Part shown: one piece after another, positions 1 to 64,000 of the stretch
Layout: every line of letters starts with the position of its first letter
How positions within the stretch are numbered: the first letter of the stretch is position 1
DNA from: Methyloprofundus sedimenti
Lineage (GTDB): Bacteria > Pseudomonadota > Gammaproteobacteria > Methylococcales > Methylomonadaceae
NCBI RefSeq assembly: GCF_002072955.1
Contig: NZ_LPUF01000005.1
Coordinates: 1 to 64,000 of the forward strand
Direction: 5' to 3'
Length of the DNA: 64,000 nt
Notes under the pieces: model-generated
Told to the model about the DNA's origin: nothing
Databases searched by the model: none
The model's input: the letters and a program-made list of their open reading frames with translations, nothing else
Made by a program: the position numbers and the translations under genes

Positions 1-1173
1 GAAACTCGTTTAGACGAAGAGCTAAGTCAGTTGCAAGAGGAACTCGCAAACTGGACTTATCAACCCTCGCCAGTCCGTCGAGTAGAAATAGCCAAGCCGG
101 GAGGCAAAGGTGTACGACTACTCGGCATACCGACGGTACGGGATCGAGTGGTACAAACAACATTAAAGCTACTGCTGGAACCGGTCTTTGATCCGCATTT
201 TTCACCGCACAGCTATGGATTTCGCCCAGGGCGAAGCCAGCACGAAGCGGTACAAGCGGCACAACAGATAGTGAACAGTGGCAAGCCCTACGTGGTGGAT
301 ATAGATCTATCCAAGTTTTTTGATAGAATCCATCACGACAGGCTGATAGCCCGAATGGGCGAGAAAATATCCGACAAACGGATACTTCGCCTAGTCGGAA
401 ACATGTTGCGTAGCGGCGTCATGATCAATGGCATCGTCAACCCCAGCAAGGAAGGCGCAATGCAAGGGGGCTCACTCAGTCCCTTGCTGAGCAATATCGT
501 TCTGGATGAACTGGATCAGGAATTGGAAAAACGTGGACTGGAATTTTGCAGGTACGCGGACGACTGTAATATCTTCGTAAAATCGCAAAAAGCGGCAGAT
601 CGAGTGATGGAAAAAGTCAGCCAATTCATCGAAAAGAAGCTGAAACTGAAAGTGAATCAGGAGAAAAGCCAGGTGGCTAAATCCGATGCGGTAAAGTTTT
701 TAGGTTTTACCGTGGTTAAGGGGACAATTGCCATTGCGCATAAAGCCCTGCAAACAGCCATGAGTAAAATCGAAGAACTGACACCGCGAGGTACACATCA
801 GACTCTGGATACATCACTGGACGAGATCAATCAATGGTATGTGGGCTGGTCAAATTACTACAGTTTGACTTACTACCCCTCACAATTGAATAAAATCGAA
901 GCCCATATCAGGCGACGACTACGATCACGAATAGTCGATCAACAAAAGAGAAAACAGCATCTATATCGAAAACTGGCCAAACGGGGCGTACCACGAAAAC
1001 AAGCATCAAAAGCCGTCTTTTCAAACAACAAACGGTGGCAACTCTCCAATGCGCGAGCAGTGACGAGGGCTTATCCGAACAGTTGGTTTATAAATCTGAA
1101 AGGGCAGGAAATACGATCCGACCGAAAGTTAGAGCATTGGTTTGAAGTTTCTCAATGGATACGTCTTGCGTGA
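1..1173 (+). CDS. ltrA: Group II intron reverse transcriptase/maturase (5'-truncated by window edge)
   Basis: This multifunctional intron-encoded protein would assist splicing and copy the intron by target-primed reverse transcription. The frame is open from base 1, so the true start is upstream; 390 residues are visible. Reverse transcriptase blocks appear in order: the GIPTVRDRVVQ region, the SYGFRPGRS motif, VVDIDLSKFFD, the MQGGSLSPLLSN block, and the catalytic YADD at 553-564. A maturase (domain X) region rich in basic and aromatic residues follows (about 790-950). No HNH endonuclease is visible at the C-terminus, and the stop codon directly precedes domain V. Family assignment is firm; activity is unknown. 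Confidence 0.92.
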   Translation, partial: ETRLDEELSQLQEELANWTYQPSPVRRVEIAKPGGKGVRLLGIPTVRDRVVQTTLKLLLEPVFDPHFSPHSYGFRPGRSQHEAVQAAQQIVNSGKPYVVDIDLSKFFDRIHHDRLIARMGEKISDKRILRLVGNMLRSGVMINGIVNPSKEGAMQGGSLSPLLSNIVLDELDQELEKRGLEFCRYADDCNIFVKSQKAADRVMEKVSQFIEKKLKLKVNQEKSQVAKSDAVKFLGFTVVKGTIAIAHKALQTAMSKIEELTPRGTHQTLDTSLDEINQWYVGWSNYYSLTYYPSQLNKIEAHIRRRLRSRIVDQQKRKQHLYRKLAKRGVPRKQASKAVFSNNKRWQLSNARAVTRAYPNSWFINLKGQEIRSDRKLEHWFEVSQWIRLA

Positions 1174-1242
1174 GGAGCCGTGTACGGACCCGTACGCACG
1201 GTTCTGTGGGCAGACGGGAGCTGCGGCTCCCTCTGACCCGAT
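1..1242 (+). mobile_element. Group II intron, 3' portion (5' end outside window)
   Basis: A maturase reading frame is followed immediately by two RNA folds typical of a group II intron 3' end. Domain V is at about 1175-1205: GAGCCGT pairs with ACGGTTC, a distal GTACG/CGTAC stem is capped by a short loop, and there is a two-base GC bulge on the 3' side. Domain VI is at about 1208-1239, with a GGGAGC/GCTCCC stem, a CAGA/TCTG stem and an unpaired A at 1236 suited to be the branch point. The 3' splice site is probably at 1242, after CCCGAT. Domains I-IV and the 5' exon lie before the window, so the insertion site and intron class cannot be settled here. Confidence 0.85.
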
Positions 1243-1248
1243 AAAATT

Positions 1249-1290
1249 CTGGGTTAGATTATCTAACGAAGCGTAGATAATCTAACCCAG
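1249..1290 (-). terminator. Long perfect hairpin, likely terminator of the fadL-type gene
   Basis: Two 17-base arms (1249-1265 and 1274-1290) are perfectly complementary around an 8-base loop. Read on the minus strand, the hairpin lies 41 bases past the stop codon of the outer-membrane porin gene and is followed by AATTTTAT, fitting a Rho-independent terminator. The sequence also has the look of a dispersed repeat: a GGGTTA...TAACCC palindrome followed by CCTAC. It starts only about 6 bases beyond the predicted intron 3' end. Confidence 0.6.
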
Positions 1291-1331
1291 CCTACAAAAT
1301 ATTACCGCTTGCCTAAGCACTGACTACTTAC

Positions 1332-2651
1332 TTAAAGCCGATAAGTGAAATTCAGAGCGAAGAACGAGAACCAGGCATTAGCATAGGATCCAGAGACCTG
1401 CCCCCGCAAAATATTATCTGCTCCCTGAGTCACCGACATATCACCATTCCACATAAATTCGTAGGATGCGTTGACATCTAACTTCTGAGTTACTTGCCAT
1501 AGTGCTCCAAGACCGAAACGCCAGGCCTCACCCATTGGCAGAACTACAGTACGGTCTTTGTTGCTCACTGCCGAACTGTCGTAGGCGAAGCCACTGGTAA
1601 ACACCCAATCGGGAAATGCTTTGTACTGGACACCAATAGCCCCGTGCCAGGTATCCTGATAATTGAGGTTTGCCGTCAGGGTACTGGAATCAGAAGATTG
1701 CAGCCCGATATCGACTTTGCCAAACTGACTCCAGTCCTGCCATCCGACATCTCCCATGATCGCCCATTCATCATCGATTTGTTGATAAAAACCAAACATT
1801 ACAGATTGCGGCACGTTCATGCCGAGATTTACACTCGACGGATTAGCAAGTACTTTACTCAGTCCGGGCCCCAGGTTGCTATAACTAGGGGTGGCCGCGA
1901 AGTCGAGGTTTATCTGAGATTGATAGGTGATGCCAAATCGCGTTCCTTTACGTGGTTCAATTAAAATACCGACGTTGGCACCAAATCCCCAGGTATTGTC
2001 TTTGAGTGTCATCTGTCCATCACCGACTCTGGGGTCAAGATTGTTGATCGCCACCTCGTCTTTCAAGTAGCCAAACATAGCATTCATCCCAATACCAATT
2101 GAGAGCCAGTCAGTCGCCTTGTAACTCACGGAAGGCATTATGGAAACCCCAACCAGAGCACTCTTTTGCACATAATAGCGGCCCACCCAGTTTTCGTTAT
2201 ATTCTTCAACCAGACCGAAATTAGAAAATGCGCCCAGGCCGAATTTCCATTTATCAGAAAAATCATGGACATAGAAAAGACTCAAGCCCGGCAACGCGCC
2301 GATTGCATTGCCGCCCCCATCGCTGCCGAGCTTGGGTGAAGTATTCCCATCTGGGGAGAATTCAACATCGCCATACAGGAACTGTCCGCCGGCCTGGATC
2401 TGCGAGCCGTGCAGACGACTCATGCCCGCAGGATTCTTGAATAGTGTAGACGCATCCTGCGCTCTGGCAGAATAACCGGCCGAAGCCAGTCCAACATCAG
2501 GTGTACCGATTTCGTAAAGACTAATGCCACCGGAATGTGCCGATTGCGGTAGTACTGCGAAAATAAGTACACCAACCAAAAATACAGGTTTGTCGTTGGG
2601 TCTGATATTCAGTGACTTGTTGCAACATATAGTGTCCATAGCATAGTCCAT
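1332..2651 (-). CDS. FadL/TodX (OMPP1) family outer-membrane transporter
   Basis: This is a predicted outer-membrane beta-barrel that would take up hydrophobic compounds such as long-chain fatty acids or hydrocarbons. A signal segment (hydrophobic FLVGVLIFAVLP followed by SAHS) precedes the mature start with EIGTPDVGLASAG, the hallmark N-terminal plug of the FadL family. The NPAGMSRL segment and the alternating aromatic strands ending in a C-terminal FTYRL support the call. Length is about 439 residues, close to E. coli FadL. I chose the ATG at 2651; an in-frame TTG at 2669 would add six residues, and 2639 is a further option. The gene stands alone on the minus strand and the substrate cannot be told from sequence. 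Confidence 0.85.
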   Translation of the reverse strand: MDYAMDTICCNKSLNIRPNDKPVFLVGVLIFAVLPQSAHSGGISLYEIGTPDVGLASAGYSARAQDASTLFKNPAGMSRLHGSQIQAGGQFLYGDVEFSPDGNTSPKLGSDGGGNAIGALPGLSLFYVHDFSDKWKFGLGAFSNFGLVEEYNENWVGRYYVQKSALVGVSIMPSVSYKATDWLSIGIGMNAMFGYLKDEVAINNLDPRVGDGQMTLKDNTWGFGANVGILIEPRKGTRFGITYQSQINLDFAATPSYSNLGPGLSKVLANPSSVNLGMNVPQSVMFGFYQQIDDEWAIMGDVGWQDWSQFGKVDIGLQSSDSSTLTANLNYQDTWHGAIGVQYKAFPDWVFTSGFAYDSSAVSNKDRTVVLPMGEAWRFGLGALWQVTQKLDVNASYEFMWNGDMSVTQGADNILRGQVSGSYANAWFSFFALNFTYRL

Positions 2652-2738
2652 TATCAAAGTGAACTCCAAAAGTTTAAGTCGGACTACCAGAATCTGACAT
2701 GTATCGCTTCTCGATAGATCAGGGCATGCTTATTACTC

Positions 2739-3314
2739 TTAGCGCCATACCGCACGACGATATACAGCTCTTCGCTCAACCCCTCTGTACGACAAAGGAG
2801 TCATCGGCATGCCAATAATATCTATAAATAAAGACGCAATCCCTCCTGATGCTGGTAAATTACCTTCTAATACTTTAACTGTGTAAGTCAGTTTGCTCCC
2901 TACCAGCTGAGGGTTTGTTAATTCCACGACAACATCATCGACACTATCGTTACCTAAAATCGATATTGTTGCATTGGGTGGGTTAGCAGCAAAACTGTCT
3001 TTACCTACTGACCATGATTTTACCCATCCCTCTGTATCAACATGCCCTGTAATACGCTCTGGCCGGTCAGAAAAAAATAATGTTGCTGGCCCAATACCGT
3101 GCAGAGTCAACTGATTATCCTTTGAAGTAATGGCGTGAGCTGTTTGTACAAACAAATATTGCACAGATTTGGCTTTGCTCTGTGCTTGTTCTGATTCTGC
3201 TACGGTGGTGTCACTCAGAAGCGCGACAGCCATAACTGATGAAATTGAGGTAATGGCAACTAAGCCAGTAAGTGCTGCATATTTAATAAATACACGTTTA
3301 GTTAGTGGGTTCAT
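2739..3314 (-). CDS. Predicted exported protein of unknown function
   Basis: The product has 191 residues and an N-terminal signal-like segment (KYAALTGLVAITSISSVMAVA), so it is probably periplasmic or secreted. The central part (YLFVQTAHA, LHGIGPATLFFSDRPERITGH) resembles a recurring type of bacterial exported protein with an FSDRP motif, for which I know no function. The C-terminus carries a short repeated basic stretch (RRAVYRRAVWR) that looks like low-complexity tail growth. Its own ATG at 3314 is preceded by a purine-rich GGAAAA. It lies 87 bases upstream of the FadL-type gene on the same strand, so cotranscription is possible but not shown. Confidence 0.6.
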   Translation of the reverse strand: MNPLTKRVFIKYAALTGLVAITSISSVMAVALLSDTTVAESEQAQSKAKSVQYLFVQTAHAITSKDNQLTLHGIGPATLFFSDRPERITGHVDTEGWVKSWSVGKDSFAANPPNATISILGNDSVDDVVVELTNPQLVGSKLTYTVKVLEGNLPASGGIASLFIDIIGMPMTPLSYRGVERRAVYRRAVWR

Positions 3315-3393
3315 GGCGATTTTCCATATTAAAAAATTTATATGTCAATGAGTTATTATATAGATATTTTTATTGAATTTTTGTTATTTTCTG

Positions 3394-3499
3394 GCGGCCG
3401 ATTTTTGCCTATAGCTGCGTTGCTTAAACATTTGCGTAGCTTGCTATGCGCCTGTTTATTCGCCGTGCTTTCGACTAAAATCAACTCGCTATAAAATCA
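3394..3499. repeat. Possible dispersed palindromic repeat next to the IS element
   Basis: About 100 bases with partly complementary ends (GATTTT..TATAGC near 3400-3415 and GCTATAAAATC near 3489-3499) and an internal GCGTAGC/GCTATGC palindrome. It is non-coding in appearance and has the style of intergenic repeats in gammaproteobacteria. Only one copy is in this window, so repeat status is inferred from its symmetry. The IS1595-type element inserted immediately beyond it. Confidence 0.35.
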
Positions 3500-3507
3500 T
3501 AGATCAA

Positions 3508-4563
3508 GGCTATGTCACCGTAAAGTATGGAATTTCATATAACAAGAGCGTATAAGTAAATAAAGCCCATGTAAATTAAGGAGATAGCTATGAACGCCCC
3601 AGAGTTTTTAGAGTTCATTTCCGAAATAAATCAACTTGACCACCATCAACGCACTGTTCTAACGAAAGCACTGGATCAACTAGAGGACGAACCTAAGGTT
3701 TTTGATTTAATTGAAACAATATTTGATAGCAAAGGTAAATGCCCTCATTGCTCCCATACCGAAAGCCACAGGCATGGAATAAAAGATGGCCTTCAGCGCT
3801 ACCGCTGTAAAGCCTGCAAAAAGACATTTAATGCTTTGACAGGAACGCCTCTTGCTCATCTACGCCTCAAGTCAAAGTGGCTTGATTACTTAGGAGCTAT
3901 CGCAGAATCATTGACTGTCCGGCAGGCAGCTAAAGAAATTAATGTGCATCGAAATACAACCTTTCGATGGCGGCACCGTTTTTTAAGCTGGATTCAGCAG
4001 GATCGTCCCAGTGCTCTTCATGGCATTACAGAAGCTGATGAAACCTACTTACTTGAGTCACATAAAGGAGAACGCCATCTCAATCGTCAACCAAGGAAAC
4101 GAGGGGGCTGTGCGACTAAGCGAGGGATTTCTGATGAGCAAATGTGCATTTTAATTGCTCGTGATCGCTCAAAACAAACCGTAGATTTTGTGACAGGTAA
4201 TGGCCCAATAAGCAAAATTGTTCTTGATACGCATTTAAAGCCAATACTAGACCAGGATGCCCTCCTTGTGAGTGATGGCAATCCAACTTATGGTGCATTT
4301 TGTAAAGCTGAAAAAGTATCTCATGAAATCGTTAACATGAGTCAAGGGCAGCGGGTGACTAAAGGGGCCTATCATATACAAAATGTCAATGCATACCACC
4401 ACCGTTTTAAATCATGGCTAGACCGCTTTCATGGTGTAGCCACCAAGTATTTACCTAATTATTTGGCTTGGTGCAGAATTATGGATCGGAACCTCAATCT
4501 AACCCCTGAGCAATTGTTACATTCTGCTCTGGGTGATTTTCAATACTTAACGGTGACATAGCC
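3508..4563 (+). mobile_element. Insertion sequence of the IS1595 family, 1056 bp, structurally complete
   Basis: Terminal inverted repeats of about 23 bases flank the transposase gene. The left end 3508-3530 begins GGCTATGTCACCGT and the right end 4541-4563 is its reverse complement, with 21 of 23 positions identical. A perfect 8-bp target duplication, TAGATCAA, flanks it at 3500-3507 and 4564-4571. Eight-base duplications are typical of this family. Intact ends, intact transposase and an unmutated duplication point to a fairly recent insertion. Confidence 0.93.
3590..4561 (+). CDS. IS1595-family transposase
   Basis: This 323-residue transposase catalyses movement of the surrounding element. 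The N-terminal third has a zinc ribbon (CPHCSHTESH and CKAC) typical of IS1595 transposases. A helix-turn-helix-like stretch (VRQAAKEINVHRNTTFRWRHRF) follows, then an ISXO2-like catalytic domain with acidic residues in EADETYL and VSDGNPTYGAF, and a C-terminal NAYHHRFKSWLDRFHGVATKYL region where the family's last catalytic residue lies. The start ATG follows a good ribosome binding site (AAGGAGATAGCT). The stop codon lies within the right inverted repeat, as is common in compact elements. The frame is intact. Confidence 0.92.
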   Translation: MNAPEFLEFISEINQLDHHQRTVLTKALDQLEDEPKVFDLIETIFDSKGKCPHCSHTESHRHGIKDGLQRYRCKACKKTFNALTGTPLAHLRLKSKWLDYLGAIAESLTVRQAAKEINVHRNTTFRWRHRFLSWIQQDRPSALHGITEADETYLLESHKGERHLNRQPRKRGGCATKRGISDEQMCILIARDRSKQTVDFVTGNGPISKIVLDTHLKPILDQDALLVSDGNPTYGAFCKAEKVSHEIVNMSQGQRVTKGAYHIQNVNAYHHRFKSWLDRFHGVATKYLPNYLAWCRIMDRNLNLTPEQLLHSALGDFQYLTVT

Positions 4564-4653
4564 TAGATCAAAGACCTGGCCCTAAAGTTTCTAAAAGTTC
4601 TTACTTATTTGTCAATAAACTCGAAATTCGGAACCTGCCCACGGTTTTCCTTT

Positions 4654-4923
4654 CTTGAGGAAAAGAATCGAATTTATGTGCTCCTCATCCTTTGTATTTA
4701 GCGTTAGCAAGTGAACCAGAAAAGTGGCGGGCAAATTACCGTGAATTTTTTAAATATCCAATCGAAGGTCAATTATTTGGAGGTATTCGAATTGCGACAA
4801 ACCAAGGCATGATAATCGGTAATGAAAGGTTTACAGCGGAAATTGAGAAATTAACAGGGCGGAGGATGACAACAAAAAATGGGGAGACCTGTTGGCTGGC
4901 GGAATGAAAAAGTAAATAAATAA
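4654..4923 (+). pseudogene. Remnant of a REP-associated tyrosine transposase (RAYT / Y1-Tnp type)
   Basis: Only the C-terminal part of the protein remains: APHPLYLALA, a YREFFKYPI segment, IRIATNQGMIIGNERF and IEKLTGRR. These are the usual C-terminal motifs of IS200-like, REP-associated transposases, whose catalytic HUH domain would lie upstream and is absent. The visible frame ends at 4907 after an apparent one-base loss near 4885. Shifting frame there restores the typical ending PVGWRNEK and a stop at 4921-4923. No start codon or ribosome site suits this fragment, so it is treated as a dead gene. Confidence 0.7.
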
Positions 4924-5007
4924 TTTAAGTTTACTCTGGCCCTGATTATGTCAGTTATTTGCCAGTTATTTAACTTGATCATTATATATTGACTACTTTG
5001 ATATAAA

Positions 5008-5043
5008 AAAACTAGTAAACATTGTTATACTGAACTAGTTTAC
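5008..5043 (+). promoter_or_regulatory. Candidate promoter with flanking operator-like repeats, upstream of the FecR gene
   Basis: The segments ACTAGTAAAC (5011-5020) and ACTAGTTTAC (5034-5043) form a near-perfect direct repeat and also parts of an inverted repeat (AAACTAGT/ACTAGTTT; GTAAAC/GTTTAC). Between them lies TATACT (about 5026-5031), a plausible sigma-70 -10 box, though no good -35 box is at the right spacing. The layout suits a regulated promoter; the regulator is unknown. Confidence 0.4.
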
Positions 5044-5077
5044 TTCTAAAAAGATAATACTTAATTAAAGGTTTTAT

Positions 5078-5545
5078 ATGATGCTTGCGAACAAAATTTC
5101 TCTTTCGAACAGTAAAGCCAGCTATATTTTATCAGCGATACTTTTGCTATTTTGTACAGCACCGTTTGCCAATGAGCGTATCGGTTTGGTTAAAACCTAT
5201 ACGCCTGATGGTTTTGTCGTACGGCAAGGAGTTGAAACAGCTTTGCAAACCGGCTCGGATATTTTTCAGGGCGACACGCTTGAAACAGGATCGGAGGGTG
5301 CTATTGGTATCATTTTTAAGGATGGTGCCGTATTAACGCTAGGACCGAACTGTAAACTAAGTATCGATAATTTTCTTTTTAATCCCAGCGAAAAGAAAGT
5401 TTCTTTCGTTTCGCGGATAATAAGGGGTACGGTTGCGTTTGTGTCAGGCGCCATTGGCAGAATTTCCCCTGATTCCGTTCAATTTCAAACCCCAACCGCA
5501 ACACTCGGTTTACGCGGAACCAAAATTTTAATTGAAGTGAAGTAG
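5078..5545 (+). CDS. FecR-domain periplasmic protein
   Basis: The 155-residue product starts with a signal peptide (hydrophobic SAILLLFCTAPFA, then NE) and continues as a FecR-like domain. It has the GDTLETGSEGAIGIIFKDGAVLTLGPN pattern of short beta repeats and a closing TPTATLGLRGT motif that many stand-alone FecR proteins share. Such domains act in the periplasm as sensory or scaffold modules; unlike true FecR there is no anti-sigma segment and no sigma factor nearby. It is the first gene of a run with an OmpA-type lipoprotein 35 bases downstream and a CHASE2-HD-GYP protein after that, suggesting a shared envelope-sensing role. The ligand is unknown. Confidence 0.82.
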   Translation: MMLANKISLSNSKASYILSAILLLFCTAPFANERIGLVKTYTPDGFVVRQGVETALQTGSDIFQGDTLETGSEGAIGIIFKDGAVLTLGPNCKLSIDNFLFNPSEKKVSFVSRIIRGTVAFVSGAIGRISPDSVQFQTPTATLGLRGTKILIEVK

Positions 5546-5580
5546 CGTTTTTATCCAAATCGATTTATCGAGTTTAATTT

Positions 5581-6174
5581 ATGAATATGAAAATAATCTT
5601 TAACCTGTTGATAGCCTCTTTCTTGATCGGATGTAGCGGAACAACAGTTGTTTTAGTCCCCGATCCTGACGGTAAAGTCGGTGAAGTCTCTCTTGCTACA
5701 GAAGGAGGAACGACTCTGCTGTCTAAAGCAAATGAAAGTGCGCAGGCGCCAGAAGCCGGCCAGGCGCCCACTCAAGCAGCTGTATTAAGCGCAAAGAAAA
5801 TCAATGATATGTTTTCCGAAATCTTGGCTAATGAACCGACGCCTCCCAAACGTTACCGTTTGTATTTTTCGACAGGAAGCGCTTCATTGACAGCTGAAAC
5901 CAGAGCGGAAATCACCAAAATCATAGTGTCTATCCAAGATCGAAAATCCTGTGATCTAAGTGTCATCGGGCATAGTGATCGGGTCGGCGATAATAAAAGC
6001 AACAAAGGTATTTCCTTAGTGAGGGCCGAAAATGTCGCCAAGGCTTTAACAGATAACGGTGTGGACAGAAAATGTATGGATATTCGCTATTATGGTGAAA
6101 ACGATCCTGCTGTTCCTACCGCCGACAATGTCGCGGAAGAACGTAACCGACGCGTTGAAGTTGAGATCCGATAA
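5581..6174 (+). CDS. OmpA-family peptidoglycan-binding lipoprotein
   Basis: The 197-residue product starts with a lipoprotein signal (LLIASFLIGC, with Cys18 as the likely lipidated residue), followed by a low-complexity linker of about 60 residues rich in Ala, Gln and Pro. The C-terminal OmpA-like domain (about residues 95-197) begins YFSTGSASLT. It has the expected peptidoglycan-contact region (VIGHSDRVGDNKSNKGISLVRAENV) and ends in NRRVEVEI. It probably anchors an outer-membrane or periplasmic complex to the cell wall. It sits between the FecR-domain gene and the CHASE2 sensor gene, 10 bases before the latter. Confidence 0.86.
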   Translation: MNMKIIFNLLIASFLIGCSGTTVVLVPDPDGKVGEVSLATEGGTTLLSKANESAQAPEAGQAPTQAAVLSAKKINDMFSEILANEPTPPKRYRLYFSTGSASLTAETRAEITKIIVSIQDRKSCDLSVIGHSDRVGDNKSNKGISLVRAENVAKALTDNGVDRKCMDIRYYGENDPAVPTADNVAEERNRRVEVEIR

Positions 6175-6184
6175 GCGCTTTGTA

Positions 6185-8233
6185 ATGCCTCCACAGATTC
6201 TTCAAAAAACACAGTTGGACGGTCTGACTCCGCAATTCTCTAAATCAGAAGAAAAAATCAATACAATTCTATTTGGAACGGCATTAACACTCTTACTATT
6301 GATACTCGGCGTAAAATTTCCAAACATCGTCGAAAAAATCAATAATGAAGTCACTGCGGTCCAGATCAGATTATTACCGGAAACACCCTTGTCCCGATTA
6401 CCCGTCATCGTGGAAGTGGATGAAAAAAGCCTTGTTGAGTATGGCCAATGGCCATGGCCTCGCTATCAAGTGGCGCAATTGCTTGAAGCTATTCAACGAG
6501 CCGGTGCTCTTAGTGTTGCGATTGACGCCGTGTTTGTTGAAAGAGATAGAACTTCTCCGCTGGAGATTCAGCGCGTTGCCGAAAGAGATTTTGGGCAATT
6601 TTTTTCGTTAAAAGGGATCGATAAAGCGCTCTGGGACTACGACTATGCTTTGGGGGAAACATTAAAGTCCGGGCCTTTTATACTCAGTTATTTTTTTTCC
6701 AATGACAAACCTTACCAAAAGTCCTGTCAACCGAAATCGGCTGGCGGTGCCTGGTTTTCAGCCGGCGGGGAAAAGCAGTCGTTGCATGTGCCAGCGCCTC
6801 AGAATGTTTTTTGCAATATAGAAGTACTGCAGCTGGCGGCCAAATATAGCGGGTTTATCAACTCCAAGGTCGATGCCGACGGACTTTATCGCGAGTCGCC
6901 ATTGATCATCGAATACAATGGTCAGCTTTATCCGAGCCTGGCCTTACAGGCTTATTTATCAGCAAAAAAAATCGACCACTTTTTAGTTTCAGCAAAGGAA
7001 AGCGGTTTGACTTTACAGGCGGGAAAAATCCAGATCCCGCTCGATCATGCAGGCAATTTACTGGTTAGATTTCCGAAATCCGAACAAACCTTCGAAAAAA
7101 TATCTGCATCCGATGTTCTTTCCAATAAAATCGGAACAAGCCGCTTGAAAGATAAAATCGTCATTGTCGGTTTTTCAGCTACGGGTTTACATGAGGTTCG
7201 TCCTACCCCTTATGCGCCGCAGTTTTTGGGTGTTGAAGTGCATGCATCAATCATCGACAACTTATCCCGGCATAATTTCTTGCATCGGCCCGACTATGCT
7301 AACGGATTGGAATTGTTTTTAGCCACAATGCTTGGACTTGTACTCTTTATCACTTTAGCCAGTGCAGGGCCAATCACACTTACGATTGTCCATTGCCTGA
7401 TAATTTTCTTGCTTTTCGCCGGATCGCAATCTCTTTTAGCTTTGTCCGGAATGGTCGTCTCACCCGCGCTACCCGTTATCATGGCCTTGGTAACCTTTTT
7501 ATCACTGTCATTAATCAAATACGCACAAGAAAGTCTTCATACCAAACGAATGAACTTAATGGTTGCCAGGACTCAAGAGGGCATTATTCAAAGCTTCAGT
7601 TCTATGTCAGAGTTTCGAGACCCCGAAACTGGCGCTCATATTCGGCGCACTCAACATTATGTCAAAGTGCTGGCGACTCATCTACAGCAACATCCAAAAT
7701 TCCAAACGGAGCTGACAGACGACATCATTGAGTTATTCTTTAAAGCTGCTCCTCTCCATGATATTGGTAAAGTCGGTATTCGCGATAACATTCTGCTTAA
7801 ACCCGGTTATCTTGAAAGTGACGAATTTGAAATCATGAAATCTCATCCACAAATTGGGGCCGACATCGTCGATGCTGTTGCGGCTCAAAGCGGCTGGAAT
7901 CCTTTTATGCGGATTGCCCAGGAAATTTGTTTATCGCACCATGAAAAATGGGATGGCAGCGGCTACCCCAAGGGATTAGTTGGCGAAGAAATTCCTCTGT
8001 CCGCCAGATTAATGATGCTTGCTGACGTCTATGATGCCTTAATCAGCAAACGAGTTTACAAACCAGCGTACTCGCATAATAAAGCTAAATCGATTATTCT
8101 CGAGGGCAAAAATAAGCATTTTGACCCTCTGGTCGTAGACGCTTTTCTAGCCACTGAAAATCAGTTTTTGGAAATTGCTCTCCAATTTCTCGACAGCGAC
8201 GATCAGCGACAGACCTTGCTCTCCGAAGTATAA
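6185..8233 (+). CDS. CHASE2 sensor protein with C-terminal HD-GYP phosphodiesterase domain
   Basis: This predicted inner-membrane receptor would convert a periplasmic signal into cyclic-di-GMP hydrolysis. Taking the ATG at 6185, just past the OmpA gene, gives 682 residues; the frame also runs 42 codons further upstream inside that gene, which I regard as overlap. One membrane segment (about residues 24-42) precedes a periplasmic CHASE2 domain (LPVIVEVDEKSL, WPWPRYQVAQLL, FVERDR). Three membrane segments follow (about 370-450), then an HD-GYP domain with the HD pair near residue 525 (LHDIGKVGIRDN), HHEKWDGSGYPKGL and ADVYDAL. The metal-binding and GYP residues look intact, so activity is likely. 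It is the last gene of the set with the FecR and OmpA proteins. Confidence 0.9.
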   Translation: MPPQILQKTQLDGLTPQFSKSEEKINTILFGTALTLLLLILGVKFPNIVEKINNEVTAVQIRLLPETPLSRLPVIVEVDEKSLVEYGQWPWPRYQVAQLLEAIQRAGALSVAIDAVFVERDRTSPLEIQRVAERDFGQFFSLKGIDKALWDYDYALGETLKSGPFILSYFFSNDKPYQKSCQPKSAGGAWFSAGGEKQSLHVPAPQNVFCNIEVLQLAAKYSGFINSKVDADGLYRESPLIIEYNGQLYPSLALQAYLSAKKIDHFLVSAKESGLTLQAGKIQIPLDHAGNLLVRFPKSEQTFEKISASDVLSNKIGTSRLKDKIVIVGFSATGLHEVRPTPYAPQFLGVEVHASIIDNLSRHNFLHRPDYANGLELFLATMLGLVLFITLASAGPITLTIVHCLIIFLLFAGSQSLLALSGMVVSPALPVIMALVTFLSLSLIKYAQESLHTKRMNLMVARTQEGIIQSFSSMSEFRDPETGAHIRRTQHYVKVLATHLQQHPKFQTELTDDIIELFFKAAPLHDIGKVGIRDNILLKPGYLESDEFEIMKSHPQIGADIVDAVAAQSGWNPFMRIAQEICLSHHEKWDGSGYPKGLVGEEIPLSARLMMLADVYDALISKRVYKPAYSHNKAKSIILEGKNKHFDPLVVDAFLATENQFLEIALQFLDSDDQRQTLLSEV

Positions 8234-8241
8234 GCTCTACT

Positions 8242-8315
8242 ACACAATTAAGTATACGCTAGGGGCCGGTCGCGAATCACGGCCTGCACCTATGTGTGGC
8301 TTAATTGTGTGATTT
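8242..8315 (+). terminator. Terminator-like structured element after the HD-GYP gene
   Basis: An 11-bp perfect stem, ACACAATTAAG (8242-8252) with CTTAATTGTGT (8300-8310), encloses a second hairpin, GGCCG/CGGCC (8264-8284). GATTTTTTGC follows directly. A long outer stem with a T run after it fits a Rho-independent terminator, although a 47-base enclosed region with its own hairpin is more elaborate than usual. Confidence 0.5.
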
Positions 8316-8687
8316 TTTGCATAGCCCGTTGGTTTAATTCCATCGATAACAAAACGTCGGTTATGACATTCGCTGTTTTTCATTTTATTTGTCCGTAATC
8401 GCAACGCTGTAAAAATGCATGCAACACCCTTATATGCAGCCAGTTTTCGGCTGGATCATCATAAAATAACCAGCATTTCAACCTTATCTTTTTCCAGACA
8501 ACTGATGGCTTCAGGGTATTTTGCGCTGAATTATTCGATACAGTTATCACAGGCTTTACAGGCTTTATCCGTTATTGGCATGGTTGCGCGAAGCAGGCTT
8601 GTAAAACCCGGAGTGTTTATACTTAAATCGCAGGATCTGTAGCGTATAATATATTCTTTTACCGGATTGATGAGTAGATAGGATTAT
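8311..8687. other. Non-coding stretch before the cobyrinate synthase gene
   Basis: I see no convincing gene here. A 75-codon frame at 8415-8642 has no ribosome site and no recognisable motifs. A short hairpin, CAGCC/GGCTG, lies near 8440-8457. TATAAT at 8645-8650 is a good -10 box for the downstream gene, without a clear -35 partner. I looked for the conserved elements of a cobalamin riboswitch because the next two genes make cobalamin, and did not find them. Confidence 0.4.
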
Positions 8688-9968
8688 ATGAAACTGGGAC
8701 TACTGGCGGGTACACATTCCGGTTGCGGAAAAACCACCCTGATGCTGACATTATTACAATATTTAAAAGCTCGGCAGCACAGTGTTGTTTCTTTTAAATC
8801 CGGGCCTGACTTTTTAGATCCTTTGTGGCATCAGGTGGTAACAGGCAGGCAGTCTTATAATGTTGATACCCGTATGATTGGTGTGCAACACTCTGCACAG
8901 CTCATTGCCCAGCAAGCTGCGGTTGCTGACTGTGGGTTGATAGAAGGCGTGATGGGTTTGTTTGATGGACGCTCGGGCGTTGGTGGTAGTGGTTCCAGTG
9001 CTGAACTGGCGCAAGCTTTGCAGGTACCCGTTTTTCTGGTGGTGGATGCCGGGGGTATGAGCGGGTCAATTGTGGCTATGGTCAGTGGTTATGTTACATA
9101 CGCACAAAAAATGGGCGTAACTATTGCCGGAATTATAGCTAACCGTGTTGGCAGTAAGCATCATGCAGGCTTATTAAGCGAGGCTTTATCTGATTATCAG
9201 CAGCCTCCCCTGGTCGCCTGGATGGAAAAAAGCGCACCTGTGTTACCTGAGCGACATTTGGGATTAGTGCAGCCGTCAGAAGTTCAACTACCGGATTTTT
9301 TACCTTTTCTGCATATTGAAGTTGATAATTTTGTGGATTTTTTGACTGAAACGTTATTTGTGCCGCCTGAGCCTGTAAAGCAGCAAGGCCTGTTAAAAAA
9401 CAAGAAAATTGCTGTGGCTAAAGATGCGGCCTGTTGTTTTATTTATCCGGCTAATCTGGATTTTTTACGTGAGCAAAGCGCAGAGATTTTATTTTTTTCA
9501 CCGCTTGCAGGTGAGGCGATTCCTTATTGTGCTGATACACTATGGCTGCCGGGCGGGTATCCGGAGTTATTTGCGCAAGCTCTGTCGGTATCAAATACCT
9601 GGCTTTCCTTGCGTGATTTTATCGAGGCAGACAAACCTGTATTAGCCGAATGTGGCGGTGCAATGTTACTGGGTGAGTCTTTAATTGATCTTGATGGGCG
9701 TTCGTGGTCGATGGCGAATATTTTACCTTTTCGTTCGAAAATGCAAACAAAACTGGCATCTTTAGGCTATCGGGAAGAAGCGGCAGGGGTTAAGGGACAT
9801 GAATTTCATCATTCAGTACGCAAAGCAGAGCAATCTTTAGAGCCTTGTTTTCAAGTTGAGCGGGGAGACACAGGCGTACGCTATAAGAATTTACGCGCTT
9901 CTTATGTGCACTGGTATTTTGCCAGTGCACCAGAAGTTATAACAAAGTGGTTGGGTGGTAGTCAATGA
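8688..9968 (+). CDS. cbiA: Cobyrinic acid a,c-diamide synthase (CbiA/CobB type)
   Basis: This cytoplasmic cobalamin-pathway enzyme amidates the a and c side chains of cobyrinate (or its hydrogeno form) using ATP and glutamine. The 426 residues show an N-terminal dethiobiotin-synthetase-like ATP domain with a P-loop (GTHSGCGKTT, residues 8-17), FKSGPDFLDP and EGVMGLFDG. A class I glutamine amidotransferase domain follows from about residue 230, with PGGYPE and the nucleophile Cys in AECGGAM (near residue 322). The gene overlaps the adenosyltransferase gene by four bases (ATGA), so the two are translationally coupled. Whether the pathway is the aerobic or anaerobic one cannot be told from this gene alone. 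Confidence 0.92.
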   Translation: MKLGLLAGTHSGCGKTTLMLTLLQYLKARQHSVVSFKSGPDFLDPLWHQVVTGRQSYNVDTRMIGVQHSAQLIAQQAAVADCGLIEGVMGLFDGRSGVGGSGSSAELAQALQVPVFLVVDAGGMSGSIVAMVSGYVTYAQKMGVTIAGIIANRVGSKHHAGLLSEALSDYQQPPLVAWMEKSAPVLPERHLGLVQPSEVQLPDFLPFLHIEVDNFVDFLTETLFVPPEPVKQQGLLKNKKIAVAKDAACCFIYPANLDFLREQSAEILFFSPLAGEAIPYCADTLWLPGGYPELFAQALSVSNTWLSLRDFIEADKPVLAECGGAMLLGESLIDLDGRSWSMANILPFRSKMQTKLASLGYREEAAGVKGHEFHHSVRKAEQSLEPCFQVERGDTGVRYKNLRASYVHWYFASAPEVITKWLGGSQ

Positions 9969-10501
9969 AAGAGAGAGAGCGTCGTCAAGGCATCGTTGTA
10001 GTCAATACCGGAGAGGGCAAAGGGAAATCTTCAAGTGCTTTCGGCATGGTATTTCGTGCTGCCGGCTGGGGCATGAAAGTGTGTGTGATTCAGTATATTA
10101 AGGGCAAATGGCAGACTGGCGAACAAAAAGCATCAGAACGTTTTGATAATATCGAATGGCATGTGCTGGGGGACGGCTTTACCTGGGATACTAAAAATCC
10201 GGAACAGGATATTAAAACCAGTCGTGAAATCTGGGAGTTTAGTAAGCAAAAAATATTATCTGAAGAGTATGATTTTGTTTTATTAGATGAAATTAATTAT
10301 TGTTGTGGCTATCACTGGATTTCAGGGCAGGAAATTGCGGATTTTATCGCACATGAAAAGCCACCCTGGATGCACCTGGTATTAACCGGACGTAATGCTG
10401 CACCTGAAGTGATTGAAGTGGCGCATACGGTAACAGAAATGACCAAGATTAAGCATGCCTATGCACAAGATATTAAGGCGGCACAGGGCGTGGAGTTTTA
10501 A
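9965..10501 (+). CDS. cobO: Cob(I)alamin (corrinoid) adenosyltransferase, CobA/CobO/BtuR type
   Basis: This enzyme transfers the adenosyl group of ATP to cob(I)alamin or a corrinoid precursor, completing the upper ligand of coenzyme B12. The 178-residue length is standard for the family. The P-loop is GEGKGKSS near the N-terminus, followed by the family features AAGWGMKVCVIQYIKG, the FTW motif, VLLDEINYC and VLTGRNA. It starts inside the last codons of the cobyrinate amidation gene (shared ATGA), which supports coexpression. Confidence 0.93.
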   Translation: MKERERRQGIVVVNTGEGKGKSSSAFGMVFRAAGWGMKVCVIQYIKGKWQTGEQKASERFDNIEWHVLGDGFTWDTKNPEQDIKTSREIWEFSKQKILSEEYDFVLLDEINYCCGYHWISGQEIADFIAHEKPPWMHLVLTGRNAAPEVIEVAHTVTEMTKIKHAYAQDIKAAQGVEF

Positions 10502-10604
10502 ATGAACCTAGCAACTATATTTGCGGGGCGCGGCTTGCTGAAAAGTCAGAAACCAGGTGTTTCCAGCTATATTGAAATCTGAATTAATCTATTTTTAAAT
10601 AATA

Positions 10605-11549
10605 ATGAAAGCACTTTATCCAGAAATTGAACCGTTTAATACTTTTTTTCTTGAAACAGGAAGCCTGCATAGGATATATGTGGAGCAATCCGGTAATCCA
10701 GAGGGAATTCCAGTTGTTTTTTTACATGGCGGCCCCTGTTCAGGTACACGACCAGGACAGCGCTGTTTTTTTGATCCCGATGTGTATCATATTATTTTAT
10801 TTGACCAGCGTGGCTGTGGTTTATCCTTGCCTTTTGGCGAGCTGGAGAATAATACGACACAGGATTTAATCGCGGATATGGAGCGCATTCGTCAGCAGTT
10901 AAATATTAAACAATGGCTATTATTTAGCGGTTCCTGGGGGAGTGCTCTAGCCTTGCTATATGCACAGCAATATACTGAATATGTTTCAGGAATGATTATC
11001 CGTGGAGTATTTTTAGCGCGGCAGCAAGACCTGGATTGGTTTGTTAGAGACGGTGCCAGCCGGATTTATCCTGAGCAATATCAGTGCTTGCTAGACAGTA
11101 CGCCGGGGCATAATATTGACTTGTTATATACCACTTTATGGTCCGATGATGAGCTCGCTGTGCGGCGTGTCGCCCAGGCGTGGATACAGTGGAGCAGCAA
11201 GGTTGCAGTAGGTGAGGATTATCAAAAAGTTGATCAGCCCGAGCACGTGACGCAAAAAATGGTCGATCAAGTTAAAATGGAATTGAATTATGCCCGGAAT
11301 CAATATTTCATTACAGAAAATCAAATACTGGAAAATTGCACCAGTTTACAAAATATCCCCTGTATTATCATTCACGGGCGGTATGATTTTGTTTGCCCCA
11401 TGGCTGCCGGATTGAGCTTATCCAGGGCGTTGCCGAAAGCTGAGTACAGAATATTGGAACACGCCGGGCATATTGCACAAGGTGATGAAATGATCGATGC
11501 CCTTGTCGATGCAAGTGATCAAATGGCCACGAGATTAGCTTTATCCTAA
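10605..11549 (+). CDS. pip: Proline iminopeptidase (alpha/beta hydrolase, peptidase S33)
   Basis: This cytoplasmic serine peptidase would release N-terminal proline from peptides. The 314 residues match the family length and include HGGPCSGTRPGQRCFFDP for the oxyanion region, FDQRGCG, an acid residue in IIHGRYDFVCP and the catalytic His in HAGHIAQGDE. The nucleophile elbow reads SGSWGS with Ser110. The first position of the usual G-x-S-x-G is Ser, whereas Pip enzymes normally have GGSWGS, so this is a mild deviation. The gene stands about 100 bases after the cobO-type gene and probably has its own expression. Confidence 0.88.
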   Translation: MKALYPEIEPFNTFFLETGSLHRIYVEQSGNPEGIPVVFLHGGPCSGTRPGQRCFFDPDVYHIILFDQRGCGLSLPFGELENNTTQDLIADMERIRQQLNIKQWLLFSGSWGSALALLYAQQYTEYVSGMIIRGVFLARQQDLDWFVRDGASRIYPEQYQCLLDSTPGHNIDLLYTTLWSDDELAVRRVAQAWIQWSSKVAVGEDYQKVDQPEHVTQKMVDQVKMELNYARNQYFITENQILENCTSLQNIPCIIIHGRYDFVCPMAAGLSLSRALPKAEYRILEHAGHIAQGDEMIDALVDASDQMATRLALS

Positions 11550-11705
11550 AAACCGCTGTTGACCGTTTTAAAACACTATAAGCATCTGAATATTGAATAT
11601 AATGATCGTTAATACTTGTCACCTGTTGGGTGTAGATACTCCACTTCACGGTTTTGTGAATAAATCTGAGCACGAAATCCATTTTCTACTGCGGTTTCTA
11701 AGATT

Positions 11706-12284
11706 ATGAGTGAGCAAAAAAAACGCCTGGTTATCGCCATGACAGGTGCGACTGGTGCAATTTATGGCGTCAGAATGTTGCAAGTGCTACAGCAACAGAA
11801 TAACTGGGAATCGCATCTGGTGATTTCAAATGCGGGTTTGGTAAATTTAAAATATGAACTGGATATGCCGCGTAAAGAGCTATATGCCTTAGCGGATATC
11901 ACGCATGGTGTTGATGATATTGCAGCGTCTATTGCCAGTGGATCTTTTAAAACAGAAGGCGTAATTGTTGCACCTTGTTCGATGAAAACTTTAGCGGCGA
12001 TTGCGCATGGTTTTGGGGATAATCTAATCTCGAGGTCGGCAGATGTGGCTTTAAAAGAGCGTCGTCGTGTGGTGATTATGCCGCGAGAAACACCGTTAAA
12101 TCTGGCGCATATTCGTAATATGGCAAGTGTAACTGAAATGGGTGGTATTATTTTTCCACCGATGCCAGCGTTTTATAATAAGTCTAATTCAATAGCAGCA
12201 ATGGTAGATGAAGGCGTCGGGCGGGTCCTGAATCTATTTGGGGTAAATGTTGAGGGTATGTTTGCGCAGTGGGAAGGCTTGTAA
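11706..12284 (+). CDS. ubiX: UbiX-family flavin prenyltransferase
   Basis: Enzymes of this family prenylate FMN to make the cofactor of UbiD-type decarboxylases, used for example in ubiquinone synthesis. The 192 residues show the N-terminal flavin-binding MTGATGAIYGVRML and the conserved central IVAPCSMKTLAAIAHGFGDNLISR region. PRETPLNLAHIRNMASVTEMG and PPMPAFYNK contact the flavin and phosphate in known members. No ubiD gene lies nearby; that partner must be elsewhere. Confidence 0.93.
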   Translation: MSEQKKRLVIAMTGATGAIYGVRMLQVLQQQNNWESHLVISNAGLVNLKYELDMPRKELYALADITHGVDDIAASIASGSFKTEGVIVAPCSMKTLAAIAHGFGDNLISRSADVALKERRRVVIMPRETPLNLAHIRNMASVTEMGGIIFPPMPAFYNKSNSIAAMVDEGVGRVLNLFGVNVEGMFAQWEGL

Positions 12285-12337
12285 TTAACTACAACTGAAT
12301 TCTATGCTGGGGCGTTAACCGAATAACAGAGGGTTTT

Positions 12338-12397
12338 ATGCAAATACTAAAGCAATACTCGATAGTGCTTGATGCCCCTTGGTTGGGTAATGGTTAA
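12338..12397 (+). CDS. Possible 19-residue peptide
   Basis: A short frame starts with ATG after a good ribosome binding site (AGAGGG, five bases upstream) and encodes MQILKQYSIVLDAPWLGNG. It lies between the flavin prenyltransferase gene and a small membrane-protein gene. I recognise no relative. The ribosome site makes it worth recording, but a chance frame of this length is quite possible. Confidence 0.2.
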   Translation: MQILKQYSIVLDAPWLGNG

Positions 12398-12438
12398 AGA
12401 ATTTTAGATAATAGTTTTGAGGAAATCAGGATTAATTT

Positions 12439-12741
12439 GTGAAATATTACGGTTTATTATTGCTGGGAATCTGGCTAATTACACGCAGTTTACTGGAGCT
12501 GTTGAATGTTCATTTTTCTTATGACAAGATTGTACTTGCCTGCATCGCTATCGCTGCTGGTGTATTTTTATCAACCCATGAACTTAAAGAAAAACTGGAA
12601 AGTATAGGTATACTACTGCTTGGAATATGGTTGATTATAGGGGCTGCTATAGTGCTGTTTAAGTTTACTATTCCGTCGAGTCACCTGGTAATGCCGATTC
12701 TGGCTTTACTTGCGGGTTTGCTGCTGATTATAAGAAGATAA
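12439..12741 (+). CDS. Small membrane protein with an internal duplication
   Basis: The 100-residue product starts at GTG behind a strong ribosome site (GAGGAAATCAGG). It consists of two similar halves, each with two hydrophobic segments. Half one begins YGLLLLGIWLITRS and half two begins IGILLLGIWLIIGA, separated by a polar stretch (THELKEKLES). It is therefore predicted to span the inner membrane four times and to have arisen by duplication of a two-span unit. I cannot assign a function. It lies upstream of the NlpE-like and glucan synthase genes on the same strand, 85 bases before the former. Confidence 0.6.
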   Translation: MKYYGLLLLGIWLITRSLLELLNVHFSYDKIVLACIAIAAGVFLSTHELKEKLESIGILLLGIWLIIGAAIVLFKFTIPSSHLVMPILALLAGLLLIIRR

Positions 12742-12826
12742 GTTATAAGTTTAACCAACGCTGAAATCAAGACATAGGTTTACGCATAAAAATGCGATAA
12801 CACATTATTTTATCAAGAGGTGATCA

Positions 12827-13354
12827 TTGAAAATATTAACAATACCTTTAAAACAAAGCCTGAATTTTATATTACTCAGTATCTTTACGGTGTCTATAAG
12901 TCCGGCGATAGCTAATTCTGACAAGCAAGCCATGGAAGCTGTTCAAAAAGCCCGTCAAATGACTCGGCAAGACGATCATTCAGCACATCTGACACCCGTT
13001 GACGAGAGTCAAAAATTTCGGGGAGTGTATTATGGTTACCTCCCATGCAAAGACTGTGCTGGTACTAAAATGACGCTGTCATTAAAAAATAAAAATAATT
13101 ACTTGCTGGTGACTCAGTATGCAAAAGCCTCATCCAGGGAGTATTACGATAAAGGTAAATATACCTGGGATGACAAAACGCGTACTGTTACCTTGGTATC
13201 GCGCAAGAATTCAAGCATAAGTAAATACAGTATTATAGATGAAGGAACACTTGTTCCGTTTACTGTTGATGGAACACCCAGGGTCGTTGATCAGGATGAA
13301 TATGCTCTACGCAGAAGCGATACTGTAGAATCCCGTGAAGTGCATATTCATTGA
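12827..13354 (+). CDS. Periplasmic NlpE N-terminal-domain-like protein
   Basis: The 175-residue product starts at TTG behind AAGAGG. It has a signal peptide (FILLSIFTVSISPAIA), and the mature part contains the GVYYGYLPCKDCAG motif followed by alternating strands ending in DEYALRR. This is the pattern of the NlpE N-terminal domain, a small barrel with a CxxC pair linked in E. coli to copper and envelope stress. Unlike NlpE there is no lipobox cysteine, so it is probably soluble in the periplasm. A His-rich tail (REVHIH) and an earlier DDHSAH could bind metal; this is speculation. It precedes the glucan synthase gene by 185 bases. Confidence 0.7.
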   Translation: MKILTIPLKQSLNFILLSIFTVSISPAIANSDKQAMEAVQKARQMTRQDDHSAHLTPVDESQKFRGVYYGYLPCKDCAGTKMTLSLKNKNNYLLVTQYAKASSREYYDKGKYTWDDKTRTVTLVSRKNSSISKYSIIDEGTLVPFTVDGTPRVVDQDEYALRRSDTVESREVHIH

Positions 13355-13539
13355 TATAGGTTTTAATCGGTAGCAACGTACAAAACGAAATTTAAACTTG
13401 TAATACAGAAGGTATCTATAACAGCTGCTTTCTGCAGGCAATTACACAAATGGTGCATTTGCTGGCAATTATTGAGAGATTATTAATGTTTTGCTGCTGC
13501 CTTAATTACTATTAATAGATTTAAGTTATAGGTATAACA

Positions 13540-16137
13540 TTGATAAAAAAGACCAGCTTTTCGCTTATAACGCTCGCTCTCCTTGTGACGGCCAATTTTT
13601 TTTTCTGGGCTTACATAAACCGTCCTGATAAAGTGCAGTCATGGGTGGGGCCAATGATGGGTGTATCCTTCAACCCCATGCGTGCGGATAATAATCCCAC
13701 AAAAGGTATTTATCCAAGTGAAGCGGAAATTAATGACGACTTGTCTTTACTGGTTGGACGCGTCCATGCTGTGCGCACCTATAGTGTTCAGAACGGTCTT
13801 GAACGCGTTCCTGAACTTGCGGCACAGCATAAACTAAATGTCACCGTCGGCGCTTGGATCAGCAGCAACCCTGTAGAAAGTCAAAAAGAAATAGATGCTT
13901 TAATCAGTATTAGTCGTAATAAGCATGCTGATAATATTGTGCGTACGCTGGTCGGCAATGAGTCTCTTCTGCGTAAAGAAGTGACCGTAGATGAACTCAT
14001 TGCTTATCTTAAGCAGGTTCGTAAACGAACATGGCGTCCGGTCAGTACATCAGAAACCTGGGATATATGGTTAGCCCATCCCGAACTAGCCAATGAAGTC
14101 GATTTTATTGCGGCCCATATTTTGCCCTACTGGGAAGGCATTCCAGCTGAAGAAGCAGTTGACTATGTATTCAACCGTTATCAAGCCCTGCGTGATGCTT
14201 TTCCTGATAAACCTATTGTCTTAACCGAAGTTGGCTGGCCTTCAGATGGCCAGCCAATACGTGGTGCAACGGCCAGCAAAGTCAACCAGGTTAGGTTTCT
14301 CCGTGATTTCCTGAATCGTGCAAAACAACAAGGATTAACTTACTATGTAGTAGAGGCGTTTGATCAGCCATGGAAGCAAGACATCGAGGGCTCTTCAGGT
14401 GCTTACTGGGGTATATTTACTGCAGATCGGGAAGCTAAATTTCAAATGCAAGGCGATGTGTTTAATATGCCTGACTGGCGAGACTGGGCGTTAATAGCGG
14501 CTATTTTAAGTATGCTGCTCATGACTCTGTTTTTGTTTACCCGGGTCAATATGAAGCTATCTGGAAAGATTTTTTTTGGCATTATCGCCAATCTTTCTGC
14601 CTCAACAATAGCATGGACAACATCCATAGGTGTAAGCCAATATCAAACGACACTGAGTCTGGCCCTGTGGATTATATTGCTGCTCATGCAGGCGATGGCG
14701 ATTCTTGTTTTACTGGTGGAGACGCTGGAAATTTCCGAAGTGCTCTGGAGCTCAGGAGGACAACGCAGCTTTAAGCCATTATCAGCGCCCAGTGATTTTG
14801 TTTACCCAAAAGTCTCATTGCATGTCCCTATTTATAACGAACCGCCTGAGATGGTCAAACAGACTTTAGCGGCATTGGCTAAGCTGGATTATCCAAATTT
14901 AGAGGTATTAATTATTGATAATAATACCAAAGATCCTGGCGTATGGCAGCCTGTTGAAGCTGAATGCAAACGACTTGGATCAGTTTTTCGTTTTTTTCAT
15001 CTGGATAACTGGCCAGGCTATAAAGCCGGAGCTATAAACTATGCACTGACACAAACAGCGAAAGATGCGGAAATCATTGCTGTAATTGATAGTGATTATA
15101 TTGTCGATCCAAACTGGCTAAAAGGTTTGGTGCCTTATTTTTCCAAACAAGACGTGGGTTTTGTACAAGCACCTCAAGATTACCGCGATTGGAGAGAAAA
15201 TAGCTTTAAAGCCTTGTGTCACTGGGAATATGCGGGATTTTTTCAGATTGGTATGGTGCAACGTAACGAATCTAATGCGATTATCCAGCATGGCACTATG
15301 ACTTTAGTGCGCAAATCGGCTTTAGAGTCGGTTGGTAGCTGGGGTGAATGGTGTATCTGTGAAGATAGTGAACTCGGATTGCGTTTATATCGCGCTGGTT
15401 ATGATTCTGTTTATGTGAAAGATTCATTGGGTCGCGGGGTAACGCCGGATACCCTGTCTGGTTATATGATTCAGCGTCATCGTTGGGTTTATGGTGCAAT
15501 GCAAATCCTCAAACATCATTGGCGTGCCTTGTTAAGGAGCAAGCAGTCATGTTTAACTCCCGCACAGCGATATTATTTTCTTGCCGGATGGTTGCCCTGG
15601 TTTTCTGATGCTTTAGCGTTATTATTTACTTTTGCCAGTTTATTGTTGACCATCAACATAATGTTGGATCCTGTACACAGCGAACTTCCAGTAAATGCCT
15701 TTATATTACCGACCATTGGTTTATTTGGCTTTAAAGTTTTTCGAACTATCTGGCTGTATCATGCGCGTGTAGGCTGCTCAACACTGCAAACATTAGGCGC
15801 TGCACTTGCCGGCCTCGCGTTGACTCATACCGTAGCGAAAGGAGTTTGGCAGGGATTATTTACCTCAGGTCGTCCTTTTATGCGTACCCCTAAATTTGAA
15901 AAATCCAGACCTTTTTTAGCTGGCTTGGTCACTATTAAAGAGGAGTTGTGTTTATTGATTTTACTCTGGTATGCAGCCGGTTATATGATGTCGCTAGAGC
16001 ATTTCGATAATGTTACTGGACAATTATGGGTCGCAGTTTTGCTGGTGCAATCAACACCCTATGCGGCTTCTTTTCTTATGCTTCTGGTTAATATCGCGCC
16101 GAATTTATCTTTTAAACAATCAAAGAAGTTAAGTTAG
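13540..16137 (+). CDS. ndvB: GH17-GT2 membrane beta-glucan synthase (NdvB-like)
   Basis: This 865-residue inner-membrane protein joins two enzymes. The N-terminal periplasmic part (about residues 35-300) is a GH17 beta-1,3-glucan hydrolase or transglycosylase domain, with Glu141 in VGNES and Glu230 in the family signature LTEVGWPS. After membrane segments near 316-400 comes a GT2 glycosyltransferase domain (VSLHVPIYNEPPEMV, the IDSDYIVD metal site, CEDSELGLRL and QRHRWV as the QxxRW motif). More membrane spans follow. The architecture matches Pseudomonas aeruginosa NdvB, which makes cyclic beta-1,3-glucans; the exact product here is inferred. Start is TTG at 13540. An OpgC-type gene follows 14 bases later. 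Confidence 0.85.
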   Translation: MIKKTSFSLITLALLVTANFFFWAYINRPDKVQSWVGPMMGVSFNPMRADNNPTKGIYPSEAEINDDLSLLVGRVHAVRTYSVQNGLERVPELAAQHKLNVTVGAWISSNPVESQKEIDALISISRNKHADNIVRTLVGNESLLRKEVTVDELIAYLKQVRKRTWRPVSTSETWDIWLAHPELANEVDFIAAHILPYWEGIPAEEAVDYVFNRYQALRDAFPDKPIVLTEVGWPSDGQPIRGATASKVNQVRFLRDFLNRAKQQGLTYYVVEAFDQPWKQDIEGSSGAYWGIFTADREAKFQMQGDVFNMPDWRDWALIAAILSMLLMTLFLFTRVNMKLSGKIFFGIIANLSASTIAWTTSIGVSQYQTTLSLALWIILLLMQAMAILVLLVETLEISEVLWSSGGQRSFKPLSAPSDFVYPKVSLHVPIYNEPPEMVKQTLAALAKLDYPNLEVLIIDNNTKDPGVWQPVEAECKRLGSVFRFFHLDNWPGYKAGAINYALTQTAKDAEIIAVIDSDYIVDPNWLKGLVPYFSKQDVGFVQAPQDYRDWRENSFKALCHWEYAGFFQIGMVQRNESNAIIQHGTMTLVRKSALESVGSWGEWCICEDSELGLRLYRAGYDSVYVKDSLGRGVTPDTLSGYMIQRHRWVYGAMQILKHHWRALLRSKQSCLTPAQRYYFLAGWLPWFSDALALLFTFASLLLTINIMLDPVHSELPVNAFILPTIGLFGFKVFRTIWLYHARVGCSTLQTLGAALAGLALTHTVAKGVWQGLFTSGRPFMRTPKFEKSRPFLAGLVTIKEELCLLILLWYAAGYMMSLEHFDNVTGQLWVAVLLVQSTPYAASFLMLLVNIAPNLSFKQSKKLS

Positions 16138-16151
16138 TACTAAAAATACCT

Positions 16152-17363
16152 ATGAAGACTTCTTTAACTGTGATTCCAAACGAACCCCTGTCATCCAGGT
16201 TTGCTTATTTGCATACCCATGTCGGCCGGGATCTACGGCTGGATTTTCTTCGCGGCCTGATTATGCTGGTTGTCATAAGCGTACATATGGAATATTTCTC
16301 GCTATTTAGCATGTTTGCGTGGGGGCGGATTGGCCATGTGTCCAGCGCTGAAGGTTTTGTCGCTTTATCCGGTATTGTTTTAGGGATCGTTTATAGACGC
16401 CGTTTACATCGAGAAGGCTTTAAAAATTGCGCTATAAAATTATGGCAACGCTCATTTCAGCTATACAGAATTAATCTTTTTATCATTTTAAGTATCGCTG
16501 TCTTAGGCACAATACCCAGTATTAATATTTTTGAGGTAAGTCATTGGGCATCTCCCGCAGCGCCGGATAAAATCTATTCTCTCTATCCGCCTGCGACAGC
16601 CTCCTGGCAAACGATTCTGCAACAAGCTTTGTTACTCAGAATTGGCCCGCACCAATTTCAAGTCATTGGCTTATATGTAGTACTGATTGCTCTAGCACCG
16701 CTGGTTCTTTTTTGTTTGCATCACCAGAAAACGCTGCTGCTAATTGTTGCTAGTTGCTTGCTATATTGGATCAATCACAAGCTAAATCTGAGAATAACCG
16801 GCGCTGGTTTTGAAAGAGGTTTCCCCACGCTCACCTGGCAGCTCCTGTTTGTCAATGGAATGGTTATTGGCTATCATCACGAAAAGGTGCTGGGATTCCT
16901 GATTGATCATAAAAATAAATTCGTGATATTTATTGCCGGACTTGTTTGTCTGGCCTTTATGTTTCTTGCCTTAAATAACCCCAATCCAATATTCTGGCCT
17001 TGGCGAACTTTCTCCCTAATTGATCCGGCTTATCACCATGAAATCTATATGACCTGGTTTCAAAAAAACACTTTGGGGCTGGGCCGAGTATTAAACAATA
17101 TAGTCTTATTTATTGTTTTTTATTATGCTCTGAGCCACTACTGGATGCCCATCAATAAAACGCTAGGCTGGCTACTGGTACCGTTAGGGCAGGCTTCTTT
17201 ATATGTTTTTATCCTGCACGTTTATTTTATAATACTGTTTAGCAATACATCACTGCCCGGATACAATAATTTTTTCATCAATACCGGAATACATTTGGCG
17301 ACGATTCTTATTATTTGGGCAATGGTGAAATATCGAGTTTTATTTAACCTTATTCCCAGATAA
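16152..17363 (+). CDS. opgC: OpgC-family membrane protein (periplasmic glucan modification)
   Basis: This 403-residue integral membrane protein has about ten hydrophobic segments. The start of the first, LDFLRGLIMLVVISVHMEYF, and the following SSAEGFVALSGIVLGIVYRRR are hallmarks of the OpgC/MdoC domain, related to membrane acyltransferases. In enterobacteria and alpha-proteobacteria such proteins attach succinyl groups to periplasmic glucans. Its position 14 bases after the GH17-GT2 glucan synthase supports a role in decorating that glucan. The donor and substituent are not visible in the sequence. Confidence 0.82.
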   Translation: MKTSLTVIPNEPLSSRFAYLHTHVGRDLRLDFLRGLIMLVVISVHMEYFSLFSMFAWGRIGHVSSAEGFVALSGIVLGIVYRRRLHREGFKNCAIKLWQRSFQLYRINLFIILSIAVLGTIPSINIFEVSHWASPAAPDKIYSLYPPATASWQTILQQALLLRIGPHQFQVIGLYVVLIALAPLVLFCLHHQKTLLLIVASCLLYWINHKLNLRITGAGFERGFPTLTWQLLFVNGMVIGYHHEKVLGFLIDHKNKFVIFIAGLVCLAFMFLALNNPNPIFWPWRTFSLIDPAYHHEIYMTWFQKNTLGLGRVLNNIVLFIVFYYALSHYWMPINKTLGWLLVPLGQASLYVFILHVYFIILFSNTSLPGYNNFFINTGIHLATILIIWAMVKYRVLFNLIPR

Positions 17364-17621
17364 ATTGATCTTGAAATGCTCCACTAGCTTGTATTCAAGT
17401 ATTTCGCCTTCATGTAGGCTCTGCCACGCTCTACCTTGAATAACTTAATCGCCGCATCAATAGGCAACAAAAGTTTAGCTGAGTTTTTGAAATCAAAATT
17501 ATCAACTCAGTACAATCCAGGCATCCTGAAGATCGGATAAAACGGTTTTTGGGTAATGAATTGGTTCCTGGGTAAATGTCATGGAAGCGAAGTAACAGTA
17601 ATTCTTAATCTTGGTGATAGA

Positions 17622-18011
17622 TTAGCTATATTTATCCTCCCTCTCGTGCAGGGATCTCTCATGCTCTGCCTGGCATTTTATACATCGCGCCGCTGTAGGC
17701 TGTACTTCAAGGCGCTGATATTTTATGGGAGTGTCACAGTCTCTGCATCGTCCATATTTATCCTCGCTCATTCTCAGCAGGGCAGCTTCAATATCTTTAA
17801 CTTCCTGAATATGATGGCTAATCACCGCGAGGTTAATATCAACCAGAAAATCAGCCAAAGAGTCATCACCTATATCGTGGACTTGACTGGCAGTTTGGCT
17901 ATATTCCTCATTATCGAACGTCAGTAATTCCTGTTTAATTTCATCCCGCAATTCCAGAAAACGTTTATCTAATTGTGCTTTTAGTTCCGTGGTTTGTTTT
18001 TTTGATAACAT
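17622..18011 (-). CDS. DksA/TraR-family zinc-finger protein
   Basis: The product is a 129-residue relative of DksA, whose members bind RNA polymerase in the secondary channel and alter promoter choice. A coiled-coil N-terminal half rich in Lys, Glu and Leu is followed by a zinc-finger with CRDC and CIKC pairs about 18 residues apart. I start it at the ATG at 18011; a TTG at 18056 would add 15 residues that do not look conserved. The acidic DxxDxA-like tip of true DksA is not obvious, so this is probably a paralogue rather than the housekeeping DksA. Confidence 0.8.
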   Translation of the reverse strand: MLSKKQTTELKAQLDKRFLELRDEIKQELLTFDNEEYSQTASQVHDIGDDSLADFLVDINLAVISHHIQEVKDIEAALLRMSEDKYGRCRDCDTPIKYQRLEVQPTAARCIKCQAEHERSLHEREDKYS

Positions 18012-18275
18012 AGATATTCTTTTTGTTTTTATGGAAAACGGATTAATCTGGATCAAAAGAGAGCGTTATGGGGGCTACTTATTTTTATACTAAAGTGGCC
18101 GATTATAGTGCTCGTAAAATTCACATTACTCAACCTGTTTTAGTTTATTTAGATAGTTGGCGTTATTTTTGAGAGCCTTTGTTCCTTGGCGCGAACTTGT
18201 GGGGCGAAGAAATAGCATAGCGTATTTTAACGTCCCATTGTGTGATTTAGGGTCAATGCTCAGCTAAAAAAGGTA

Positions 18276-19610
18276 TTAAATTCCCATGCCATTTAATTGG
18301 CTTGCAACATACTTTGCATGGTTATCTGTCATGCCTACAAGGTAATCAATTACTCTTTGGTACATAGGAAATAAATCGGTAGATTTTTCTGGCTTATCAC
18401 TCCCCATTAAAGCTAATGCTCTCTTGTTTCTGAACGAAAGTGAATTTTCATCTTTTTGATACAGCTCAAATGTAGCTTTGATCAGATTGTCGAGTATGGT
18501 CTCTATAATATTATAGGCCCCCAACTCAAGTTCAATCTTTCTATGTTCATTAAATATTTTCTCGTGCCCTAATCTTTTTGCATCCTCTATCCCTTTTTTA
18601 AGAGCTGCATCTGAGAATAAAGAGATTAAATCTTTTGGCTGCTTATCACTCATCAATGCTTCGTAGTTTTCCTTAAATACTTCCATTGTATGTACAGCTA
18701 AACTATCAATTGCTTTTGCGACCAGCTTGGACACTTTTTTAATATCAGAAAGCGCATCATTGCTGTAAATTTCCTCTACTTCGGTGCAATCACAAAGAAG
18801 ACTAAAAATAGCTTTGACATCCTCAATAGTTATAATTTCAAGCTCAATAGCATCTTGTAAATCCAGTAATCCGTAACAAATGTCATCAGATGCTTCCATG
18901 AGATAAGAAAAAATATGCCTCTTATAAGAACCATCCTCCTTCTTTAGTTCAAGCTCCGTAAACAAAATATCAAAAAACTTTTTTTCGCTGTGAAAATAAT
19001 TGAATTTTGATTTACCGTTTTCCTCGCACTTATTTGAAGAATAAGGATACTTTACCAATGCACCTAGTGTTGCAAACGTAAGTCGCATACCGCCAAGAGA
19101 TATATTATTTTCAATTTTACTCACAATTCTAAAGCTCTGTGCATTACCATCAAAATGTTGAAAATCACTTATTTCTTCAGCTTTTAATGACTTTAAAAAT
19201 TCAGTATCAGCATGTGTGTTAAACCACTCTTTAATGACTTCCTCTCCTGCATGACCAAAAGGTGGGTTGCCAATATCATGTGCTAAACATGCCGTCTGAA
19301 TAATATAGGCAACATCATAAGGCTCAATTTCTTCAGTAGGATATAGTGCTTTTAGCATTTTTCCACACTGAAGCCCTAAAGATCTCCCGACACTGGCAAC
19401 TTCTAAACTATGAGTCAGTCTATTATGGACATGATCATTTGCTGATAAAGGATGGACTTGCGTTTTTCTTGACAAGCGTCTAAAAGAATTGGAGAAAATC
19501 AATCTATCATAATCTTTTTGAAAACTACTTCTGTAATCAGCTTCATTATTATCTTTATCTATTTTCTCAAAGTTATAAAATCTTTTCTTAGACAATAATT
19601 CTTCAATCAT
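18276..19610 (-). CDS. dgt: Deoxyguanosinetriphosphate triphosphohydrolase-like protein (dGTPase)
   Basis: This HD-superfamily enzyme would split dGTP, or dNTPs generally, into a nucleoside and triphosphate. The 444 residues begin with the family pattern DYDRLIFSNSFRRLSRKTQVHPL, then NRLTHSLEVASVGRSLG, which supplies the first metal-binding His. CLAHDIGNPPFGHAGEEVI contains the HD pair. Other typical segments are HFDGNAQSFRIV and EASDDICYGLLDLQDAIE. It lies 45 bases downstream of the HEPN-MNT pair on the same strand. Dgt-type enzymes can have antiviral roles, but nothing here argues for more than a dNTP housekeeping function. Confidence 0.9.
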   Translation of the reverse strand: MIEELLSKKRFYNFEKIDKDNNEADYRSSFQKDYDRLIFSNSFRRLSRKTQVHPLSANDHVHNRLTHSLEVASVGRSLGLQCGKMLKALYPTEEIEPYDVAYIIQTACLAHDIGNPPFGHAGEEVIKEWFNTHADTEFLKSLKAEEISDFQHFDGNAQSFRIVSKIENNISLGGMRLTFATLGALVKYPYSSNKCEENGKSKFNYFHSEKKFFDILFTELELKKEDGSYKRHIFSYLMEASDDICYGLLDLQDAIELEIITIEDVKAIFSLLCDCTEVEEIYSNDALSDIKKVSKLVAKAIDSLAVHTMEVFKENYEALMSDKQPKDLISLFSDAALKKGIEDAKRLGHEKIFNEHRKIELELGAYNIIETILDNLIKATFELYQKDENSLSFRNKRALALMGSDKPEKSTDLFPMYQRVIDYLVGMTDNHAKYVASQLNGMGI

Positions 19611-19655
19611 AGTATTTCTTTTTATAGTAAAAAATTAAAATAAAGAATGAGTTCC

Positions 19656-20003
19656 TCAGTTCTTGCCTATTTTGTTTTGCGCGGATTGTACGATCATTTT
19701 GTTAGCTTTAATGATTTCTCGAGAGGCAACTGACGTCGCCGCCCAATCTACTACTATATCTACTTTAAAGGGTAAGTCTGATTCATCAAAGGCTTCCTTT
19801 AGAATGGCATATTCACTTAAGGAAAGTGCTTGATGGGTGATAATAACTAAATCCAGATCGGAAAATTGTTTGGCTTTCCCTCTAACGCGAGAGCCAAATG
19901 CCCATACTTCATATAGGGGGGCATAAGTTTTAAGAATCTGGCTTATTGCTTTCCATTCCTCTGGCTTCACATCAAGTTTTGCTAAAGCCATGCTATCGGT
20001 CAT
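19656..20003 (-). CDS. mntA: MNT-type minimal nucleotidyltransferase (MntA-like antitoxin)
   Basis: The 115-residue product has the nucleotidyltransferase motif GSRVRGKAKQFSDLDLVI, that is GS followed ten residues later by DxD, and a third acidic residue in VDIVVDW. In characterised HEPN-MNT pairs this protein adds AMP groups to the HEPN toxin and silences it. Its ATG overlaps the stop of the upstream HEPN gene by four bases, giving tight translational coupling, which is the usual layout. The motif looks intact, so activity is likely. Confidence 0.85.
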   Translation of the reverse strand: MTDSMALAKLDVKPEEWKAISQILKTYAPLYEVWAFGSRVRGKAKQFSDLDLVIITHQALSLSEYAILKEAFDESDLPFKVDIVVDWAATSVASREIIKANKMIVQSAQNKIGKN

Positions 20004-20428
20004 TCTTTATTGCTTCTTGCTATAAGTTGCTGGTAGAGGTGTTTGGCTTCGAGCAAAAAATCTGGGGCTATTTGATATACTTGTTCGGCTTTATCTGCAT
20101 CATAAGTATGACTGCTATTATTTCTCGCTTGGCGATAAGTACGCCATACGAGCCAATCAGAGCGTAGTAAGCCTTTTTCGTTGCCAGTACGAATCAGTTC
20201 TTGAAAAGAACGGGTGTTAATGTCCTCGGTACTTGCGGCCGTTTCTTCCAGAAAGCGTTTTAGCATTTTATGGCTGAGTTCATAAGTAAACTTAAAGCAT
20301 TGAATGACCGAATTACGTAACTGTTCAAATAAGCCTGGATCATTTATGGCTAATGGCGAGGTCGCATAGTCTAAGCTTTTTTCTAGCTGATTAATTGCGT
20401 TGGCTAGAGGTGAAAAATCCAGGCTCAT
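20000..20428 (-). CDS. hepT: HEPN-domain protein (HepT / HI0074-like toxin)
   Basis: This 142-residue all-helical protein has the HEPN RNase motif as RNNSSHTY (R-x4-H-x-Y) and the family segment CFKFTYELSHKMLKRFL. In related pairs the HEPN protein is a ribonuclease toxin or, in the older Haemophilus HI0074 naming, the substrate-binding partner of the nucleotidyltransferase. It begins only five bases after the pqqE stop codon on the same strand, so it may be read from the pqq transcript as well as from any promoter inside pqqE. Confidence 0.85.
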   Translation of the reverse strand: MSLDFSPLANAINQLEKSLDYATSPLAINDPGLFEQLRNSVIQCFKFTYELSHKMLKRFLEETAASTEDINTRSFQELIRTGNEKGLLRSDWLVWRTYRQARNNSSHTYDADKAEQVYQIAPDFLLEAKHLYQQLIARSNKE

Positions 20429-20433
20429 ACGAT

Positions 20434-21558
20434 TTAATAAGCTTTCGAGTTCTTGCTATTACGGAAAATCAACGGTTTTTCATCGCAGGCTAAAGCCGAT
20501 TGCCTCGCTGATTCAATGGCCTCATCGACAATATGCTTATCAGGTGATTTGCTACACACAGGATCGGTTTTATACATATCGCCGGTGAGTAAATAGGCTT
20601 GGCAGCGACAACCGCCGAAGTCTTTATCTTTTTCATCGCAGCTTTTGCACGGCTCTTGCATCCATTCTGTACCACGGAAAAAGTTAAACGCTTTAGATTC
20701 ATACCAGATTTCAGCAATACTGTAGTCGTTGACATTGGGGCAATCTAAACCGGGTAATTCTCGTGCGGAATGACAGGGTAGGGCAACGCCGTCGGGTGCA
20801 ATGGTTAAAAATGTCGTACCCCAGCCATTCATGCAGGCTTTAGGGCGGTCTTCATGAAAATCAGGGATCACATAATAAATTTTCATTTTGCCGGCGACTT
20901 TTTCTTTAAAGGCCTGGGCGATTGCCTCTGCGGCTTGGTATTGTTCTTGGGTGGGCATTAATAGGTCGCGGTTGGCATGTGCCCAGCCATAATATTGGGT
21001 ATTGGCTAATTCAACATAGTCTGCGCCGAGTTTTTCAGCCATGGCAAGAATATCCGCCATTTGGTGAATGTTTTCACGATGAATAACGACGCATAAGACC
21101 ATTGGGTAGCCGTGTTTTTTTACTAAACGCGCGACTTCTTGTTTGCTGTGAAAAGATTCGGTACCCGCGATATGGTCGTTTAAGTCTTGGGTGCTGGCTT
21201 GAATGCTGACCTGGATATGATCCAGGCCAGCTTCTTTTAGCTGGATGATTTTTGCTTCAGTTAGACCGTAACCAGAAGTGATTAGGTTCGAGTAATAGCC
21301 GAGGTCACGTGCATGTTGGACTAATTCAGGTAAATCCTGGCGTGTTAAAGGCTCTCCGCCAGAAAAACCGAGCTGTACTGCGCCCATTTTGCGAGCTTCG
21401 GACAGCACGCGTTTCCAGTCTTCGGTGCTGATTTCATCGCTATATTTTGCGTAATCAAGCGGATTGGAGCAGTACGGGCATTGCAGTGGACATTTATAAG
21501 TAAGTTCTGCTAATAACCAGCGGGGAGGGGTGATGTTAGTTTTGTTGGATCCAGCCAT
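20434..21558 (-). CDS. pqqE: PQQ synthesis radical SAM enzyme PqqE
   Basis: PqqE forms the carbon-carbon bond between the Glu and Tyr side chains of PqqA, the first committed step of pyrroloquinoline quinone synthesis. The 374-residue protein has the radical SAM cluster motif CPLQCPYC near residue 28, the GGEPL motif, and a C-terminal SPASM domain. The SPASM domain carries the auxiliary-cluster cysteines CHSARELPGLDC, CKSCDEKDKDFGGCRC and CSKS. The gene overlaps pqqD by 23 bases. All expected cluster residues are visible. Confidence 0.96.
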   Translation of the reverse strand: MAGSNKTNITPPRWLLAELTYKCPLQCPYCSNPLDYAKYSDEISTEDWKRVLSEARKMGAVQLGFSGGEPLTRQDLPELVQHARDLGYYSNLITSGYGLTEAKIIQLKEAGLDHIQVSIQASTQDLNDHIAGTESFHSKQEVARLVKKHGYPMVLCVVIHRENIHQMADILAMAEKLGADYVELANTQYYGWAHANRDLLMPTQEQYQAAEAIAQAFKEKVAGKMKIYYVIPDFHEDRPKACMNGWGTTFLTIAPDGVALPCHSARELPGLDCPNVNDYSIAEIWYESKAFNFFRGTEWMQEPCKSCDEKDKDFGGCRCQAYLLTGDMYKTDPVCSKSPDKHIVDEAIESARQSALACDEKPLIFRNSKNSKAY

Positions 21559-21808
21559 TGCTTAGTGCTACCTCTAAAAAGCCTGAAATATCGTTTCTTA
21601 AGCCCGTGGTGGCAAATTTTTCTTCCAAGTCGGCAACGAGTTGATCTAGGTTACGTGTGCCATCGCAGAGTTTTAATATTTCTGCGGAACTTTGGTTTAA
21701 TTCCACCATGCCTTCAGGATAGAGTATAACATCTTTTTGCTGCGCTTCTTCCCACTGTAGGCGGTGCATAGGGGAGAATTGGATAGTTTGTTCTGGGTTA
21801 AGGCTCAT
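21536..21808 (-). CDS. pqqD: PqqD, PqqA-binding chaperone
   Basis: This 90-residue protein is the peptide chaperone that binds PqqA and presents it to PqqE. The family features are visible: an N-terminal beta region (FSPMHRLQWEEAQQKDVILYPEGMVELNQSSAEIL) followed by the winged-helix part (LCDGTRNLDQLVADLEEKF). Its 3' end overlaps pqqE by 23 bases, consistent with coupled production of the two partners. Confidence 0.95.
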   Translation of the reverse strand: MSLNPEQTIQFSPMHRLQWEEAQQKDVILYPEGMVELNQSSAEILKLCDGTRNLDQLVADLEEKFATTGLRNDISGFLEVALSNGWIQQN

Positions 21809-21919
21809 GTTATTTTGCTTTGATGTTATTTTAAGCTTGTTTAAAAGCAGGACGGACTTTAGTTGGCTAATGAAAATATTAGCGTGTCTTAAGGACTACA
21901 AGCCCACCCTATAATTTAA

Positions 21920-22645
21920 TTAATCTTCAACATTATAATATGGAGGCATATCATTGATATAGGCCATGTACATGGCATCAGCCATGCACCATAGAACATT
22001 TAATTTGAATTTCAAAATCTCCAGCATGCGTTCTTGTTGGGCACGGGTTTTATAGTAATCCAGGGTAATTTCTAAACCATGCTCGACATCACGACGCGCT
22101 TCGCTTAAACGCTTGCGGAAGTAAATATAGCCTTTTTCCTCAACCCATGGATAAAGTTCAGGCCAATTACTGAGGCGTTGCTGATGAATCTTTGGCGCAA
22201 ATAATTCAGTTAAAGATGAACTAGCCGCTTCATGCCATTCTGAATTGCGTGCAAAATTAACATAGGCTTCAACTGCAAATTTAACACCCGGTAATACATG
22301 CTTTAATGAGGTGACTTCTTCTCGGGTCATGCCGACCGCAATTCCTAACTGTATCCATGCTTCTATGCCACCGGGGTCGCCAGGGTGACCGTCGTGATCC
22401 AAAATACGCTGGGTCCACAGAGCGCGTGTTTCGCGATCAGGGCAGTTAGCCAGGATATTGGCATCTTTAATTGGAATCATGATTTGATAATAAAACCGAT
22501 TCGCAACCCAGCCTTGTAATTGTTTTTTTGTTAGTTTGCCTTCATTCATCAAGGTGTGCATAGGATGGTGAATGTGATAAAACTTTTCCATGTCACGTAA
22601 TTTGGCTTCAAATTCTTCACGTGTCCAGGGTGTTTGCTCTGTCAT
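21920..22645 (-). CDS. pqqC: Pyrroloquinoline-quinone synthase PqqC
   Basis: PqqC is the cofactor-free oxidase that carries out the final ring closure and oxidation in PQQ synthesis. The 241-residue length is standard. Conserved segments include [38 protein letters not shown], the [16 protein letters not shown] region and the C-terminal [15 protein letters not shown]. It starts two bases after the pqqB stop, and a gap of 111 bases separates it from pqqD. Confidence 0.96.
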
Positions 22646-22647
22646 AA

Positions 22648-23556
22648 TTATAGCTCGATATTCATATTGTCGAATGATACCTCTATACCGTGTTGGTTCA
22701 GTATAGCGCGTTCTTCAGATTCTTCATTTAGAATCGGATTAGTATTATTAATATGGATTAGAATTTTACGTGGCTTTTCTAAGGTATCCAAAAATTCGAT
22801 CATGCCATCTTTACCTGATTGAGGTAAATGACCAATTTTCCTTGCTAATAATGGGCGGCCAACAGATGCGAGTTCATCGTCCGTCCAAAATGTGCCGTCT
22901 ACCATTACGCAATCAGCTTCAGACATTGCTTTTTCTACATGGGATTCTATCGCGCCTAAACCGGGTGCATAAAAAGTTGTTTTACCCGTTGATTGTTGGC
23001 GAATAACCATGCCGATATTGTCACCTTCATGAGGGTCTTCTCTGTGCGGTGAATAAGGAGGTGCTTTACTTTTAAGTGCTAAGGCGGTGAACTCCAGGTC
23101 GTCAATATTAGGTATGGTAAAGGCATCCCCATTTAACGGAATAGAGTGATCATTAACACCACAAAAGTGATCCAGGATATTAAAAATTGGAAAGCCGGTG
23201 GTGAGATCTTGCTTCACCATCTCAGTACAATAAATATTCAGCGGATCGCCTTCGCGCAGTATGAGCAGCCCCGTTGCATGATCGATTTGAGAGTCAATGA
23301 TGACAATCGCTTCTATACCCGTACCGCGTACTTTGTTTTTGGGATGAATTTCTGGAAAATTTTCTAATTGCGCACGTACATCGGGTGAGGCATTAAACAA
23401 TACCCAGTGTTCACCATCTGATGAAACGGCAATAGAAGATTGGTTGCGTGTGCTGGCTTTGATGGTACCAGCTCTTACGGCTTTACAATTTGGGCAACTA
23501 CAGTTCCATTGAGGAAAGCCGCCGCCTGCACCTGAACCGAGAACTTTAATTTTCAT
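22648..23556 (-). CDS. pqqB: PqqB, metallo-beta-lactamase-fold PQQ synthesis protein
   Basis: PqqB is a hydroxylase of the metallo-beta-lactamase fold acting on the Glu-Tyr intermediate. The 302-residue length is typical. Visible features are [15 protein letters not shown] with a CSCPNC zinc site, [17 protein letters not shown], and the FYAPGLG and MVDGTFW stretches. It is the second gene of the pqq operon, 109 bases behind pqqA with a terminator-like hairpin between. Confidence 0.96.
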
Positions 23557-23614
23557 ATTAGTCTAAGGTATCTGATTATTGAAGGAGTGAATGATACGGG
23601 ATAAAAAATCAGGC

Positions 23615-23647
23615 AAAAAAAAGGAGGCTTAATAAGCCCCCTTTTTT
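23615..23647 (-). terminator. Attenuator-like terminator between pqqA and pqqB
   Basis: GGCTT/AAGCC with a three-base loop is extended by two G-C pairs beyond one mismatch, then by six A-T pairs, so a T run follows the stem on either strand. Placed just after pqqA and before pqqB, it would end most transcripts after pqqA and let a fraction read into pqqBCDE. Such pqqA excess over the rest of the operon is known in other PQQ producers. Confidence 0.75.
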
Positions 23648-23665
23648 GATCATAAACCTTAAGTA

Positions 23666-23740
23666 TTAACGGTTATAGATGTACATTGTTACTTCAAAAC
23701 CAAAACGTAGGTCTGTATAAGCTGGTGTTTCCCATTTCAT
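23666..23740 (-). CDS. pqqA: PqqA, PQQ precursor peptide
   Basis: A 24-residue frame encodes the peptide whose Glu16 and Tyr20 become the PQQ backbone. Both are present in the conserved EVTMY motif, and the start MKWETPAYTDLRFGFE is typical. A strong ribosome site (GGAGGA, six bases before the ATG) precedes it. The gene is too short for ordinary gene finding but its identity is clear from sequence and from the adjoining pqqBCDE. It has its own promoter and is followed by a terminator-like hairpin. Confidence 0.97.
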   Translation of the reverse strand: MKWETPAYTDLRFGFEVTMYIYNR

Positions 23741-23778
23741 AAAATATCCTCCGAAGTTATATTTAATTCTTTTTTATG

Positions 23779-23834
23779 CTAGCTTGATCAAGAAAGCTAG
23801 GTCGAAGTATACGATGATCTGTTTTTTTACGCAA
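23779..23834 (-). promoter_or_regulatory. pqqA promoter with stem-loop at the predicted mRNA 5' end
   Basis: On the minus strand TTGCGT (23829-23834) and TATACT (23806-23811) are spaced by 17 bases, a good sigma-70 promoter. The expected start near 23799 falls at the first bases of a perfect hairpin, CTAGCTT/AAGCTAG (23779-23800). Such a 5'-terminal stem-loop could protect the mRNA. Promoter and hairpin are seen; stabilisation is inferred. Confidence 0.55.
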
Positions 23835-24005
23835 CTTAATTAAAACAGTTATCAAGAGCATAGATATAAGATTATAGCCTGTAAACTTTGTGGGGTTATC
23901 GTTAAGTGCTTTGATGATTTAGCTGATTAATACTTGTGTATAGATAAATAGAGCGTTATATTAAGGACTTGATTAAAATAATAAAAAGAGATAAGGGGAG
24001 TAGTT

Positions 24006-24215
24006 ATGGTCGGAGAAATCTTTGAGCTGGTTTTCTTTATGTGGGTTATTGCAATCTTTGCATTTGCTCCATTAGGTTATTTTATTTACATGTATACCAT
24101 GAAAAGCGGCGAACCATTTGGCGATATTGAACCTCACGGTGATAGTGAGTCCAAAGTTCTTGATTTGGCTGAAACGCTAATTCATAAAATAAAAGGCTTA
24201 ATAGCTAAAAAGTAA
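24006..24215 (+). CDS. Small membrane protein of unknown function, divergent from pqqA
   Basis: The 69-residue product has one long hydrophobic segment (about residues 6-30, ELVFFMWVIAIFAFAPLGYFIYMY), then a polar, acidic middle (GEPFGDIEPHGDSES) and a helical Lys-rich end (ETLIHKIKGLIAKK). A strong ribosome site (AAGGGGAG) precedes the ATG, which argues that it is real. I do not recognise the family. It shares a 265-base intergenic region with pqqA and is transcribed away from it. Confidence 0.6.
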   Translation: MVGEIFELVFFMWVIAIFAFAPLGYFIYMYTMKSGEPFGDIEPHGDSESKVLDLAETLIHKIKGLIAKK

Positions 24216-24223
24216 ACGTATAC

Positions 24224-24252
24224 ATGCAAGGGAGGCAAAGTGCCTGCCTTGC
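24224..24252. terminator. Hairpin between two converging genes
   Basis: TGCAAGG/CCTTGCA encloses GGCA/TGCC with an AAG loop. It lies just after the small membrane-protein gene and before the end of the converging moeB-type gene. Neither side has a strong T run, so termination is possible but uncertain. Confidence 0.4.
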
Positions 24253-24275
24253 AAATAACTAAAAATAAAAATGCT

Positions 24276-25025
24276 CTAGTTAGATTGATCTTTGCATGTG
24301 GGGCATTGATTATTTTTACGCAACTTCATTTCATTCCATTGCATCGATAAACCATCCAGTAACAACAATCTGCCCTTTAGAGATTCACCAATATTCATTA
24401 TTAATTTCATAGCCTCCATCGCTTGTATACTGCCGATAATCCCTGTTATCGGAGAAATAACGCCATTTGTCGCACAATTCTGTAACTCTTCACCACTTTC
24501 TGCATATAAACAATTATAGCAAGGGCTGTCATCGCCTGCTGCGAAAACGCTTACCTGTCCTTCGAAACGAATCGCTGCACCTGAGACAAGTGGCGTTTTA
24601 TGTTTTACACACGCACGATTAATTGCGAACCGAGTGCTGAAATTATCAGAGCAATCCAGCACTACGTCTGCTTTAGATACTTCCTTTGCTAATTGAATTC
24701 CTAGTAAACGTTGCTTAACAGCAATAACCTTCGTATCGGGATTAATTTTATTTAATGTTTGCCGGGTTGAAATGACTTTATCCGTCCCAATATCCGATGT
24801 GTAATGAGTGATCTGTCTTTGTAAATTGGATAAATCTACTTGATCATCATCATAGATGGTGAGTGTGCCAACGCCTGCTGCAGCAAGGTAAAGTGATGCA
24901 GGAGAGCCGAGACCGCCTGCTCCAATGATCAGTACCTGAGCATTAAGTAATTTTTCTTGTCCCTCTATATCTATTTGAGGAAGCATGATTTGGCGGCTAT
25001 AGCGTAACAGTTGTTGGTCGTTCAT
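24276..25025 (-). CDS. moeB: MoeB/ThiF-family adenylyltransferase (E1-like)
   Basis: Such enzymes adenylate the C-terminal glycine of a small sulfur-carrier protein (MoaD or ThiS) ahead of thiocarboxylate formation. The 249-residue protein has the nucleotide loop GAGGLGSPASLYLAAAGVG, the DDDQVDLSNLQRQ strand, LDCSDNFSTR, and the zinc cysteines CYNC and CPTC. CATNGVISPITGIIGSIQA is the crossover region with the conserved Cys. MoeB and ThiF cannot be separated by eye; the closing pattern favours MoeB or a dual-role enzyme. Its nearest neighbour is groES, read divergently 143 bases away. Confidence 0.85.
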   Translation of the reverse strand: MNDQQLLRYSRQIMLPQIDIEGQEKLLNAQVLIIGAGGLGSPASLYLAAAGVGTLTIYDDDQVDLSNLQRQITHYTSDIGTDKVISTRQTLNKINPDTKVIAVKQRLLGIQLAKEVSKADVVLDCSDNFSTRFAINRACVKHKTPLVSGAAIRFEGQVSVFAAGDDSPCYNCLYAESGEELQNCATNGVISPITGIIGSIQAMEAMKLIMNIGESLKGRLLLLDGLSMQWNEMKLRKNNQCPTCKDQSN

Positions 25026-25070
25026 ATTGCTGTGATCTTAAATGAGTAGACTGCAGATGATGCCACAAAC

Positions 25071-25098
25071 TTGACAGACTGCAAAAGCTGTTTATTAT
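25071..25098 (+). promoter_or_regulatory. groESL sigma-70 promoter
   Basis: TTGACA (25071-25076) and TATTAT (25093-25098) are separated by 16 bases. The start of the CIRCE operator overlaps the last base of the -10 box, so a bound repressor would block RNA polymerase directly. Confidence 0.7.
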
Positions 25099-25124
25099 TA
25101 GCACTCGAACTTAGTGAGTGCTAA
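25098..25124. promoter_or_regulatory. CIRCE operator (HrcA binding site)
   Basis: TTAGCACTC, nine bases, then GAGTGCTAA matches the CIRCE consensus exactly. It sits 44 bases before the groES start codon and next to the promoter. This implies HrcA repression of the chaperonin operon, possibly besides sigma-32 control; no hrcA gene is in the window. Confidence 0.95.
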
Positions 25125-25168
25125 TAATTTTTTTATTTTGATATTTTTTATTATTTTCAGGAGATGTT

Positions 25169-25456
25169 ATGAATATACGTCCTTTACACGACCGTGTGAT
25201 TGTTAAACGTGTTGCAGAAGAAACAACAACAGCAGGTGGAATTGTTTTACCTGGATCAGCAGCTGAAAAACCTAGCGAAGGTGAAGTATTAGCCGTCGGT
25301 ACTGGTAAAGTATTAGATAACGGTCAAGTGCATGAGTTGCACGTTAAAGTCGGTGATAGAGTGCTATTCGGTAAGTACTCGGGTAGCGAAGTTAAAATCG
25401 ATGGTGAAGAACTGATCGTTATGCGTGAAGACGATATTATGGGTGTTTTAGGTTAA
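25169..25456 (+). CDS. groES: Co-chaperonin GroES (Cpn10)
   Basis: This 95-residue lid subunit forms a heptamer that caps the GroEL chamber. Hallmarks are [14 protein letters not shown] at the start, the mobile-loop region [15 protein letters not shown] and the C-terminal [16 protein letters not shown]. An AGGAG ribosome site precedes the ATG. It is the first gene of the operon under CIRCE control and is followed by groEL after 58 bases. Confidence 0.97.
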
Positions 25457-25499
25457 GCCTGAATAATCTATAAAATTCATACTAACATTTAACAAATAA

Positions 25500-27164
<1,665 letters not shown>

Positions 27165-27197
27165 GCTTACACGCTTATTTGTCCCTTTTGCTTTATT

Positions 27198-27233
27198 AAA
27201 AAGCCCCTCTATCGAAAGGTAGAGGGGCTTTTT
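27198..27233 (+). terminator. Rho-independent terminator of groESL
   Basis: AAAAAGCCCCTCTA (27198-27211) pairs with TAGAGGGGCTTTTT (27220-27233) over an 8-base loop, with a G/C-rich core and a terminal T run. It lies 34 bases past the groEL stop codon. Confidence 0.92.
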
Positions 27234-27376
27234 AATGTCTTGAATTAAGTTGTGGCATTACATTCTGTCAGATAGGAATAAGAGTTAAATTTATGGGCTG
27301 TCAATAGCCGCGTGATTTTACGCGCTTTTCTGTACAACGAGATACTCGGTTTATGCCTTACGCCGACTGCGAAGGG

Positions 27377-27796
27377 TTATGTTAAACGTAACGGTATCTC
27401 AACAGGCTGTGTTCCATGCATTTGATAAGCACGTAATTCCAGGACGCCCTTGGTCTTTAGTGAGATGATAATGGTCAGTGCCTCGGGATAAGTACTTAGT
27501 TCTATATCAGTGTCAGATGGTATGGCCGGGGCTGTAGGGTGAGAATGATAGATAGCAAATAGCTGCTCATGATTATCACGCATTTGTGCCATTGCTTGAA
27601 TTTGTTGCTGTGCGTCAAGGTTAAAAAAACGTTCCGGCTGGTCTGCCGTATTTTTAATAGGGTAAACGCGGTAAGGCGTATTATTTTGACTACTGATCAG
27701 TCCGCAGACTTCCTGCTTAGATGTTTGCTGGGCATGGTGTAACAGGTTTTGTACAATCTTTCTCGGAATTGCAATTTCTTGGGCTTTTTTTGACAT
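27377..27796 (-). CDS. JAMM/MPN+ domain metalloprotease (Mov34/M67 family)
   Basis: This 139-residue zinc metalloprotease is of the type that cuts after the C-terminal glycine of ubiquitin-like sulfur carriers. The complete JAMM motif is visible: the Glu in EVCGLI and HSHP...PSDTD, giving H-x-H-x7-S-x2-D. It starts seven bases beyond the prmC stop on the same strand, so it is the last gene of the hemA-prfA-prmC run. The MoeB-type E1 gene lies on the far side of groESL, and the two could act on the same carrier protein. Confidence 0.85.
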   Translation of the reverse strand: MSKKAQEIAIPRKIVQNLLHHAQQTSKQEVCGLISSQNNTPYRVYPIKNTADQPERFFNLDAQQQIQAMAQMRDNHEQLFAIYHSHPTAPAIPSDTDIELSTYPEALTIIISLKTKGVLELRAYQMHGTQPVEIPLRLT

Positions 27797-27803
27797 GATA
27801 TTG

Positions 27804-28652
27804 TTACTTTAATGTTTGCCATTGCGCGTAGCTTATGCGCGGTTGATTTGATAAATCATGCAGGCATTGAATGTTCTGGTATTGATGTTTTTGTAATATA
27901 TTATGTACGCTCTGTTTTTGATCGTAGCCATGTTCAAGTATCAGATATCCGTTATTATTTAGATAGCGCTGGCTTTGTTTACTGATAAGCATAATATCTT
28001 GCAGGCCATGTTGTTCAGCTATTAGAGCACATTTTGGCTCATGGCAAACGTCTCCCAAATTTAAATGTGGATCATCTGGTGCTATATACGGGGGGTTGCT
28101 GACAATAAAATCAAACGATTCATCTGCGATTTGATCAAACCAGTTGCTTTGCAGAAAACGAATGCCTGAGGTGTGGTTGAGCAGGGCATTGTGCTGGGCA
28201 ATTTTCAGAGCTGCCGTGCTATTATCTACTGCTGTTACTTTAAGTTTTGGATATTCTGCCGCCAGAGTAATGGCGATAGCCCCTGAGCCTGTACCTAAAT
28301 CAATCAGTTTGGCGTTAGGTTTATGCTGAATAAGCTGCAGGCAGAGTTCGATCAATGTTTCGGTATCAGGGCGGGGAATTAGGACATTAGAATCTACATA
28401 AAAATATCGCGACCAAAATTCCCGTTTACCAATGATGTAGGCAATGGGCTGACCTTGCTGGCGTTGTTTAAGTAACTGCTTAAACTGCTCTAACTGCGTC
28501 CTGCTTAGTTGCTTTTCAGGCCAGGTGCGTAAATAACTGCGATTTTTTTCTAATACATGGCAAAGTAGAACTTCTACATCTAAGTCAGCTGAGTCTGAAA
28601 TGTTTTGCAAGGACAGTGCTGAACTTGTAAGTATTGATTGAATGTCTTCCAT
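27804..28652 (-). CDS. prmC: Release factor glutamine methyltransferase PrmC (HemK)
   Basis: PrmC methylates the glutamine of the GGQ motif in release factors RF1 and RF2 using S-adenosylmethionine. The 282-residue protein has an N-terminal helical domain, YIIGKREFWSRYFYV and PRPDTETLIE, the SAM motif DLGTGSGAIAITLA, and the catalytic NPPYI. It follows prfA, encoding its substrate RF1, after 100 bases on the same strand. Confidence 0.95.
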   Translation of the reverse strand: MEDIQSILTSSALSLQNISDSADLDVEVLLCHVLEKNRSYLRTWPEKQLSRTQLEQFKQLLKQRQQGQPIAYIIGKREFWSRYFYVDSNVLIPRPDTETLIELCLQLIQHKPNAKLIDLGTGSGAIAITLAAEYPKLKVTAVDNSTAALKIAQHNALLNHTSGIRFLQSNWFDQIADESFDFIVSNPPYIAPDDPHLNLGDVCHEPKCALIAEQHGLQDIMLISKQSQRYLNNNGYLILEHGYDQKQSVHNILQKHQYQNIQCLHDLSNQPRISYAQWQTLK

Positions 28653-28752
28653 TTTACGGATTTCTTCCTATTGCAGTTGACTCTTTTAGTTAGGCGCGCG
28701 GACTTAAGCGGTGAAGGAATAATTAAGTATTCGCAGCTTTAGTCGGCTCCCG

Positions 28753-29841
28753 TTAGCCTTCTTCACCTAACTGGGTTAGTAATTCTGCCTGGTGCTCATT
28801 GATCAGTGGTTGAATGACATGCTCTAGACTGCCTTGCATAATTTCATCAAGTTTGTATAAGGTCAGGTTGATTCGGTGGTCGGTTATGCGTCCCTGCGGG
28901 TAGTTATAAGTGCGAATGCGCTCGGAGCGGTCACCGCTACCGACTTGTAGTTTTCTGTTTTGTGAGTTTTCAGCATGTTGTTTTTCCTGTTCAGCCGATA
29001 GCAGGCGTGATTGTAAGACGGCCATCGCGCGGGCCTTATTTTTGTGCTGTGAGCGTTGATCCTGGCACTCGACTACGGTGCCTGTAGGAAGGTGAGTCAA
29101 ACGAATGGCCGAGTCAGTTTTATTGACATGCTGTCCACCTGCGCCTGAGGAACGGAAGGTATCAATACGTAAGTCACTTGGGTTAATGTCAATATTATCA
29201 ATTTCCAGAGCTTCTGGCATAACAGCAACGGTACAGGCAGAGGTGTGTACTCGACCTTGAGATTCAGTTTCCGGTACTCTTTGTACTCGGTGCGTACCTG
29301 CTTCAAATTTAAGCTGTGAATAAACATCTTGACCGGCGATACGCAGGATGATTTCTTTATAACCTCCGTGTTCGCCACGAGTTTCACTGGTTGTTTCTAT
29401 ATTCCATCCCTTATTTTCTGCATAGCGCATATACATACGAGTTAAATCTCCAGAGAAAAGCGCTGCTTCATCGCCTCCTGTGCCGGCGCGGATTTCCAGG
29501 TAAATATTACGATTATCGTTAGGGTCCTGAGGTAATAATAGAACTTGTAATTCGTGTTCAAGTTGCTCCTGTTGCTTCTTTGCTTCGGTTATTTCTTCTT
29601 TTGCCATGTCACGGATTTCAATATCTTCTTCATTGAGCATTTCCCGAGCACTACTGATGTTCTCTTCTGTGTCGATGAATTTTTTATAACAGTCAACTAA
29701 AGGTGTGATTTGTGCATATTCCTGGCTTAGGGTGCGAAACTTATTTTGGTCACTTTGTACTTCTGGTTGTGACAGCAGAGCGGCAATTTCATCAAAACGT
29801 TCGCTCAGGTTTTCTAATTTTGTTTTTATTGAGGCTTTCAT
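28753..29841 (-). CDS. prfA: Peptide chain release factor 1
   Basis: RF1 ends translation at UAA and UAG codons. The 362-residue protein carries the PxT-type anticodon-mimic tripeptide (PET in VPETESQGR) and the catalytic GGQ in [15 protein letters not shown]. The N-terminal coiled-coil region and the C-terminal [14 protein letters not shown] are also standard. It starts eight bases after the hemA stop codon on the same strand. Confidence 0.97.
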
Positions 29842-29849
29842 TTCATGTT

Positions 29850-31097
29850 TTATAGTTTGAAAATTTCACGGGCCGCTGCAATGAGGTCGTGACGTTCATT
29901 TTCGCTTGCTTTTCTAAGCTGGGTGCAGGGTGTGTGGATTAGCTTGTTAGTTAGCGTATGAGCAAGTTGACGCATAATCTGTTCGGGAGGGCCTCCGTTT
30001 TGCAGCGAAGCTAGTGCTTTATGCAGGCTTTCTTGTTGTAGTTGAGACGCTTGTTGACGATAATCAACTATAGTTGACTGTACTTTTTGGGCTTTCATCC
30101 ATGCCAGAAAATGCTCGACATTAGTATCGATAATTTCTTCTGCTTGTTCAGCAGCCTGACGGCGGGAGTTTAAATTGTCATTAATTATATTTTGCAAGTC
30201 ATCAACAGTATACAAAAAGACATCATTAAGCGTTTCAACTTCTGGCTCAATATCGCGCGGTACAGCCAGATCAACCATAAAAATGGGCTTATGTTTACGC
30301 TTTTTTATCGCACTCTCGACCAGACCTTTGCCTAGGATAGGTAGTTGGCTGGCTGTTGATGAGACGATAATATCTGCTTCTGCAATATGGAGAGGGAGCT
30401 CAGAAAGCGCTATTGCATAGCCATTAAACTGGCTGGCAAGGTTATGGGCTTTATCATAGGTGCGGTTGGCAATAATAATTCGACCAATACCATTCTGGTG
30501 CAGGTGGCGGGCGGTAAGCTCTATTGTTTCACCTGCACCGATCAGCACAGCGGTTTGTTCGCTTAAATTATCAAAAATTTGTTTACTAAGCTGGACTGCA
30601 GCGAAGGCAACGGAGACAGAGCTGGAGCCGATAGCTGTGTCAGTGCGTACTTTTTTTGCAGTGGAAAAAGTGTGCTGGAAAAGTTTTCCGAGGTTTTTGC
30701 CTAATGTGCCCGCTTGATTTGCCGTCTGATAGGCGGTTTTCATTTGCCCTAAAATCTGCGGTTCTCCAAGGATCATGGATTCCAGTCCACTGGCGACACG
30801 AAAAATATGCCGGATTAATGCGTTATCAGTATGTGCATAGAGAAATGGCTGGAATTCAGTCTGCTTTAGTTGGCGGTTACGAGAAATCCAGTCGATCACG
30901 GCCTCAATATTATTATCCTGAGTGGCGCAGTATATTTCAGTGCGATTGCAAGTTGATAGAATGGCTGCTTCGGATATGTGTTGTTGCTGGCATAGGTCTG
31001 TGACCGCATCGTACAATATCTCTGTCGGAAATGCTAGGCGCTCCCTGATTGAAACGGGCGCAGTAGTATAATTGATGCCTAGAGCAAGGAGTGTCAT
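29850..31097 (-). CDS. hemA: Glutamyl-tRNA reductase
   Basis: This enzyme reduces glutamyl-tRNA(Glu) with NADPH to glutamate-1-semialdehyde, the first step of tetrapyrrole synthesis, and so supplies haem and, through the genes at 8688-10501, cobalamin. The 415-residue protein has the nucleophile Cys in [11 protein letters not shown], the [15 protein letters not shown] segment, an NADPH domain ([16 protein letters not shown]), and [13 protein letters not shown]. It is the first gene of the hemA-prfA-prmC-JAMM run. Confidence 0.96.
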
Positions 31098-31568
31098 TTA
31101 TGCTGGATAGTTTAAGGTTAGCGAAGGTGCTTATATCATTGGAAATCGTTTATTCTAAGGAATTTTTGCTGGTAAGCCAAATGGAATAAAAAATCAATGT
31201 GTTTCGGTGCTGTTTGTAAAAAAAATCTAAGCCCCGGGAAAGTCGAAATTGTTCTGTTTATTGTTGTTTGAAACTGAGTTTGCATGAATATATGCGGGTA
31301 ATGTGGCAGTTATTAACATGCGGTGCTTGTGTGTAGGCTATATATTAATATGGGGCTGATTTTTTCATTGACGGTAGTCATGTAGGCGCGAAAAGGAGGC
31401 CGTATCAATATTTATATTTAATGCGTATAATTTACTTTGTGCATACAAGGCCAGTTCAAAGTTGTATTACCTGGGTCTGCGCAAATATTCTGGTGCCGAT
31501 AGCAACTCAAGCCTAAGCCAATATTTTTTTACAATGGATTTAGGTTAAATTTTAAGGAAATTTCATCG
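31098..31568. other. 471-base divergent intergenic region between hemA and the TPR lipoprotein gene
   Basis: The region carries promoters for both directions. For the plus strand a TATAAT box lies at 31426-31431 without a good -35 partner. The stretch 31190-31400 shows no convincing gene, ribosome site or strong hairpin. A purine-rich AAAAGGAGGCC near 31391-31401 resembles a ribosome site but no frame of useful length follows it. Confidence 0.4.
31152..31180 (-). promoter_or_regulatory. Candidate hemA promoter
   Basis: On the minus strand TTGGCT (31175-31180) and TAGAAT (31152-31157) are spaced by exactly 17 bases, 55 bases before the hemA start codon. It is a plausible sigma-70 promoter; no operator is evident. 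Confidence 0.45.
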
Positions 31569-33296
31569 ATGGTTTTAAAAGTAATGATGCTGCTAAGTTT
31601 TTTTATATTGTCAGCGTGTGTAACGAAAAATTCCCAAAGTTTAAGTAACCCGCCTGCAAAGGAAAATGAGCCAAAGCTAGTTAGTGTGGAGCAGCAGGAA
31701 AGAAAGACAGAAATATCTCCTGATGTTTTGTTTTTATTAATGACTGCTGAAATTGCAGGGCAACGTGGGCAATATGATCTGGCATTGGATGGTTATTTAC
31801 GGGCATCTGAACGCGTTAAGGATATAAATGTTATTCAGCGGGCGGCAAAAATTGCATTGTATTTACAGGATGATGTGAAATTAAAGCAAGCTGTGGATTT
31901 ATGGCTAGAAGAAGATCCGAATAGTCTGGAGGCTCGGTATCTGGTGGCTGTTGCAGCATTAAAATCGGGAGATCAGCAAGAAGCATTTAATAATATTGAA
32001 TTTATTCTGCTTAATGACGCAAGTAATTTTGATGACCATGCTATTTCTATGATTAAGAATTTATCTGATCAGCAGAGCATGACTTTAGCATATCAGGTAT
32101 TTTCTGAGTTAAGCGGTAAATATCAAGACAATGCCAAGCTGTATTTTATTCTGGCGTTGATGGATGTGCAGTCTCATAAAATAAGATCTGCGCAAATTAA
32201 TATCTCTCAAGCTTTGGAGCTTGAGCCACAATGGCAGAAAGCTTTATTGTTGCAAGCTCAACTCTATATTACGCAAGGAAAGTTTGCTGAAGCGACAGAT
32301 GTTTTACAGCAGATAAATAAGCTTGAAGAAAATGTGCAAATGCAAGAGCAAATAGCGCAGTTATTGATACAGCAAGGACGATTTTCTGAAGCAGAAACTA
32401 TTTTGCAGGATTTGATTGATAAATACCCTGAAAATAATGAGTTACGGTTTAAGCTCGCATTAGTTTACCTGCAAACTGAGCAGGAAGAATCTGCACGTAA
32501 TATTTTGCAGGATCTGGTCAATGAAAAAGACTATAAAGATAAGGCTTCATTTTATCTAGGCAGCATGGATGGCAAGGCTAAACGCAATGATGAGGCTTTG
32601 GTATGGTTTGACTCAATTGGTATCGGGCCGTATAAATATGAAGCAAGAATTAGTTCAATTTTGATTTTAATGGATGATAATCGCTTTCAGGAAGCTGGCG
32701 CAAGATTGATAAGTTTAAAAAAAGAGTTTCCAGAAAAAACGATGGACTTAGTCTTGGTCGAAGCGGAAATATATACCCAGCAACATTTATATCAGCAAGG
32801 TTTTGATGTGTTGACTGATGCACTACTAACTGAGCCGGATAATAAAAAGATACTTTATGCGCGAGCATTAATTGCTGAGAAGTTAGGCGAGCTACAAATA
32901 TTAGAAGATGATCTCAAATATATTCTGCAAAAGCATCCTAATGATGCTGATATTTTAAACGCTTTAGGGTATACCCTGGTGGATAAAACTACTCGTTATG
33001 AAGAAGCGCAAACCTATCTGGATAAAGCGATAGCAATTAAGCCTCATGAGCCTATTATTATGGATAGTTATGGCTGGTTATTGTTTAAACTGGGGCGGTT
33101 TGATGAGGCTAGAGAATACCTTCAACGTGCATATAATCTGGAGCCTCAGGCTGAAATAGCTGCGCATTTAGTTGAAGTCTTGTGGGCTTTGCAACACAAC
33201 AGAGAGGCGAAAGCACTACTAAGCAAGGCTATAGCAAAAAATCCTGATAATGCATTATTAATAGAACTTGAGGCGCGCTTATTGAGCGGTAATTAA
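31569..33296 (+). CDS. TPR-repeat lipoprotein
   Basis: The 575-residue product starts with a lipoprotein signal (MLLSFFILSAC, lipid Cys near residue 16). Almost the whole mature part consists of tetratricopeptide repeats, seen as recurring A-x3-Y/L and A-hydrophobic-x5-P patterns such as ALELEPQWQKALLLQAQLYI and AIAIKPHEPIIMDSYGWLLF. TPR proteins serve as assembly scaffolds. It overlaps the start of lolB by one base. This gene order (TPR protein, lolB, ispE) recurs in gammaproteobacteria, which suggests an outer-membrane role, but its partner is unknown. Confidence 0.85.
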   Translation: MVLKVMMLLSFFILSACVTKNSQSLSNPPAKENEPKLVSVEQQERKTEISPDVLFLLMTAEIAGQRGQYDLALDGYLRASERVKDINVIQRAAKIALYLQDDVKLKQAVDLWLEEDPNSLEARYLVAVAALKSGDQQEAFNNIEFILLNDASNFDDHAISMIKNLSDQQSMTLAYQVFSELSGKYQDNAKLYFILALMDVQSHKIRSAQINISQALELEPQWQKALLLQAQLYITQGKFAEATDVLQQINKLEENVQMQEQIAQLLIQQGRFSEAETILQDLIDKYPENNELRFKLALVYLQTEQEESARNILQDLVNEKDYKDKASFYLGSMDGKAKRNDEALVWFDSIGIGPYKYEARISSILILMDDNRFQEAGARLISLKKEFPEKTMDLVLVEAEIYTQQHLYQQGFDVLTDALLTEPDNKKILYARALIAEKLGELQILEDDLKYILQKHPNDADILNALGYTLVDKTTRYEEAQTYLDKAIAIKPHEPIIMDSYGWLLFKLGRFDEAREYLQRAYNLEPQAEIAAHLVEVLWALQHNREAKALLSKAIAKNPDNALLIELEARLLSGN

Positions 33297-33856
33297 TGCG
33301 CGCAAGTGTATTATGCATGATTTTGTTGGCTTTAGCGGGTTGTGGCTCGATAAAAACCTTTGATGCAGAGCAAGGTCAGCAAATGAGCCAGCAGCAGAGG
33401 CTAGACATTCGGCAGTGGAATATGCAGGGTCGATTGTTGATTAAGAGTAATGAAGTTCTGACGGCTAATATTCAATGGCAGCATAATAAGCAAAGAGATG
33501 TATTGAAGTTATCGGGTGCCTTGGGTTTGGGGGCCATATTAATAGAGCTAAGAGAGCATGAGATTGTATTGTATGATGCACATGGAGATAAGCAAGTTTC
33601 ACAGGATATAGATGCATTTATTGCTCGGCAAATAGGTTTTATTGTGCCAATAACGGCTTTGCGGTGTTGGGTGTTGGGTGCATATTTGCAGGGTGTGCCG
33701 GTGGAGCAGTTGGGAAATGGCTTTCAACAATTGGGGTGGCGTATTGCTTACGATGAATATATGACTACCTCAGTTGGTGTTTTGCCGCGCAGAATTAAAG
33801 TGACAAAAGAAAATATAAAATTAAAGCTGATAGTTGATCAGTGGGAAATACAATGA
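33296..33856 (+). CDS. lolB: Outer-membrane lipoprotein receptor LolB
   Basis: LolB accepts lipoproteins from the carrier LolA and inserts them into the outer membrane. The 186-residue product is itself a lipoprotein (LLALAGC). WNMQGRLLIKS is followed by ANIQWQH, and the strand pattern closes with WRIAYDEYM and PRRIKVT. Family identity rests on these motifs and on the conserved position just before ispE, with which it shares an ATGA overlap. Confidence 0.88.
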   Translation: MRASVLCMILLALAGCGSIKTFDAEQGQQMSQQQRLDIRQWNMQGRLLIKSNEVLTANIQWQHNKQRDVLKLSGALGLGAILIELREHEIVLYDAHGDKQVSQDIDAFIARQIGFIVPITALRCWVLGAYLQGVPVEQLGNGFQQLGWRIAYDEYMTTSVGVLPRRIKVTKENIKLKLIVDQWEIQ

Positions 33857-34731
33857 CTGAGCAAAAAGATTCCGAGTTAGGCTGGGGAATACGCTGGCCA
33901 GCACCAGCAAAATTAAATTTAATGTTGAGGATAATAGGGCGGCGAGAAGATGGCTATCATCTATTGCAAACAGTATTTCAAATAATTGATCTAACAGATA
34001 ATTTAACCTTCTGTAAGGCAGAGGATGGTTGTGTTCGATTAAAAAATGCTATCCCCGGGGTAAGGGAGGAAGATGACTTGACGGTGCGGGCTGCTCTGTT
34101 GTTGAAGCAAGAAGCCGGATATCAGGGTGGCGTTTGTATAGACATAGAAAAAAACCTTCCAATGGGTGGTGGGCTAGGCGGTGGAAGTTCTGATGCTGCA
34201 ACTGTTTTGGTGGTTTTAAACCGGTTGTGGCATTTGGGAATTTCTGAGCAGCGCTTAATGGAGTTAGGGTTGGCATTGGGTGCTGATGTGCCAGTTTTTA
34301 TCAAAGGAACAAGCACTTGGGCTGAAGGTGTAGGTGAAAAACTAACCACGATTGACTTGCCGAATGCCTGGTTTGTAGTGCTTAAACCTCAATGCCATGT
34401 AGATACTGGAAAAATATTTTCTGCAAATGATTTGACACGAGACAGTAAATCAATCAAAATAGCCGACTTTAACTCAGGGGAGAATCAAAATGATTGTTCA
34501 ACTGTTGTTAAGGAACGCTACATTGAAGTAGAGCAAGCTTTGGATAAGCTTGGTGAATATGGACAAGCTAGATTGACGGGGACGGGAGCATGCGTTTTTG
34601 TTCAGTTTGGTGATCAGCAGTCTGCACGGGATGTGTATACTAAGTTAGCTTCAAGTAATGAAGTGTATATTGCACAAGGATTGGCTATTTCACCACTGCA
34701 TAAGCAGATGTGTGAACTCTTTAATATCTAA
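33853..34731 (+). CDS. ispE: 4-diphosphocytidyl-2-C-methyl-D-erythritol kinase
   Basis: IspE is the GHMP-family kinase of the MEP isoprenoid pathway, phosphorylating CDP-methylerythritol. The ATG at 33853 overlaps the lolB stop; a GTG at 33841 is possible but less likely. The resulting 292 residues show PAPAKLNLMLRIIGRREDGYH and the glycine-rich ATP loop PMGGGLGGGSSDAA. LGADVPVFIKG and the C-terminal LTGTGACVFVQF follow. A tRNA(Gln) gene begins two bases after its stop. Confidence 0.95.
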   Translation: MTEQKDSELGWGIRWPAPAKLNLMLRIIGRREDGYHLLQTVFQIIDLTDNLTFCKAEDGCVRLKNAIPGVREEDDLTVRAALLLKQEAGYQGGVCIDIEKNLPMGGGLGGGSSDAATVLVVLNRLWHLGISEQRLMELGLALGADVPVFIKGTSTWAEGVGEKLTTIDLPNAWFVVLKPQCHVDTGKIFSANDLTRDSKSIKIADFNSGENQNDCSTVVKERYIEVEQALDKLGEYGQARLTGTGACVFVQFGDQQSARDVYTKLASSNEVYIAQGLAISPLHKQMCELFNI

Positions 34732-34733
34732 AT

Positions 34734-34808
34734 TGGGCTGTCGCCAAGCGGTAAGGCACGGGGTTTTGATCTCCGCATACCCAGGTTCGAATCCTGGCAG
34801 CCCAGCCA
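34734..34808 (+). tRNA. tRNA-Gln (anticodon TTG)
   Basis: A 75-base cloverleaf with acceptor TGGGCTG/CAGCCCA, discriminator G, encoded CCA, a normal GGTTCGAATCC T-arm and anticodon loop TTTTGAT. It lies between ispE and prs, its usual gammaproteobacterial position. Confidence 0.96.
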
Positions 34809-34854
34809 TTTATTCTTCCATGAAATCAGATCGGTACTATAGAGGGTGCTCTAA

Positions 34855-35811
34855 ATGAGTAGTGATACTTCAATGATGGTTTTTTCTGGCAATGCCAATA
34901 GAGAGCTGTCGGAAGGCATAGTTCGTCGATTGAGCATGCGCCTTGGAATGGCTTCGGTGGGGCGCTTCAGTGATGGTGAAGTGACCGTAGAGATTGAAGA
35001 AAATGTCAGGGATAAGGATGTTTTTGTTATTCAGCCAACATGTCAGCCAACAAATGAAAATTTGATGGAGTTATTAGTGATGATCGATGCTTTGAAAAGA
35101 GCGTCTGCATCAAGAATAACAGCGGTAATGCCTTACTATGGATATTCAAGGCAAGATAGACGATCGCGTTCGGCGCGAGTGGCAATTAGTGCCAAGTTGG
35201 TGGCTAAGATGGTGGGTGTTGCAGGGGCGGATAGGGTGCTAACCGTTGATTTGCATGCTGATCAGATACAGGGTTTTTTTGATATACCTGTGGATAATGT
35301 GTACGCGTCTCCATTGTTGCTGGGTGATGTATGGCGTCAGGATTATCAGAATTTAATAGTTGTTTCTCCGGATGTTGGTGGTGTTGTCAGGGCTAGAGCT
35401 TTGGCGAAGCGGCTGGATGATGCGGATTTAGCAATTATAGACAAGCGTCGACCAATGGCCAATGTGGCAGAGGTGATGCATATAATAGGTGATGTAAGTG
35501 GCAAGACTTGCGTCATGATAGACGATTTAGTTGATACAGCTGGTACGCTATGTAGCGCGGCAGTTGCATTAAAAAAGCAGGGTGCCGTTAAGGTGGTTGC
35601 TTATTGTACTCACCCTGTGTTGTCGGGTCGTGCAATTGAAAATTTGCGGAACTCGGTTCTGGATGAGTTGATAGTAACAGATACTATTCCGTTAGGTGTG
35701 GAGGCGGCAAATTTAGGAAAAATACGGCAGTTAAGTGTTGCGGATATGTTAGCCGAAACAATTAGAAGGATTGCTATGGGTGAGTCAGTTAGCTCGCTAT
35801 ATGTTGATTGA
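34855..35811 (+). CDS. prs: Ribose-phosphate pyrophosphokinase
   Basis: This enzyme makes PRPP from ribose 5-phosphate and ATP, feeding nucleotide, histidine and tryptophan synthesis. The 318-residue class I enzyme shows [33 protein letters not shown] and the metal-binding [34 protein letters not shown] is followed by the PRPP loop in [12 protein letters not shown]. It sits between tRNA(Gln) and rplY, as in other gammaproteobacteria. Confidence 0.97.
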
Positions 35812-35847
35812 TGATTTTAAGTTATTGTGTTGGTTGTGGAGATTTAG

Positions 35848-36486
35848 ATGTCTAGCGTTTTTGAATTTGTTGCTGTAAGTAGAGAGAATGCAGGTACGGG
35901 TAATGCTAAAGCGATTCGTCGTAAAGGTAATGTGCCGGCTGTAATCTATGGTGGTTCGTCAGAACCTGAGTTAATAGAATTAAGCCATAATGAAGTTATG
36001 AAAAGACTGGCGAATGAAGCAGTTTATTCGCATGTGTTGCAATTGAATGTTGGTGGTAAGGTGCAAAATGCAATCTTAAAAGATATGCAAAGACATCCTG
36101 CAAAAGATACTGTGATTCATATGGATTTCATGCGCATTTCTATGGGCGAGAAAATTAAGGTTCATGTTCCATTGCACTTTATTAACGAGGAGGTCTCGAA
36201 GGGTGTTAAGGCGGGCGGAGTTGTGACGCATTCAATGGTTGAATTGGAGGTTTTGTGTCTGCCTGGTAATTTGCCTGAATATATAGAAGTGGATTTGACG
36301 GATGTTGAAATAGGTGATTCTGTGCATTTATCGGATATTGTAGTGCCTGATGGTGTTGAAGTGATAGCGCTATCGCATGGCGAAGATCATAACTTGCCAG
36401 TTGCCCAGATTATGAAGACGAGAGGGCCTGGAGGTGATGAGGATGAAGAGGCGAGTGATGGAGAGGATGAGTCTGTCGCTGACTAA
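35848..36486 (+). CDS. rplY: Ribosomal protein bL25, long CTC-type form
   Basis: This protein binds 5S rRNA in the large subunit. At 212 residues it is the long CTC form, with an N-terminal L25 domain (GTGNAKAIRRKGNVPAVIYG) plus a second beta domain (about residues 95-190). An acidic tail of mainly Glu and Asp follows, absent from the short E. coli protein. Its stop codon overlaps the pth start by one base. Confidence 0.95.
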   Translation: MSSVFEFVAVSRENAGTGNAKAIRRKGNVPAVIYGGSSEPELIELSHNEVMKRLANEAVYSHVLQLNVGGKVQNAILKDMQRHPAKDTVIHMDFMRISMGEKIKVHVPLHFINEEVSKGVKAGGVVTHSMVELEVLCLPGNLPEYIEVDLTDVEIGDSVHLSDIVVPDGVEVIALSHGEDHNLPVAQIMKTRGPGGDEDEEASDGEDESVAD

Positions 36487-37055
36487 TGGTTAAGCTTCTT
36501 GTAGGTCTCGGTAATCCGGGTCAAAAATACACCAAAACCCGGCATAATGCCGGGTTTTTGTTTTTGGATGAACTAGTAAAAGAGAAGGGGGCTGCCTTTT
36601 CTCGGCAGGTGCGGTTTTTTGGTGATCTTGCGGAAATAAATATGGGGCTGGGTAAGCTGTACTTATTAAAGCCAGTTACATTTATGAATCGTAGTGGTCA
36701 GTCGGTTTCTTCAGTAATGAAATATTACAAAATTAAACCGGAAGAAATTCTAGTTATTCATGATGAGCTGGATTTTGAGGTTGGGGTGCTGAAGTTGAAA
36801 TTCGGTGGCGGGCATGGAGGTCATAATGGGCTTCGAGATATTATTGCTGCTGTAGGTGTGAGGGACTTCAAAAGGTTGCGCGTTGGAATTGGTCGGCCAA
36901 AGCCAGGGATGCAAGTAGTCGACTATGTTTTATCGGATTTTTCCAAAAATGATCTACAGTATATCAAAGAAATATATAGTGATTTTTTTAATTATTTGCC
37001 TTTGATACAGAATGGTGATTTTGGCTTGGTTATGCAGAAACTGCATTCTACATAA
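36486..37055 (+). CDS. pth: Peptidyl-tRNA hydrolase
   Basis: Pth frees tRNA from prematurely released peptidyl-tRNA. The 189-residue protein has the start LLVGLGNPGQKYTKTRHNAG with the catalytic His, FMNRSGQSV, VIHDELDFEVG, and GGGHGGHNGLRDI with the Gly/His-rich active-site loop. RLRVGIGRP is also present. It overlaps rplY by one base and is followed by the tRNA(Tyr) promoter. Confidence 0.97.
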   Translation: MVKLLVGLGNPGQKYTKTRHNAGFLFLDELVKEKGAAFSRQVRFFGDLAEINMGLGKLYLLKPVTFMNRSGQSVSSVMKYYKIKPEEILVIHDELDFEVGVLKLKFGGGHGGHNGLRDIIAAVGVRDFKRLRVGIGRPKPGMQVVDYVLSDFSKNDLQYIKEIYSDFFNYLPLIQNGDFGLVMQKLHST

Positions 37056-37071
37056 AAAATTATTAAAAAAA

Positions 37072-37100
37072 TTGACATAATAAAAAAAACCAATCATAAT
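37072..37100 (+). promoter_or_regulatory. Sigma-70 promoter of the tRNA(Tyr)-tRNA(Gly)-tRNA(Thr)-tuf operon
   Basis: TTGACA (37072-37077) and CATAAT (37095-37100) are exactly 17 bases apart, and the tRNA(Tyr) gene begins 13 bases past the -10 box. An A-rich stretch directly upstream could act as an UP element. Confidence 0.8.
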
Positions 37101-37113
37101 GCCTGTTCTGAAC

Positions 37114-37198
37114 GGAGGGGTTCCCGAGCGGCCAAAGGGATCAGACTGTAAATCTGACGGCTCTGCCTTCGGAGGTTCGAATCCTCCCCCCTCCACCA
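37114..37198 (+). tRNA. tRNA-Tyr (anticodon GTA)
   Basis: An 85-base class II tRNA with a long variable arm, acceptor GGAGGGG/CCCCTCC, discriminator A, encoded CCA and anticodon loop CTGTAAA. It is the first tRNA of the operon leading into tuf. Confidence 0.97.
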
Positions 37199-37214
37199 TT
37201 CAGAAATGAATTAT

Positions 37215-37288
37215 GCGGGTGTAGTTCAATGGTAGAACTCCAGCCTTCCAAGCTGATCACGTGGGTTCGATTCCCATCACCCGCTCCA
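37215..37288 (+). tRNA. tRNA-Gly (anticodon TCC)
   Basis: A 74-base cloverleaf with acceptor GCGGGTG/CACCCGC, discriminator T, encoded CCA and anticodon loop CTTCCAA. It lies between the Tyr and Thr tRNA genes. Confidence 0.97.
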
Positions 37289-37297
37289 AAAAATTAA

Positions 37298-37372
<75 letters not shown>

Positions 37373-37415
37373 TTTATACTGATTGTTGCAAACATTTAAT
37401 TAAGGTCTTTGAAAG

Positions 37416-38639
37416 ATGGCTAAAGAAAAATTTGAACGTAATAAACCACATGTAAACGTAGGCACAATCGGTCACGTTGATCACGGAAAAACGACGCTAA
37501 CAGCTGCATTAACGAAAGTTATGGCGGAACTGCAGGGTGGTGGTATAGTCAAGGCGTTTGATCAAATTGATAATGCGCCAGAAGAGCGTGAACGTGGTAT
37601 TACAATTGCAACATCACACGTAGAGTATGAGTCTGAGACTCGCCACTACGCTCACGTAGACTGTCCGGGTCACGCGGATTATGTAAAAAACATGATTACT
37701 GGTGCTGCGCAAATGGATGGTGCTATTCTGGTGTGTGGTGCAACTGATGGCCCTATGCCGCAAACAAGAGAGCATATCCTGCTATCAAGACAAGTAGGTG
37801 TGCCATATATCGTTGTATTTCTGAACAAAGCTGACATCCTTGCTGATGACTGCGGTGGATTAGGAACAGAAGAATATAACGAAATGATCGAATTAGTTGA
37901 AATGGAGCTTCGTGAGTTATTAGACTTATATGAATTTCCTGGTGATGATACACCCATTATAGTTGGATCAGCATTAAAAGCATTAGAAGGTGATACAAGC
38001 GAAGTAGGCATGCCTTCCGTCATTAAATTAGTTGAAGCGCTGGATACTTATATTCCAGAGCCAGTAAGAGCAACTGAAGGATCATTCTTATTACCGATTG
38101 AAGATGTATTTTCAATCTCAGGTCGCGGAACAGTGGTAACGGGACGTGTAGAGCGTGGTATTGTTAAGGTTGGGGAAGAGATCGAAATCGTAGGCATCAA
38201 GCCAACAGTAAAAACGACCTGTACAGGTGTTGAAATGTTTCGTAAGCTTCTAGATCGTGGGGAAGCGGGCGATAACGTGGGTATCCTGTTAAGAGGAACA
38301 AAACGCGAAGATGTTGAGCGTGGGCAGGTACTGGCGCATGTAGGTTCAATTAAGCCACACACAAGATTCTCGGCAGAAATATACGTACTGTCGAAAGATG
38401 AAGGTGGTCGTCATACGCCATTTTTTAATGGATATCGTCCACAGTTCTACTTCAGAACAACCGATGTAACCGGCGCTGTTGAATTGCCAGCAGGAACAGA
38501 AATGGTAATGCCTGGAGATAACGTATCAGTAGAAGTGACCTTGATCGCGCCAATTGCGATGGAAGAAGGGTTACGTTTTGCGATCCGTGAAGGTGGTCGT
38601 ACAGTGGGTGCGGGTGTTGTTGCAAAAATCATTGAATAA
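37416..38639 (+). CDS. tuf: Elongation factor Tu, copy 1 (tRNA-linked)
   Basis: EF-Tu carries aminoacyl-tRNA to the ribosome as a GTP complex. The G motifs are intact: [14 protein letters not shown] and NKAD. At 407 residues it is 13 longer than the E. coli protein, mostly from about ten extra residues directly after NKAD ([13 protein letters not shown] region). It is nearly identical to the second copy at 53860, with three amino-acid differences: Glu74 here for Lys, Leu near residue 225 for Met, and Ala near residue 358 for Glu. It lies in the same operon as three tRNA genes, the position of E. coli tufB. Confidence 0.98.
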
Positions 38640-38688
38640 TAGCTTTAAGTAAAGTACAATTATTCGTTGTTAGAAGGTTTATGCGTGT

Positions 38689-38764
38689 AGGTCAGTGGCT
38701 CAATTGGTAGAGCAGCGGTCTCCAAAACCGCAGGTTGGGGGTTCGAGTCCCTCCTGGCCTGCCA
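38689..38764 (+). tRNA. tRNA-Trp (anticodon CCA)
   Basis: A 76-base cloverleaf with acceptor AGGTCAG/CTGGCCT (one G-U pair), encoded CCA and anticodon loop CTCCAAA. It lies between tuf and secE, as usual in gammaproteobacteria. Confidence 0.97.
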
Positions 38765-38816
38765 ACTCGCATTAAATATTATTTAATTTCAAGAAGTTCT
38801 CAAATAAATTCATCAA

Positions 38817-39185
38817 ATGAATAGTCAGGCAAAGGAAGTTACATATAATTTCGATGTACTAAAATATATTTTGTCTCTTGTGCTGATTAGTGCAGGTGTG
38901 GTTGCTTTTTACATGTTCTCAGATTACTCTCAATTGTATAGGGTGCTGGGTATGGTTGCAATCGTTGTTGTTGCGTTAACGATTATGATGACTACGCAAG
39001 CTGGTCATCACTCGTGGTCTTTTGCGCAGGAAGCAAGACAGGAAGTAAGGAAGGTAGTCTGGCCTACACGCAATGAAACTATGCAAACTACGCTAATGGT
39101 ATTTGCTATGGTTATAATCGTCGGATTTATTATTTGGCTTCTAGATACTTTCTTGTTCTGGGCGATTACATCCCTAACAGCTTAA
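38817..39185 (+). CDS. secE: Preprotein translocase subunit SecE
   Basis: SecE clamps SecY in the inner-membrane secretion channel. The 122-residue protein has three membrane segments: two at about residues 14-32 and 40-58, and the essential last one after the conserved amphipathic EARQEVRKVVWPTRNETMQTT. This three-span form is typical of gammaproteobacteria. nusG follows after 12 bases. Confidence 0.95.
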   Translation: MNSQAKEVTYNFDVLKYILSLVLISAGVVAFYMFSDYSQLYRVLGMVAIVVVALTIMMTTQAGHHSWSFAQEARQEVRKVVWPTRNETMQTTLMVFAMVIIVGFIIWLLDTFLFWAITSLTA

Positions 39186-39197
39186 AGAGGTTTAAGG

Positions 39198-39731
39198 ATG
39201 GCAATTCGTTGGTATGTTGTTCATGCATATTCAAATTATGAAAAGAAAGTAAAGCAATCTCTGGAAGAAAAAATTGAAAGAGAGGGTTTAGGCAAATACT
39301 TTGGAAAAATTCTTGTACCAACAGAGGAAGTGGTAGAGATGCGAATGGGGCAACAAAGAAAGAGCGAAAGAAAATTCTTTCCTGGCTATGTCTTAGTGCA
39401 AATGGAATTAACTGATGAAACATGGCATCTAGTGAAGGATGAGCCAAGAGTTTTAGGTTTTATTGGTGGCACTTCAGATCGTCCGGCACCTATTTCTGAC
39501 AAAGAAGCAGATAGAATTCTAAATAGAGTTGAAGAGGGTGTTAATAAGCCTAGGCCAAAGGTTTTATTTGAGGTTGGTGAAGTAGTGCGTGTTAATGATG
39601 GGCCATTTAAAGATTTTAATGGTGAAATCGAAGAAATTAATTACGAAAAAAATAAATTGCGAATTTCAGTGTTAATTTTTGGAAGGTCAACTTCAGTAGA
39701 GCTTGCGTTTAATGAAGTAGAGAAAATTTAA
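39198..39731 (+). CDS. nusG: Transcription antitermination factor NusG
   Basis: NusG binds RNA polymerase and links transcription to Rho and to the ribosome. The 177-residue protein has an N-terminal NGN domain ([29 protein letters not shown]) and a C-terminal KOW domain ([19 protein letters not shown]). A clear terminator lies 31 bases past its stop, so secE-nusG form a unit separate from rplK. Confidence 0.97.
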
Positions 39732-39762
39732 ATAGCACAACAAAAAAGATTTTTATAACGGT

Positions 39763-39787
39763 CCTCATCAGTCGATGGGGATTTTTT
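39763..39787 (+). terminator. Rho-independent terminator after nusG
   Basis: CCTCATC (39763-39769) pairs with GATGGGG (39774-39780) around a four-base loop, followed by ATTTTTTAT. It separates secE-nusG from the rplK operon. Confidence 0.85.
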
Positions 39788-39789
39788 AT

Positions 39790-39828
39790 CTATGGGGAGC
39801 TGAAAAGCGTTATTACCCGGTCAGGAGT
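39790..39828 (+). promoter_or_regulatory. Possible L1-binding leader before rplK
   Basis: GGGGAGCTGAAAAGCGTTATTACCC just upstream of rplK can fold with GGG/CCC and AGC-type pairing, as expected for the rRNA-mimicking site through which ribosomal protein L1 represses rplKA in other bacteria. The assignment rests on position and a rough fold only. Confidence 0.4.
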
Positions 39829-39833
39829 ATAAA

Positions 39834-40265
39834 ATGGCTAAAGAAGTCACAGCATATATCAAGCTGCAAGTAAAAGCAGGTGAAGCAAATCCAAGTCCGC
39901 CTGTTGGCCCTGCATTAGGTCAGCATGGTGTTAATATTATGGAGTTTTGTAAGGCATTTAATGCAAAAACTGCAGATATAGAAAAAGGTTTACCTACGCC
40001 AGTAGTAATTTCTGTTTACAGTGATAGAAGTTTTACATTTATTACAAAAACTCCGCCTGCATCAATTTTATTAAAAAAAGCGGTTGGTATAACAAGTGGA
40101 AGCAAAACCCCAAATACAGTGAAAGTTGGTAAGGTGACGCGAGAGCAATTAGAAGAAATTGCAAAAACTAAAATGGAAGATTTGAATGCAACAGATATGG
40201 ACTCTGCTGTGAGAATTATTGCCGGCAGTGCGCGTAGCATGGGTCTTGACGTGGAAGGTTTGTAA
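39834..40265 (+). CDS. rplK: Ribosomal protein uL11
   Basis: L11 forms the GTPase-associated stalk base with L10. The 143-residue protein shows [36 protein letters not shown] and [15 protein letters not shown], then the C-terminal rRNA-binding [15 protein letters not shown]. It shares one base with the rplA start region (TAATG). Confidence 0.98.
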
Positions 40266-40960
40266 TGGCTAAATTATCTAAAAGAGCAAAAATTGCTAAA
40301 GAAAAAATTGATTCTGAGCGCCAGTATCCATTTATAGAAGCAGTAGCAGTATTAAAAGAATTAGCAACATCCAAGTTTTCAGAGTCAGTTGATGTAAGTG
40401 TTAACTTGGGAATAGATGCAAGAAAATCAGATCAAAATGTTAGGGGCGCGACTTTATTGCCTAAGGGATCTGGTAAAACAGTGAGAGTTGCTGTTTTTAC
40501 TCAGGGTCCAAATGCTGATGCTGCAATAGAAGCAGGTGCTGATATCGTTGGTATGGATGATCTCGCCGATCAAGTTAAAAAAGGTCAAATGGATTTTGAT
40601 GTTGTCATTGCTTCCCCTGATGCAATGCGTGTAGTTGGTCAATTAGGTCAAGTATTAGGCCCTAGAGGTTTAATGCCTAACCCTAAAGTCGGCACTGTAA
40701 CACCAGATGTTGCTACGGCAGTAAGAAATGCAAAGGCTGGTCAAGCACGTTATCGTACAGATAAAGCAGGTATTGTACATTGTTCAATTGGTAAAATTGC
40801 ATTTACAGCAGAAGATATTCAAGAAAATCTGCAAGCATTGATTGCTGATTTAGTAAAAGCAAAACCGAGTGCAGCTAAAGGTGTTTATTTAAAGAAAATC
40901 AGTCTATCTACCACGATGGGACCTGGTGTTACTTTGGATCAATCTAGCTTGTCACTCTAA
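40265..40960 (+). CDS. rplA: Ribosomal protein uL1
   Basis: L1 forms the mobile stalk near the E site and usually represses translation of its own operon. The 231-residue protein shows [35 protein letters not shown], and the signature [19 protein letters not shown] hairpin follows its stop. Confidence 0.98.
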
Positions 40961-40976
40961 CAAGCAGGCTTTGCAA

Positions 40977-40992
40977 GAGCCATTTATGGCTC
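40977..40992 (+). terminator. Small hairpin after rplA
   Basis: GAGCCA/TGGCTC with a TTTA loop, 17 bases past the rplA stop. There is no T run, so it may be an RNA-processing or partial termination site rather than a full terminator. Confidence 0.35.
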
Positions 40993-41132
40993 GATAAAGT
41001 TGCGAATGGTGATTTTTCTATTTGTTACTCTGTTGAAAAAGTCTTGAGAAATAGTTTACGACAGATTCTTTAGTCGTAGTACTCGTTACAAATTATAAAG
41101 AATTTTTGGTTGCCAGTTTTATTGGTAGCCAT

Positions 41133-41240
41133 CAAAGACCGTAGGTGCTTAGCTTAAATTTAACCTGCCTACGTAGATGGGAGCTGAAACTGGGGAACTG
41201 GTGAATGACCCGTTGGGCGCATCTAAACGAGATGCGGTGT
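41133..41240 (+). promoter_or_regulatory. rplJ (L10) ribosomal protein leader
   Basis: The AAGACCGTAGGTG segment, a GTAGG/CCTAC stem and CTACGTAGATGG closely resemble the known L10-leader RNA, where L10-L7/L12 binds a kink-turn and represses rplJL translation. A GCATCT/AGATGC hairpin (41219-41235) follows. The whole 317-base gap between rplA and rplJ is otherwise free of genes. Confidence 0.8.
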
Positions 41241-41277
41241 GTAAACCTGATGAAAATCAGTAATAACGGAGAAAGTT

Positions 41278-41811
41278 GTGGCCTTAGCATTAGATGGCAA
41301 AAAAGCTGTCGTAGATGAAGTTGCTCCATACGCAGCCAAAGCGCATTCTGCTGTTGCAGCTGAGTATCGCGGACTAACAGTAGCTGAATTAACTAAGTTA
41401 CGTACAGTTGCAAGAGAAACAGGCGTTTATTTGCGCGTAGTAAAAAATACATTAGCTAAACGAGCAGTCGCTGGCACTCAATTTGAATGTATGCAAGAGA
41501 AGATGGTTGGACCATTGATTCTTGCTTTTTCAATGGAAGATCCGGGTTCTGCAGGTCGTTTAATCAATGATTTTGCTAAAACCAATAAAAAGCTTATTGC
41601 TAAAATCGTGTCTATCGATGGGCAAGCATACGATGGCTCAGAATTAGCACGATTAGCAAGCTTACCAACGCGTGATCAAGGAATAAGCATGATTATGGCG
41701 TTGATGTTAGCTCCTGTAGGAAAACTTGCACGTACTTTGGTTGCTTTAAAAGAGCAGCGTGAAGGTGGTGCAGAAATTACAGAAAGCGCAGCAGAAGCAG
41801 TAGCAGAGTAA
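41278..41811 (+). CDS. rplJ: Ribosomal protein uL10
   Basis: L10 anchors L7/L12 dimers to the ribosome. The 177-residue protein starts at GTG behind CGGAGAAAG and shows [21 protein letters not shown] and [14 protein letters not shown]. The helical C-terminal end ([14 protein letters not shown]) binds L7/L12. The upstream leader suggests autogenous control. rplL follows after 43 bases. Confidence 0.97.
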
Positions 41812-41854
41812 GCTTTACAAGCAGTTTAAAACCAATTATTTAGAGGAACAAACA

Positions 41855-42226
41855 ATGGCAATCTCGCAAGAAGAGATCTTGGAAGCAGTATCAAACATGA
41901 CTGTTATGGAAATCGTTGATTTAATTTCGGCGATGGAAGAAAAATTTGGTGTGTCAGCAGCAGCAGTAGCAGCAGCTCCTGCTGCTGGTGGTGATGCCGG
42001 TGCAGCAGAAGAACAAACTGAATTTGATGTTGTAATGGCATCTTTTGGTGCCAATAAAGTTGCAGCAATTAAAGCAGTACGCGGTATTACTGGATTAGGC
42101 TTGAAAGAAGCTAAAGCAGCAGTAGAAGGCTGTCCAGTTACATTGAAAGAAGGTGTAAGTAAAGCAGACGCTGAAGCAGTTAAAGCTACTTTAGAAGAAG
42201 CTGGTGCTACTGTCGAAATTAAATAA
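41855..42226 (+). CDS. rplL: Ribosomal protein bL12 (L7/L12)
   Basis: This is the multicopy stalk protein that recruits translation GTPases. The 123 residues consist of an N-terminal dimer domain, an Ala/Gly-rich hinge (about residues 34-50) and the C-terminal domain with [21 protein letters not shown] and [13 protein letters not shown] strong attenuator lies between it and rpoB. Confidence 0.98.
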
Positions 42227-42265
42227 TTTTGACAAAATATCATGGGCAGCAATGCCTATAATATG

Positions 42266-42299
42266 GGCTGGTGATCACTTAAGTGGTCACCGGCCTTTT
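42266..42299 (+). terminator. rplL-rpoB attenuator
   Basis: A nine-pair stem GGCTGGTGA/TCACCGGCC with an inner CAC/GTG extension is followed by TTTT. It lies 39 bases after rplL. Partial termination here would set the ratio of ribosomal stalk protein to RNA polymerase, as is known in E. coli. Confidence 0.85.
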
Positions 42300-42356
42300 A
42301 CTGTTTTAATGCCCCGAATTCAGAAACCTACTCTTGACAAAGGATAAGGACGTAAT

Positions 42357-45300
42357 ATGGCCTACACTTTTACTGAAAAAAAACGCCTCAGAAATAATTT
42401 TGGAAAAGCAAATGAAGTTCTAGACGTCCCTTATTTGCTGGAAACGCAAATCAAATCTTATGCTGGTTTTTTACAAACTGGTATAAAGCCAGCAAAAAGA
42501 AAAGATGCTGGTTTACATGCGGCATTTTCAAGTGTGTTCCCGATTCATAGTCATTCTGGCTATGCTGTTTTGGAATACGTCAAATACAGATTAGGCGAGC
42601 CTGTTTTTGATGTGCGTGAATGTCAGCAGCGTGGCGCTACTTACGCTGCACCATTGCGCGTAATCGCGCGTCTGGTTATTTATGATAAAGATGCGCCAGG
42701 CAGTACCAAAGTTGTCAAAGATATAAGAGAGCAAGAAGTCTATATGGGTGAATTACCCTTAATGACAGAGAATGGAACATTTGTTATTAATGGTACTGAG
42801 CGAGTTATTGTGTCTCAATTGCACCGTAGTCCCGGAGTGTTTTTTGATCATGATAAAGGAAAAACCCATTCATCTGGAAAATTGTTATTGAATGCACGGG
42901 TTATTCCGTATCGTGGTTCATGGCTGGACTTTGAATTTGACCATAAAGACTGTGTTTTTGTCAGAATAGATCGTCGTCGCAAAATACCAGCAACTATTCT
43001 ATTGCGTGCTTTGGGTTATGAGAATGAAGAGATGATCAACATCTTCTTCGAAACAAATAAAATTTTTATTAGTGCTGACAAAATCTTACTCGATTTAATT
43101 CCTGAAAGATTAAAAGGTGAGATTGCTACTTTCAATATTAAATCCGGTGGCAAAGTATTAGTAGAAGAAGGAAGGCGTGTAACTGCTAAACATATTAAGC
43201 AGATGCAAAAAGAAAAAATTAAGGAGCTAGAGGTTCCTAGAAGTTATTTATATGGAAATATTTTAGCGCACAATATTATTAATGAGGACACAGGAGAGTT
43301 AATCGCCAGTGTTAATGATGAAGTTACTGAGGACTTATTAGAGAAGTTAATTGCTGAAGGTGCCAGTGAAATTAATACCTTATATGTAAATGACCTGGAT
43401 CGTGGTCCCTACATATCTTCGGCGATGCGTGTAGATAATACAACAAATCGTTTAGAGGCATTGATAGAAATATATCGTATGATGCGCCCTGGTGAGCCGC
43501 CTACTAAAGATTCGGCAGAAAACCTGTTTAATAATCTTTTTTTTACTGAAGACCGGTATGATTTATCTGCGGTCGGGCGCATGAAGTTTAATCGTCGCCT
43601 TGGTATACCCGATTCTGAAGGAGATGGCACATTAAGTAAAGAAGATATCATTAATGTACTAAAAGAATTAATCAACATAAGAAATGGTAACGGTATCGTC
43701 GATGATATCGACCATTTAGGTAATCGGCGTGTCAGATCAGTAGGTGAAATGATTGAAAACCAGTTCAGAGTTGGTTTAGTCAGAGTAGAGCGTGCTGTTA
43801 GAGAGCGTTTGACGCTTGCTGATTCTGAAGGTTTGATGCCGCAGGAAATTATCAATGCGAAACCTGTCTCTGCAGCAGTAAAAGAGTTTTTTGGCTCTAG
43901 TCAGTTATCGCAATTTATGGATCAGAATAATCCATTATCCCAGGTAACGCATAAACGGCGTGTTTCGGCACTAGGCCCGGGTGGACTGGCTAGAGAGCGT
44001 GCTGGTTTTGAGGTTCGAGATGTACATACGACTCACTACGGTCGAGTTTGTCCTATTGAAACACCGGAAGGTCCAAATATTGGTTTGATTAACTCGTTGG
44101 CTGTATATGCACGTACCAATGAATATGGATTTCTGGAAACACCTTATCGTAAAGTTGAAAATGGCATCGTTACTGATCAGGTTGATTATCTGTCAGCAAT
44201 AGGTGAAGGTAACTTTGTTATTGCACAGGCAAGTGTACCTGTCGATGAAAATAGAAAACTAGTAGAAGGCCTGGTATCTTGTCGTTATAAAGATGAATTC
44301 ACTTTAGTTTCATCTAAAGACGTAGATTATATGGATGTATCTGCCAAGCAGATAGTTTCGGTAGCGGCTTCAATTGTTCCTTTCTTGGAGCATGATGATG
44401 CGAACAGAGCCTTAATGGGTTCTAACATGCAGCGTCAGGCCGTACCGGTTCTTAAAGCTGAGAAACCGCTCGTGGGAACAGGTATGGAACGCACTGTTGC
44501 CAAGGATTCAGGTGTAACAGTAGTTGCAAAGCGAGGCGGAGTTGTTGCTAGTGTCGATGCCAGTAGGATCGTGGTGCGTGTCAATGACACTGAAACTGAG
44601 GTCGCTGAAACGGGGGTAGATATTTATAATCTAATTAAATATGTACGTTCAAATCAAAATACCTGTATTAATCAAAAGCCATTAGTCAAGCCAGGAGACC
44701 TGGTTGCTGCTGGTGATATTATGGCAGATGGACCTTCAACGGACATGGGAGAGTTAGCATTAGGTCAGAATATGTTAATCGCCTTTATGCCGTGGAATGG
44801 ATACAACTTTGAAGATTCTATTTTAGTTTCTGAGCGCGTAGTTAAAGAAGACCGGTTTACTTCAATTCATATAGAAGAAAAAACCTGTATTGCTCGTGAT
44901 ACCAAGCATAGCCCAGAAGAAATTACAGCTGATATTCCAAATGTAAGTGAAGAAGCACTTTCTAAACTAGATGAATCAGGTATTGTCTATGTAGGAGCAG
45001 AAGTTAAGGGCGGTGATATTCTTGTTGGTAAGGTTACACCAAAAGGTGAGTCGCAACTTACGCCTGAAGAAAAATTACTTAGAGCTATTTTTGGAGAAAA
45101 AGCAGCTGATGTTAAAGATACTTCACTAAGAGTACCCGGTAGTATCCGAGCAACAGTTATTGATGTACAAATTTTTACCCGTGACGGCGTAGAAAAGGAT
45201 AAGCGTGCTCTGGCGAATGAAGCATCAGCAATTAAAAGCTATAGAAAAGATTTAAATGATCAGCTAGCGATTGTAGAAAAAGACATTTATCAGCGTATCG

Positions 45301-46427
45301 CTAGTGTGATTATTGGTGAAAAGGCACTTTCTGGTCCTAATAGCTTAAAATCCTCAACTGTGATTACTCAGGCTTACTTAGAGGGTGTTAAGCATTCAGA
45401 GTGGTCTAATATCAAAATGGTAAGCGAAGAGCTTAATGTGCAATTAGAAGGCTTAGATGCCCATATTGTAAAGTTGCGTAAAGAATTTGATGAAAAATTT
45501 GAAATAAAGCGCAAGAAAATCACTATGGGTGATGATTTAGCCCCTGGCGTATTAAAAATGGTTAAAGTTTATTTAGCCGTTAAAAAACGCATACAACCTG
45601 GTGATAAAATGGCTGGCCGACATGGTAATAAAGGTGTTATTTCTCGAATTAACCCTATTGAAGATATGCCATATCTAGCTGATGGAACACCTATTGATAT
45701 TGTTCTAAACCCATTGGGTGTACCATCACGTATGAATGTAGGGCAGGTGCTTGAAACTCATCTGGGCTGGGCTGCAAAAGGGCTAGGCGCAAAAATAGGA
45801 AAGATGCTCGAGGCGAAAGCGGCCGTGACAGAAATAAGAAGCTATCTGGATAATATTTATAATAGCAGCGGTCAAAGTGAAGATCTGGGCTCATTTTCTG
45901 ATGCAGAAATTATTGAAATGGCAGGTAATTTAGTGTCTGGTGTACCTATGGCATCGCCTGTGTTCGACGGCGCAAGTGAAGATGAAATTCGCCATATGCT
46001 CGCTTTGGCAGATCTACCGTCGAGTGGACAGACTACGTTATATGATGGCTTGACAGGCGAGGCGTTTGAGCGCGAGATAACTGTTGGTTATATGCATATG
46101 CTGAAATTGAATCACTTGGTAGATGACAAAATGCATGCGCGTTCAACAGGTCCATATAGTCTGGTAACTCAGCAACCATTAGGTGGGAAAGCGCAGTTTG
46201 GTGGGCAGCGTTTTGGAGAAATGGAGGTCTGGGCACTGGAAGCTTATGGTGCTGCTTACACCCTACAGGAAATGTTAACTGTTAAATCTGATGATGTAAC
46301 AGGTCGTACTCGTATGTACAAAAATATCGTTGATGGAAATCATCAAATGGAGCCAGGTATGCCTGAGTCATTTAATGTATTGCTTAAAGAAATTCGCTCA
46401 CTAGCTATTAATATCGAAGTGCAATAA
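42357..46427 (+). CDS. rpoB: RNA polymerase subunit beta
   Basis: This catalytic subunit has 1356 residues, the usual gammaproteobacterial size. Landmarks in order are the start [15 protein letters not shown], the rifampicin pocket ([16 protein letters not shown] and [12 protein letters not shown], with no known resistance substitution visible), the [16 protein letters not shown] segment, [12 protein letters not shown], and [13 protein letters not shown]. The C-terminal clamp [19 protein letters not shown] completes the protein. rpoC follows after 75 bases. Confidence 0.99.
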
Positions 46428-46502
46428 GTAGAGCACTATTGAAAATAGTTATTAGCTAATGAGTTCTGGTTCAGCCAGATAACACACAAAGGGGATAAGC
46501 TC

Positions 46503-49500
46503 TTGAAAGATTTATTAAATTTCTTGAAACGCCAAAATAGAACAGCTGATTTTGATGAAATTAGCATAGGTTTGGCGTCACCAAATCAGATTAGATCATG
46601 GTCTTATGGTGAGGTTAAGAAGCCGGAAACTATAAATTATCGAACATTTAAACCAGAACGGGATGGTCTTTTTTGTGCGAAAATTTTTGGTCCGGTAAGT
46701 GATTACGAATGCTTATGTGGCAAATACAAGCGTTTAAAACACCGTGGTGTGATTTGTGAAAAGTGTGGTGTTGAAGTCACTTTATCTAAAGTGCGTCGCG
46801 AGCGAATGGGGCATATAGAGCTTGCAAGCCCGGTTGCGCATATCTGGTTTTTAAAATCGTTGCCCTCACGGATCGCGCTATTGTTAGATATGACACTGCG
46901 CGAAATTGAGCGTGTTTTATATTTTGAATCATTTGTAGTGCTGGATGAAGGTATGACGCCTTTGGAAAGAAAAAAGCTATTAACTGACGATGAATATTTA
47001 GATGCGTTTGAAGAGTATGGTGATGATTTCGTGGCCAAAATGGGTGCAGAGGCTATCCATGAGCTACTAAAAACAATTGATATTAAGGCCGAGGTTGATC
47101 AATTAAGAGAAGAGATTAATAGTACAAACTCAGAAACCAAGATTAAAAAATTCTCTAAGCGCTTAAAGGTTCTTGAATCACTTTTAGGTTCATCTAACCG
47201 TCCAGAATGGATGGTCATGAATGTTTTACCCGTATTACCCCCGGAATTACGCCCTCTAGTACCATTAGATGGCGGACGTTTTGCGACTTCTGATCTTAAT
47301 GATTTATATAGACGAGTTATTAACAGGAATAACCGTTTGCATCGTTTATTGGACTTAAGTGCACCTGACATCATTATTCGTAATGAAAAAAGAATGTTGC
47401 AAGAATCGGTTGATGCATTATTAGATAACGGTCGTCGTGGAAGGGCTATAACTGGAACAAATAGACGCCCTTTAAAGTCCCTTGCCGATATGATTAAAGG
47501 TAAGCAAGGTCGTTTCAGACAAAACCTATTAGGTAAGCGAGTCGATTATTCTGGTCGATCAGTTATTGTAGTGGGGCCTACTCTGAAATTGCATCAATGT
47601 GGATTGCCTAAAAAAATGGCCCTGGAATTATTTAAGCCATTTATTTTTAGTAAATTACAATTACGTGGTTTAGCGACAACAATTAAAGCTGCCAAAAAAA
47701 TGGTGGAAAGCGAAGGTGCCGAAGTATGGGATATTCTGGAAGAGGTTATTCATGAACATCCTATTCTGTTAAACCGCGCACCTACATTGCATAGATTAGG
47801 TATTCAGGCTTTTGAGCCAATCTTGATCGAAGGTAAGGCAATTAATCTTCACCCATTAGTTTGTAGTGCATTTAATGCCGATTTTGATGGTGACCAGATG
47901 GCGGTGCATATTCCACTGTCAATCGAAGCGCAGCTTGAATCAAGAACTTTGATGATGGCAACCAATAATATTTTATCTCCTGCGAATGGAGAGCCAATTA
48001 TTAACCCATCTCAGGATGTGGTGTTGGGGCTTTACTATATCAGTCGTGAAAAACTTAAGGCGAAAGGTGATGGTTCAGCATTTTTTGATATTAATGAAGT
48101 TAAAAGAGCATTAGATGCAAAAGTTGTTGAATTACAATCAAAAATACAAGTAAGAATTACCGAAAAATTAGGTGCTAAAGCCGGTGAAGTTGAGTATAAA
48201 ACAACTCGTTTCGAAACAACAGTTGGACGCGTTTTAATATGGGAAATTGTACCTGAAGGTATGCCATTTGAAATTGTAAACTGTGATATGACTAAAAAGA
48301 ACATTTCACGTTTACTTGATTTTAGTTACCGTTACCTAGGAAATAAGGATACTGTAATTCTTGCTGATCAGATTATGTATCTGGGTTTTAAATATGCTAC
48401 ACGCTCAGGAATTTCTTTTGGTATCAATGATATGGAAATTCCAGAAGAAAAAGTAAGTATATTGGCAGAAGCAGAGAGAGAAGTTATTGAAATTCAGCAG
48501 CAATATTCTTCTGGCTTGGTAACTGATGGTGAGCGATACAATAAGGTTGTAGATATCTGGTCGCATGCCAATGAAAAGGTAGCCAAAGTAATGATGGATG
48601 CTTTGGGTACGGATATTGTCATAGATGATGACGGTAGTGTTTTGAAGCAAAAATCATTTAACTCTATATTTATGATGGCTGAATCTGGCGCGCGGGGGTC
48701 TGCTGCACAGATTAGGCAGCTAGCTGGTATGCGTGGTTTGATGGCAAAACCGGACGGTTCTATTATCGAAACTCCGATAACTGCAAACTTCCGTGAAGGA
48801 CTGGATGTGTTGCAGTACTTTATTTCTACGCATGGTGCACGTAAAGGTTTGGCCGATACCGCTCTTAAAACCGCTAACTCAGGTTATTTGACACGACGGT
48901 TAGTTGATGTAGCTCAGGATTTGGTTATCAATGGCGTAGATTGTGGTACAACCAACGGAATGATGATGGCTCCCATTATTGAGGGAGGTGACGTAGTTGA
49001 GGCATTAGCCGAACGAGTTCTAGGACGAGTAGTTATTGGTGATGTGTTGAATGCGGCAACTGGCGAAGTTCTGGTCGCTGATGGCACGATGCTGGATGAG
49101 CATTATGTCTCTGTACTAGAGCAAAATAGTGTTGATGATGTTTATGTGCGATCTATTATTACTTGTGATAATCGCCATGGAGTTTGTGCAAAATGTTATG
49201 GTCGTGATCTGGGTCGTGGGCATATGGTCAATAGTGGCGAAGCAGTTGGTGTTATAGCTGCGCAATCAATCGGTGAGCCGGGAACGCAGTTGACTATGCG
49301 TACTTTCCATATCGGTGGAGCTGCTTCACGTCAAGTTGCCATTAGTAATGTTCAGGTTAAATCTAAAGGACTTATAAAACTACATAACTTAAAAACGGTT
49401 GAAAATCGTGCCGGTAATTTGGTAGCTGTATCAAGATCAGGTGAAGTTGGTGTGATGGATGAGTATGGCCGTGAAAAAGAGAAATACAAGATTCCATATG

Positions 49501-50717
49501 GCGCTGAATTAACCTGTAAAGATGGTGGATCAGTAAATTCGGGCGATATTGTTGTAACGTGGGATCCACATGTACACCCTGTAGTAACAGAAGTTGCTGG
49601 TTTCGTTGAATTAGTTGATTTTGAGCCAGGTTTGTCGGTTCAGGAAGTGTCTGATGAGGTAACTGGCGTGAGTTCAATTACCGTATTAGATCCTAAGCAA
49701 CGTGTTAGTGCCGGAAAGGATTTACGCCCTTTGGTTAAGTTGGTCAATGAAGATGGCGAAGATGTTATGTTGCCAAATACTGAATTGGCTGCACAGTATG
49801 TACTACCATCTGGATCAATTGTTGCTGTAAAAAATGGCGCTGAAATCCATGTTGGTGATGTTTTAGGGAGAATTCCTCAGGAATCAAGTAAAACACGGGA
49901 TATTACCGGAGGTTTGCCGCGAGTTGCTGATTTATTTGAAGCAAGAAAAACCAAAGACCCAGCGATTCTGGCTGAGGCGACTGGTGCAATTGCTTTCGGT
50001 AAAGAAACTAAAGGTAAACAGCGAGTTATTATTACCGATTCCGAGGGTGAGCAATATGAGACACTGATACCTAAATGGCGACATATTACGGTATTTGAAG
50101 GTGAGTTCGTTGAAAAAGGAGAAACCATTGCCGAAGGCGAATTAACACCACACGATATTTTACGTCTACGCGGAGTGACGGAATTAACAACATACCTAGT
50201 TAAAGAAATACAGGATGTTTATCGTTTGCAAGGTGTGAAAATCAATGATAAACATATTGAAGCAATTATTCGCCAAATGTTACGTAAAGTTGAAATCACT
50301 GCTTCAGGAGATAGTCCTTATACTAAAGGCGAGCAGGTTGAAAAAGTAGTTGTTAAGGAAATTAATGACAAACTTGAAGCAGAAGGAAAGATTCCTGCTA
50401 GCTATGATCCTGTATTATTAGGTATAACCAAAGCCTCACTGGCAACTGAGTCTTTTGTATCAGCTGCATCCTTTCAGGAAACCACAAGAGTGTTAACTGA
50501 TGCAGCTGTTCGTGGCTTGAAAGATCAGTTATATGGGTTAAAAGAAAATGTAATTGTAGGGCGATTAATTCCTGCAGGAACAGGTTTGGCTTTTCATGAG
50601 GCAAGAAGAAAGCGTAAAGAGGCAAAGTCAGAATCAATAAATACCCCTGAGGAAGTAAAATCCCTAGATGCAATTGATGCTGAGGAAGCACTAAAGCAAG
50701 CTTTAAATGCTGAATGA
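46503..50717 (+). CDS. rpoC: RNA polymerase subunit beta prime
   Basis: The 1404-residue subunit starts at TTG behind AAAGGGGATAAG; the start [10 protein letters not shown] matches the family start, so TTG is chosen over later ATGs. The N-terminal zinc site ([20 protein letters not shown]), the catalytic magnesium site NADFDGDQM and the bridge helix and trigger loop region are present. The second zinc site ([13 protein letters not shown]) is also intact. Confidence 0.99.
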
Positions 50718-50728
50718 AAAGAAACATA

Positions 50729-50766
50729 TTGACTTTAGGTGGGCAGGATAATAGAATATCCTGCTC
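50729..50766 (+). promoter_or_regulatory. Promoter and hairpin between rpoC and rpsL
   Basis: TTGACT (50729-50734) and TAGAAT (50752-50757) are 17 bases apart, a likely promoter for the str operon. A ten-pair hairpin, GGGCAGGATA (50741-50750) with TATCCTGCTC (50757-50766), overlaps the spacer and the -10 box. It could end rpoBC transcripts, though only a weak T-rich tail follows. Confidence 0.5.
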
Positions 50767-50844
50767 ATTAGAGTTATTGTGAAATAATTAAGTGTATTAT
50801 ATTGATGCACTAAGCAAAATATGCAAGACGGAGTAATTTAACTT

Positions 50845-51219
50845 ATGGCTACTATTAACCAGTTGGTTCGTAAGCCGCGCACAAGAAAAATTGAAAAAAG
50901 TAATGTGCCAGCGCTTGAGGCTTGCCCTCAAAGACGTGGTGTTTGTACGCGTGTTTATACAACAACGCCAAAAAAACCAAACTCAGCACTACGTAAAGTA
51001 GCGCGGGTAAGACTAACTAGCGGTTCAGAAGTTAGTAGTTATATTGGTGGTGAAGGGCATAATCTGCAAGAGCATTCTGTTGTTCTAATTCGTGGAGGTA
51101 GGGTAAAAGATTTACCTGGTGTTCGTTATCACGTAGTCCGCGGAAGTTTAGATACTTCAGGTGTGGCGAGTCGTAAATGTGGCCGTTCTAAATATGGCAC
51201 AAAAAAGCCTAAGGGCTAA
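50845..51219 (+). CDS. rpsL: Ribosomal protein uS12
   Basis: S12 lies at the decoding centre of the small subunit. The 124-residue protein has the conserved [18 protein letters not shown] and [14 protein letters not shown]. Both lysines at which streptomycin resistance commonly arises are unchanged. It is the first gene of the str operon. Confidence 0.99.
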
Positions 51220-51249
51220 AAATTCAAAGAACTAGTGTTGGTGATATAA

Positions 51250-51720
<471 letters not shown>

Positions 51721-51737
51721 TATAGTAGGTTTTTGGG

Positions 51738-53831
51738 GTGCCGCGTGTAACACCGATTGAAAAATATCGGAATATAGGGATTATGGCTCATATCGATGCG
51801 GGTAAAACCACAACGACAGAGCGAATTTTATACTATACAGGCGTTTCTCATAAAATGGGAGAGGTTCATGATGGCTCAGCTGTTATGGACTGGATGGAGC
51901 AAGAACAGGAAAGGGGTATTACCATCACCTCAGCAGCAACGACCTGTTTCTGGTCTGGCATGGAAAATCAGTACGATAAGCATCGTATCAATATTATTGA
52001 TACGCCAGGACACGTAGATTTTACAATTGAAGTTGAGCGCTCACTGAGGGTTCTTGATGGAGCTTGTGCGGTATTTTGTGCTGTTGGTGGCGTAGAGCCA
52101 CAGTCAGAAACGGTTTGGCGTCAAGCTAATAAATACAAGGTTCCTAGAATAGTTTTCGTCAATAAGATGGATCGTTCAGGGGCTGATTATTTTAGAGTTA
52201 TAAAGCAAATTGCTACTCGCCTATCAGGCAATCCAGTACTTATGCAGATTCCGGTGGGTTCAGAGGATGAATTTACTGGCATTGTTGATTTGCTGAAAAT
52301 GAAAGCCATATATTGGGAAGATGCCAATATGGGGATGACGTTTCGCGAGGAAGCTATTCCTGTTGCTTTGATAGGTGCGGCTGAAGAGTGGCGCGAAAAA
52401 TTAATCGAAGCTGCGGCCGAGGCTAATGATGAGTTGATGGAGAAGTACCTTGAAGAAGGTGATTTATCCATAGACGAGGTTAAGCTAGGTATTAGAATAA
52501 GAACAATTGCCAGTGAGATTTCACCGGTATACTGCGGATCAGCCTTTAAAAATAAAGGTGTTCAAACTGTACTTGATGGAGTACTGGATTTTCTACCTTC
52601 CCCGCTTGATGTTAAAGCCATCTCGGGAGAGTTGAAGGATGGTAGTCTTGCGGAAAGGCATGCGTCGGATGAAGAGCCTTTTGCGGCTTTGGCTTTTAAA
52701 ATTGCAACAGACCCTTTCGTAGGTTCCTTAACTTTTTTCAGGGTATATTCCGGTGTGCTGGCATCAGGTAGCGTTGTCTATAATGTCCTTAAAGGTAAAC
52801 GCGAGCGAGTTGGCCGGTTGTTGCAGATGCACGCGAATAGCAGGGAGGATGTCTCTGAGGTTAGGGCTGGCGATATAGCCGCTGCCGTAGGCTTCAAAGA
52901 TGTAACGACAGGCGAAACTTTATGCGCAGAAAATGCGCAGATAATTCTGGAAAAAATGGATTTTCCGGAGCCGGTTATTTCTGTAGCTGTTGAGGCTAGA
53001 ACAAAAGCTGATCAAGACAAGATGTCTGAGGCTTTGGCTCGATTAATGAAAGAAGATCCTTCTTTTCGGGTGGTAACGGATGAGGAGTCAGGGCAGGTTA
53101 TAATCTCCGGGATGGGAGAATTACATCTTGAGATTTTAGTGGATCGTATGCGTAGAGAGTTTGCCGTCGATCTGAATGTTGGTTCGCCACAGGTTTCTTA
53201 TCGTGAAGCAATTAAGCAGGTGACTGAGCAGGAAGGGAAGTTTATTCGGCAGTCTGGTGGTAAGGGACAGTATGGCCATGTAATTATTAGGCTAGAACCA
53301 GTGGAAATAGGTTCTGGCTATTCTTTTATCAATGCAGTAACGGGTGGCACGGTTCCAAAGGAATTTATACCTGCTATTGATAAAGGAATACAAGAGCAAA
53401 TGAAAAACGGTGTCTTGGCGGGTTATCCAGTCGTAGACGTAAAGGTGACCTTGCTCGATGGTTCTTACCATGAAGTAGACTCAAATGAAATGGCTTTTTC
53501 CATTGCGGGATCTATGGCCTTTCGAGATGGTACAAAGCAGGCTAAGCCTGTATTGCTAGAACCAGTAATGAAAGTAGAGATCGTGACTCCCGAGGAATAT
53601 ATGGGGGATGTGGTAGGAGATGTAAATAGGCGTAGAGGTATAGTTCTAGGGATGGAAGATACGTCAACAGGTAAGACAATTAACTGCGAAGTGCCGTTAG
53701 CTGAAATGTTTGGTTATGCAACTGACCTGCGTTCAGCAACTCAAGGGCGTGCTACTTACAGTATGCAATTTGAAAAATATAATGAGACACCTGCGAAAAT
53801 AGCAGCTGCAATTATTCAAAAAACTTCATAA
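51738..53831 (+). CDS. fusA: Elongation factor G
   Basis: EF-G drives translocation of tRNA and mRNA. The 697-residue protein starts at GTG ([19 protein letters not shown]), and has the G motifs [14 protein letters not shown] and NKMD. Domain IV has GGKGQYGHV. No frameshift or truncation is seen. In this operon it lies between rpsG and the second tuf gene. Confidence 0.98.
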
Positions 53832-53859
53832 GAATTGAATTTAACAAAGGTATGGGCTA

Positions 53860-55083
53860 ATGGCTAAAGAAAAATTTGAACGTAATAAACCACATGTAAA
53901 CGTAGGCACAATCGGTCACGTTGATCACGGAAAAACGACGCTAACAGCTGCATTAACGAAAGTTATGGCGGAATTACAGGGTGGTGGTATAGTCAAGGCG
54001 TTTGATCAAATTGACAATGCGCCAGAAGAGCGTGAACGTGGTATTACAATTGCAACATCACACGTAGAATATGAATCAAAAACGCGTCACTATGCGCATG
54101 TAGACTGTCCAGGTCACGCGGATTATGTAAAAAACATGATTACTGGTGCTGCGCAAATGGATGGTGCTATTCTGGTGTGTGGTGCAACTGATGGCCCTAT
54201 GCCGCAAACAAGAGAGCATATCCTGCTATCAAGACAAGTAGGTGTGCCATATATCGTTGTATTTCTGAACAAAGCTGACATCCTTGCTGATGACTGCGGT
54301 GGATTAGGAACAGAAGAATATAACGAAATGATCGAATTAGTTGAAATGGAGCTTCGTGAGTTATTAGACTTATATGAATTTCCTGGTGATGATACACCCA
54401 TTATAGTTGGATCAGCATTAAAAGCATTAGAAGGTGATACAAGCGAAGTAGGCATGCCTTCCGTCATTAAATTAGTTGAAGCGCTGGATACCTATATTCC
54501 AGAGCCCGTAAGAGCAACTGAAGGGTCATTCTTAATGCCTATTGAAGATGTATTTTCAATCTCAGGTCGCGGAACAGTGGTAACGGGACGTGTAGAGCGG
54601 GGTATTGTTAAGGTTGGGGAAGAGATCGAAATCGTAGGCATCAAGCCAACAGTAAAAACGACCTGTACAGGTGTTGAAATGTTTCGTAAGCTTCTAGATC
54701 GTGGGGAAGCGGGCGATAACGTGGGTATCCTGTTAAGAGGAACAAAGCGTGAAGATGTTGAGCGTGGCCAGGTACTGGCACATGTAGGCTCAATTAAGCC
54801 ACACACAAGATTCTCGGCAGAAATATACGTATTGTCGAAAGATGAAGGTGGTCGTCATACGCCATTTTTTAATGGATATCGTCCACAGTTCTACTTCAGA
54901 ACAACCGATGTAACCGGCGCTGTTGAATTGCCAGAAGGAACAGAAATGGTAATGCCTGGAGATAACGTATCAGTAGAAGTAACCTTGATCGCACCAATTG
55001 CGATGGAAGAAGGGTTACGTTTTGCGATCCGTGAAGGTGGTCGTACAGTGGGTGCGGGTGTTGTTGCAAAAATCATTGAGTAA
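53860..55083 (+). CDS. tuf: Elongation factor Tu, copy 2 (str operon)
   Basis: This second EF-Tu gene also has 407 residues and differs from the copy at 37416 by three amino acids, with silent changes mostly clustered in one short patch. The G motifs and the extra residues after NKAD are the same. Its place behind fusA is that of E. coli tufA. Near identity of two distant copies indicates continuing gene conversion. rpsJ starts only five bases after its stop. Confidence 0.98.
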
Positions 55084-55088
55084 TAAAT

Positions 55089-55400
55089 ATGTCAAGTCAA
55101 ACAATTAGAATAAGCCTGAAAGCATTTGATCATAAACTTATTGATCAGTCAGCGGGTGAAATTGTTGAAACAGCAAAAAGAACTGGTGCTCAAGTAAAAG
55201 GACCGATTCCGCTACCAACAAAACATGAACGTTTTACAATTCTAACTTCACCGCATGTAAACAAAGATGCACGTGATCAATATGAATTGAGAACATACAA
55301 GCGTCTGCTCGATATTATCGAGCCGACCGATAAGACAGTTGATACGCTAATGAAGTTAGATTTAGCGGCTGGTGTCGACGTTAAAATAAAGCTTATTTAA
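55089..55400 (+). CDS. rpsJ: Ribosomal protein uS10 (NusE)
   Basis: S10 belongs to the 30S head and also serves with NusB in antitermination. The 103-residue protein shows [45 protein letters not shown] and [17 protein letters not shown]. It opens the S10 operon, five bases after tuf, leaving no room for the long regulatory leader known upstream of rpsJ in E. coli. Confidence 0.98.
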
Positions 55401-55425
55401 GCTTGAGAAGTTTGAGGGTTTACTT

Positions 55426-56076
55426 ATGTCATTAGGTCTAATTGGTCGTAAATGTGGTATGACGCGTGTCTTTACGGAAGATGGTGTGTCAATACCTGTT
55501 TCAGTTGTACAAATAGATTCAAATAGAGTTTCCCAGCTTAAAGGGCTGGAAGCAGATGGTTACCGTGCAGTGCAAGTTGCAGCAGGTGAAAAAAAATCGT
55601 CAAAAGTTGATAAGGCGATGGCTGGTCATTATGCAGCAGCAAATATGACGGCAGGTCGTGGTTTATGGGAATTCAGACTAAAAGAAGGTGAGGGCGAGGA
55701 TCTTGAAGTAGGATCTGAGCTCACAGTTGGTCTTTTTGTCGATGGTCAAGTTATTGATGTGCAAGGGACTAGTATCGGTAAAGGTTTTCAAGGTGGTGTA
55801 AAACGTCATAATTTTGGTATGCAGGATGCAACTCACGGTAACTCGTTATCTCATAGATCAAATGGTTCTATTGGTATGTGTCAAACACCAGGCAGAGTAT
55901 TCAAGGGAAAGAAAATGTCTGGTCATATGGGTGCTGCAACAGTTACTACACAAAACCTGACTATTCATTCCATTGATACTGAAAGAAATCTTATATTGGT
56001 TAAAGGTGCGATTCCTGGTGCTAAAGGCGGTGATGTAATATTAACGCCAGCAGTAAAGAAAAAAAATAAAGGATAG
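55426..56076 (+). CDS. rplC: Ribosomal protein uL3
   Basis: L3 is an early-assembling 23S rRNA-binding protein reaching toward the peptidyl transferase centre. The 216-residue protein shows [17 protein letters not shown], the central [23 protein letters not shown] extension and [14 protein letters not shown]. Confidence 0.98.
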
Positions 56077-56079
56077 GAC

Positions 56080-56700
56080 ATGAGTGTCAAAATACCAGCA
56101 CTGAATAGTGCAGACTCTGCGGGTGAAGTAGAGGTTAGTGCAGATGTTTTTGGACGTGAATTTAATGAAGCTCTGATTCATCAGTTAGCTACAAAGGCCA
56201 TGGCTGGTCAGCGTTCCGGAACAAAAGCACAAAAAAATAGGGCTGCCGTTAGTGGTGGTGGAGCTAAGCCTTGGAAACAAAAAGGTGCGGGTCGTGCAAG
56301 ATCTGGTACAATACGAAGTCCACTTTGGAGAGGCGGTGGTACGACTTTCGCAGCGCAGCCAAGATCTTTTGATCAGAAGCTAAATAAAAAGATGTATCGC
56401 GCAGGAATTCGTTCAATTTTATCTGAATTGCTACGCCAGAATCGTTTGGTAGTTAGTTCTGATATTATGCCTTCGACTCCAAAAACAAAAGAGTTAGTTG
56501 CAAAATTGAAAGACTTAAGCAAGAGTCGGGTTTTAATTATTGCGGATGAGTTAACTGAGAATATCTACTTATCTTCAAGGAATGTTGCAAACCTAGAAAT
56601 CACAACTGCAAACGAACTTGATCCTGTTATGTTAATTGCTGCGGATAGTGTTATTGCTACACCTGCAGCGTTGAAAGTAATTGAGGCGCAGTTATCATGA
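56080..56700 (+). CDS. rplD: Ribosomal protein uL4
   Basis: L4 lines the exit tunnel. The 206-residue protein shows the tunnel loop GGGAKPWKQKGAGRARSG followed by SPLWRGGGTTF. In E. coli it also represses the S10 operon through the rpsJ leader, which is missing here. It overlaps rplW by four bases. Confidence 0.98.
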   Translation: MSVKIPALNSADSAGEVEVSADVFGREFNEALIHQLATKAMAGQRSGTKAQKNRAAVSGGGAKPWKQKGAGRARSGTIRSPLWRGGGTTFAAQPRSFDQKLNKKMYRAGIRSILSELLRQNRLVVSSDIMPSTPKTKELVAKLKDLSKSRVLIIADELTENIYLSSRNVANLEITTANELDPVMLIAADSVIATPAALKVIEAQLS

Positions 56701-56993
56701 GTGTAGAGTTTAATCTTTCAAATATTATAAAAGCACCGGTCGTATCTGAAAAGAGCACTGTTGCAGCAGAGAAAGACAATAGATTTGTGTTTAAAGTAGC
56801 AAATCAGGCGACAAAATTACAAGTGAAAAAGTCTGTGGAATTGATGTTTAATGTTGAGGTTGAGAAAGTACAACTATTAAATGTTAAAGGTAAAACCAAG
56901 AGATTTGGTCGCTTTATGGGCAAGAGATCGGACTGGAAAAAAGCATATGTTAAGCTTAAGCCAGGGCATGATATTGATTTCTCAGCAGCATAA
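56697..56993 (+). CDS. rplW: Ribosomal protein uL23
   Basis: L23 sits at the tunnel exit and docks trigger factor and the signal recognition particle. The 98-residue protein shows IIKAPVVSEKSTVAAEKDN and the GKTKRFGRFMGKRSDWKKAYVKL loop. Its ATG overlaps the rplD stop. Confidence 0.97.
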   Translation: MSVEFNLSNIIKAPVVSEKSTVAAEKDNRFVFKVANQATKLQVKKSVELMFNVEVEKVQLLNVKGKTKRFGRFMGKRSDWKKAYVKLKPGHDIDFSAA

Positions 56994-57026
56994 CTGAAAG
57001 TAAAAGAATATAAAACGGTAGGGTAA

Positions 57027-57854
57027 ATGGCTATTGTAAAATCAAAACCGACATCGCCAGGTTCTAGGTTTGTCGTAAGAATAAAGCATGATGATTTACA
57101 TAAAGGTAAACCACATGCGGCTTTACTAAGCAAAAAAAGTAAGAGTGGTGGGCGTAATAACAATGGACGCATTACTACTCGTCATATCGGTGGCGGGCAT
57201 AAGCAAAGCTACCGTATTATAGATTTTAAACGTAATAAGATGGATATTCCCGCTGTTGTAGAGCGTCTGGAGTATGATCCGAATAGAACGGCTAATATTG
57301 CTCTCGTCTTATATAAAGACGGCGAGCGTAAATATGTTATTGCGCCTAAAGGTGTGACAGCTGGGCAAGAAATAATTTCTTCAGAGAATGCGCCTGTTAA
57401 GCCAGGTAATTGTATGCCTCTGCGTAATATTCCTTTAGGTTCTGTGATTCATTGTGTTGAACTTAAGCCTGGAAAAGGCGCACAAATGGCACGTAGCGCT
57501 GGAACATCTGCGCAGCTAATTGCTAAAGAAGGCGGGCATGTTACTTTACGTTTGCGTTCGGGCGAAATGCGTAAAGTATTGGCCGATTGTAAGGCAGTTA
57601 TTGGTGAAGTTTCAAATTCGGAGCATAACCTAAGGTCACTTGGTAAAGCTGGGGCAACAAGATGGCGCGGAGTGCGTCCTACTGTTCGTGGTGTTGTAAT
57701 GAATCCTGTAGATCATCCACACGGTGGTGGTGAAGGAAGAACATCCGGTGGTAGACATCCTGTTTCTCCTTGGGGCATGCCAACCAAAGGTTATAAAACC
57801 AGAAAAAATAAGCGTACTGACAAGATGATTGTTAGGCGTCGTAACAAGCGTTAG
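57027..57854 (+). CDS. rplB: Ribosomal protein uL2
   Basis: L2 is a core 23S-binding protein needed for subunit joining and peptidyl transfer. The 275-residue protein shows [20 protein letters not shown] and the highly conserved [21 protein letters not shown] region with the functionally important His. Confidence 0.98.
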
Positions 57855-57869
57855 AGAGGAATTAATAAA

Positions 57870-58142
57870 GTGCCACGTTCAATTAAAAAAGGTCCTTTTA
57901 TTGATCATCATTTACAGAAAAAAGTGGATGATGCAGTCAGTAGCAATAGCAGGAAACCGATTAAGACTTGGTCTAGACGATCAATGATATCACCTGAAAT
58001 GTTAGGCTTAACAATAGCTGTGCATAATGGTCGCCAGCATATCCCCGTGCTAGTTTCGGAAAATATGGTGGGGCATAAATTAGGTGAATTTGCGCCGACT
58101 CGTACATACAAAGGCCATTTGGCTGATAAAAAGTCAAGATAA
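57870..58142 (+). CDS. rpsS: Ribosomal protein uS19
   Basis: S19 is part of the 30S head near the A site. The 90-residue protein starts at GTG behind AGAGGAATTAATAAA, and shows [34 protein letters not shown] and [12 protein letters not shown]. Confidence 0.98.
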
Positions 58143-58151
58143 GGGTGTGTA

Positions 58152-58487
58152 ATGGAAGTTTCAGCTAAATTAAGTAATGCACCACTGTCTGCTCAAAAAG
58201 CAAGATTGGTTGCAAATCAAATCAGAGGACTAAAAGTCGAAGAGGCTTTGAATGTATTGAAGTTCAGTACAAAAAAAGCAGCTGCGATTACTAAGAAAGT
58301 ACTTGAATCAGCTATTGCGAATGCAGAGCATAATGAAAGTATAGATATTGATGAGCTAAAAGTTTCAACTGTGTTTGTAGATGAAGCGACTACTCTAAAA
58401 AGATTTAGAGCAAGAGCTAAAGGTCGTGCAAATCAAATTTTGAAACGTACTTGTCATATTACAGTTAAAGTCGCAGAGTTCGAGTAG
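58152..58487 (+). CDS. rplV: Ribosomal protein uL22
   Basis: L22 reaches into the exit tunnel, with a loop that can contact macrolides and stalling peptides. The 111-residue protein shows [32 protein letters not shown] and the tunnel hairpin [21 protein letters not shown]. Confidence 0.98.
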
Positions 58488-58497
58488 GGGCAGAGAA

Positions 58498-59172
58498 ATG
58501 GGTCAAAAAGTACATCCAACCGGAATCAGACTTGGAATAGTCAAGGATTTCACTTCAAGATGGTATGCAGATAGCAAAGATTTTCCTGTTTTTTTGCATC
58601 AGGATTTAACCGTCCGTGACTATATTTCAAAGAAATTAGCACATGCATCTGTTAGTCGTATTCAAATAAATCGTCCTGCAAACAATGCTCATATAACAGT
58701 ACATACGGCACGCCCTGGTATTGTTATTGGCAAGAAAGGCGAAGATATTGATTTGTTACGTAAAGAAGTATCTAAAATGATGGGTATTCCTGTACAACTT
58801 AATGTTGAAGAAATCAGAAAACCGGAATTAGATGCAAAATTGGTTGCTGAAAGTATCGCTCAGCAATTAGAAAAAAGAATTATGTATCGTCGTGCTATGA
58901 AGCGAGCGGTTACGAATTCAATGCGTTTAGGTGCTGAAGGCATCAAAATCAATCTTGGTGGTCGTTTAAACGGTGCCGAAATTGCACGTAGCGAATGGTA
59001 TAGAGAAGGGCGAGTTCCTCTACATACCTTAAGAGCAGATATTGATTACGGTGTCGCTGAGGCCAATACTACTTACGGTATTATTGGTATTAAAGTCTGG
59101 ATTTTTAAAGGTGAGGTTTTTAATGTAGACCCTGCTTTAGAAAATTCAGAAAAAACTAAAACTAAAAAATAG
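58498..59172 (+). CDS. rpsC: Ribosomal protein uS3
   Basis: S3 lines the mRNA entry site and has helicase activity. The 224-residue protein starts [13 protein letters not shown] and has a KH domain with [22 protein letters not shown]-terminal domain with RGVAE-like [18 protein letters not shown] ends in a Lys-rich tail. Confidence 0.98.
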
Positions 59173-59188
59173 GTGAAGGGAAAATATC

Positions 59189-59602
59189 ATGCTTCAACCT
59201 AAAAGAACGAAATTTCGTAAACAGCATAAATTAAGAAACACTGGTATCGCAGTTCGTGGATCATCAGTTAGCTTTGGTGAATATGGGCTTAAATCAGTTG
59301 ATCGCGGTCGAATTACTGCACGTCAAATTGAAGCGGCACGTAGAGCAATAAGCAGACATTGTAAACGTGATGGAAAGATGTGGATTAGAATTTTTCCTGA
59401 TAAGCCAATTACTAAAAAACCTTTAGAAGTTCGTATGGGTAAAGGTAAAGGTAGTGTTGAATACTGGATAGCTCAAATTAAGCCAGGAACAATGTTATAT
59501 GAATTACAGGGTGTGCCTGAGAGTTTGGCTCGTGAAGCTTTTACCCTGGCGGCGGCAAAATTACCTGTTAAAACTAAATTTGTAGTTAGGACGGTACTGT
59601 AA
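59189..59602 (+). CDS. rplP: Ribosomal protein uL16
   Basis: L16 helps position tRNA at the A site. The 137-residue protein starts [14 protein letters not shown] and shows [16 protein letters not shown] and the [16 protein letters not shown] loop. Its stop overlaps the rpmC start by one base. Confidence 0.98.
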
Positions 59603-59796
59603 TGAAAGTAACTGAATTACGTCAGAAAAGTGCAGAAGAATTAAATTCAACTCTGGTTGAACTAGGACGTGAACAATTTAATTTACGTATGCAAAAAAAC
59701 ACTGGGCAATTGACTAAACCTGATCAAGTAAAAAAGGTTAGAAGAAATATTGCACGTGTTCAAACAATCGTTAATGAAATGGCGAGAACAGCATAA
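59602..59796 (+). CDS. rpmC: Ribosomal protein uL29
   Basis: L29 is a small helical protein at the tunnel exit beside L23. The 64-residue protein shows [28 protein letters not shown] and the closing [16 protein letters not shown]. It overlaps both neighbours by one base. Confidence 0.97.
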
Positions 59797-60056
59797 TGAG
59801 TGATAATGCAGAAAAAGCACGTACTATAACGGGTCGTGTGGTAAGTAATAAAATGGATAAAACAGTGACTGTCTTAGTAGAGCGGCTTATTAAGCATCCT
59901 GTATACGGTAAATATATTAGAAGATCTACAAAGTTATTCGCACATGATGAGAATAATCTCTGTAACGAAGGTGATGTAGTATCAATAAAATCATGTCGTC
60001 CGTATTCAAAAAATAAAACGTTTAAATTAGTTGAAGTAATCTCGAAAGTGAACTAA
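59796..60056 (+). CDS. rpsQ: Ribosomal protein uS17
   Basis: S17 is an early-assembling 16S-binding protein. The 86-residue protein shows [29 protein letters not shown] and [24 protein letters not shown]. It ends the S10 group; a 45-base gap precedes rplN. Confidence 0.97.
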
Positions 60057-60101
60057 TCAACTGTTTTAAATAACTAGTAAAAGTAAATTAGGTATTAAAT
60101 A

Positions 60102-60470
60102 ATGATTCAGATGCAAACTAACCTTGATGTCGCTGATAACAGCGGCGCAAAAAAGGTCATGTGTATCAAAGTTCTCGGCGGGTCGCATAGAAGGTATGCT
60201 GCGATTGGGGATATTATTAAAGTCAGCATTAAAGACGCAATCCCGCGCGGCAGAGTTAAGAAAGGCGAAGTTTATAATGCTTTAGTTGTTCGGACCAGAA
60301 AGGGTGTACGCAGAACTGATGGCTCGCTTATAAGATTTGATGGCAATGCAGCGGTTATATTAAACGCTCAACTTCAACCATTAGGCACGCGTATTTTCGG
60401 GCCTGTGACTCGTGAGTTGAGAAATGAGAAATTTATGAAAATAATTTCTCTTGCGCCAGAAGTATTGTAA
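60102..60470 (+). CDS. rplN: Ribosomal protein uL14
   Basis: L14 lies at the subunit interface. The 122-residue protein starts [28 protein letters not shown] and shows [18 protein letters not shown] and [13 protein letters not shown]. It opens the spc gene group. Confidence 0.98.
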
Positions 60471-60481
60471 GGGTCTTAAAT

Positions 60482-60796
60482 ATGCAAAAACTTAAACAAG
60501 GTGACGAAGTCATCGTTCTTATCGGAAAAGATAAGGGCAAACGAGGACGGATCAGCAAATTCTTAAAAGAAAAGATTTTGGTTGAAGGTGTTAATCAAGT
60601 TAAAAAACATCAAAAGCCAAATCCTAACGCTGGTGTTCAAGGTGGCATAATTGAAAAAGAAATGCCCATCCATAAATCAAATGTTGCGCTTTACAACCCT
60701 GCTGCCAAGGCTGCAGATAAAGTAGGCTTTAAAACATTGGAAGATGGCAGGAAAGTCCGTTATTTTAAATCTAATAATGAAATTATTGATGTGTAG
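60482..60796 (+). CDS. rplX: Ribosomal protein uL24
   Basis: L24 starts assembly of the large subunit. The 104-residue protein contains the KOW motif ([21 protein letters not shown]) and the [26 protein letters not shown] stretch. Confidence 0.97.
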
Positions 60797-60804
60797 GTAT
60801 AATC

Positions 60805-61344
60805 ATGGCTAGATTACAAGAAGATTATAAACAAAAAGTATTGCCTGCATTGATGGAAGAGTTCAAATACACATCAATAATGCAAGCTCCGAAAATAACT
60901 AAAATTACTTTAAACATGGGTTTAGGTGAGGCTGTTGCGGACAAAAAAGTTGTCCAGGCTGCACTGAGCGATATGGAAAAAATTAGTGGTCAAAAACCTG
61001 TTGTTACATTGTCACGCAAATCCATAGCGGGTTTCAAAATACGTGATGATATGCCAATTGGCTGCAAAGTAACACTTAGGTCTGACAAGATGTATGAATT
61101 CCTTGACCGCTTAATTAGTATAGCGATTCCCAGAATTCGCGATTTTAGAGGTTTAAGTCCTAAAAGCTTTGATGGTCGTGGTAACTATAGTATGGGTGTA
61201 ACCGAGCAAATTATCTTTCCTGAAATTGATTACGATAAGATCGATACTTTGCGTGGTATGGACATTTGTATCACTACAACCGCTACAACAAACGAAGAAG
61301 GTTTGGCTTTGTTGAAGCAGTTTAACTTTCCATTTAAGAGCTGA
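60805..61344 (+). CDS. rplE: Ribosomal protein uL5
   Basis: L5 binds 5S rRNA and contacts the P-site tRNA. The 179-residue protein shows [40 protein letters not shown] and [21 protein letters not shown]. In E. coli the S8 repressor site lies at this gene's start; I did not try to prove one here. Confidence 0.98.
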
Positions 61345-61349
61345 CCAAT

Positions 61350-61655
61350 ATGGCTAAAAAATCAATGATAGCTCGTGAACAAAAGCGAGTTAAACTGGTA
61401 AAACAGTATGAAGCAAAAAGAGCTTCTTTAAAAGAAATCATACGAGATCCAAATGCTTCAATTCAAGATAAGGATGAAGCTAGTCTAGCATTGCAAAAGT
61501 TGCCCAGAGATTCAAGTGCAGCCCGATTGCGTAACAGATGCAATATTACCGGCCGTCCTCATGGTTTTTATCGCAAATTTGGCCTAAGTAGAAACAAGCT
61601 TAGAGAAGCCACTATGCGTGGGGATGTACCAGGCTTAACAAAAGCCAGCTGGTAA
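61350..61655 (+). CDS. rpsN: Ribosomal protein uS14, zinc-independent form
   Basis: S14 completes the 30S head. At 101 residues it is the long form without the two CxxC zinc pairs; only one Cys is near the [28 protein letters not shown] signature. Confidence 0.97.
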
Positions 61656-61682
61656 TCGACTAGTTAGAATTGGAGAAAAAAT

Positions 61683-62078
61683 ATGAGCATGACAGATCCA
61701 GTTGCAGACATGCTTACCCGCATCAGAAATGGGCAGTCTGCAGGAAAAATAATCGTTAATATGCCGTCTTCTAAACTTAAAGTTGCAATTGCACAAGTTT
61801 TGAAGGACGAAGGTTATATTAATAACTACTCTACAGAGACTACGGGTACTCACGTATCAATGTCAGTAGAATTAAAATATTACAAAGGTAAACCCGTAAT
61901 TGAAAAGGTAAAGCGTATAAGCAGGCCTGGTTTACGTGTGTACAAGTCAAAAGATGAATTACCGAAAGTTCTTGGTGGTTTAGGTGTTGCAATCGTATCT
62001 ACTTCTAAAGGTGTTATGACTGATCGCGCGGCTCGTGCAATTGGTCATGGCGGTGAAGTACTATGTACAGTTTGTTAG
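61683..62078 (+). CDS. rpsH: Ribosomal protein uS8
   Basis: S8 binds the 16S central domain and in E. coli represses the spc operon. The 131-residue protein starts [18 protein letters not shown] and shows [37 protein letters not shown]. Confidence 0.98.
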
Positions 62079-62093
62079 GGATAGGGGAAATTT

Positions 62094-62627
62094 ATGTCTA
62101 GAATTGCAAAAAGCCCAATCACTATACCAGCTGGTGTTGAAGTTAAGGTTGATGGTTCTACTGTTTCAGTTAAAGGCTCTAAAGGTCAGCTAAGCATGCA
62201 AAAGCATCCGTTAGTTGAATTAGGTATGTCTGAGTCTACAATTAACATGAAGTGGGATCAAAATAATAAAAAAGCGACTGCTCTTGCAGGAACGACTCGT
62301 GCTAATGTTGCGAATATGATTTTCGGAGTAACAAATGGCTTTGAAAAGAAACTGACTCTTGTTGGTGTTGGTTATAGAGCCCAGGTTAAAGGTAAAATAC
62401 TTAACTTGAGCCTAGGTTTTTCACATCCAATTGATTTTCCAATGCCAGAAGGTATTGAAATTGAAGCGCTAAGTCAAACCGATATAGTTGTAAAAGGGAT
62501 AGATAAGCAACTTGTTGGTGCAGTATCTGCGGATATAAGAGCGTATAGGCCTCCTGAGCCTTATAAAGGTAAAGGTGTTAAGTATGCTGATGAGCATATT
62601 GTTAGAAAAGACGCTAAGAAAAAATAG
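62094..62627 (+). CDS. rplF: Ribosomal protein uL6
   Basis: L6 lies near the factor-binding site. The 177-residue protein has two related domains, with SRIAKSPITIPAGVEV at the start and VGYRAQVKGKILNLSLGFSHP in the middle. The PPEPYKGKGVKYADE signature is near the end. Confidence 0.98.
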   Translation: MSRIAKSPITIPAGVEVKVDGSTVSVKGSKGQLSMQKHPLVELGMSESTINMKWDQNNKKATALAGTTRANVANMIFGVTNGFEKKLTLVGVGYRAQVKGKILNLSLGFSHPIDFPMPEGIEIEALSQTDIVVKGIDKQLVGAVSADIRAYRPPEPYKGKGVKYADEHIVRKDAKKK

Positions 62628-62636
62628 GCTAACAAA

Positions 62637-62990
62637 ATGAATAAAAAAGCATCTCGAATGAAAAGAGCACTTAAACTAAGATCCAATATTAAAAGATTGG
62701 GTACTAATCGTTTATCAGTGCATAAAACATCGAAACATATATATGCTCAGGTAATTACTGAGAATGGAACTGTTACAGTAGCTAGCGCCTCTACTACTCA
62801 AGCTGATATTAAATCAGCTGTAAAGAGTACTGGTAATATTGAATCAGCGGTTTTAGTAGGTAAGGCAGTAGCTGATAAAGCAATCGCTGCAGGAATTACT
62901 GAAGTAACTTTTGATCGTTCTGGTTTTAAATATCATGGCCGTGTAAAAGCATTAGCTGATGCTGCTCGCGAAGCTGGCTTGAAGTTCTAG
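62637..62990 (+). CDS. rplR: Ribosomal protein uL18
   Basis: L18 brings 5S rRNA into the large subunit. The 117-residue protein shows [16 protein letters not shown] and ending [24 protein letters not shown]. Confidence 0.98.
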
Positions 62991-62999
62991 GGGATAATA

Positions 63000-63506
63000 A
63001 TGGCAAATGCACCTCAACAAGCGAATTCAGACGGATTGCAGGAAAAATTAGTTTCTGTCCGTAGGGTCGCAAAAGTTGTTAAAGGCGGTAGAGTTTTCGG
63101 ATTTACTGCACTTACAGTAGTGGGCGATGGAGATGGCAATGTAGGTTATGGCGTTAGTAAAGCTAAAGAAGTACCCATAGCAATACAAAAATCACTAGAG
63201 CAAGCAAGAAAAAATATGCACAAAGTTTCTTTAAAAGGCGATACTTTGCAATATTCAATTATGTCTGAAGTAGGCGCGGCAAAAGTATTTATGCAGCCGG
63301 CTACAGAAGGTACGGGAATTATTGCTGGAGGACCTATGCGTGCAGTTTTTGAAGCGGTTGGCGTTCATAATGTCTTAGCTAAATGTATCGGAACTAATAA
63401 TCCGATCAATGTTGTGCGAGCAACAATTGATGGCCTGGCTCATATGAACAATGCTGAACAAATCGCTGCAAAACGTGGTTTATCAGTTGAAAAGATCACA
63501 GGGTAA
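63000..63506 (+). CDS. rpsE: Ribosomal protein uS5
   Basis: S5 aids accuracy and mRNA unwinding. The 168-residue protein shows [42 protein letters not shown] and the C-terminal [16 protein letters not shown]. Confidence 0.98.
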
Positions 63507-63511
63507 TTGAC

Positions 63512-63697
63512 ATGGCAGATAAAAAATTACGCGTTACAATGACGAAGAGCAGTATCGGTCGCTTAAAAAAACATAAAGCTTGTTTACAAGGTTTGGGTTT
63601 AAGACGCATCAATCATACGGTTGAGGTAATTGATACTGTTGAAAATAGAGGCATGATCAATAAAGTCTCTTATATGGTTACAGTAGAGGAAGTCTAA
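63512..63697 (+). CDS. rpmD: Ribosomal protein uL30
   Basis: The 61-residue protein shows the L30 fold pattern ([34 protein letters not shown]). Its stop overlaps the rplO start by one base (TAATG). Confidence 0.97.
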
Positions 63698-64000
63698 TGT
63701 ATTTAAATACAATAAAGCCTGCCGAAGGTTCAAAAAAAGATCGCAAGAGAGTAGGTCGAGGAATTGGTTCAACACTTGGGAAAACTTGTGGACGTGGGCA
63801 TAAAGGTCAAAAATCACGTAGTGGTGGATTTCACAAGGTCGGTTTTGAAGGTGGTCAAATGCCTTTACAAAAACGCTTGCCTAAAGTCGGTTTTAGTTCA
63901 AGAAAATCCAAATTTACTTCTGAAGTTAGATTAAGTGAAATTGCAAATTTAGCTCAGGAAGTAGTTACACTTGATGATCTAATTAATGCCAATATAGTTC
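63697..64000 (+). CDS. rplO: Ribosomal protein uL15 (3' end outside window)
   Basis: L15 is a late-assembling large-subunit protein. About 101 residues are visible: [22 protein letters not shown], then [21 protein letters not shown] and [15 protein letters not shown]. The frame is open to the last base of the window. Confidence 0.96.

Follow-up and report, generated by a model that had tools for sequence, protein, structure and literature searches.

Three adjacent genes of Methyloprofundus sedimenti raise the question of whether a short FecR-domain protein, an OmpA-family lipoprotein and a CHASE2-HD-GYP receptor work as one signalling unit across the cell envelope, as an initial annotation of the sequence had proposed, and what such a unit might sense. 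The window analysed here is a stretch of 64,000 nucleotides (contig NZ_LPUF01000005.1, positions 1 to 64,000 of the forward strand). ORFs and Pfam matches confirmed all three genes at the place and on the strand first assigned to them, with the receptor start refined from 6059 to 6185, and the features of the locus are as follows.

5002..5048, no strand: imperfect inverted repeat (15-base arms, 80%, 17 apart) just 5' of the FecR gene, a possible operator
5078..5545, + strand: gene of the short FecR-domain protein (155 aa; Pfam FecR PF04773)
5581..6174, + strand: gene of the OmpA-family lipoprotein (197 aa; Pfam OmpA PF00691 and family alignments)
5632..5634, + strand: lipobox cysteine codon (Cys18; LIGC-S; alignment conservation)
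5635..5862, + strand: conserved region from the lipid anchor to the OmpA domain (VVLxxDxDGxxGxV...; alignment; outside Pfam OmpA)
6185..8233, + strand: gene of the CHASE2-HD-GYP receptor (682 aa; Pfam, aligned homologue starts, model with pLDDT 90)
6293..7339, + strand: CHASE2 sensor, predicted to be periplasmic (Pfam 178 bits; flanking helices from the model)
7550..8200, + strand: HD-GYP phosphodiesterase domain, predicted to be cytoplasmic (structure matches, alignment, conservation counts)

The start at 6059, chosen by the ORF caller, lies within ompA, and the true receptor start is most likely the ATG at 6185, because homologues of 679-688 aa begin there. The FecR and OmpA genes are 35 bases apart, and 10 bases separate the ompA stop from ATG 6185. 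Promoter-like matches (9 against 8.1 by chance) and terminator-like matches (5 against 4.9) between 4400 and 8800 are at chance level and thus give no argument either way on internal promoters.

The first protein belongs to the FecR domain family (PF04773; 27.5 bits against a Pfam cut-off of 24), an assignment that is borderline from the window sequence alone; the domain is matched by 66 of 66 members of the FecR alignment (E 0.01), one of two family alignments of 23 and 66 rows. Its model (pLDDT 93) consists of a hydrophobic N-terminal helix (residues 11-24), which is probably part of a signal peptide ending near residue 32 as judged by eye, and a remainder that forms one beta domain. The model resembles the PupR signalling domain (6ovk; Z 6.4), and an adhesin anchoring domain fits it more closely (5ix9; Z 10.2, sequence E 1.2e-7). 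Classical FecR/PupR anti-sigma regulators begin with a cytoplasmic anti-sigma domain, followed by a membrane helix and then the FecR domain. The protein studied here falls outside that class: a hydrophobic N-terminal helix is followed by a single periplasmic domain, and neither a cytoplasmic part nor a further membrane part was found in the sequence and model of its 155 residues. It also stays below the cut-off of the LapA retention module (NF033682; 25.2 against 50 bits).

Having both a lipobox and an OmpA domain (PF00691; 61.5 bits against a Pfam cut-off of 27.2, beginning at residue 95), the second protein is a member of the OmpA-like peptidoglycan-binding lipoproteins. The lipobox Cys18 is kept in 23 of 23 and 66 of 68 rows of two OmpA lipoprotein alignments; the residue at +2 after this cysteine steers lipoprotein sorting, and the serine found there suggests sorting to the outer membrane. 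The OmpA domain carries Asp133 and Arg148, both conserved, the Asp/Arg pair that has a role in peptidoglycan binding. Ahead of it lies a linker region of about 75 residues with its own conserved positions (Gly31 and Gly34 in 68/68 rows, Leu25 in 67/68, Asp28 in 59/68), a candidate docking part. At three loci (L260-L262), a long protein stands in place of the lipoprotein, with the same OmpA part after a hydrophobic stretch that was recognized by eye.

The receptor matches CHASE2 (PF05226; 178.2 bits against a cut-off of 26.3) and HD_5 (PF13487; 91.7 against 27.2). CHASE2 receptors have one membrane helix ahead of the sensor and three behind it, and the model (pLDDT 90) predicts the same order, with one helix (20-44), CHASE2, three helices (372-390, 396-421 and one starting within 428-478), a stalk and the HD-GYP domain. 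Structure matches listed for the receptor (Foldseek, VIA) are dominated by the HD-GYP domain, and no structure of the CHASE2 part is among those listed. The HD-GYP part matches PA4781 (4r8z; Z 30.9) and PmGH (4mcw; Z 28.0). All eight metal ligands on the list derived from PmGH are present (E481, H485, H525, D526, H554, H585, H586 and D614), as is the GSGYP motif; the H586 position is Gln in 10 of 38 alignment rows. These residues suggest that the domain is probably an active cyclic-di-GMP phosphodiesterase. The organism's own genome contains one CHASE2, seven GGDEF, six PilZ and five HD_5 matches, and the GGDEF and PilZ matches indicate that a cyclic-di-GMP messenger system exists there. The layout first put forward, a periplasmic FecR protein, a wall-bound lipoprotein and a membrane receptor with a probable phosphodiesterase, agrees with sequence and models alike.

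Whether the three genes belong together was assessed in 201 genomes of the order. A short-FecR model gave 39 matches of at least 119.9 bits, one per genome (next score 83), and an OmpA-lipoprotein model gave 39 matches of at least 173 bits (next score 78). Both sets fall in the identical 39 genomes, and the two genes are adjacent in all of them. CHASE2 was found in 121 of the 201 genomes, comprising 39 of 39 with the FecR-OmpA pair and 82 of 162 others (Fisher 1.3e-10, ignoring kinship). Among the CHASE2 matches listed, one lies within 6 kb of the pair in 35 of 39 cases; a 36th pair (L253) adjoins a CHASE2 fragment at a contig end, and the remaining three are not near CHASE2. In a phylum sample of 398 genomes, all 27 genomes that have the lipoprotein also have CHASE2, as against 200 of 371 without it, three of 30 genomes (G208, G216, G523) being left out as matching the generic OmpA part alone. 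With the window's own genome excluded, hand counts in this sample gave adjacency within about 2 kb in 15 of 26 cases and a pair without nearby CHASE2 in 11 of 26. For the best 80 of 467 named relatives, FecR stands beside OmpA in 80 of 80 loci (the FecR matches including contig-end fragments or short frames, e.g. L174, L223 and L228), and CHASE2 stands beside the pair in 58 of 80; of the 22 without it, several are contig ends. A scan of 10 neighbouring proteins found no common substitute receptor at pairs without a CHASE2 neighbour.

Order and spacing point the same way. The 201 genomes hold five full-length CHASE2-HD-GYP proteins (897-941 bits; the next score, 399, is HD-GYP alone), and all five have a FecR-OmpA pair upstream; an HD-GYP fragment at a contig end (G186) was left unclassed. 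All 43 distinct loci with the pair and a CHASE2-HD-GYP receptor have FecR, OmpA and receptor in this order on a single strand, and one locus (L195) has a second FecR-OmpA pair on the opposite side of the same receptor. In the 74 loci passing length filters, the distances of FecR and OmpA co-vary (r 0.76), as do those of FecR and CHASE2 (0.66) and of OmpA and CHASE2 (0.58), with none of 2,000 permutations as high, a correlation that may reflect shared species history. Because of this co-occurrence, order, spacing and co-variation, we regard the three genes as one conserved unit, and the FecR protein, the OmpA lipoprotein and the CHASE2 receptor very likely act together. The proposal of one signalling unit is thereby well supported. 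It had also been suggested that independent distribution of the three genes would speak against a unit: FecR and OmpA are not distributed independently, but CHASE2 often occurs without the pair, FecR being absent nearby in 41 of the 81 CHASE2 loci examined, mostly cyclases (80 CHASE2 loci were drawn mostly from the top of the CHASE2 matches listed).

The output of the receptor is exchangeable. The same FecR-OmpA pair adjoins CHASE2 receptors that end in HD-GYP, a histidine kinase (some with a receiver or PAS, some with neither), an adenylate cyclase or a SpoIIE-type phosphatase. A FecR+OmpA tree of 121 loci (HD-GYP 43, none near 36, kinase 21, cyclase 16, SpoIIE 3, unclear 2) requires at least 11 changes among the four outputs; it omits the duplicate loci L175, L178, L179 and L255, the second pair of L195, and L266 and L268, where FecR was not within reach, and L032, whose frame stops after CHASE2 and a linker part, was labelled a kinase by hand. 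HD-GYP receptors lie downstream of the pair on the same strand. Cyclase receptors lie on the opposite strand in 10 of 17 cases, so those loci are not one operon.

Could the genes be neighbours by descent only, with FecR and OmpA serving envelope maintenance and accompanying CHASE2 receptors by chance? CHASE2 does occur without the pair, some pairs have no CHASE2 near them, and a complete IS1595 element directly upstream (3497-4574, with 41-base imperfect terminal repeats) speaks for an unstable locus position. We nevertheless consider this very unlikely, given an association that recurs across phyla, with four outputs and repeated swaps, and the genome-level co-occurrence of 39/39 and 27/27. 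The surroundings tell of a local history. The six flanks fetched from the genus, two of them shortened by contig ends, showed no FadL, IS1595 or trio, and the remaining genus members in the order sample have no FecR or OmpA matches of the trio's family; the trio was therefore gained or kept patchily here, beside mobile elements. Past the receptor, a cobB-like gene begins at 8688 (cob names were given by eye); cobB is kept in 10 of 11 genomes of the genus sample. The suggestion that the trio controls a GH17-GT2 glucan gene (13540-16137) found no support: cobB, cobO and other unrelated genes intervene, and in the sibling flanks fetched the cobB block is retained without an adjoining trio. Wall sensing and biofilm control, which had been proposed as well, are candidate roles of the trio.

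The nearest working analogue is the YfiBNR system of Pseudomonas aeruginosa with its Yersinia homologue HmsCDE. An OmpA-type outer-membrane lipoprotein there sequesters a periplasmic repressor and so frees an inner-membrane diguanylate cyclase (PMC2837407, PMC4655355, PMC5550408). On these accounts, a three-layer layout of periplasmic protein, OmpA lipoprotein and membrane enzyme has been shown to work. The parts of the trio are unrelated to these, with FecR where YfiBNR has YfiR, CHASE2 where it has a PAS-like domain, and a predicted enzyme that would degrade cyclic-di-GMP rather than make it. It is also no member of the YfiBNR family: the lipoprotein scores 53.2 bits against a YfiB cut-off of 128, Pfam found only HD domains and no GGDEF in the receptor, and YfiR was not found, the periplasmic protein matching FecR only (Pfam, E 0.01).

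The neighbourhood of FecR and CHASE2 is already published for Burkholderia, Sinorhizobium meliloti and Campylobacterota. In the BiofilmReg operon of Burkholderia contaminans, a FecR protein with a peptidoglycan-binding domain is clustered with a CHASE2 receptor, and an insertion in the first gene abolished biofilm; the same study notes that CHASE2, though a common sensor, has no known stimulus (PMC5192318). BiofilmReg fuses LysM to FecR and signals through a histidine kinase and a response regulator, whereas the trio has a separate OmpA lipoprotein and an HD-GYP output; FecR and CHASE2 share one cluster at our locus, and LysM, histidine kinase and response regulator are absent from it. In S. 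meliloti, smc02177 encodes a FecR-domain protein and lies near cyaD1, the gene of a CHASE2 cyclase, and sensing additionally requires the outer-membrane barrel NsrA (PMC5498481). SMc02177 is reported as dispensable for signal perception, which argues against a general FecR role. Campylobacterota clusters likewise have a FecR-domain gene near a CHASE2 adenylate cyclase (PMC9239204). Both resemble the trio in having a FecR-domain gene close to a CHASE2 receptor and differ in their cAMP output, and the portions available to us mention no OmpA lipoprotein. The full combination of FecR, OmpA, CHASE2 and HD-GYP was not found described in the open-licence PubMed Central text that we searched with combinations of these names.

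LapD and DvhD are inner-membrane proteins with periplasmic and cyclic-di-GMP domains, and offer a reading in the reverse direction: the HD-GYP domain would mainly bind cyclic-di-GMP, and the receptor would alter the state of FecR and OmpA, for example how firmly the outer membrane is held to the wall. The Desulfovibrio protein DvhD, an inner-membrane HD-GYP protein, is reported to act as a cyclic-di-GMP switch (PMC13090378), the receptor model matches DvhD (9rbz; Z 23.6), and the likeness of FecR to the adhesin anchoring domain fits as well. Such inside-out signalling appears improbable to us, since the window has the full set of catalytic ligands, leaving the HD-GYP site intact, and relatives have it nearly complete, since kinases, cyclases and a phosphatase with the same front end are outputs rather than messenger receptors, and since no protease or adhesin partner is visible and none of the window ORFs listed looked like a large adhesin gene.

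We instead favour a tripartite trans-envelope receptor that would follow the logic of YfiBNR/HmsCDE with other parts and a degrading enzyme, and whose full mechanism seems to us about evenly balanced between right and wrong. The OmpA lipoprotein, with its lipid in the outer membrane and its OmpA domain on peptidoglycan, would be doubly anchored and could signal what state the outer membrane and the wall are in or how far apart they lie. Soluble FecR would be the periplasmic go-between, bound either to the lipoprotein or to the CHASE2 domain. A change in CHASE2 would travel along the membrane helices and then the helical stalk, reach the HD-GYP domain and set the rate of cyclic-di-GMP breakdown; in other bacteria, the same front end would drive a histidine kinase, an adenylate cyclase or a SpoIIE-type phosphatase. 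The structure models cover single chains; the contacts, the movement of FecR from one partner to the other, the stimulus and the direction of control are inferred.

That movement is where the strongest rival departs, inside-out signalling coming next. FecR could be part of the sensor itself, in a standing FecR-OmpA envelope complex that serves CHASE2 as scaffold or ligand without release or sequestration. FecR and OmpA are inseparable (39/39 genomes; 80/80 among the best 80 of 467 named relatives), and a longer FecR protein replaces the short one in 17 of the 81 CHASE2 loci examined, for example one fused to LysM (L039) or to TPR and a probable beta-barrel (L107) as its anchor, which rules out free shuttling. 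The trio's own FecR, however, is soluble and separate, and the precedents YfiR and HmsC are repressors removed by the lipoprotein. We hold a standing complex to be possible yet rather unlikely.

Slightly more tentatively than for the mechanism at this locus, we propose that the trio represents a widespread class of tripartite trans-envelope receptors, undescribed so far, in Pseudomonadota, Desulfobacterota and other phyla, in which FecR would be the dedicated periplasmic partner that CHASE2 has, itself attached to an anchor in the envelope (OmpA lipoprotein, LysM fusion or TPR/beta-barrel fusion), and one front end would be re-used with four outputs. A result obtained in one species would then be transferable to cyclic-di-GMP, cAMP, phosphorelay and phosphatase pathways. 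The fixed FecR-OmpA pair points the search for the CHASE2 stimulus to the outer membrane and the wall, by way of a protein partner, and, if true, this would be the first shared explanation of what CHASE2 domains respond to.

On its upstream side, the trio of FecR protein, OmpA lipoprotein and CHASE2-HD-GYP receptor is adjoined by a complete IS1595-family element (window 3497-4574), which ends in imperfect 41-base terminal inverted repeats and within which lies the following feature:

3590-4561, IS1595 transposase

An open reading frame near the window start (31-1173) resembles, by eye, a group II intron reverse transcriptase. In the DNA upstream of fecR, an imperfect inverted repeat (5002-5048) surrounds a possible promoter of this gene and might be an operator.

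The 191-residue product of an open reading frame at 2739-3314 looks exported and gave no Pfam or NCBIfam match, and an NlpE-domain protein (12827-13354; Pfam NlpE, 69.9 bits) represents a further protein of envelope-stress type a few kilobases away from the trio. Two EF-Tu genes, nearly identical by eye, lie in the ribosomal region (37416-38639 and 53860-55083).

Among the loci from other genomes, there are six (L074, L075, L078, L085, L091 and L101) in which an HD-GYP protein of 723-752 residues separates the FecR-OmpA pair from a CHASE2 adenylate cyclase; both of the two HD-GYP proteins scanned have GAF-HD-GYP architecture. FecR, OmpA, HD-GYP and CHASE2 adenylate cyclase form a recurrent four-gene set that brings cyclic-di-GMP and cAMP parts together.

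In three further loci (L260, L261 and L262), a long protein (679-723 residues), with genes for FecR and for a CHASE2 cyclase next to its own, ends in an OmpA part of the trio lipoprotein's family; it contains a hydrophobic stretch and looks anchored in the inner membrane instead of lipidated. Finally, locus L107 encodes, upstream of a CHASE2 cyclase, a 1154-residue FecR-TPR-probable beta-barrel protein (857-4321), which may parallel NsrA, the outer-membrane barrel that sensing also requires in Sinorhizobium meliloti (PMC5498481).
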